Assembly (NCBI GenBank): GCA_018262815.1
Contig: JADFDN010000016.1
Coordinates: 1 to 37,406, forward strand
Source of the DNA: Thiobacillus sp.
Lineage (GTDB): Bacteria > Pseudomonadota > Gammaproteobacteria > Burkholderiales > Thiobacillaceae
Direction of reading: 5' to 3'
DNA length: 37,406 bases
A program made the translations under genes and the position numbers. This document shows positions 1 to 37,406 of the stretch, piece after piece. The first letter of the stretch is position 1. Every line of letters starts with the position of its first letter. The notes under the pieces were generated by a model that searched no databases, was not told the origin of the DNA, and saw nothing but the letters and a program-made list of their open reading frames with translations.

Positions 1-1661
1 AGGCCAACCCGCTGATCGTGGAAACGCTGGAAGCCCGCGGCGCCCTGCTCGCGCACGAGAAGCTCTTGCACAGTTATCCGCACTGCTGGCGCCACAAGAC
101 GCCGATCATCTTCCGCGCCACACGGCAGTGGTTCATCGGGATGGACGACAGAGAGCGGGAAGCGGGAAGCGGGAAGCGGAAAACCCTGCGTGAACAGGCG
201 ATGGCGGCGGTCGACGCCACGCAGTTCTTCCCCAGCTGGGGGCGCGCGCGGCTGGAGGCGATGATCAGGAACCGTCCCGACTGGTGCGTCTCGCGCCAGC
301 GCAACTGGGGCGTGCCGATGCCCTTCTTCACGCACAAGGAAACCGGCGAACTGCATCCGAAGACGCCTGAGCTGCTGGAAACCGTGGCAAAGCGCGTCGA
401 AGCGGCCGGCATCGAGGCCTGGTTCGCGCTCGACCCGGCCGAGCTGCTGGGCGAGGACGCCGCGCACTACGACAAGACCGGTCACACCCTCGACGTCTGG
501 TTCGACTCCGGTGTCACCCACGCCTGCGTGCTGAAGCGCCGGCCCGAACTTGCGCATCCTGCGGACCTGTATCTGGAAGGCTCGGACCAGCATCGCGGCT
601 GGTTCCAGTCGTCGCTTCTCACCGGCTGCGCCACCGACGGCCGCGCGCCTTACGACGCGCTGCTGACCCACGGCTTCGTGGTCGACGGCCGTGGCCACAA
701 GATGAGCAAGTCGAAAGGCAACGTGGTGTCGCCGCAGAAGGTGATGGACCAGTACGGCGCCGACATCCTGCGGCTGTGGGTGGCGACCACCGACTATTCC
801 GGCGAGCTCACCATCTCGGACGAAATCCTGAAGCGCGTGGTGGAAGGCTATCGCCGCATCCGCAACACGCTGAAATTCCTGCTCGCCAACCTGTCGGACT
901 TCGATCCCAAGGCGCATGCGCTGCCAGTGTCCGACTGGCTGGAAATCGACCGCTACGCGCTGGCAATGACGCGCCAGCTGCAGGGCGAACTGCAGGCGCA
1001 CTACGACGCCTACGAATTCCACTTCATCGTGCAGAAGCTGCAGGGCTTCTGCTCGGAAGACCTCGGGGGCTTCTATCTCGACATCCTGAAGGATCGCCTC
1101 TATACCAGCGGTGCCGACAGCCGCGCACGGCGCGCCGCGCAGAATGCGCTGCATCACCTGACGCACGCGCTCACCCGCTGGATGGCGCCGATCCTGTCGT
1201 TCACCGGCGAGGAAGTATGGACGCAGCTGGCAGGAGACGACTCGGTGTTCCTGCATACCTGGCACGAGCTGCCGGCGCAAGACAACGAGGTCGATCTACT
1301 GGAGCGCTGGACCCGCATCCGCGCGGTGCGCGCCGAGGTGCAGAAGGAACTCGAGACCGTGCGCGTCGCCGGCGGCATTGGCTCGTCGCTGCAGGCCGAC
1401 GTCACCCTGCACGCCAGTCCCGGTACAGAGGCGCTGCTGGCGCCGCTGGGCGACGACCTGCGCTTCGTGCTGATCACCTCGCAGGCGCGCGTGGTCGCGG
1501 CCGACGCCGACCGCGTGGAGGTTACCCCGAGCACCGCAAAGAAATGCGATCGCTGCTGGCACTACCGCGACGACGTCGATGCGCATGCCGAGCATCCCGG
1601 CCTGTGCGGACGCTGTGTGAGCAACCTGCATGGCGACGGCGAGGTGCGCAGCCATGCGTGA
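1..1661 (+). CDS. ileS: Isoleucyl-tRNA synthetase, C-terminal part (5' end lies outside the window)
   Basis: In-frame coding from the first bases ([15 protein letters not shown]); [43 protein letters not shown] signature, C-terminal zinc motif [25 protein letters not shown]. Confidence 0.97.
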
Positions 1662-2151
1662 GTTTCTGAACCCTGCCATGCGCAAGTGGCTGGGCCTCGC
1701 GCTCGCCGTCATCGTGGCCGACCACCTGACCAAATGGTGGGTGTCGGCCAACCTCGACTACCAGGAGTTCATCCCGGTGTTGCCCTTCTTCTCACTGGTT
1801 CGCGTGCACAACACCGGCGCGGCGTTCAGCTTCCTCGCCGACGCCGGCGGCTGGCAGCGCTGGTTCTTCATCGCAGTCGGCATCGTCGCCACCGTGATCA
1901 TCGTGCGCCTCCTGAAGCGCCATGCGACCGAAGCGCGCCTGGCGTTTTCGCTGGCGCTGGTGCTCGGCGGCGCGCTCGGCAACGTCATCGATCGCGTGGT
2001 GCTGGGCCATGTGGTGGACTTCCTGTATTTCCACTACAAGAGCTTCGCCTGGCCGGCCTTCAACGTGGCGGACTCCGCCATCACCGTCGGCGCCGCGCTT
2101 CTGATCTGGGACAGCCTCAGAAGCAAGCCAGCTGCGCAGAAAAGCTCATGA
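1654..2151 (+). CDS. lspA: Lipoprotein signal peptidase (signal peptidase II)
   Basis: [37 protein letters not shown] motifs; ATG overlaps the ileS stop (ATGCGTGA). Start could also be 1678. Confidence 0.96.
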
Positions 2152-2585
2152 ATGCACGCACTGTCGCCGCGGGCGACACCCTGCTGCTGCGCTATGCGCT
2201 GCGTCCGCGCGGCGGCGACGACCTTGTTTCCAATTTCGACGACGCCGAAGCGGACACCGTGACGCTCGGCGACGGCACGCTGGCGCCGATGCTGGAGCAA
2301 TGGCTGATCGATCTCGTACCCGGCGAACGCCACGTGTTTCTGCTCGAACCCTGGCAGGCCTTCGGCGACAGCCAGCCCGAGCTGATTCAGACGCTGCCGA
2401 AAACCGATCTTCCGGCCGACATGGAATTCGAGGTCGATCAACTGGTCGAATTCTCCATGCCCAACGGCCAGACCCTGGCCGGACGCATCCTGGAAATCGG
2501 CGAAGAGACGGTGAAGGTCGACTTCAACCACCCGCTCGCCGACCTGTTCATCGAATTCGAAGTGGAAATCGAACGCATCCTGTGA
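2148..2585 (+). CDS. fkpB: FKBP-type peptidyl-prolyl cis-trans isomerase (SlpA/FkpB-like)
   Basis: [19 protein letters not shown]...[33 protein letters not shown]; position between lspA and ispH; 4-nt overlap with lspA. Confidence 0.9.
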
Positions 2586-2599
2586 CCCCGGAACCTCCC

Positions 2600-3529
2600 A
2601 TGACGCCCACCATTCTTCTCGCCAATCCGCGCGGCTTCTGTGCCGGCGTCGACCGCGCCATCGCCATCGTCGAGCGCGCGCTGGAAAAATTCGGCGCGCC
2701 GATCTACGTGCGCCACGAAGTCGTCCACAACACCTTCGTCGTCAACAACCTCAAGGCCAAGGGCGCGATCTTCGTCGAGGAACTCGACGAAGTCCCCGCC
2801 GGCGCCACCGTCATCTTCAGCGCCCACGGCGTGTCGCAGGCGGTGCGTGCCGAAGCCGAGGCGCGCGGGCTCAACGTGTTCGACGCCACCTGCCCGCTCG
2901 TCACCAAGGTGCACGTCGAAGTCAGCAAGATGCGCGACAGGGGATTCGAGATCGTGATGATCGGTCACAAGGGCCACCCCGAAGTCGAGGGCACCCTGGG
3001 CCAGTCGAAAGGCGGCATGTATCTGGTCGAAACGCCGGAAGACGTCGCCCGGCTGCAGGTGGCCGATCCCGACAAGCTTGCCTACGTCACCCAGACCACG
3101 CTGTCGGTCGACGACGCGGCACGCGTGGTCGACGCGCTGCGCGCGCGTTTCCCGAACATCAGCGGCCCGAAGAAGGACGACATCTGCTACGCCACGCAGA
3201 ACCGGCAGGATGCGGTCAAGAAACTGGCCGGCGAATGCGACGTGATCCTGGTGGTCGGTTCCCACAACAGCTCCAATTCCAACCGTCTGCGCGAGGTAGC
3301 CGAAAAGCTCGGCGTACCCGCCTTCCTGGTCGATTCTGAAGACGACATCCAGGCCGGATGGCTGGATGGCAAAATGCATGTCGGCATCACAGCCGGCGCA
3401 TCGGCCCCCGAAATCCTGGTCCAGCAGGTCATCGACCGCATGAAGCAACTTGGCGCCACCCGGGTCTCTCCGCTCGAAGGCTTGCAGGAAACCGTCAATT
3501 TCCCCCTGCCCAAGGGGCTGGGAGCCTGA
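2600..3529 (+). CDS. ispH: 4-hydroxy-3-methylbut-2-enyl diphosphate reductase
   Basis: [46 protein letters not shown], conserved Cys residues, [10 protein letters not shown]. Confidence 0.97.
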
Positions 3530-3565
3530 TCCGGCATTCCGCGGCAGGCTGGTAGACGAACTGGA

Positions 3566-4123
3566 TCATGAACATGATGAGGCTGCGGCCTTGTTGATGC
3601 GCGGCCGTCCCGTGATGCTGATCACGACCTGACGCGCGCCCCCTGCGCTGCCGTCCGGCGGGCACAGCGTAATGGTGCCCGCCTGAAATGCCCCCGAGGT
3701 TTTCTTGGTCAGCCCGAGCGGCGTATACGAAACGTACGCTGCCACCGGGGCATTGCCCGTCATGACGAATCCCGCATCCAGCGCCTGACCCCGTCGCAGC
3801 ATGTCTTCGGCGTCATCCAGACTCGCATTGTTGTTCGCATCCTCGAATACGATCCAGCCCTGCTGCCAGTCGCCGCTGTCGGCGCAACTCTCGCCCGACG
3901 AGGATTTGCACACCACGACACGCCCGTTGCGCTTGATCGCCTCGCTGCGCGCAAAGTGCAATGCACCCAGAAAGGTGTTCGCCTGGCTAGTCAGACGCTG
4001 GCTGGTCAGCATGTTGCTGTAAGCCGGAATGGCCACAGTCACCAGAATCGCCAGGACCGACATGGCAACCAGCAGCTCGATTAGCGTAAAGCCCCGCTTG
4101 AAGGCACGCGTTTGATCGTTCAT
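3566..4123 (-). CDS. GspH/FimT-family pseudopilin (second copy, own long leader)
   Basis: [30 protein letters not shown] prepilin cleavage/methylation motif; FARSEAIKRNGRVVVCKS..W..GWIVFED GspH domain. Confidence 0.9.
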   Translation of the reverse strand: MNDQTRAFKRGFTLIELLVAMSVLAILVTVAIPAYSNMLTSQRLTSQANTFLGALHFARSEAIKRNGRVVVCKSSSGESCADSGDWQQGWIVFEDANNNASLDDAEDMLRRGQALDAGFVMTGNAPVAAYVSYTPLGLTKKTSGAFQAGTITLCPPDGSAGGARQVVISITGRPRINKAAASSCS

Positions 4124-4476
4124 GATCCCCCTCCCCTTTCAGCAGACACCGCGTGCCGCTGTGCAGGCTCATTCGCTGAACGAGGATGCACACGCTCGAT
4201 CCGCTCCCCTGCCCGAAAACAGGGGATGGATCGCTTACACGCCTAGGGTCTCCGCACGCGAACTGGGTAGGATCTCGCTCGAATCGCGTCAATCTTGTTG
4301 TTTTGAACTCTCCCGATCGGCATCACCCGCCTGCCTGCACGGTAAATGCCGAATGCGGCCGCAAAGCCGCCTTGACCACTATAGCAACAAAACGCGTGAA
4401 AGATGAGCCGCCGGTCCACACCTGCGTCAAGCTGAGCGCAGTGAAGGAGCGGGTATCGTGCCGGCCGTGCGCCCAC

Positions 4477-4503
4477 AAAAAAGCCGACCTGTGAAGGTCG
4501 GCT
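4477..4503 (-). terminator. Rho-independent terminator downstream of pilE
   Basis: 8-bp stem AGCCGACC (4482-4489) / GGTCGGCT (4496-4503), 6-nt loop, followed on the - strand by a T6 tract (AAAAAA at 4477-4482 on +). Confidence 0.85.
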
Positions 4504-4530
4504 GTTCCAATCATGCTGCGTGGCATAAAG

Positions 4531-4947
4531 CTACCAGCAGTCGGCCCCGTCCGCGCCCGTCGCACCCGTCTGGTCCACCGTTAGCGTGCCGCAGTCGTCG
4601 GCGGTCTGCCCACCGGTGGGAACCGCCTGCACCGCATAGGCCGTAGCCGTGGGTTCCACCGAAAAACTGACATTGTATTTTGCGGTGCCCGTCTTGGGCG
4701 ACTGATCGGAAGGTACATCCGCCCCCTCGTAGGTGTTGTTGGAGGTGAAATAGCGCTCCATGAACTGCGCCGTCTCCATCAGGATGGCCTGGGCATCGGC
4801 ACGGCTCGCCCTGAGCACGTATTGCTGATAGGCCGGGAGCGCGATCGAGGCCAGGATGCCGATGATCGCCACGGTAACCATCAGCTCGATCAGGGTGAAG
4901 CCGCGGACAGGCGCTCCCCTGCGGGGGGTAGGGTTCAGGGTTTTCAT
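4531..4947 (-). CDS. pilE: Type IV pilin/minor pilin, PilE-like
   Basis: [40 protein letters not shown]-terminal Cys pair (DDCG...ADCW); last gene of the pil operon. Confidence 0.88.
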
Positions 4948-7900
4948 TGACGCAGCTCTCGCCAGTTGACGCGACCAACCTCGCTCGCCTTACCCGCCCC
5001 CCCGGTGGGGTCGATGGGGGGCTCGTCAGGCTCGTCAGGATCGTCAGGAACGGTAGTGTCCCCAACGACGCCACCAACATCCACGCCGGTGGATGTGCCA
5101 GACCCTGGGTCGCTGGTGCCGCCACCAGAGCCCGTGCCGCCGCCGTCGGAAGTGCCGTCGCCCCCCGTCGACCCGCCACCGCCGACGGCGAAGATACCAT
5201 CCGCCGGATCCGCCGAACCGGAGGCGGGGTCAGCAGGAACCGCGTCGCTCTCGCCGTGGTCCTCGGGCGGCGCTTGGGTCCAGCCGGAACTCGCCATGCA
5301 CTTGTCGTTCGGGTGGTGCCAAAAGATCGAATACTCGGCCATCAACTTGCTGGGCATGCTGCCCGCCTTCAGCCTATATCCCAGGTCTGGGCGACCCGTC
5401 ACGTTCAGCCGAATGTCGCTGTCGGTAACACTGGCACGAACGATCTGGACGAGGAGCGCGCCGTCGCGCCGCTCGCTGTTCGGCCCGTAGGTCTCGTTCC
5501 GGACCGCGCAGGTATAAGAAGTAGGATGCAGGCCAGCACGCACATCGCCGGCGCCGCCCGGCCAAACCTTCGACTTGAACGCGTCCAGCGGCAGGCTGAT
5601 CTCGAGCGATCCGATCGTCCCCAGAGTATAGGTCGGAAGCGCGGCCGCCGAGATGCTTGCCTCCGTCTGGTAAGTCGTCACGAGCACAGGTGCGGCGCCG
5701 CCGATGGAAATCTTGGCCGCCGGCGAATACCCTTGGTTTGACACCAGCACCTTGAAGCCGAGCGCGGTATCGATCGTCGTCACCGTGGTCGTCTTGCGAT
5801 CGTATCTCGCATCCGTCTGAACTCGGGTAATTACCGTCGTCGTAGCCGTCGGATAGGTGACCGACGTCGTGGTCCCACTCGTTCTACCAGAGTAAGACGT
5901 GCGCGTGACCGTCGTGGCGCCCACGGTGCCGAGATTGAACTTCGATTGGCTGGCGTTGAGCATGTTCACGCCAGTCTTGTCATAAATGTCGTCGTACTCG
6001 TGCATGTGATAATACTCGAGGCCGCTCGGGTTGGACCCGCTGATCATGCGGCCCGCGCTGGCCCCAGTCAGCTGATTGCAGAACCCGGCACTGCCCGAAC
6101 TTGCGGTGTAGCAATAGAGATCGAAATCGAAGTGGCCGCCGGACACGCCGCGCTCGCCGTCAGAAACCGGTGGCGCGGGTGGCTCGCCGTTCTTATCGTA
6201 GGACGCTTGATAGACGTACACCCCAGTGGTGGAAAGCCGGATCAGCTGAGAACGGACGCCGCCCCCCATGTAGCGCCCGGCCACAGCGATTCGCGTGCCG
6301 GCGACGTCGACGCCGTCGTCCGAGTCGAACGCACGGTCGCCATTCAAATCGAAGTAGGCGCTGCCGTTGTCGCCCCCCGTCAGCGCATTGAGCTGCATCC
6401 ACCAGTTTGCGCCCGGCGGCGTGGCCGTCGGCGAAATCGTCGGGTTCGTGCTCATGAACACGAACACCGAGTCGGTAACGTTGGCGCCGTCGCCGACCAC
6501 GCGTTCGCCCCCGACCGGCAGCGGTGTCCGCCAGCCTTTGTGCCCGCCGGTGCCCCAGTTGGGCGCATGGTTAGTGGCCGTCCGTACCCGCACGGAAGGC
6601 GACACGCCGGTGTATTCCCGCTCGGTGAGAGTCTGCTCGAGCAAGTCGGTGTTCGATCCGGGTGTATCCCAGATGCCGTAGGCGTAGTGTATCGCCGTAT
6701 CAGTCTCGTCCGCATCGGTGAACATGCGACCCGTCACGAAGGTCACCATGAAGCCGACGTCAGGATGCGACTTGATCCCCGGCGCCATGGTGATGGCCTG
6801 TGCCGGAGAGGTCGTGTGCAGCAGGGTCGCGGTATTCGCCGACAGATCGAATTTCCATAGGTTGCCGTCGATGTCGCCGGCGTACGCGTAGTCGATCTGG
6901 CCATCCACGTCGGCGTCGACGACGGTCGGCGACGACAGCCCGTTGGGGCTGCCGGCGGAACCGGAGCCGGTGTCGATTTCCGCTATCAGCTCGCCGGTCG
7001 CCGCGTTGATCACGAACAGCGAAGCGTGGCCGTTGCCCGTGTTGTTGTAGCCGTTGCCGACGATGGCCACCGGCGTCGCACCCAAGCTGGCTAGTACAGG
7101 CTGCCCGTAGACATACCCAAGGTTGGCATACCCGCCGGTTGCAGGCGTGATTTCCCACAGCACCTTCGAGGCCGCGTCGGCTTCGTCGGTTGCAGCCGCA
7201 TTGGTCACGTCCAGCCCGAACAGGCCCTTGCCGCCCGCCCCCAGCGCGCCGACGAGATACGTGGTGGTGCCGAACTTGCGGACGTCCATCCGCCCGTCGA
7301 CGAAATATTTGTGGATGTAGGGGTTCGACTTCAGGTTGCCGAGCCTGGAAAGCAGCATCGAGGGTACATAAGCAAAACGCTCAGCGCCGCTCGCGGCATC
7401 GATCGCATGCAGCATGCCGTCGTTGGCGCCGACGAATACTGTCTTGGTGGTGCCGTCATTCCAGTAGACCGGCGTCGAATGAATGATGTCGCCGAGCACG
7501 GTTGCACGCGCCCGGTACTTGACTCCATCCGGATCCTCGTTGCTGCGGTCACCCCGGATGTAGTTGAGCACGGGCGAACTGGTCAAGGCGGCCGAAGCGG
7601 AATCGAGCTCCGTCTTCTGGCTGGTCGAGAGGCTCCCCCAGGTGAACGGGACACCCTCCCCATCGGTCATGGTGACGATGAAGCGGCCGGTCGGATTCCA
7701 GGCACCGGATGATACGTTCTGCTCGTCGATTTTTGCGGCTGCACCGCCCGACCACTCGTCCAACGGGTTGATCGCGCCAGTCGGCTCGATGGGGTAAGCA
7801 TGCAGGTTGCCGCTCCAGTCGTGCGAGCTGTAGTCGATCGCATATATCTTCTCGGTTCCGGAGGTGACGATATAGGCGCTGACATCGGGCATCCCGACAT

Positions 7901-8024
7901 AGCCAACCGGTTGGACGTCAGGGTCGAAAATCGGGGCGGCCTTCGCGACTCCTAGCCCCAACGCTATGAGTAAGCACGCCAGCGCCGCGCGGCTTTTCAG
8001 GTGTACATTCACGTAAGCATTCAT
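4944..8024 (-). CDS. pilY1: PilY1-type pilus tip/biogenesis protein (start may be 8036)
   Basis: Signal peptide; [30 protein letters not shown] beta-propeller motif; calcium-loop-like [28 protein letters not shown]-terminal GRVNWREL. Confidence 0.93.
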
Positions 8025-8052
8025 GATGGTCTCCAATGCATCGAACTCGGAA

Positions 8053-8619
8053 TCAAGGACAGAGGCCCGGCTGGGCCCGAACCATGGTCTGCACGAACAC
8101 GGTGGAGTTGTCCTGCCCCTGGGCGCGGGCGGTAATGCGGTACAACACCTTGTCGCACGGTGAGGTATTAATCGGGGTGTTCACAATCTCCACGATGTAG
8201 CGGGGTGCGGCCGATACGCCGTCGATGACGGTCGTGCCCTCGCGGGACGAACCGGCGCTCCAGATCGCGTCGTTTTGCCATCGCGGCGCAGCGCCTGCAA
8301 CGGGCTTGTTGCAGTAACCGCCGGTGCAATCTGCTTTGAAAAGCGAAGGCGTGAACGGATCGAAAGGCGCGGCTGCAGCGACGCCGGCAGCGAGGTCACC
8401 CGTGATGCTGATCTCGGCATCGCGCAATACCGCCTCGGCCGCCTGCAGCGCCACCTGCCGGTTGCGCGCATTGGCTGCCATGCGCTCTTCCAGCGTGGCG
8501 CTGCGCAAGGCCGAAATGACGATGATGGTCAGCACCACCATGAAGATCAATCCGGTGACGAGGGCGACGCCGGACTGCCGGGATTTCATGTTCAGGGAAG
8601 GGGTCATCATGTCGCTCAC
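8053..8619 (-). CDS. pilX: Minor pilin assembly protein PilX
   Basis: SRQSGVALVTGLIFMVVLTIIVISALRSATLEERMAANARNRQVALQAAEAVLRDAE (PilX N-terminal signature). Confidence 0.9.
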   Translation of the reverse strand: MSDMMTPSLNMKSRQSGVALVTGLIFMVVLTIIVISALRSATLEERMAANARNRQVALQAAEAVLRDAEISITGDLAAGVAAAAPFDPFTPSLFKADCTGGYCNKPVAGAAPRWQNDAIWSAGSSREGTTVIDGVSAAPRYIVEIVNTPINTSPCDKVLYRITARAQGQDNSTVFVQTMVRAQPGLCP

Positions 8620-9269
8620 CTGGCCTGGTTTCTGACGGTGAAGGTTGAGGTGTACGTCTGGCGCAGGAAACCGTCGCCGCCGGTCGCCGCATTGGCAGTG
8701 GGGCCGCGCACGGTGAGGGCGACGTTGACCGCAGCCACTTGGCCGAACTCGACAGCGGAGGGTGCTGCTTTATAGGATTCGATGACACCGTCCTTGTTGC
8801 TGTCGATGCCGTACGTGATCTGCATGTCTTCGATGTTGTCGGCGACCGGCTGGTCGTTGCAGGTGAGCTGCAAGCCACCAGTGACCTCAAAGGCGTAGGT
8901 CACCAAAGCGCCGGCAGCGACATTGGCACCGCTGCAATCCGGCTCGCCGCCCTCCTGCGCATCATATTGAACGGTCAGGGTATCGGGGGTGTCATTGGTG
9001 CCATCCAGCGCCGTGCCTGCGAAGGCAACATCAGCATCAGTGCGATAGCCGGCCTGGCGTATCGCCGACCCCAGGATTTCCATCGCGTGGCGCCCGCTTT
9101 CTTGCATGCGCGAGACATCGTTGTGGGTCCGGTTGGCCTGGGTGCTGCCGATAAAGAAATAGCCGAGCGCCATCAGTACGATCAGGCCGATGGTCATGCC
9201 GATCATCAGCTCGACCAGACCCATGCCACGCTGCGGCTCGGTAAGGGAAGGATTGAAACCGGGTTTCAT
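8616..9269 (-). CDS. pilW: Minor pilin assembly protein PilW
   Basis: QRGMGLVELMIGMTIGLIVLMALGYFFIGSTQANR...MQESGRHAMEILGSAIRQAGYR; 4-nt overlap with pilX. Confidence 0.92.
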   Translation of the reverse strand: MKPGFNPSLTEPQRGMGLVELMIGMTIGLIVLMALGYFFIGSTQANRTHNDVSRMQESGRHAMEILGSAIRQAGYRTDADVAFAGTALDGTNDTPDTLTVQYDAQEGGEPDCSGANVAAGALVTYAFEVTGGLQLTCNDQPVADNIEDMQITYGIDSNKDGVIESYKAAPSAVEFGQVAAVNVALTVRGPTANAATGGDGFLRQTYTSTFTVRNQAR

Positions 9270-9712
9270 AGACGGGTCTCCACCACGAACGTTCCACTGC
9301 CATCCACGACGGCATCCCCCTCCAGGCGCGATGAATCATCCCACCCCACGGTCACGGTCACCTTGTTGGCCGCCAGTGCCACCGATCCGGTACTGGCCGG
9401 CAGTGCCGCCGTCACAGCGGCGCACCACTGGGTAAGATCGGCTGTTGCAACGAGATTGACGGCCGGGATCGCATCGCACCCCGCAAGGGTATAGGCAGCG
9501 GGTGTAGCCTCCGCCGTCGTCCTGTTGGCGCGCATGCGGTCGATGATGTCGTTGGCCAGCCAGCTTGCCTGGGAGCGCGCCTGCGCGCCCTGGTTGACCT
9601 TGAGGCTGTTGGCGATGATGCCCGCGATCCCCAGCAGCCCCAGGCTGACGATCAGCAGGGTGATGAGGGCTTCGAGCATGCTGAATCCGCTTTGCTTGTG
9701 CATGATGTTCAT
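9266..9712 (-). CDS. pilV: Minor pilin PilV (start set at the MNIMHKQSG Met)
   Basis: KQSGFSMLEALITLLIVSLGLLGIAGIIANSLKVNQGAQARSQASWLANDIIDRMRANR. Confidence 0.9.
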   Translation of the reverse strand: MNIMHKQSGFSMLEALITLLIVSLGLLGIAGIIANSLKVNQGAQARSQASWLANDIIDRMRANRTTAEATPAAYTLAGCDAIPAVNLVATADLTQWCAAVTAALPASTGSVALAANKVTVTVGWDDSSRLEGDAVVDGSGTFVVETRL

Positions 9713-9714
9713 CG

Positions 9715-10173
9715 TTAGCTGCATGTTCCCGGTTTGGCGACGGATGCCCGGCCCGACACTTCGATTGCGATATCGCGTCCCGGCGCAATGCTGGTATCCG
9801 GATTGCACAGATTGAAGGTGGTGGCACCGGCCTGGCCGTTCGACTGGAAGGTGATCGTGGTCGCATCGCCGTCCAGGCTGCTCTCGCCTTCCAGCGCGGG
9901 GTGCACCCTGAGCACGTTGCCGCCGGCGTCGACGATCTCCCAGCCGCTTGCCCAGTCACCGTCGACAGCGTTCATGCTGACGGGTGCATTGCGCTTGACC
10001 GCCTCGGAACGGGCCAGACTGAGCGAGGCCAGAAAGTCGTTGGCCTGCGCCGTCATCCGCGAGTTCACCACAAAAGCCTGGTAATTCGGTATCGCAACCG
10101 TCACCAGGATGGCCAGCACGGCAACCGTGACCATCAATTCAATCAGCGTGAATCCAGATATTCTGTTTTTCAT
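9715..10173 (-). CDS. fimT: FimT/GspH-family pseudopilin (first gene of pil operon)
   Basis: [61 protein letters not shown]. Confidence 0.9.
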   Translation of the reverse strand: MKNRISGFTLIELMVTVAVLAILVTVAIPNYQAFVVNSRMTAQANDFLASLSLARSEAVKRNAPVSMNAVDGDWASGWEIVDAGGNVLRVHPALEGESSLDGDATTITFQSNGQAGATTFNLCNPDTSIAPGRDIAIEVSGRASVAKPGTCS

Positions 10174-10279
10174 CTTCCACCTATCCTGATTGCACCTTAA
10201 CCGGCCCTCAAAGCCGGCGCCACCCTCCACGGACCAATGGCCGCTTTGCTAGAATGAGCGGCGAATTTAGGCTATCTCA

Positions 10280-11386
10280 TTGAATCTCAACCTCATCATT
10301 ATCGGCGCCGGCGTCTCCGGCTTGAGCGCCGCGCTCGGACTTTTGCAGCGCGGCCACCGCGTCACCCTGCTGGATCGCGGTACGGCAGGCGGCGAATCGT
10401 CATGGGCGGGCGGCGGAATACTGTCGCCCTTGCTGCCTTGGGAATATGCCGATCCGGTTGCATCGCTGGCCGTGCGCTCGATGGCGGCCTATGCGGACTG
10501 GGTGGCGGAGATCGAGGCGCTATCGGGACGGGATGCCGAATTCTGGCGCTGCGGGATGTTGGCGCTGGACGTCGAGTCGCCGGACCGGGCGCTGGCCTGG
10601 TGCGCAACGCACGGCATGGCCGCGGAACAGAATCTGCCGCCGATCGTATCTTTGCCATCCGGCTTCTCCGGCCGGAATCCGGTCTGGCTGCCCGAGGTGG
10701 CGCAGGTGCGCAACCCGCGCCTGGTGGCGGCGTTGCGTGCCGCCGTGGTACGGCTTGGCGGCACGATCCGCGAGCACTGCGCGGTCACCGGCGTGCAGAC
10801 GCGGGGGGGGCGGGTGAACGCGGTGCAAACTGCAACCGACACCCTCCCTGCGGACAAAATGGTGCTGGCCACCGGCGCCTGGTCCGGCCTGGGGCTGGCC
10901 GGTCTTGCCGCCACACCGCATATCCGGCCGATCCGCGGGCAGATGCTGCTGTTCAAGCTGGAGTCGGGCGTGCTCGACACGATTCTGTATCGCAGCGGCC
11001 TGTATCTGATTCCGCGCCGCGACGGCCATGTGCTGGCCGGCAGCACGCTGGAAGACGCCGGCTTCGACAAGGCAACCGATGCCGCCACCCGACAGCGCCT
11101 GCATCTCGAAGCGGCCGAACTGCTGCCCGCGCTGTCGGATATCCAGCCGGTACGGCACTGGGCCGGTCTTCGCCCCGGTTCGCCCGACAACATCCCGGTC
11201 ATCGACCGCCATCCCGATTTCGACAATGTGTTCGTCAACACCGGGCATTACCGCTACGGGGTGACGATGGCGCCGGCCTCGGCGGAACTGCTGGTCGACC
11301 TGATGGAAGGCGGGCAGCCGGCGCTCGATCCGGCGCCGTATCGCTGGCAGGCCGCGCTGGCGCGCAGCTGGGGCGCCGCGCTGTAG
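10280..11386 (+). CDS. thiO: Glycine oxidase ThiO / FAD-dependent amine oxidase (TTG start)
   Basis: N-terminal GAGVSGLSAALGLLQRGHRVTLLDRGTAGGESSWAGGGILSPLLPW; C-terminal GLRPGSPDNIPVIDRHP..NVFVNTGHYRYGVTMAPASAELL. Confidence 0.92.
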   Translation: MNLNLIIIGAGVSGLSAALGLLQRGHRVTLLDRGTAGGESSWAGGGILSPLLPWEYADPVASLAVRSMAAYADWVAEIEALSGRDAEFWRCGMLALDVESPDRALAWCATHGMAAEQNLPPIVSLPSGFSGRNPVWLPEVAQVRNPRLVAALRAAVVRLGGTIREHCAVTGVQTRGGRVNAVQTATDTLPADKMVLATGAWSGLGLAGLAATPHIRPIRGQMLLFKLESGVLDTILYRSGLYLIPRRDGHVLAGSTLEDAGFDKATDAATRQRLHLEAAELLPALSDIQPVRHWAGLRPGSPDNIPVIDRHPDFDNVFVNTGHYRYGVTMAPASAELLVDLMEGGQPALDPAPYRWQAALARSWGAAL

Positions 11387-11560
11387 CGCGTCGCCGCCAT
11401 CGCAGGATGGTTTACACTTTGCGCCACTGAAAATAACACCCCATCTCGATGCTCCACGCTCCTCTCCCGCCCCTACTCGACGACGCCAACGGGCGCCGCT
11501 CCCGCAACGCGGGGCCGGATCGGACACGGGACATCATCGGCAGGCAAACGGAGCCGTTCA

Positions 11561-12484
11561 TTGCCTGAAGCGGCCGGGATTCGTCTGTCTCTGGCCGTCT
11601 GGGTCATCAGCGACGGCAAGCCTGGGCACCTGAACCAGTCGCTGGGGCTGGCCGAGGCGCTGGCGCGCGCAACCCCCACCGAGATCGTCACCCTGGCTGC
11701 CCTGCCCGTCTGGCGCGCCTGGCTGGCGCTGCTGCTGAAACGCTTTCCGGGTGCGCCGTCTCCTGCGCCCGACCTGATCCTGGGTGCGGGCCACGCGACG
11801 CATCTGACGCTGCTGGCGGCGCGCCGGGCACGCGGCGGGCGCGCCGTGGTGCTGATGAAACCCAGCCTGCCGCGCCGCTGCTTCGATCTGTGCATTCTTC
11901 CGCGCCACGACGGCATTGCGGCGGATGCGCATACGCTGGTGACGGAAGGCGCGCTCAACCGCATTCGTCCGGCATCCGTCCGCGATGCGCACCGCGGCCT
12001 GCTGCTGATCGGCGGCGCCTCGCCGCATTTCGAATGGGACAGCGACGCGATCCAGGTGCAGATCCAGAGCATTCTCGCGCGCACGCCCCAGACGCAATGG
12101 ACGCTCGCCAGTTCGCGCCGCACCCCGGCGGATTTTCTTGCGCAGCTGTCCGCGCACCCCAATCTAAGCGTCGTTCCCCACACCGCCACGACGCCCGACT
12201 GGCTGCCCGAACAGCTCGCCAGGAGCGCCACCGTCTGGGTGACGCCCGACAGCGCATCGATGGTATTCGAGGCCCTGTCTGCAGGTGCCGCGGTCGGCGT
12301 GCTCGACCTGCCGGTCAATCCGAAAAGCCGAGTCGCCCGGGCTATCGCCCAGCTTGCCGACGACCGGCGCATCACCCGCTTCATCAACTGGTGCGCCCAC
12401 GGCACCCTGCACCCCAACCTGCACCCGCTGGCTGAAGCCGACCGCTGTGCGGCGTGGATACTTGAATGGCTCAAGAAAAGATAA
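11561..12484 (+). CDS. ELM1/GT-like family protein (mitochondrial fission ELM1 homologue, DUF1022/COG3660 type); TTG start
   Basis: VWVISDGKPGHLNQSLGLAEAL; RHDGIAADAHTLVTEGALNRI; LLLIGGASPHFEWD; VTPDSASMVFEALSAGAAVGVLDLP. Confidence 0.85.
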   Translation: MPEAAGIRLSLAVWVISDGKPGHLNQSLGLAEALARATPTEIVTLAALPVWRAWLALLLKRFPGAPSPAPDLILGAGHATHLTLLAARRARGGRAVVLMKPSLPRRCFDLCILPRHDGIAADAHTLVTEGALNRIRPASVRDAHRGLLLIGGASPHFEWDSDAIQVQIQSILARTPQTQWTLASSRRTPADFLAQLSAHPNLSVVPHTATTPDWLPEQLARSATVWVTPDSASMVFEALSAGAAVGVLDLPVNPKSRVARAIAQLADDRRITRFINWCAHGTLHPNLHPLAEADRCAAWILEWLKKR

Positions 12485-12490
12485 GAACGA

Positions 12491-13633
12491 ATGGCTGAAG
12501 AAAAAAAACTGACCGTCCTGCAATTGCTGCCCGCGCTGGAGTCCGGTGGGGTGGAACGCGGCACCCTCGAAGTGGCCCAGACGCTGGTCGACCACGGCCA
12601 CCGCGCGCTGGTAATGTCGGCGGGCGGACGCCTGGTCGCGCCGCTGACCGCAAGCGGCGCGGAACACCACACCTGGCCCATCGGCACCAAATCGTTCAGG
12701 ACGCTGCTGCTGGTCGGCAAACTGCGGAAATTCCTGCTGGAACAGAAGATCGACATCGTCCACGCGCGTTCACGGGTGCCGGCATGGATCGCCTGGCTGG
12801 CCTGGCGCGGCATGAATCCGGCCACCCGCCCGCGTCTCGTCACCACGGTGCACGGGATGTACGGCGTCAACCGCTACAGCCGCATCATGACGCAGGGCGA
12901 GCGCGTGATCGCGGTGTCCAACACCGTGCGCGACTACATCCTGCGCGAATACCCCGACACCCTGCCCTGGCGCATTCAGGTCATCCACCGCGGCGTCGAC
13001 GGCGAAGCCTATCCGCACGGCTGGAAGCCCGACCCGGCCTGGCAGCTGGCATTCTTTGCGCAGTTTCCGAACGCCGCCGGCAAGCAGCTGCTCACCCTGC
13101 CCGGCCGCATCACCCGGCTCAAGGGCCACGAAGACTTCATCGAGCTGATCGCCCGGCTGAAGCGGCGCGGGCTGCCGGTGCACGGCCTGATCGTCGGCGG
13201 CGCGTCGGCGTCCAAGGAGCGCTATCTGCAGAAACTGCGCTACCGCGTTCGCAGCACGGGCCTGGAAGCCGACATCAGCTTCACCGGCCAGCGCGACGAC
13301 CTGAAGAACATCCTCGCCATGTCGAATCTGGTGCTGTCGCTTTCCACCCAGCCCGAATCGTTCGGCCGCACCACGCTGGAGGCGCTGCGGCTGGGCGTGC
13401 CGACCGCGGGCTACGACCACGGCGGCGTCGGCGAAATCCTGCGTGCCATCTATCCGGCAGGGTTGTTGCCGATGGAGCGCATCGACGAGGCATGTCAGCG
13501 CATCGTTCAACTGGTGCAGCAGCCCAGTCCAGTCCCGGCCGGGGATTTCTTCCCGCTGCGCAACATGCTGTCGCAAACGCTGGATCTGTATGAACAGCTC
13601 GCCCGCACGCCGCGCAGACAGGGCGGGCAGTAG
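12491..13633 (+). CDS. GT4-type glycosyltransferase
   Basis: VLQLLPALESGGVERGTLEVAQTLVDHGH; VIAVSNTVRDYILREY; STQPESFGRTTLEALRLGVPTAGYDHGGVGEIL. Confidence 0.92.
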   Translation: MAEEKKLTVLQLLPALESGGVERGTLEVAQTLVDHGHRALVMSAGGRLVAPLTASGAEHHTWPIGTKSFRTLLLVGKLRKFLLEQKIDIVHARSRVPAWIAWLAWRGMNPATRPRLVTTVHGMYGVNRYSRIMTQGERVIAVSNTVRDYILREYPDTLPWRIQVIHRGVDGEAYPHGWKPDPAWQLAFFAQFPNAAGKQLLTLPGRITRLKGHEDFIELIARLKRRGLPVHGLIVGGASASKERYLQKLRYRVRSTGLEADISFTGQRDDLKNILAMSNLVLSLSTQPESFGRTTLEALRLGVPTAGYDHGGVGEILRAIYPAGLLPMERIDEACQRIVQLVQQPSPVPAGDFFPLRNMLSQTLDLYEQLARTPRRQGGQ

Positions 13634-13663
13634 GCCGTACCCGGCCGTACCTGGTTCGCGTAT

Positions 13664-14725
13664 CTAATGCCCGCGGATCAGATGGACGGCGCGAGCGCGT
13701 GCTTTCCCGTACACGACCTGCAGGCCGTGCGACAGGCTCTTCTTCCGCAAGGCGTGACGCGAGTAGATGACGCCCTGATCGCCGGCTTGCGCATCGGGAC
13801 GATGCCGCTTCTCGATTTCGCGCGAAATCACCGCGAATAGATTGTGCTCGAACAGCACCCGACGGCGTGCCTCGATGATGGCAGGCAGCCGTTTCTCGTA
13901 TTCGTTGTCCATGATGGCCTGGCGAATGATGCGCGCAGCACCGGCAGGGTCCTTCATGTCGACCGGGATGAAGCTTTCAGGCGGGAAATAGTCCGCCGCG
14001 TTGGGACAGCCCGCGTAGAAAGGCAGGGTCAGGCCGAGGAAGGCATCGGACAGCTTTTCGGTCCAGTGATGCGGGCCGATGTAGTTCTCGATCGCCACAT
14101 GATAGCGATAGGCATCCAGCGCCTCGGCCTTGTCGTCCAGCGGGCGCGCGCCCCGTCCATAGACGTGCATCTCCGGCAGTAGCGGCATCAGGTCCCGCAT
14201 GAAACTGAAGCGGCGATGATGCAGCGTGTGCCGCATCCGCTTGGGCGAGAACACCATGGACAGATCGTGGGCCTTGGCCGCAGGCGGGTGCGCGACCATG
14301 TCATCGAAGGCGATTTCGTGATGGGCCCCGATGCCATACATCCAGATCAGACCGGCCTGGGAAAAAATCCTGTCCGGATGCGGAAGCGCCCAGGCCTCCT
14401 GGCTGGTCAGCACGCAGCCAAACTGGCTTGCGTAGGCATTGCCGTAGTGCTTGATCGAGGACGGCTCGCTGGTGGTGAGCATGGTATGCCGACGCGGACA
14501 GGCCAGTTCCTCGAGGCGGTTTTTCCGCGGATCCTTGTTTGCCGTCCGCAGGTCTTCGTACACAACCAGCCAGTCATAATGCCGGTCTGTCGGATCGAAG
14601 CTGAAACGACAGCTGCCCCACACCGGATTGCCCTGGGGGAGCTGGTGCAGGAAATACCGCTCCGGAATGGGCGAAATGACCTTGACTCGAATTTGGGGCG
14701 TCTGCTCGACGGAGGGATTTGTCAT
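13664..14725 (-). CDS. GT10 (fucosyltransferase-type) glycosyltransferase
   Basis: Acceptor-independent GT10 block YRYHVAIENYIGPHHWTEKLSDAFLGLTLPFYAGCPNAADYFPPESFIPVDM. Confidence 0.85.
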   Translation of the reverse strand: MTNPSVEQTPQIRVKVISPIPERYFLHQLPQGNPVWGSCRFSFDPTDRHYDWLVVYEDLRTANKDPRKNRLEELACPRRHTMLTTSEPSSIKHYGNAYASQFGCVLTSQEAWALPHPDRIFSQAGLIWMYGIGAHHEIAFDDMVAHPPAAKAHDLSMVFSPKRMRHTLHHRRFSFMRDLMPLLPEMHVYGRGARPLDDKAEALDAYRYHVAIENYIGPHHWTEKLSDAFLGLTLPFYAGCPNAADYFPPESFIPVDMKDPAGAARIIRQAIMDNEYEKRLPAIIEARRRVLFEHNLFAVISREIEKRHRPDAQAGDQGVIYSRHALRKKSLSHGLQVVYGKARARAVHLIRGH

Positions 14726-14735
14726 CGTGTGTGAT

Positions 14736-14763
14736 TTGAGGAGGCGATCCGGTCAAGTATTAT
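14736..14763 (+). promoter_or_regulatory. Possible sigma70-like promoter for the + strand methyltransferase, in the divergent intergenic region
   Basis: TTGAGG (14736-14741), 16-nt spacer, TATTAT (14758-14763). Confidence 0.4.
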
Positions 14764-14827
14764 CACGCTGCCATGGAAAATGCATGCGCCAGGCGTCCAC
14801 GCCTGACCCCGGGAGTATAGGGAAAAA

Positions 14828-15700
14828 ATGCGCAGCGGGATTTCCCGAACCAGGCGAACGACCGGATCGGATCAACACGAAATGAAGGAGTGGCATCAGA
14901 TGGCCGGCAATGAGCACGCACCGCACCAAGAGATGCGACAGCATGGGGAGGGTGCCTGCCCGCTATGCCACGGCACCGGTCTCGAACCCCTGGGGGAGAA
15001 AAACGGTTTCGAGCTTGTGGCGTGCGGCGGCTGCGGGCTGCGCTTTGTGCGGGACATGCCGTCCGCCAGCGAACTGGATGCCTTCTACAGGCAATATTAT
15101 GCGAACGCAAAAAACGAGCGCAACGCGACTCGGAAAGTTCGTCGCTGGTGGCGCAGGCTGTTGCCGCTCAAGCTGCTGGCACGCAAGGGAAATTTCCTGG
15201 ACCTGGGCTGCAACATCGGCTTTGCCGTAGAAGCCGCGCGCAGGCTGGGATTCAAGGCCACAGGCTACGACCTTAGCGAACAGGCGATCGGGCTGGCGCG
15301 CAGCGCGTATGGCCAGTGCGACTTCAATGTCGGCACCGCCCAGGACGCGGCCTCGAAAGGCGTTCGTTACGACGCGGTGCTGTGCGCTGAAATGATCGAG
15401 CACCTGACCGGGCTCGACACGCTGGCCGATGCCTTGTCGGTTCTGGTCAGGCCGGGCGGCATCCTGTATCTCACCAGCCCCGACGCGAGCCGCTACCGCA
15501 CCGCCCCGCAGTTGTTGGCGTGGAAGGAAGTATGTCCTCCGGAACATCTGATCTACTTTGGCCGTGACCAGATCACCCGTTTTCTGCGAAACGCCGGCTT
15601 CGAGGTGCTGTTCTTTTTGCCCGTGCTGCACAAGCCGAGCCTGCGCGTGATCGCGAGAAGGATGCCCGAAGCCGCCACGCCTGGTATCGAAGCGCCATGA
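14828..15700 (+). CDS. Class I SAM-dependent methyltransferase with N-terminal zinc-ribbon-like Cys motifs (start uncertain: 14828, 14882 or 14900)
   Basis: CPLCHGTG..CGGCG; FLDLGCNIGFAVEAARRLGFKATGYDLSE; AEMIEHL; LVRPGGILYLTSPD. Confidence 0.88.
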   Translation: MRSGISRTRRTTGSDQHEMKEWHQMAGNEHAPHQEMRQHGEGACPLCHGTGLEPLGEKNGFELVACGGCGLRFVRDMPSASELDAFYRQYYANAKNERNATRKVRRWWRRLLPLKLLARKGNFLDLGCNIGFAVEAARRLGFKATGYDLSEQAIGLARSAYGQCDFNVGTAQDAASKGVRYDAVLCAEMIEHLTGLDTLADALSVLVRPGGILYLTSPDASRYRTAPQLLAWKEVCPPEHLIYFGRDQITRFLRNAGFEVLFFLPVLHKPSLRVIARRMPEAATPGIEAP

Positions 15701-16476
15701 CGACACGACTCCCCGTCTCCGTATTCATCATCGCCCAGGACGAGGCGGACCGCATCGGCCTCACGATCAACAGCGTGAAGGACTGGGTGGACGAGGTCAT
15801 CGTGATCGACAGCGGCAGCCGGGACGACACGGTGGCCGTCAGCGAATCGCTGGGTGCGCGGGTGGTGTCCAACGCATGGCGCGGCTACGGCCCGCAGAAG
15901 GTGTTCGGCGAAGGGCTGTGCCGCAACGACTGGCTGCTGAATCTGGATGCCGACGAGGAGATCACGCCCGAGCTCGGGGCAGAAATCCGGGCGCTGTTCC
16001 AGAGCGGACTGCCAGGCGATGTAGCCTACACGCTGCCGATACTGCCGCTGTATCCGTTTCAGGAAAGCGGACACCGCTGGACGGCCTTCCACCATCCGGT
16101 GCGCCTGTACCGCAAGACCTTCGCCGGCTTCAAGGACTCTCCGGTGCACGATTCGGTCATCGTACATGAAGGCCGGGTGGGGCACCTGAAGGGCATGGTC
16201 AACCATCGCTCGTTTCGCTCCCTCAGCCACCATGTGGACAAGGCCAATTTCGCATCGACGGCCAGAGCTCAGGACCTGTTCCAGAAGGGACGCGATCCCT
16301 CCGCGCTGAACCTGCTGCTCATTCCCCTCCTCGCCTTCTTCAAGTCCTACTTTCTGCGGCGCGAATTCGTCAACGGCATCGACGGCATCGTCGTCAGCCA
16401 CATGTATGCGTTCCAGCGCTTCATCCGCCTGGCCAAGGCGCGCGAGCTGCATCGGCTGGCCAGGCGAGGGAAGTAG
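15697..16476 (+). CDS. GT2 glycosyltransferase, WaaE/KdtX-like
   Basis: VSVFIIAQDEADRIGLTINSVKDWVDEVIVIDSGSRDDTV; GYGPQKVFGEGLCRNDWLLNLDADEEITPEL; GHLKGMVNHRSFRSLSHHVDKANFAS. Confidence 0.92.
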   Translation: MTTRLPVSVFIIAQDEADRIGLTINSVKDWVDEVIVIDSGSRDDTVAVSESLGARVVSNAWRGYGPQKVFGEGLCRNDWLLNLDADEEITPELGAEIRALFQSGLPGDVAYTLPILPLYPFQESGHRWTAFHHPVRLYRKTFAGFKDSPVHDSVIVHEGRVGHLKGMVNHRSFRSLSHHVDKANFASTARAQDLFQKGRDPSALNLLLIPLLAFFKSYFLRREFVNGIDGIVVSHMYAFQRFIRLAKARELHRLARRGK

Positions 16477-16478
16477 GC

Positions 16479-17540
16479 TTGCCAACCGTTCTATGGTGGG
16501 GGCGCTTCGACCCCGGCTACTCCCGCAACCGCGTCCTGCGCAAGCTGTTCGCCGATCTCGGGTGGCAGGTCCGGGATTTCCATCCGAAATTTGCCGGGCT
16601 GGCCGACTGGGAAGCGAGGCTGCATCGAGTGCCCCGGCCCGATCTGGTCTGGGTGCCCTGCTTCAGGCAACGCGACCTGGCGGCGGCGAGCCGCTGGGCA
16701 CAGCGTCAGGGCGTTCCCCTGGTTTTTGATCCGCTCATTTCCGCCTATGACAAACAGGTCGACGAGCGCGGGAAACTGAAGGCCGGGAGTTCGCGCGCGC
16801 GCCACCTGCTTGCCTGGGAGCAAGGCCTGCTTCAGCGCGCCGACAGGGTGATTGCCGACACCCCCGCCCATGCCGATTATTTTTCCCGGGTGCTGGGCGT
16901 TCCCAGAGAAAAACTCGCGGTGGTCTACGTCGGCGCCGAGGAAGCCCTTTTCAAGCCGGCACGTCTGCCATCCGATGAGGGGGGGGACAGGCCTCTGGAG
17001 GTGCTGTTCTACGGCAGCTTCATCCCCTTGCAGGGCCCCCAGATCGTCGTCGAGGCCGCACGACTGTATCAAGGTCCGCCGGTAACATGGGTTCTCCTGG
17101 GACAGGGACCGTTGCGCAAGGAATGCGAGGACAGAGCCCGCGGGCTGGAAAATGCGAGGTTCGAAGACTGGACGCCGTATGAGCGCCTCCCGGCGCGCAT
17201 TCACCAGGCCGACATCCTGCTCGGCGTCTTCGGCACGACACCGAAGGCAGGCCGGGTCATCCCCAACAAGGTATTCCAGTCGCTGGCCTGCGGCAGGCCG
17301 GTGATCACGCGTTCGGCCAGCGCGTATCCGGAGGGCCTGGCCACGGCAGAGCAGAGCGGACTTGTCTGGGTCCCGCCGGGGGATGCCCGGTCCCTGGCAG
17401 ACCGCGTGGCGACGCTAGCAGCGAACCCCGCCCGGCTGCGTGAGCTTGGCGAGGCCGCTTCACATACCAGCCGGCAATACTTTTCGGACGCGGTAGTGCG
17501 CGATCAACTGGATGCGGCGCTGAATGGCCTGCAAACGTGA
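16479..17540 (+). CDS. GT4-type glycosyltransferase (TTG start)
   Basis: WWGRFDPGYSRNRVLRKLFADLGW; VIADTPAHADYF; VLFYGSFIPLQGPQIVVEAA; VIPNKVFQSLACGRPVITR. Confidence 0.9.
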   Translation: MPTVLWWGRFDPGYSRNRVLRKLFADLGWQVRDFHPKFAGLADWEARLHRVPRPDLVWVPCFRQRDLAAASRWAQRQGVPLVFDPLISAYDKQVDERGKLKAGSSRARHLLAWEQGLLQRADRVIADTPAHADYFSRVLGVPREKLAVVYVGAEEALFKPARLPSDEGGDRPLEVLFYGSFIPLQGPQIVVEAARLYQGPPVTWVLLGQGPLRKECEDRARGLENARFEDWTPYERLPARIHQADILLGVFGTTPKAGRVIPNKVFQSLACGRPVITRSASAYPEGLATAEQSGLVWVPPGDARSLADRVATLAANPARLRELGEAASHTSRQYFSDAVVRDQLDAALNGLQT

Positions 17541-17627
17541 ACGCCGCCATGCGGCGCATCAGAATGACTGTCTCTTTAGGAAGAAGCGGGCTGCCAGCAG
17601 GCAGACTCGGCACAATCCAACACGCTT

Positions 17628-18878
17628 ATGACACGCTTTATTAAACCCCAGCACTTCACCTGGCTGATTTTTTCCTGCTTCCTGCTGTTTCCCTTCAAAC
17701 GGTCGGTCGAACTGCCCCTCCTGATCATGACGATCGGCGGGGGCGTGCTCTTGTACAAATACGGCAGGGCTTTTCTCCAGGAACCGGCCGTCAGGCTTTT
17801 CACGCTCCTGTTTGCCTGCATCTGGCTGCCCATGCTGCTTTCTGCCCCGGACAGCTACGACGTGAAAAAGTCTGGCAGCACGGTTCTGGTTTTCATCCGT
17901 TTCTATCTCGCCGGCCTGCTCATTATTTGGGCGATGCGCAAGCCGGGCCAGGTATCGCTGCTTTTCAAGCTGTTGGCCTGGTTGACTGCATTCTGGGTAA
18001 TCGATGCGCTGTTCCAGGCCGCGGTCGGCCAGGATTTATTCGGATACGCGCAGGCGTCCAGCCGACTCAATGGAATATTCGGTGAGGACGGGTTGAAGCT
18101 GGGCAATGCCTTGCCGGTGCTTGCGCCATTCCTCCTGCTTGCACTCCGCGCCAAACCGGCCCTGATGCTGCTGGCGGCAGTCCTGACGGGGGCGGTGGTC
18201 GTTCTTGCAGGCAGCCGGGGCGGCTGGGTGAGCTTTGGCCTTGTTTGCATATGGCTGGTCCTTTCAGAGACACGACGATGCGATGTGCCGTTCTGGAAAG
18301 TCGGTGCGGTGGTCGCGCTGACCGGACTGGCAGGGACCTATGCCGTATTCGAGACCCCTGCCGCGAAGCAGCGGCTGGATCAAACCCTGCTGCTTTTTTC
18401 CGGCGACGAAGCCAAGATCGACCAGGCGCTTTCCCTGCGCTGGACGCTCTGGAAAGACGCCTTTGCCATGATCGACGCGCATCCCGTCAACGGGGTTGGG
18501 GTCAGGGCCTTTCGCTATGCCTATCCCGAGTTTGCACAGCCTGACGACCCTTTCGTATCCATGAATGAAACGTCTGGCCGGCCGACGGGCGCATTCTATG
18601 CGCATCAGATCATCCTGGAAGTCACGAGCGAAACGGGGCTGACAGGGCTTGTAGGACTGGTCTTGTTTTATTCCTTGCTGGTGAGGCATTGGCGACTGGC
18701 AAGCCAGGAACAGAAAATCCGTTCCTTGCCGTTTGCCATGGGTACGCTCGCCTGGCTATTCCCGTTCAGCACCCATCCATCCTTTTACACGGCCCAGTGG
18801 TCAACCCTGATCTGGCTGATGGTCGCCTTGCTGTGCGCGAGCCTGCTTTCAACGCATAAAGCGGACCGCGCGTCCTGA
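17628..18878 (+). CDS. O-antigen ligase / Wzy-type (WaaL-like) polytopic membrane protein
   Basis: Multiple hydrophobic segments; GSRGGWVSF; periplasmic-loop motif GAFYAHQIILEVTSETGLTGLVGLVLF. Confidence 0.88.
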   Translation: MTRFIKPQHFTWLIFSCFLLFPFKRSVELPLLIMTIGGGVLLYKYGRAFLQEPAVRLFTLLFACIWLPMLLSAPDSYDVKKSGSTVLVFIRFYLAGLLIIWAMRKPGQVSLLFKLLAWLTAFWVIDALFQAAVGQDLFGYAQASSRLNGIFGEDGLKLGNALPVLAPFLLLALRAKPALMLLAAVLTGAVVVLAGSRGGWVSFGLVCIWLVLSETRRCDVPFWKVGAVVALTGLAGTYAVFETPAAKQRLDQTLLLFSGDEAKIDQALSLRWTLWKDAFAMIDAHPVNGVGVRAFRYAYPEFAQPDDPFVSMNETSGRPTGAFYAHQIILEVTSETGLTGLVGLVLFYSLLVRHWRLASQEQKIRSLPFAMGTLAWLFPFSTHPSFYTAQWSTLIWLMVALLCASLLSTHKADRAS

Positions 18879-18899
18879 TCGGCAATATATTGATGGCGC

Positions 18900-20726
18900 T
18901 CAGTTTTGGGGACTGTATTCGGGCACCCATCTGGTCAGCGCCTGTTTGACAGCCGCCTCGGTCTGGAAACGTTCAGACCCGAACCACTCATCGAGCTCTT
19001 TCGCCAACGTGTCCATCGCTACACGCGCCTTCGCGACCCGCAGCTTGGGATGCGGCGTGGGCAACGTCGACTCATCGTCGGCGAGCAATTCCTCGTAGAG
19101 TTTTTCACCCGGACGCAGGCCGCTGTATTCGATGCGGATGCGATCCTCGTCGGCCCCCGACAGCCGGATCATGAGCCTGGCCAGCTCGGCGATCTTCACC
19201 GGTTCGCCCATGTCGAGCACGAAGATCTCGCCACCCTCCCCCATCAGGCCGGCCTGAAGCACCAGTTGTGCGGCCTCGGGGATCGACATGAAGTAGCGCG
19301 TGATCTCGGGATGCGTCACCGTCACCGGCCCGCCAGCCTCGATCTGCTTCTGGAACTTGGGAATCACGCTGCCGGATGAACCGAGCACGTTGCCGAAGCG
19401 CACCGAGACGAAGCGCGTACCAGTCGGTTGCTGCATGGCCTGACAGGCCATCTCGGCCAGCCGCTTGGTCGCGCCCATGACGTTGGTCGGGTTGACCGCC
19501 TTGTCGGTGGAGATCATCACGAACTTGATCACCCCATGCGCCTGCGCGGCAGCGGCGACCACCTGGGTTCCGAGCACGTTGTTGCGTACCGCTTCCCAAG
19601 CGTTGTCGTTTTCCATCAGCGGCACGTGCTTGTAGGCGGCGGCATGGAATACCACGGCAGGCCACTGCTCCGCCATCACCCGGTTCACCCAGGCGGCGTT
19701 CTTCACGTCGCCGATCACCGGGACGATCTGCATGCCGGGAAAACGCTGCGGCAGTTCCTGCTCCATCGCATACAGCGCCAGCTCGGATTGCTCGAACAGC
19801 ACCAGCCTCTCCGGTTCGAAGCGCGCGATCTGGCGGCACAGCTCGGAGCCGATCGAGCCGCCCGCGCCGGTCACCATCACCACCTGGCCGGTCAGCAACT
19901 GGTGCAGGCCGCTGTCGTCGAGCTGCACCGGGTCGCGTCCGAGCAGATCGTCGAGTTCGATGCGGCGCAGGCTGGACACCGACACCTTGCCCGCCACCAG
20001 ATCCTCGAGCGAAGGGATCGTCAGCACGTTCAGCCCGGCTTCGGCACAGGCCTGGGTGATGCGCTTGCGCACCTCATGCGCGGCGGACGGCAATGCCAGC
20101 ACCACATCGTCCACCTCCATTTTTTTTGCCACCGCTGCGGCATCATCCAGCGGACCCAGCACGGGGATCCCCTGCACCAGCCGCCCCTGCTTGTCACGGC
20201 TGTCGTCCAGCAGGCCGACCACGTGGAATCCCGCCGGATTGCGCGCCAGTTCGCGCAGCAGGAAATCGGCCGCCGAACCAGCGCCGGCCACCAGGACCGG
20301 CTTGCTGTCCGGATGCAGCACGCTGGCGAGGCGATGCTCCTTCCAGGCGCGGTAGGCGAGGCGGCTGCCGCCCATCAGGATCACCAGCAGCAACGGATCG
20401 AGGATCAGAACCGAGCGCGGCACCACCGCGCTGACGCGGAACAGGACCAGCACCAGCGGAACCAGCAGCGCCGCCAGTCCGACGGCCAGCACGATGCGCT
20501 TGAGATCGGGCAGGCTGGCGAATCGCCAGATGCCGCGGTAAAGCCCGAAGCGCCAGAACACCACCGCCTGCAGCGGCACTACCCAGGCCAGCGTGGACAG
20601 CGCCGCCGCCTGATACTCGGGCGGCATCGTCAGGTTGAAGCGCAGCCAATACGCGGCCAGCCAGGCAAAAATCGCCACCAGAATGTCGTGCAGGATGATG
20701 GCGACGGTGCGGGAATTAAGGTTCAT
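18900..20726 (-). CDS. Membrane-bound nucleotide-sugar dehydratase, WbpM/CapD family (UDP-GlcNAc 4,6-dehydratase-like)
   Basis: N-terminal TM segments, CoA-binding-like domain, VMVTGAGGSIGSELCRQIARFEPERLVLFEQSE, FHAAAYKHVPLME, ISTDKAVNPTNVMGATKRLAE. Confidence 0.95.
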   Translation of the reverse strand: MNLNSRTVAIILHDILVAIFAWLAAYWLRFNLTMPPEYQAAALSTLAWVVPLQAVVFWRFGLYRGIWRFASLPDLKRIVLAVGLAALLVPLVLVLFRVSAVVPRSVLILDPLLLVILMGGSRLAYRAWKEHRLASVLHPDSKPVLVAGAGSAADFLLRELARNPAGFHVVGLLDDSRDKQGRLVQGIPVLGPLDDAAAVAKKMEVDDVVLALPSAAHEVRKRITQACAEAGLNVLTIPSLEDLVAGKVSVSSLRRIELDDLLGRDPVQLDDSGLHQLLTGQVVMVTGAGGSIGSELCRQIARFEPERLVLFEQSELALYAMEQELPQRFPGMQIVPVIGDVKNAAWVNRVMAEQWPAVVFHAAAYKHVPLMENDNAWEAVRNNVLGTQVVAAAAQAHGVIKFVMISTDKAVNPTNVMGATKRLAEMACQAMQQPTGTRFVSVRFGNVLGSSGSVIPKFQKQIEAGGPVTVTHPEITRYFMSIPEAAQLVLQAGLMGEGGEIFVLDMGEPVKIAELARLMIRLSGADEDRIRIEYSGLRPGEKLYEELLADDESTLPTPHPKLRVAKARVAMDTLAKELDEWFGSERFQTEAAVKQALTRWVPEYSPQN

Positions 20727-21673
20727 TCGGAAATTCGGTTACAACGCCAATCGATGGCCAGGAAGGTCAACAGATAAATTGCGGCCAACAGTATAAGCAA
20801 CCAGGCGGTGTATTGCGGATAAAGCAGCAGCGCGAAGGCCTGCCCGGCCACCGCCAGCATCAGCGCATAGGCCACGAGGGCAAGCTGGCGATGCGAAGCC
20901 CCCAGCAATACCACCCGCTGATAATAATGAGAACGGTGAGCCCGCCAGACTTTTTCTCCGCGCAGCGCGCGACGGATGAGCGTCACAGTGGCATCGACGA
21001 TGAACGGCGAAAACACCAGCAGCGGAAACAGCCACGGCCACACGTCCTGCTGCGCCCCCAAGATGCCGAGCGCAGCCGCCATAAATCCCAGCGGGATCGA
21101 ACCCGCATCGCCCATGAACACCCGCGCCGGCGGGAAATTGAAGCGCAGAAAGGCCAGCGCCGCTGCCGCAATCGCTGCGCAGAATGCGGCCAGCCCCGAC
21201 GCATCGTCCAGCCAGGCGGCCAGGGCCAGCGCACCGAAACCGATGGTAGCCATACCGCCCGCCAGCCCGTCCGAACCGTCCATGAAGTTATACAGATTGG
21301 TCATCCACACCACCGCCAGCGTGCCCGCCAGCAGGGCCCAGCCGGTCAGACCCAGTGCCGGCAGGCATGCAACGGCCGCAGCAAAATGTGCCAGAAAGCG
21401 CACCGCCACCGGCAGGCCACGCACATCGTCCAGCAGCGACAACGCTGCCAACGAAAATGCTGGCAGCATGACCGGCAACAGCATTCCATCAGCCAGCCAC
21501 ACACTGGCGACACCCACCCCGGCCATGATGCCCAGCCCGCCGATGCGTGGCGTCGGCGTTGCGTGCAGCGAGCGTTCGTTGGGATGGTCCATCGGCAGGC
21601 GGCCGCGTCGAAGCAGCCAGGCCAAAGTCAGCCAGCAAACGGCAAACGCAGAGATGACAGCTAGCCCGTTCAT
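20723..21673 (-). CDS. Undecaprenyl-phosphate sugar-1-phosphate transferase, WecA/WbpL (MraY-like) family
   Basis: DHPNERSLHATPTPRIGGLGI, SLLDDVRGLPVAVRFLAHF, NLYNFMDGSDGLAGG, VFMGDAGSIPLGF, HRSHYYQRVV; start reset to 21673 (ATGA overlap). Confidence 0.94.
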   Translation of the reverse strand: MNGLAVISAFAVCWLTLAWLLRRGRLPMDHPNERSLHATPTPRIGGLGIMAGVGVASVWLADGMLLPVMLPAFSLAALSLLDDVRGLPVAVRFLAHFAAAVACLPALGLTGWALLAGTLAVVWMTNLYNFMDGSDGLAGGMATIGFGALALAAWLDDASGLAAFCAAIAAAALAFLRFNFPPARVFMGDAGSIPLGFMAAALGILGAQQDVWPWLFPLLVFSPFIVDATVTLIRRALRGEKVWRAHRSHYYQRVVLLGASHRQLALVAYALMLAVAGQAFALLLYPQYTAWLLILLAAIYLLTFLAIDWRCNRISE

Positions 21674-22596
21674 TTTGCCGAAGCCACTGTCGCCGCCAGG
21701 CCTGCTTTCATTGAATACGGCGGCGTCCATCCCAGGCGCGACCTGATCAGCGAACTGTCCACCCACAGCGACCCCGTCAGCCGCGCCACAGCGGCGCGTT
21801 TACCAAAAAGCGCTCCAGCGAATGCGAGCACCTTCACAGGCACTGCCAGCAGATGCGCCGGCCGGTCCAGTGCATGCGCCACTGCGCGAATTAGCTCCGG
21901 CGTCGAGACCGCCTCGCCGTCATCGAGCAAAAAGGTCTGCCCGGCTGCGGCCGGATGTTCGACGCATGCCCGGATCGCATCGACGAAATTGCCCAGATAC
22001 AGCAGGCTGCGCCGGTTGCGAATCGCCCCCAAGGGCAGCGGCCAGCCACGCGCGACTGTACGCAATAGTCGCAAGAAATTCGCCTTCACCCCTGGCCCAT
22101 ACACCAGCGGCGGACGCAGGATGACGACCTCAAGCCCAGTTTCCGCAGCTATCTCCCGCAAACCCCGCTCGGCGTCCCATTTGGAAATCGAATACGCGTC
22201 CTCGGGCGCTGGCGCATCGGTCTCGCGATACGCTTCATCGCGCCCTTCGCCGTTGACCTTGATAGTGCTGATGAAAACAAAGCGCCTCACCCCGGCCTGC
22301 GCCGCCTGACGGGCTAGATTGAGCGTAGCTTCGGTGTTGGTTGCACGATACAGCGCCAGCGGATTCTGTACATCGTCTTCCATCATATGAACCCGCGCAG
22401 CCAGATGCACGACCGCAACGCAACCTTTAAGCGCCATGCACCAGTCCGTCGTTGGCCCGATATCGCCGGTTACGACTTCATCCGACAGCCCTGCGGGCTG
22501 CCTCACTGCGGGAACGATTCCGTAGCCCCTTGCGATCAGCAACTTACACAACGCACGACCCACCATGCCGGTAGCACCCGTTACCAGTGTCTTCAT
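21670..22596 (-). CDS. NAD-dependent epimerase/reductase, WbpV/WbpK-like (4-keto-6-deoxy-HexNAc reductase type)
   Basis: KTLVTGATGMVGRALCKLL; VVHLAARVHMM; STIKVNGEG; AYSISKWDAE (YxxxK); VILRPPLVYGPGVKANF. Confidence 0.9.
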   Translation of the reverse strand: MKTLVTGATGMVGRALCKLLIARGYGIVPAVRQPAGLSDEVVTGDIGPTTDWCMALKGCVAVVHLAARVHMMEDDVQNPLALYRATNTEATLNLARQAAQAGVRRFVFISTIKVNGEGRDEAYRETDAPAPEDAYSISKWDAERGLREIAAETGLEVVILRPPLVYGPGVKANFLRLLRTVARGWPLPLGAIRNRRSLLYLGNFVDAIRACVEHPAAAGQTFLLDDGEAVSTPELIRAVAHALDRPAHLLAVPVKVLAFAGALFGKRAAVARLTGSLWVDSSLIRSRLGWTPPYSMKAGLAATVASAK

Positions 22597-23375
22597 CTAT
22601 GCAACAACTCAAGCAGCTTGGCCGGGTATTTGGTAAGGATTTTAAGCATACTGGTCTGGATGCCGTTCTCGCGGCAGGCTCGCAGCACCTCTTTGTTGAG
22701 CAGCAGCTTGCTGCGCCAGCCCGCAGTGCTAACACCGCCTGTACGCATTTTTACCAGCACCTCGGGCAGATATTGGTAGCGCAAATCACCTGTCCCGAAT
22801 GCGCGCGCCACGAACTCAAAATCACCCGCGATCCGGTAATTTTCGCGAAAGCCGCCGACCCGTTCAAATACGGCACGACGCACGAACAAGCCCGGATGCG
22901 GCGGCATCCAGCCGCGCGCGATACCGCCGGGATGAAAATGATGGGAGCGGTAGCGACGGACAACCTTGTCAGGCGTATCCGGCTTGAAAAAAACGACATC
23001 CCCGAATAGCGCATCCAATTTATGCCGGCTCATGGCGCCAGCCACCTCGGCCAATACATGATTGTGCGCGTACATGTCGTCGGCGTTAAGGAAGCACACG
23101 ATTTCGCCGCTGGCCAGCGCCAGCCCTTTGTTCATGGCATCGTAGATACCGCGGTCAGGCTCGCTGACGACGCGGGCCAGACGGGGACGGAAATGGTCGA
23201 TTACGGACATTGTGGCATCGGTCGACGCGCCATCGATGACGATGTGCTCGACATAGGGCCATGACTGCTCAACGACCGACTGCAGCGCTTCGCCGATCGT
23301 GGCGGCACTGTTGAAGCACACGGTAATGACTGTGATCTTCGGATCGCCGGAGGGACTGATAAGGCCTGTCGTCAT
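22593..23375 (-). CDS. GT2 glycosyltransferase
   Basis: ITVITVCFNSAATIGEALQSVVEQSWPYVEHIVIDGASTDATM; SEPDRGIYDAMNKGLALASGEIVCFLNADD. Confidence 0.93.
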   Translation of the reverse strand: MTTGLISPSGDPKITVITVCFNSAATIGEALQSVVEQSWPYVEHIVIDGASTDATMSVIDHFRPRLARVVSEPDRGIYDAMNKGLALASGEIVCFLNADDMYAHNHVLAEVAGAMSRHKLDALFGDVVFFKPDTPDKVVRRYRSHHFHPGGIARGWMPPHPGLFVRRAVFERVGGFRENYRIAGDFEFVARAFGTGDLRYQYLPEVLVKMRTGGVSTAGWRSKLLLNKEVLRACRENGIQTSMLKILTKYPAKLLELLHR

Positions 23376-23382
23376 GTGCGAA

Positions 23383-24357
23383 TCAGTAGCGGATAAAACG
23401 GTGCAGCAAGTCCTTCACGGATCGCGGCACGAAGCGCTGCACCCAGCGGCGCCGCGCAACCTGGGCAACAGGCTTGAGCCCGCCAGAAAAGCCCGGCACG
23501 ACTGCCCGCACTTCAGAGAGCACCGTCTTCAGCTTGGATTCATAGACTTCATATACGGATACGGGCTCAGGACACTCCGAAGTGTAAAAAGTGGACAAGC
23601 GGTCGAAGCTACCGTTGTCCAGCAACTGGAACTGGTGGAAGTGATAAAAAATGAGCGGTGCACCCTGGACTGTTATATTCCCGACCGGGTCCTCACCGAA
23701 TGCATACTGCGCGTAATTCCACGGCGCGATGCCGGCGCCCGGATGCTGGAGAATGTGGCATGAGGGGTAACGGGCCGGCCACTCATCCAGGTATTTCTGA
23801 TCCCCCATGCGGCCTTCTTCGAGTCGGTAGTAGCACCACTCGATGCACTGCTCACGCCAGCGCGACAGGCAGGCCATGCCCTCTTCGTCGCGGCGAAAGC
23901 TCACCCATTCGACGCAGAAGCGGCCGTTGACTTCGCGGTCCTGCAGGCGTGGCGTGAAGCGGTGCTCGATGATAGCAATCGAACTGTCGCCGATCTCGTC
24001 GAACAGGGGCTGCACCGATGAATAGAACAGCAGATCCGCATCCAGATAGGTAATGAAATCGATTTTCGGATTGTTCTGCAGAACATACCACGGCAGACAG
24101 GGCGACAACGTCCAGCAGTATTCAGCGATGCCACGATCTTTCTTGGCCTCGAGCAGAGCCTCGTCTTCCAGATCAGACAGGGGAATGCAACTGATGTGCG
24201 GAAGATCGAGCTTCGTCAGAATGTCCTGCGTCTGCCGGTCCATGCACAGCACATGGACATGTGCATCCGGACAATAGCGCGCAAGGCTCTTCAACATGGC
24301 GACCCCCTTCAACAGGTAGCCGCTGTCGAACAGGGTACAGAAATAGCGTTTTGTCAT
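23383..24357 (-). CDS. GT8-like / nucleotide-diphospho-sugar glycosyltransferase
   Basis: CTLFDSGYLLKGVAMLKSLARYCPDAHVHVLCMD; DxD in FITYLDADLLFYSS; start at MTKRYF gives ATGA overlap with upstream gene. Confidence 0.82.
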   Translation of the reverse strand: MTKRYFCTLFDSGYLLKGVAMLKSLARYCPDAHVHVLCMDRQTQDILTKLDLPHISCIPLSDLEDEALLEAKKDRGIAEYCWTLSPCLPWYVLQNNPKIDFITYLDADLLFYSSVQPLFDEIGDSSIAIIEHRFTPRLQDREVNGRFCVEWVSFRRDEEGMACLSRWREQCIEWCYYRLEEGRMGDQKYLDEWPARYPSCHILQHPGAGIAPWNYAQYAFGEDPVGNITVQGAPLIFYHFHQFQLLDNGSFDRLSTFYTSECPEPVSVYEVYESKLKTVLSEVRAVVPGFSGGLKPVAQVARRRWVQRFVPRSVKDLLHRFIRY

Positions 24358-25157
24358 TGGGTTGTTTTTTGGCATACATAAGTACGAGTTGCAGAGCCAA
24401 CGCCCCCGTGAACCGACTCATCCAGCGTATAGGTTCCGATCAGTTCCAGGCCGCAGGAGGCCAGCAAATCCAGAAACTGCGGCTCGTTGAAATGAATCTC
24501 CACCGTTTCCACTCCATAGGCCTGCTTGCGGTAATACTTGTTCGGCTGCCCCACCACCACCGGGGTACGGTGAAAGATGGCGTACCGACGCGCGACACGT
24601 GCCGTCTCGGCAACTGCAGCCTGGTATTCCGGAATATGCAACAGGCAGCAACCCGAGATCACCACATCGAAAGTATCGCGCCCATAGTTCATGGCCGTGG
24701 CATCTTCGACGTCAAAGCGCAACGCCGGATACTTCTGGCGCGCCAGCGCAATGAAGGCGTCCGAGTAATCACACCCAGCGTATGCCACACCCATACCGGC
24801 GATGTCGAAAACCTCGGAATAAAAGCCGCTGGAGCAGCCCACTTCAAGCACCGACATGCCACGTACGTCAGACGGCAGCGCGCGCAAGGCCCGAGTCATG
24901 ACGTCGAATACATCAACAGGCTCGCCACGCCGATAGGCCAGGAGCTGCTCATCCACCAGTTCGCGCTGTTTCCGGGGCAACTCCTCTGCCTGCCAGGCAG
25001 CGCGCAGACGGCTCGACTCTTCCTCCGCCTCCCCCGCCTTCAACTGTACGTAGTTGGATGAAACCCCGGCAGAGGGGCGCACCCAGCCCAGAATGCGCTT
25101 GAGCAGGGCCTTGAGGCGAGGAAAGCGGTTCAGAAGTGCCCGTACAGACGCGTTCAT
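24354..25157 (-). CDS. Class I SAM-dependent methyltransferase
   Basis: SVLEVGCSSGFYSEVFDIAGMGVAYAGCDYSDAFI; FDVEDATAMNYGRDTFDVVISGCCLLHI. Confidence 0.88.
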   Translation of the reverse strand: MNASVRALLNRFPRLKALLKRILGWVRPSAGVSSNYVQLKAGEAEEESSRLRAAWQAEELPRKQRELVDEQLLAYRRGEPVDVFDVMTRALRALPSDVRGMSVLEVGCSSGFYSEVFDIAGMGVAYAGCDYSDAFIALARQKYPALRFDVEDATAMNYGRDTFDVVISGCCLLHIPEYQAAVAETARVARRYAIFHRTPVVVGQPNKYYRKQAYGVETVEIHFNEPQFLDLLASCGLELIGTYTLDESVHGGVGSATRTYVCQKTTQ

Positions 25158-26290
25158 GTGCGTTTCGACTCCAGGTGCCGTTCGAGAATCGGCACCAACT
25201 CCTCCATCCGGCGCTTGTAGGTGTGGTCGCGCAAGGTACGCGCCTGCCCGGCGTGAGCAATCGCCCGGGCCTCGTCGAGATGATCCAGGTAATAACGGAT
25301 AAGCTCTGCCGCTTCCTCGGGGCTGGAGTAGGCCACGACCTCCTTGCCGACCTCAAACAGTTCGCCCAGATTGTCCTTGCGATCTGTAATGAGTAAGGCG
25401 CCAACGCCGGTGGCCTCGTACAGGCGCATGTTGTTGGCATTTTTCTCGGCCACATTGATGTGCCGGTTCAGTGTGACGCGACTGCGCGCCAGAGCGCGGT
25501 ACATGTCCAGCCCCCACACCTCGCCATGATGGCGCGCGCGTATGGGCGAATCCTGATCCAGACTGTCAGCGCCGTAGCCAAAAAACTGAATCGGCGTGTT
25601 GCGTGCCAGGTATTCAAGCACCGGTATGGCCTTGCCGTGGTGACGACTGATGCCGCCCACAAAGCTGGCGCCGATGTCCTTGTTCGCATCACCCAGTTTC
25701 TCCAGCACCCTCGTATCAAAGCCGATGCGGAAATACTCCGATGCCACACCCAGCGCGCGCAGACGGGGCACGAAGTGCGGGAAGGAGGTGAGAATCAGGT
25801 CGTAGCTCTTGAGGAAAGGCTCAGGCGGCAGTGGGCAGGCAATCTGGCCCACCACGAGCCTGACGTGCTTGCGGAGTCTGGCGAGCGCCTCAGGGGGAAA
25901 GAAACTTAAGTCCTGGCAGTACAGGACATCGGGACTTAGCGCCTGCACTTGGGCCACCGCAATTTCGACCAGACCTGGCAAAGCTGCCAGCCTGCGACCG
26001 ATCCACGGAAGGCGGAAGAAACGGTGCGGCACCCGCAAGGCCAGCGGGCTGTAGCGAGCCCCGCTCTCGCGTGCCCATGACTTCTGCAACGGCACGCAAT
26101 TCACAATCAGATCCTGCGCGTCGCAACCGAGTTCATTGAGATGACGGGAATAGAAGTCCGAGGTACCGAAGCACTGGTCAAGCAGGGCGTCACGCTGACG
26201 AGCATACGGCAGCGCCTTCAAATCCGGATTTGCGGCATAGTGCGCTGCCAGAAAGGCCGCGTAATAAGTATCGACGATAGCGATCTTCAT
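25154..26290 (-). CDS. CgeB/YkvP-like glycosyltransferase
   Basis: GASFVGGISRHHGKAIPVLEYLARNTPIQFFGYG; VTLNRHINVAEKNANNMRLYEATGVGALLITDRKDNLGELFEVGKEVVAYSSPEEAAELIRYYL. Confidence 0.85.
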   Translation of the reverse strand: MKIAIVDTYYAAFLAAHYAANPDLKALPYARQRDALLDQCFGTSDFYSRHLNELGCDAQDLIVNCVPLQKSWARESGARYSPLALRVPHRFFRLPWIGRRLAALPGLVEIAVAQVQALSPDVLYCQDLSFFPPEALARLRKHVRLVVGQIACPLPPEPFLKSYDLILTSFPHFVPRLRALGVASEYFRIGFDTRVLEKLGDANKDIGASFVGGISRHHGKAIPVLEYLARNTPIQFFGYGADSLDQDSPIRARHHGEVWGLDMYRALARSRVTLNRHINVAEKNANNMRLYEATGVGALLITDRKDNLGELFEVGKEVVAYSSPEEAAELIRYYLDHLDEARAIAHAGQARTLRDHTYKRRMEELVPILERHLESKRT

Positions 26291-27132
26291 GCTTTTTTTC
26301 GGCAGATGGAAATCAGTGTGCAGGCGGCTGCGCGCAAAGGGAAAGTGGCGCGTTGCATCAAGCTGCTCGCACTCCACCAGAAACTGAGCCGGGCCGGTAA
26401 GTAGGCCGGTGAACGGACGGAGAATAAACGCTCACGCATGCTGGAACCACGAAAAGCATTGCCATATTCTTCATTTGAATACACCACCGCTGACGAACTA
26501 ACCAACAGAAGCCACCCAGCCGATCGCACGCGCAAAGCGAGTTCGTAGTCGGCAAGATAATGAGGTAGCCAGCGGGGGCGCATGCCACGGACAGCCCGCA
26601 GGGCGGGCACAGGATACAACACACCGCGGCCGCTGAGCGCATCCACTGAAATGACCCCCCGCGCCAGCTCCTCTCTCTTTGATGGGTCGTTGATCGCATC
26701 CGTCACACGCAGGCGCCAGGGGTTGATCAGGGGGCCAACTGACAGCTGCCGATGCGGCGGCTGCATGTCCCGGATCGTGCTGCCCACCGCTGCTGGCGCA
26801 TGCTGGCGAGCAGTGGCAAGCAAGGCCTGGACAAAACCCCTGTCTATGCGCGTGTCGTTGTTCACGAACAGAACCCAGTCGTCAGAAGATGCCGTAGTCA
26901 GCACATGCCGCAGGCCCAGGTCGATGCCCCCCCCCCACCAGAGCGAACCATCGCCCTGCAGCACGGTGACGTCGGCCTGTGCACGCAGGAAATCCCCAGT
27001 ACCGTCGGAGGAGCCGTCATCAATCACGATCAGGGCTAGCGGCTCGTCAGCCTGTTGCGCACGCAGGCATTCAAGCATGGACTGCGTCATGGCAAGTCGA
27101 TTGAACACCGGCATCAACACATGGACCGTCAT
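26287..27132 (-). CDS. GT2 glycosyltransferase (rhamnosyltransferase-like), contains G10 tract
   Basis: VHVLMPVFNRLAMTQSMLECLRAQ; LIVIDDGSSDGTGDFL; GDGSLWWGGGIDLGLRHVL; VLFVNNDTRID. Confidence 0.92.
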   Translation of the reverse strand: MTVHVLMPVFNRLAMTQSMLECLRAQQADEPLALIVIDDGSSDGTGDFLRAQADVTVLQGDGSLWWGGGIDLGLRHVLTTASSDDWVLFVNNDTRIDRGFVQALLATARQHAPAAVGSTIRDMQPPHRQLSVGPLINPWRLRVTDAINDPSKREELARGVISVDALSGRGVLYPVPALRAVRGMRPRWLPHYLADYELALRVRSAGWLLLVSSSAVVYSNEEYGNAFRGSSMRERLFSVRSPAYLPARLSFWWSASSLMQRATFPLRAAACTLISICRKKA

Positions 27133-28169
27133 GGCTTTACCACGGGAACGATCTCGACCATCAGGCTATCGCCCCAGCCCAGCGCGTCGATCGAGCGATT
27201 GATCACGGCCAGCGGAAGCATGAGCCCAGCAAGCACGATACGCCGCAGGATACGCCGTACTAACCGGCGTGCCGGTGGCGGCACCGGAACACCCGCCCTA
27301 TCCGCAGGCGGCGTGGACACAGCCCACATCGGCGACGGGGAGCCTCGCGGGATATCGAGCCGATTCGCCCGAAACTGCAACACGGTCCAGAGATTGGGAG
27401 TAACCGTACGAACAGCCTTGATGCGATAGCCGCAGCGAGCTGCCATCTGCGTGAAGTCGCCTCGACTGAAATGGTGCAGGTGGTAAGGCACGTGCCAGTT
27501 GATCCAGCGCACGCCGGAGAGGCGACACCAGAATGACCGGACATTGGGGAACACCAGCACCACGCGCCCGCCGGGCCGCAAGCGGGTGCGCAAACGCTCA
27601 AGCGTCTGGTCCGGATCAGGAACATGCTCGATCACCTGATTAAGCACGACGAGATCAAACCGTTCGCTGGCGAAGGGTTCGTCGAGCAGGCTGCCTATGT
27701 GGACCTGCAGACCCAGTTCGTCTGCGATACGCCGGACATTTGGATCCGCTTCAATGCCTCGTACCTGCGCGCCAATGGCCTGCGCCTCGAGCAGCGACAA
27801 ACCGCTCCCGCAACCGATGTCCAGCATCAACTCGCCTGGGCGCACCGAGTACTGCCCCTGGTTGTCAGTCCCCGTCCACCAACGCCGCAACGGGGCCAGG
27901 CGCGTGACGGCGCGCCTGGCCTCGCGCCGGAGATCTCCTACGTTCACGTGCTTGCGCGGATAGTAGGTGCCGTAGAGTGCCCCCAAGTCTGATTCACCCA
28001 ATCTGGGTGATGTCATGCAATGCCCGCATTGGTCACATCGGACCAGAGCAAAAAGGTCAGGTTGCCCGTACCTGTCGTCGAAGGCCGTCCGCAAGGCAGA
28101 GGCCTTCTGCCCCCCGCATACCGGACAAGCCGGAATGGAAGCGGGGCGAATATTTTCAGCCGTGTTCAT
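27129..28169 (-). CDS. Class I SAM-dependent methyltransferase with N-terminal CxxC zinc-ribbon
   Basis: CPVCGGQ..CDQCGHCMTSPRL; MLDIGCGSGLSLLEAQAIGAQVRGIEADP; LVVLNQVIEHVPDPDQTLERLRTRLRPGGRVVLVFPN. Confidence 0.9.
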   Translation of the reverse strand: MNTAENIRPASIPACPVCGGQKASALRTAFDDRYGQPDLFALVRCDQCGHCMTSPRLGESDLGALYGTYYPRKHVNVGDLRREARRAVTRLAPLRRWWTGTDNQGQYSVRPGELMLDIGCGSGLSLLEAQAIGAQVRGIEADPNVRRIADELGLQVHIGSLLDEPFASERFDLVVLNQVIEHVPDPDQTLERLRTRLRPGGRVVLVFPNVRSFWCRLSGVRWINWHVPYHLHHFSRGDFTQMAARCGYRIKAVRTVTPNLWTVLQFRANRLDIPRGSPSPMWAVSTPPADRAGVPVPPPARRLVRRILRRIVLAGLMLPLAVINRSIDALGWGDSLMVEIVPVVKP

Positions 28170-29680
28170 GTTGCATTTCCTTCAGTAGCGGGCTGGCATA
28201 CTGCTACCAGACGTCCGGCGATCATCGCCGCCGCATCTTCTTGGCTGAAAAATTGGCGCGCCACATCCGGCAGGCTCCTGCGCATGGGTTCAAGCCGTGC
28301 GGGATCGGCGATCACCTCATCGAGGACGCGCCTGGCGTCGGCAATCGACTGCACCTCGATGGCAGCCCCAAGGGAAGCCAGATCTGGCTCGAAGCGGCGC
28401 ATAGCCCCGATGCTGCAAATCAACGGAACAACATTCATGGCCACGGCTTCGAGCAGGACTGTCGAGAAAACGCTCACCACCATTTCAGAGATGGAAATGA
28501 CATTCGCCAACGGCTCGGCCGCGGGATTCGAAAAATAGACGTTCGGGCAGGCGGCGAGCTTTTCTCTCAAAACAGAGGGGAGGGGGTAGCCGGGATGTTC
28601 GCGCACAACAATCTCAACCTGAGGATGAGCGGCCGCAGCCTCGGCAATCAGGCCCACGAATGCATCATAGGCCGCGACGCCAAGCAACGCGCACGGTGCC
28701 TGAAGAAAGAAACTGAACGTTCGGGCGCTGGACGCCGAGCCGCGGGAAAGCGACGCCCCCGCCTGCACGGCATGGCTACCCGTCACCCGGAACTTCTGAT
28801 CCGGATTATGTGGCTTTAGCAGCTGCGCGAAGCGCTCGCCCCACACGAACATTTCCGTGTAGGCCATGTTTCTGAAGCCACTGTGGATATACGGTGACCA
28901 GCCTTGCTGCATGCAGAAACAGGGAATTCCGATCAGTCGGCACGCCTCAGAGGTGATCACATCCAGGGGGGCATTTCCTTCAACGACTAGAACACATTTG
29001 GGCCGCAGTGCCCGAAGCGCCTCCAGCGTCACGTCGGCCTCATGCATCAGCTGGAAGAATTCGGAGAGCGCCAAGGACGAAAAGACTGACCCCAGCGACG
29101 CCCCGCCGGCAGACCAGTTGACAACCGGGTGCCCAGACTGCTTCATTCTGAGACCCAGTTCATGGTCACACGCAGCTAGGTAGGCGAATTCCCCCTCCCC
29201 CAATTTCTGCGTCACTGGTGAGAGGTAAGTGGCAAATTTGGCGTTGACCACGTGGATCAGGATGTCGTGGTCCGGACCAGATTGCCGCCCTTCTGCACGG
29301 CGCCCCCTAAGCCTGCTGCGCAGCCATCCATAAACTTGTCTTGCGACCAGATGCAATCGCCTCCCGATCCTGCGACCTGGGCGAACCGCTGGCGCATTCA
29401 AGCCTGGAAGAAAAGCCGCGATATCAGACTCCAGGGCACTCAAGGCCGGAAACTGCAGCGATGGCGCCCCATGGCCAGACAGCGCAAGATAACTCTGGAA
29501 TAACGCCTCGGAATTGATGCACTGGATGTAGAGTCGCCGCTCCACGGCATACCTCAGCTGCATCCCCCTGTAGAGGAATGCATCGGGTCGACGCTGCACC
29601 GCGTCAGCGGTGTAGCGCTCTATTGCGCCGCACAGGCCACGCGTGTAGTCAAAACCGTGGCTCCCAAAATCAATGGCCAT
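28166..29680 (-). CDS. Uncharacterised GT-B-like surface-carbohydrate protein; candidate CMP-nonulosonate transferase
   Basis: CVLVVEGNAPLDVITSEACRLIGIPCFCMQQGW; EMFVWGERFA; EIVVREHPGYPLPSVLREKL (HP motif); SVFSTVLLEAVAMNVVPLICS (S/T motif). Start reset to 29680. Confidence 0.75.
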   Translation of the reverse strand: MAIDFGSHGFDYTRGLCGAIERYTADAVQRRPDAFLYRGMQLRYAVERRLYIQCINSEALFQSYLALSGHGAPSLQFPALSALESDIAAFLPGLNAPAVRPGRRIGRRLHLVARQVYGWLRSRLRGRRAEGRQSGPDHDILIHVVNAKFATYLSPVTQKLGEGEFAYLAACDHELGLRMKQSGHPVVNWSAGGASLGSVFSSLALSEFFQLMHEADVTLEALRALRPKCVLVVEGNAPLDVITSEACRLIGIPCFCMQQGWSPYIHSGFRNMAYTEMFVWGERFAQLLKPHNPDQKFRVTGSHAVQAGASLSRGSASSARTFSFFLQAPCALLGVAAYDAFVGLIAEAAAAHPQVEIVVREHPGYPLPSVLREKLAACPNVYFSNPAAEPLANVISISEMVVSVFSTVLLEAVAMNVVPLICSIGAMRRFEPDLASLGAAIEVQSIADARRVLDEVIADPARLEPMRRSLPDVARQFFSQEDAAAMIAGRLVAVCQPATEGNAT

Positions 29681-29691
29681 CGTCGAAGGTT

Positions 29692-31575
29692 TTACAGGAT
29701 GCCCGCGTGGCCGTACTTCTCGAGGCAGCACAGCGCATGGTGTGTTCCCGCGCCATGATTGACATGACCGCTCCATATTTCCGGAACCCAACTGAATTTG
29801 ATTTTTTCCAAGTGACGGAACAAAGCGTCGAAGTCGAGCTCACCCTCGCCGATCTGGACCCCTTCGCCATCGATACCGTGCGCGTCTGAGATATGGAGGT
29901 GACGGATGTAGGGCAAGACGATCTTGGCATAGTCCACCAGGTCCATTCCTGCGAACTTGCAATAAAGCTGGGCGTGACAGATGTCGAAAGTCATGCCCAG
30001 CGAAAGCGATTTGCAGAACGAGGCCATGTCCTGCGGACGCATGTAGCCATACTGGTGCCACTGTCCCCCGAGATACCAGGGCCGCGGTGGCAGGTTCTCG
30101 GGCAGCAGCTCGACGCCATCCAGGTTGATGTCGCGCAGGGTCTTCTCGGCCTTGGCTGTTAGCTCCGCGCAGTCGTAGTTGCCATCCAGCAGGCTCATCC
30201 CGCCCACATGCAGGACGATCTTGGGCTTGACACCTTGGCGGAAGCCCGGCGCCAGCTCACGTGTACGAACAATCGTTTTCTCCAGAATGTCCACGGAGTT
30301 GCGCACCACCTCGACGTTATCCGAACATAGATCGAAGAGATCGCGCCCAATAATCTCCGGGGCATGCATGATCAATGCGGAACTCTCACTCTGGGCCGAC
30401 ACTTCATCGATCACGTCGCGATCCGAGCAGTGGAATTCAATGACGGGAGTCTTGAGTTCCTTGTAGATGTCGAAATCATGGAAGCGGCACTTGACACCCC
30501 AATCCTTCGCGAAGGTGAAATGGGGCCAATCAGCCACCGTGAGTGCCTTTTCGAAATCCTGTTCGGTGATGTAGTCGCTGGCCTTCTTAGCGCGCATCAA
30601 CGTCTTGCCTAGGAACTCGGGCAACCGGTCCGGCGTGATGCCCTTGCCGGGGCTCATGAACTTCAGGTCCTCCAGCCGAATCGCCTCACCCTCCGCAAGA
30701 TCACGCTTGGCTACCAGTGACTTGGCGAACACCTCACGGTTCAACTGCTCGGCCATGGTGATAACCTTCCTGTCCTCACCCAGCATGGTGCGCGTCAATT
30801 GGAGTTGACGCACCAGATCCCTGAACTGATCAGGCGTGAGCGATGCCTTGTGGTCGGGCCCCAGTTGGTGGATGTCGCGGGTGATGTGCTTCTCGATGAT
30901 GGTTGCACCGAGCCCGTGCGCCAGGAGCGAGGCTTGCACACCAAGTTCGTGCCCGGAATAACCAACCATGGGAGCGAGCGTGGAGAGAGTGTGCAGGTAC
31001 CGCAGATTCAATGACTCAGGCGGCGCAGGATAGGTTGACTGGCACAACAACATTGCATAGCGGTTCGTAAAGTTGTCGGCAATGAACTCGGCGGATTTTC
31101 GAATAACCGAGTCGTCCCACATGCCCGTGCTGAAGATGGCTGGGCACTTCAGCTTCCCCAGCGTGTGCGAGATCAACGGCCAGTTGGTAAGGTCGGCCGA
31201 TGAAAACTTGACGGCATCCAGTTCCAGGCCAGCCACAAAGTCGGCCGACATCTGGTCAAACGGCGTCACGATGAAATCGACGGCCAATCGCCGTGCTTCT
31301 GCACGCAATGCCTCAAAGGCCGCGTCACTCAGCTCCAACTCCTTCAACTGGGGTATCAGGTACTGAAATGACCACTCCGCACTGTTCGGATCGTCCAGCA
31401 GCGGTGCGACGTATATTTCTGACAGATTTCTCTTCTGGAACTTGACGGCATCCGCCCCCGCCTGGGCAGCCTCATTCATGAGGTAGAGCGCCTCATCCAA
31501 TGAGCCATTGTGATTGATGCCAATTTCGGCGATAACGTACAGGCCGTCTTTTTCGAGCGACGCGATTCGTGACAT
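29692..31575 (-). CDS. Two-domain protein: NeuB-type nonulosonate synthase + SAF domain fused to a C-terminal xylose-isomerase-like/AP-endonuclease-2 TIM barrel
   Basis: NeuB: YVIAEIGINHNGSLDEAL, ADAVKFQKR, CPAIFSTGM, GYSGHELGVQASLLAHGLGATIIEKHITRD..GPDHKASLTPDQF; SAF: SLVAKRDLAEGEAIRLEDLKFMSPGKGI; TIM barrel (about residues 350-627): LIMHAPE, GVELLPENLPPRPW, MTFDICHAQL, IRHLHISDAHG, VPEIWSGH. Confidence 0.9.
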   Translation of the reverse strand: MSRIASLEKDGLYVIAEIGINHNGSLDEALYLMNEAAQAGADAVKFQKRNLSEIYVAPLLDDPNSAEWSFQYLIPQLKELELSDAAFEALRAEARRLAVDFIVTPFDQMSADFVAGLELDAVKFSSADLTNWPLISHTLGKLKCPAIFSTGMWDDSVIRKSAEFIADNFTNRYAMLLCQSTYPAPPESLNLRYLHTLSTLAPMVGYSGHELGVQASLLAHGLGATIIEKHITRDIHQLGPDHKASLTPDQFRDLVRQLQLTRTMLGEDRKVITMAEQLNREVFAKSLVAKRDLAEGEAIRLEDLKFMSPGKGITPDRLPEFLGKTLMRAKKASDYITEQDFEKALTVADWPHFTFAKDWGVKCRFHDFDIYKELKTPVIEFHCSDRDVIDEVSAQSESSALIMHAPEIIGRDLFDLCSDNVEVVRNSVDILEKTIVRTRELAPGFRQGVKPKIVLHVGGMSLLDGNYDCAELTAKAEKTLRDINLDGVELLPENLPPRPWYLGGQWHQYGYMRPQDMASFCKSLSLGMTFDICHAQLYCKFAGMDLVDYAKIVLPYIRHLHISDAHGIDGEGVQIGEGELDFDALFRHLEKIKFSWVPEIWSGHVNHGAGTHHALCCLEKYGHAGIL

Positions 31576-31586
31576 ATAACCTCGAT

Positions 31587-32591
31587 TTAGTGTGTTGCCG
31601 TGTGATTACCGTCGGTCTGGGCAGCGGCAGAATATTTTTTAATCATTTGCGTGATCAATTCGCGCATCTGTATTTTCGGCGACCACCCAAGCTGCATGAG
31701 CTTCGCTGGGTCACCACATATGTTTGATTGAACCTTGTCGTTTTCACGAAGCAGTTGAGTGCTCACTTCAACGTCGACTTGCAATTGCGCAACCTCACCG
31801 GCCAGTGCAATCAGGTCCGCGATGCGATGCGCCCGCCCCGAGCAGACGTTGTAGACCTCGCCCGCCATACCCGAGAGCAGCAATGTGCGATAGGCCGCGC
31901 AGACATCTTCTATCGCGAGGAAATCGCGCCGGACGGAAATGTTGCCCGCGACGACACGATGCGCGACACCTTCAGCACGATGTCGAGTAGCCTGCGCGAT
32001 CTGTCGGCAAATAGATGGCAGCACGAAGCGGCTATCCTGCGCAGCGCCAGTCACGTTGAACTGCCGGACATGGATGACTGGCAAGCCATGTTGCTGCTGA
32101 TAGTGCAGCCCAATGTGGCGCAGGCTAAGCTTGATCAGGCCATAGTGGTCTCGCGGTCGCGGTGGATGCTGTTCATTGACCGGGTCGTCGTCGAATTCGC
32201 CATACTCTGACGCGGAGCCGATCACTATGATTTTGCCGGTCAGTGGGCGCTGCAACCGCGAGACGGCGTCGAGTACCAGCATCGGCCCATTCAGGTGCTC
32301 ACTAAGCGCACAGTCCAGGTTGCGATTGATTTCGGGGACGAAGGACGAGCCGAGCGAAACGATGATGTCCGTGGGGTTGATCTGTGCGATTAGTTGCGTC
32401 AGCTGCGCGACCGTGGGTGGTAACTGGTGGCAGGGTAGTCCATCAAAGTCGGGATTATTGTAGTTTCGATAGATGCCGGCCACGGGCCAACCCCAGTCAT
32501 CCGCGGCCGCACGCGCAACGGCTGCCGCAATGAAGCCGCTGCCAATCACTAGCAGCCGGCGCTGGGGCGTACCACCTCCCGTAGATATCAT
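31587..32591 (-). CDS. Extended SDR NAD-dependent epimerase/dehydratase/reductase
   Basis: LLVIGSGFIAAAVARAA; IIVIGSASEYGE; DHYGLIKLSL (YxxxK); VRQFNVTGAAQ; DFLAIEDVCAAYRTLL; GEVYNVCSG. Confidence 0.88.
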   Translation of the reverse strand: MISTGGGTPQRRLLVIGSGFIAAAVARAAADDWGWPVAGIYRNYNNPDFDGLPCHQLPPTVAQLTQLIAQINPTDIIVSLGSSFVPEINRNLDCALSEHLNGPMLVLDAVSRLQRPLTGKIIVIGSASEYGEFDDDPVNEQHPPRPRDHYGLIKLSLRHIGLHYQQQHGLPVIHVRQFNVTGAAQDSRFVLPSICRQIAQATRHRAEGVAHRVVAGNISVRRDFLAIEDVCAAYRTLLLSGMAGEVYNVCSGRAHRIADLIALAGEVAQLQVDVEVSTQLLRENDKVQSNICGDPAKLMQLGWSPKIQMRELITQMIKKYSAAAQTDGNHTATH

Positions 32592-33295
32592 CCGACGCTC
32601 CTACTGTGCCTGCTGCGATCAAGCAGCAGCATTTCAGCCAATCTCATGTCCAGCAGCGAGTCGATATCGACCGCAGCTTCTTCATCCATCTTGTAAAGGG
32701 CGATCTTTCCAGAAAGCCGGTTGCCGGTGTCGAGTAGCGCTTGCGGCCGAAATACATAGATTGATCCATTCTCGACGTATTGTGGTTGCATGTCCTGTCG
32801 GCGAGGACGGTTGCGAAAATCGTAGTTCAGCGAGTGCGCGCCGTCGGCGTTTTCGGTCCACAAGAAACGATGGCTGGGTGAAACTGATAAAAGCGAATCG
32901 GCACCCTGCTCAAGCAGGGTCCTGACCGCGCCGTCGATGTCGCCGGTTCGTCGCAGTGGCGAGGTACACTGCAAAAATACCACGAGGTCAGGTAGACGGC
33001 CCGCCTGCGTGCGCAGGGCTTCGATGGCGTGGACCAAGGCCGACTCGGACGTTGCGGCATCGCCGCTGATGTCAGCCGGACGGCGTATCACGGATGCACC
33101 TGCTTCGTAGCTCACTTGAGCGATACGGTCGTCGTCGGTAGATACCACGGCCGACGCTATGCAGCTCGATTGCAGAGCCTGCTCGATCGTGTGGGCCACC
33201 AGCGGCTTACCCGCGAGCGGGTGTACGTTCTTGCCTGGTATGCCTTTTGAGCCGCCGCGCGCGGGGATCAGGGCGATCACGGAACCTGGATTCAT
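32588..33295 (-). CDS. neuA: CMP-N-acylneuraminate (nonulosonate) cytidylyltransferase, NeuA-like
   Basis: VIALIPARGGSKGIPGKNVHPLAGKPLVAHTIEQAL; STDDDRIAQVS; RRPADISGDAATSESALVHAI; LQCTSPLRRTGDID. Confidence 0.93.
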   Translation of the reverse strand: MNPGSVIALIPARGGSKGIPGKNVHPLAGKPLVAHTIEQALQSSCIASAVVSTDDDRIAQVSYEAGASVIRRPADISGDAATSESALVHAIEALRTQAGRLPDLVVFLQCTSPLRRTGDIDGAVRTLLEQGADSLLSVSPSHRFLWTENADGAHSLNYDFRNRPRRQDMQPQYVENGSIYVFRPQALLDTGNRLSGKIALYKMDEEAAVDIDSLLDMRLAEMLLLDRSRHSRSVG

Positions 33296-34809
33296 GGCCT
33301 GCTCACCCTAGCCTGGCTGTTACGCGCAAACCGGTGCCATGCTTTGGCCAACAGGGCACGCCATGTGATTGGCGTATCAACCGGACAGTCCATCACCCGT
33401 GCGATATGGTTTTGCAGTCCCGCGACCTCGCGCCGCGAGATGATGGCCGTGACCTCATCGGCCAGCCCACCCGCAGCCTCACGCAACGGCGTGGCGGCAG
33501 CCTCGCCATCCAGCACAGCCAACAATACCCGTGCACGCACCGCGGCAAAATCCCGCAGCCCTTGGGCCAAGCTCTTTTCCAGATGGGCGCGGGCACTGGC
33601 CATGTTTCCCTGTGCGTACCAATAGTTGCCCGCCACGAAATTGGTGACGCAGTCATCCTCTTGCTGCAGCAGCAGCACTAGCACCGTACGCCGCTCCTGC
33701 TCATTGTCCGCGTAAAAGAAGTTGGACATGGCGGCCAGATAGCGTGGTTCCTGTTCGGACTTCGTTGCCAGTGCGGCTTCGGCGAGTTCACACAGGTCGC
33801 TGTCGAGCCCGAGTTGCATCAGTTCCCCGAGCGCGTTCACCGCAGCTACCGGCATGCTCGGTCCTCCGCCATCTTCGCGCCGGAACACCATCTCGTACGG
33901 GATGGTGTTGAAGTAACCTGCCGGCACCTTGCGGAACGGCGCCACGTGGACCAAGCGCAGCCCCTCATGCAGGTATTGCGAGGCCTGCCGGATCCCGGCT
34001 TTGTCATGCGAATTGAAGGAAACCAGGAGGCCGCCGGGCGCCAGTACCCGGGCAGCCCAGCGGAAGTAGGTGTCCACGGTTTCCAGGTCCATCTCCTGGA
34101 AGCTCATCGTATTGATGATGAGGTCGTAAGGGCCGGCGAGGTTGTCGATGACTGGCGGCAGTCCGAAATTCAGGGTGCCGGCGATCGGCGGGCTGGGTTC
34201 GCCCGGTACGCAGGCGATGAAGCCGGCTTGCCGGCCGGGTAGGCCCAGCGCCAAGCAGGTGCTGGATAGGCATAGGTTCTCAGGCAGGTCGATGACGGTA
34301 TAACTGGCAATGTCGCATGCCTGGTGCAACTGGCTGGCGCAGGCGCCCCAGCCAGCGCCGATTTCGCACACATGCAGCGGTTCCCCTACCTTACCGTGCT
34401 GCGCCTGCAACTGGGTGATACGCCAGGTGGTGCCCGCATTCAGCACGAAACTGGCAGACAAGCAGGTGTCGCCGATGGGATAGACGAGTGGCGCCCCAAG
34501 CACCGGTTCGCGCAGCCGCTCGATGAATCTGGTCGGCGTGAACAACCGGATGCTCTTGCTCACTTCCTCGAATTCGCGACGCTTCTGTTCCGGCGTTGCG
34601 GGACAGGTGTCGCCGATGCCATAGACGAAATTCCCACGGCGAAAGATCAGGAACTCGCGTACATCAGGAAAATTGCGCCGTTCAGCGAAATGCTGGGTCC
34701 AGAAAGACGACACGCGGGCAGCCGGGTGCTGTTCGCACGCCGCGAGGTTTTGTGCCAGATAGGAATGGAAAGCATCCAGCGCCCGGTTGATTTCGTCGCT
34801 GTAGATCAT
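33292..34809 (-). CDS. Putative sugar O-methyltransferase (NanM-like) with C-terminal helical/TPR-like extension
   Basis: VCEIGAGWGACASQLHQACDIASYTVIDLPENLCLSSTCLA; DLIINTMSFQEMDLETVDTYFRWAARVLAPGGLLVSFNSHDKAG; C-terminal Ala/Leu/Glu-rich helical repeats. Confidence 0.78.
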   Translation of the reverse strand: MIYSDEINRALDAFHSYLAQNLAACEQHPAARVSSFWTQHFAERRNFPDVREFLIFRRGNFVYGIGDTCPATPEQKRREFEEVSKSIRLFTPTRFIERLREPVLGAPLVYPIGDTCLSASFVLNAGTTWRITQLQAQHGKVGEPLHVCEIGAGWGACASQLHQACDIASYTVIDLPENLCLSSTCLALGLPGRQAGFIACVPGEPSPPIAGTLNFGLPPVIDNLAGPYDLIINTMSFQEMDLETVDTYFRWAARVLAPGGLLVSFNSHDKAGIRQASQYLHEGLRLVHVAPFRKVPAGYFNTIPYEMVFRREDGGGPSMPVAAVNALGELMQLGLDSDLCELAEAALATKSEQEPRYLAAMSNFFYADNEQERRTVLVLLLQQEDDCVTNFVAGNYWYAQGNMASARAHLEKSLAQGLRDFAAVRARVLLAVLDGEAAATPLREAAGGLADEVTAIISRREVAGLQNHIARVMDCPVDTPITWRALLAKAWHRFARNSQARVSRP

Positions 34810-35651
34810 GCGGCTGGCAAAACGTCAAATTTCTCGTACATGCTTTGGTCGATGCGGTTTTGCGGGAAGTAATAATTGGTCAACGCATAGCGGGTACCCG
34901 CCTTGATCGGCATTCCACGGTGCACCGTGCTGGTATCGACCAGAATCAGCGTGCCAGCAGGCGCGGTATAGGTGATGAGCCGGTCAGGCTCGCTAGTCAG
35001 TATGCGGGCGATGTCTTGGTCGTCGAGGCGGTACTGCATGTACTTCAACTTGGCGGCCTTCATGTCGCCCAGAACGTGCGAACGGCGGTGGGAATCTCGG
35101 ATCATCTGGAAAGGCCCGTTGTCCGGGCCGACATCGGAGAGGTATATGATTGCCTTGAACTGACGCAGGAAAGCATCGCGGTGCCAGCCCTCGCCCGAAC
35201 CCTGGTTACCCGTCATGGCTGGCATGCGTGCCGCAAGCGTGAACGCCGTTCGCGTCGGCTCGCGATTGTAGGCCGAGGCCACCGACGCCAAGACCTCGTC
35301 ATTCGCAAAGCTAGCGATAAGCTGCGACGCGTTGTTGGCCCCGTAGACTCGCTGATCGGCCTTGGCATTGCCATTTACATATTTCGGGTATTCGACAATG
35401 ATCCGATCCACTTCATCGCGCGCCATAGCACAGGCCTCTCGAGGCCAAAAGTCCTGAACGATACAGATTCCTGAGGCTTCCAGATCCGCGAGGTAGCCCT
35501 CACCAGCACCTATCGCCTTGGGGGCCGGCTGGACACTCTGCAGCCAGCTCTCATGCTGCTTGTAGTCATCCAGAGTGGCAAGCATCGGTGCCCAACCTGC
35601 GCCACCGCTCCGAGCCCGCTTGCGTGCCAAATGTGCAAATAATCTCAACAT
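34806..35651 (-). CDS. Phytanoyl-CoA dioxygenase (PhyH)-like Fe(II)/2-oxoglutarate oxygenase
   Basis: GEGWHRDAFLRQFKAIIYLSDVGPDNGPFQMIRDSHR (HxD) and TLILVDTSTVHRGMPIKAGTRYALTNYY (distal H, Arg). Confidence 0.85.
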   Translation of the reverse strand: MLRLFAHLARKRARSGGAGWAPMLATLDDYKQHESWLQSVQPAPKAIGAGEGYLADLEASGICIVQDFWPREACAMARDEVDRIIVEYPKYVNGNAKADQRVYGANNASQLIASFANDEVLASVASAYNREPTRTAFTLAARMPAMTGNQGSGEGWHRDAFLRQFKAIIYLSDVGPDNGPFQMIRDSHRRSHVLGDMKAAKLKYMQYRLDDQDIARILTSEPDRLITYTAPAGTLILVDTSTVHRGMPIKAGTRYALTNYYFPQNRIDQSMYEKFDVLPAA

Positions 35652-35703
35652 TCATTCCACCTTGGCGAGTAGTCACTTTCTTGCCCTATCCATTCCATCA
35701 TGT

Positions 35704-36483
35704 TCAGCTCTTGTCTGAATTGATCTTCCGCAAGACACAGACTGTAAACCAGGTTTCTCGCCAGGCACCGAAGGCATCCACAGGTACGACGTCGTGGGCT
35801 TGCCCAGATCCCTGCCAATTGATCCTGCGCCCCATAATGTCATAACCACTTTCAAGCACCTCGAACTCGCCGGCAGCAGAAAAAAGCGCCACCATGCCCG
35901 TGTGCGAGTAACGGAAATAGTCTCCAGGCGACTCGTGATACCGCGCAGAAAATGGAACGACGGTAATGACGATGCCGCCAGGCTTGAGCAGCTGGGTGAG
36001 ATTACTAGCGGCAACCCACGGGCGCTCGAAATGTTCAAAGACGTTGTTACTGTAGATTGCATCGAACTTTTCCCGGAATTCGGGATGACTACTGACGAAG
36101 CCGGAGGCGCACGCATCGCCAGAAAGCACGCGCTCGTCCGCAGTTGGTGCCAAGTCCATGCCGTAGTAGTTGTACTTTGCCTGAAATCGCGCGAGGTTTA
36201 TTTGATAAAAACCCTCGTTAAACTCAAAGTTCCCCCGGATTCCGAGAAGGTAGGTCAGAGCGCCATCACGTGCCCCTACGTCGAGGAAATTCATATCCTT
36301 CCCCTCGCGTTCGAACAAATGGCGACGAGACACTTCTTCTTTATTGAGGTCAGTACGATAACCAGTGACTGGGATCTCAAAATTTCCGAGCCTTCTTTCC
36401 CTGTCAGCGATGAGCCGAAAATTAGGTTTGAGCTTCGCCCCCAGATAGCGTACCTTCTGAGCAAGCCTGGCTATTGGAATCAT
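35704..36483 (-). CDS. Class I SAM-dependent methyltransferase
   Basis: MNFLDVGARDGALTYLLGIRG; YYGMDLAPT; FDAIYSNNVFEHFERPWVAASNLTQLLKPGGIVITVVPF; start reset to 36483. Confidence 0.85.
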   Translation of the reverse strand: MIPIARLAQKVRYLGAKLKPNFRLIADRERRLGNFEIPVTGYRTDLNKEEVSRRHLFEREGKDMNFLDVGARDGALTYLLGIRGNFEFNEGFYQINLARFQAKYNYYGMDLAPTADERVLSGDACASGFVSSHPEFREKFDAIYSNNVFEHFERPWVAASNLTQLLKPGGIVITVVPFSARYHESPGDYFRYSHTGMVALFSAAGEFEVLESGYDIMGRRINWQGSGQAHDVVPVDAFGAWRETWFTVCVLRKINSDKS

Positions 36484-36499
36484 GTAACGGCACCCATGG

Positions 36500-37406
36500 T
36501 TAATGCAATTGCGGCCACAATGTCGAGGCACGCCCTAGTAGCCGATTCACAAACATTCTCAGACGACGCCTTGTGGACCGCTCCCACCGATCATTGCGGA
36601 TCATTTGATCGATCGATTCGACAACAGTGTCCGATCTGAACTCAGACCTCTCCAAGGCCGCAATGGCATAGTCCCGAAAACCGAAAAGCTCACACAACCC
36701 GGCGAATTTGAGCAATTCCCCTTCATTCTGGAAGTTAAGCTTATCCAGCCGCTTAGCAAACAAAAGGTCAAAGCCGATCGTCTTGGCCTTGCAATGCACA
36801 TCAGGCAGATGAGAGTTTCGATGCTGCCAGGCAGCCGCCACATTGAGGTCAAAGACCTGGTAGCCCAAGCCGTGCATGAAGGCCATCACGTCATGTGTAA
36901 GCGGCATGCCGGCATACACTTCAGTACACCAGGTCTCGGCGAGAACCAGGGGCGAACCACGTGCAAGGAGTTGTGATGCGCCCTTGAGTATTTCAAGTTC
37001 GGCGCCTTGCGTATCAATTTTTATGAAGTCCGGCGTGTCTTCCGGCATCACGATGCTGTCCAGCGTTACGCAATCCACTTGAAATGTCTGCTTCGGAACC
37101 CGCCCGGTCCAGTGCGCTGGGTTGTACTGAGTATTCATCTCCTCTGCCGGAGGATACATCGATGAGGTCGAGGCCCACTCACACAAATAAAACGGCCGGC
37201 TCGTCGGCTCACCCCAAAGCGCGTTCGGATAATACTTGCGCTCCGGATGCTCCACTGACAGCCGGGCGCATTCGATCGGGTCCGGCTCGAAGCCGATCAC
37301 CTTGATCCCTTGAGGTTCAAAAAGTGACCAGGGTTCCGCGACATCCCCCCTCGCGCCGACATCGAAATATTTGACGACAAGTCCGAGTCGCTCGAACAAG
37401 GTCGAA
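36500..37406 (-). CDS. FkbM-family methyltransferase (5' end probably outside the window)
   Basis: VVKYFDVGARGDVAEPWSLF..IKVIGFEPDP; VDCVTLDSIVMPEDTPDFIKIDTQGAELEILKGA; frame is open to the window edge and the track start is a TTG. Confidence 0.88.
   Translation of the reverse strand, partial: STLFERLGLVVKYFDVGARGDVAEPWSLFEPQGIKVIGFEPDPIECARLSVEHPERKYYPNALWGEPTSRPFYLCEWASTSSMYPPAEEMNTQYNPAHWTGRVPKQTFQVDCVTLDSIVMPEDTPDFIKIDTQGAELEILKGASQLLARGSPLVLAETWCTEVYAGMPLTHDVMAFMHGLGYQVFDLNVAAAWQHRNSHLPDVHCKAKTIGFDLLFAKRLDKLNFQNEGELLKFAGLCELFGFRDYAIAALERSEFRSDTVVESIDQMIRNDRWERSTRRRLRMFVNRLLGRASTLWPQLH

Follow-up and report, generated by a model that had tools for sequence, protein, structure and literature searches.

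Locus and domain architecture of the fused gene

The window, i.e., the whole stretch of Thiobacillus sp. DNA analysed (37,406 nt), carries a gene for a fused nonulosonic acid (NulO) synthase of 627 aa (29692..31575; ATG start, no internal stop); this and all other window features given with coordinates lie on the minus strand. The NeuB catalytic, PEP-condensing barrel (residues 33–269; 30769..31479) was matched by PF03102 (197.5 bits, E = 3e-58) and aligned with Neisseria meningitidis NeuB (4ipi). It is followed by a SAF (antifreeze-like) domain (residues 285–342; 30550..30723; Pfam PF08666, E = 3e-6) and by a C-terminal metallo TIM barrel of the AP_endonuc_2 type (approximately residues 358–623; 29707..30504; PF01261 at residues 390–603, E = 6e-19). 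All three matches exceeded the curated Pfam cut-offs (69 versus 31 bits for PF01261). The single uninterrupted ORF and the order of NeuB, SAF and AP endonuclease 2-type parts described in an earlier note on this DNA are confirmed. AlphaFold modelling, proposed there as a check, gave two confident barrels in the fused protein (whole protein: pLDDT 91.9, pTM 0.75; C-terminal barrel alone: pLDDT 92.8, pTM 0.92).

The protein belongs to the NeuB-type nonulosonic acid synthases (PF03102 and SAF above cut-offs; PEP, metal and acid residues kept) and its C-terminal part to the AP_endonuc_2, xylose-isomerase-like TIM-barrel superfamily (PF01261, TIM-barrel model, PDB matches). N. meningitidis NeuB (SiaC; 1xuu, 4ipi) and Campylobacter jejuni PseI (8h2c) share the NeuB-SAF fold and the PEP/Mn residues with it, but end after SAF, whereas the fused protein adds a barrel. 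It lies outside the N-acetylneuraminate and pseudaminate synthase equivalogs, with 268 bits against a cut-off of 400 for NCBIfam NeuB_NnaB and 183 against 340 for PseI, and with serine in place of a substrate-binding arginine (see below). These scores place the fused protein among the NeuB-family synthases but in neither of the two named classes.

The fused gene is preceded, 11 nt upstream, by an extended SDR gene of the 4,6-dehydratase/epimerase type (31587..32591; PF16363, PF01370). Further upstream are genes for a PseF-like cytidylyltransferase, assigned as CMP-NulO synthetase (32588..33295; PF02348; TIGR03584 at 137.8 bits, below the cut-off of 205.7), a putative sugar O-methyltransferase of the NanM type (33292..34809; TIGR04371 above cut-off) and a PhyH-type dioxygenase (34806..35651; PF05721); neighbours in this tight run from the PhyH to the SDR gene each overlap by 4 nt. 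On the downstream side, a gene for a putative NulO or capsule-type glycosyltransferase (28166..29680, likely ATG at 29680; weak match to NF046086, the BFO_1060 family, below cut-off) is followed by more methyltransferase and glycosyltransferase genes. Two ORFs of the surface-sugar run, 23383–24375 (330 aa) and 35673–36116 (147 aa), gave no Pfam match. The wider window holds genes of the O-antigen-ligase type, for a WbpM-type dehydratase and for a WbpL-type transferase, and is therefore regarded as a surface polysaccharide locus.

No hydrolysing 2-epimerase was detected in those window ORFs that were scanned, as the earlier note had said of the NeuC/LegG type. The sole Epimerase_2 gene found in the strain's own genome (82 % complete) has exosortase genes as neighbours on another contig; the best DegT gene is also on another contig, next to a hexapeptide transferase gene. 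A NeuC/LegG or DegT enzyme encoded elsewhere and serving the locus was considered and set aside in view of these gene contexts, with service in trans possible at 82 % completeness. No aminosugar-pathway genes lie beside the fused gene, and the non-standard NulO route proposed in the earlier note is among the points supported.

Distribution, ancestry and prior description of the fusion

A plasmid protein search returned a full-length homologue from Ensifer canadensis (36 % identity over 98 % of the length). A barrel scan of bacterial genomes yielded 134 relatives, from which 80 loci were kept, spanning Chloroflexota, Deltaproteobacteria, Verrucomicrobia, Thermoanaerobaculia, Planctomycetes, Cyanobacteria, Bdellovibrio-type bacteria and others. 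The frequency of the fusion, which the earlier note had suggested surveying, is high: barrel and NeuB share a single ORF in 77 of the 80 loci, and of the three exceptions L057 and L069 are truncated where the contig stops, whereas in L055 the sequence is spread over two overlapping reading frames. Because the ORF is uninterrupted in 77/80 independent loci, an assembly or frameshift artefact and a chance read-through were ruled out.

The closest relative of the window's barrel is that of Herbaspirillum sp. GW103 (87 % in the barrel). The fused gene did not turn up in any of 35 genomes from the window's genus, as would be expected had it been acquired together with a surface-sugar island. Of 399 genomes sampled from the phylum, 153 had a NeuB-like gene and only 5, including the window's, the fused form. 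A phylogeny of 64 NeuB domains set the fused ones apart from all others by one branch (SH-aLRT 99), and an unfused group was their sister (support 98). The tree points to one origin of the fused NeuB and subsequent wide spread.

The earlier note had taken the architecture to be undescribed, which is not the case. In 2012 Ricaldi et al. reported from Leptospira a NulO synthase whose C-terminus is "endonuclease-like"; they inferred a phosphatase and a phosphorylated route as in animals, and assigned Neu5Ac as the product (PMC3438082). By its published description, the Leptospira interrogans synthase (YP_002104/NP_711794) has the same domain order, NeuB and then an AP-endonuclease-kind domain; the 80 retained loci include no fused Leptospira sequence. 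No biochemical study of a NeuB–barrel fusion was found in the literature searched, and as the sole earlier description found is a prediction, the earlier proposal is not overturned by a solved family of the same architecture. The architecture is already on record from Leptospira as a prediction; added here are the wide single clade, the likely two-metal site and the apparent change in the acceptor site.

The window's CMP synthetase has a homologue in 61 of 81 fused loci; Epimerase_2 is encoded in 4 and DegT in 6 of the 81. The 25 most frequent families of 135 neighbours without other annotation included no HAD phosphatase family. Twenty carrier genomes were searched for acceptor-making enzymes; a true NanE match was present in one, and a recognisable mannose-6-phosphate isomerase in about 17.

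Frequent partners of the fused gene in Chloroflexota are genes for PAPS synthase, short-chain dehydrogenase, BFO_1060-like transferase, methyltransferases and sulfotransferases. A conserved cluster of this phylum (L034, L047, L063 and others) combines PAPS synthase, SDR, CMP synthetase, fused NeuB and BFO_1060-like transferase with a methyltransferase, an aminoacyl-carrier-ligase-like protein, acetyltransferases and, often, sulfotransferases; this composition suggests that the cluster makes a sulfated, decorated nonulosonate.

Acceptor site of the synthase and metal site of the barrel

In the synthase half the PEP, metal and acid residues E17, K45, K123, S126, H209, H230 and D241 are kept relative to N. 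meningitidis NeuB and are invariant in 40 fused relatives; H209 (GYSGH) aligns with the Mn ligand His215 of the N. meningitidis enzyme. The motifs LLCQSTYPAPP and GYSGHELG, called divergent in the earlier note, proved ordinary for the fused clade, in which S180, Y182, P183 and GYSGH vary little or not at all.

A difference was found at Ser308 (30652..30654), which takes the position of Arg314 in N. meningitidis NeuB; G, S or T stands there in 84/84 fused proteins. This arginine lies in the SAF domain and holds the N-acetyl group of ManNAc in position; its alanine mutant is inactive (PMC6795526). As a control, arginine was found at this position in 4/4 unfused loci with both DegT and Epimerase_2 neighbours, and both neighbours occurred at 0/10 unfused non-Arg loci with readable context (the comparison leaves aside L147–149, L152 and L155, where the NeuB gene was missed by a simple gene picker); a DegT gene lies close by at one non-Arg locus, L162. 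Because Arg314 is replaced throughout and the unfused loci behave in this way, the acceptor of the fused family probably has no 2-acetamido group, or the group is held differently. Neu5Ac was assigned as product of the Leptospira synthase, whereas in the family studied here the missing arginine argues against a 2-acetamido acceptor.

Further variants were seen among the unfused and otherwise fused NeuB genes. The unfused sister group (L150, L151, L154, L156, L157) has Asn at the Arg314 position; adjacent genes code for a methyltransferase, a 2-hydroxyacid dehydrogenase and a GT2 protein that weakly matches a nucleotidyltransferase, DegT and Epimerase_2 genes are absent nearby, and these loci are another non-canonical NulO locus. 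A different NeuB fusion of approximately 800–920 aa (L162:6424-8814, L163:7333-9714, L164:4964-7735, L165:4669-7050) has an N-terminal flavin amine-oxidase/UDP-galactopyranose-mutase-like domain before NeuB-SAF (Pfam run on L162–L164) and G or S at the Arg314 position; adjoining it in L162 (3543-5300) is a 586 aa protein in which NeuB is fused directly to a cytidylyltransferase.

The metal site of the barrel was compared with that of endonuclease IV (Nfo), of which we take H69, H109, E145, D179, H182 and H216 to be metal ligands. All six positions are identical, column by column, in the barrel: His404 (MHAPE; 30364..30366), His456 (30208..30210), Glu493 (ENLPP; 30097..30099), Asp531 and His534 (FDICHA; 29983..29985 and 29974..29976) and His561 (HISDA; 29893..29895), respectively. 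Glu599 on the last strand (PEIWSGH; 29779..29781) is probably the counterpart of Glu261, a match that rests on the motif, the alignment itself setting Glu599 opposite Asp266. Five of these residues are kept in 86/86 barrels; His456 and Glu493 are each kept in 79/86, with Asn and Gln, respectively, in the same seven, so that the full seven-ligand set is present in 79/86. The Zn1 and Zn2 ligands of endonuclease IV (H69, H109, E145, D179, H216, E261) thus all have counterparts, that of E261 by motif, and D564 (HISDA) and H604 (PEIWSGH) are also conserved. Of the metal ligands suggested in the earlier note, those in ENLPP, FDICHA, HISDA and PEIWSGH proved conserved; the His of its "DAHG" is not conserved, and H404 and H456 had been missed. 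Loss of catalytic residues from the TIM barrel, which that note had named as an argument against its proposal, was not observed, the putative ligands being kept.

The barrel has the fold of endonuclease IV and agrees with it at seven metal-ligand positions (Zn1, Zn2 and His182), but there is no DNA-repair context here, and the Zn3 pair D229/H231 falls in an alignment gap in the barrel and is not conserved. The nfo model TIGR00587 gave no match in the window's barrel and 17.6 bits in one relative (cut-off 129.7). A mainly structural or allosteric role of the barrel in the synthase, with the metal site retained, would accord with the several unrelated domains to which NeuB proteins are fused elsewhere; it is made highly improbable by 16 positions of putative catalytic type that show little or no variation across 86 sequences from many phyla.

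Seven barrels (L083, L011, L094, L073, L093, L095, L096) carry H456N and E493Q together. The concerted exchange fits two residues that would be ligands of one metal, and these barrels may hold a different metal or catalyse an altered reaction. The same hint of an altered metal site in a subclade could be read in favour of a post-condensation epimerase or isomerase acting on the NulO or a precursor, or of multinuclear-iron oxidative chemistry. Neighbouring dehydrogenases (SDR, Gfo/Idh/MocA), which suggest keto-sugar intermediates, and a weak match of one barrel to RiPP_MNIO_ApyH (E = 1e-3, far below cut-off) point the same way, but the dehydrogenases are not constant neighbours and the similarity to oxidative families is weak; we regard this reading as improbable.

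Fold comparison did not separate an isomerase from a hydrolase, UlaE and endonuclease IV being ranked alike. Foldseek gave similar scores for MJ1311, UlaE, endonuclease IV and tagatose epimerases, and for this reason the fold alone gives no verdict on the chemistry of the barrel. The family profile was more selective against solved structures (MJ1311 6e-17, endonucleases IV 4e-6, UlaE 0.014, tagatose epimerase 0.06). MJ1311 (3wqo) and UlaE/tagatose 3-epimerase, the best profile and fold matches, are stand-alone proteins with at most approximately 20 % identity to the barrel; MJ1311 has motifs much like those of the barrel and is called tagatose 3-epimerase-like in its PDB entry.

The earlier note had proposed that the appended barrel makes or isomerises the sugar substrate. 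A bifunctional protein of NeuB and a metal-dependent TIM barrel with a conserved metal site was supported; the assignment as isomerase or epimerase specifically was not. A sugar(-phosphate) isomerase or epimerase making the six-carbon acceptor for the NeuB half (e.g., of the fructose to mannose type) would agree with the Pfam family and the fold, which are common to tagatose 3-epimerase, UlaE and xylose isomerase, and with the lack of other acceptor-making genes near most loci. The four-ligand E-D-H-E epimerase site of UlaE, Hyi, FrlC and DTE is contained in the barrel (E493, D531, H561, E599), and because of this and the likeness of the MJ1311 motifs the reading keeps a minor share of the weight. 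It is nevertheless unlikely: neither Escherichia coli UlaE nor FrlC requires the conserved H404, H456 and H534, their residues at the positions of endonuclease IV H69/H109/H182 being R/Q/N and Y/H/A, respectively; all isomerase equivalog models scored barrels far below their cut-offs; and an isomerase would be redundant for mannose-6-phosphate, for which most carrier genomes have a source elsewhere.

On the basis of the ligand set and the profile matches to solved structures we lean to the endonuclease IV/MJ1311 side. The site resembles that of a dinuclear metalloenzyme and is closer to the hydrolases than to epimerases with four ligands; removal of phosphate seems a likelier activity for the barrel than sugar isomerisation. 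The AP-endonuclease-2-type superfamily includes other phosphodiesterases, such as CbiR (PMC7733943).

A candidate synthase–phosphatase route

The reading that we prefer, at a probability of roughly 45 %, is that of a bifunctional synthase–phosphatase for a Kdn-like (2-deaminated) nonulosonic acid; its substrate, phosphatase activity and product are all inferred. The NeuB-SAF half would condense PEP with a hexose 6-phosphate devoid of a 2-acetamido group, mannose-6-phosphate being the simplest candidate, to a 9-phospho-nonulosonate, from which the fused two-metal barrel would take off the phosphate. The CMP sugar would then be formed by the neighbouring PseF-like enzyme, and the NulO would be placed on O-antigen or exopolysaccharide by the downstream transferase. 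In the Kdn operon of Bacteroides thetaiotaomicron a synthase acts on mannose-6-phosphate and is accompanied by a separate HAD phosphatase and a CMP-Kdn synthetase; if the model is right, the logic would be the same, with the fused metallo-barrel in place of the separate HAD phosphatase.

Counted in favour of the synthase–phosphatase were the endonuclease IV-type ligand set and the profile matches of the barrel, the replaced Arg314, the frequent CMP-sugar synthetase and rare Epimerase_2 and DegT genes at the fused loci, the lack of HAD among the commonest families of otherwise unannotated neighbours, the mannose-6-phosphate isomerase of most of the 20 carrier genomes, and the phosphatase reading of the same architecture by Ricaldi et al. 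(PMC3438082). A general route through ManNAc-6-phosphate and Neu5Ac-9-phosphate was disfavoured because of the near absence of true NanE from the carrier genomes and the missing Arg314. Counted against the synthase–phosphatase were the non-conserved Zn3 pair, the similar motifs of MJ1311, the equal ranking of UlaE and endonuclease IV in the structure search, and the seven H456N/E493Q barrels, which are otherwise conserved. No phosphate-binding site was identified in the barrel, and the Arg314 argument draws on one characterised enzyme class and has a discordant case in L162 with its nearby DegT gene.

Bacterial CMP-nonulosonates are made by the NeuC route and by the Leg/Pse aminosugar routes. 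More tentatively, the cross-phylum clade may constitute a third bacterial route, from central sugar phosphates, in which an endonuclease-IV-like two-metal barrel would have turned into the sugar-9-phosphatase of a fused Kdn-type synthase.

Judged by its homologues, the fused enzyme is a widespread family, previously predicted from Leptospira. If the proposed function is true, a sugar-phosphate phosphatase would be added to the reactions of the AP-endonuclease-2 fold, and many environmental bacteria (Chloroflexi, Deltaproteobacteria, Rhizobiales and others) would make sialic-acid-like sugars without neuC, legBCG or pseBCG. Surveys that predict nonulosonates by these markers would then miss or misassign them, and part of the nonulosonic acids known from granular sludge and other biofilms could be due to this family.
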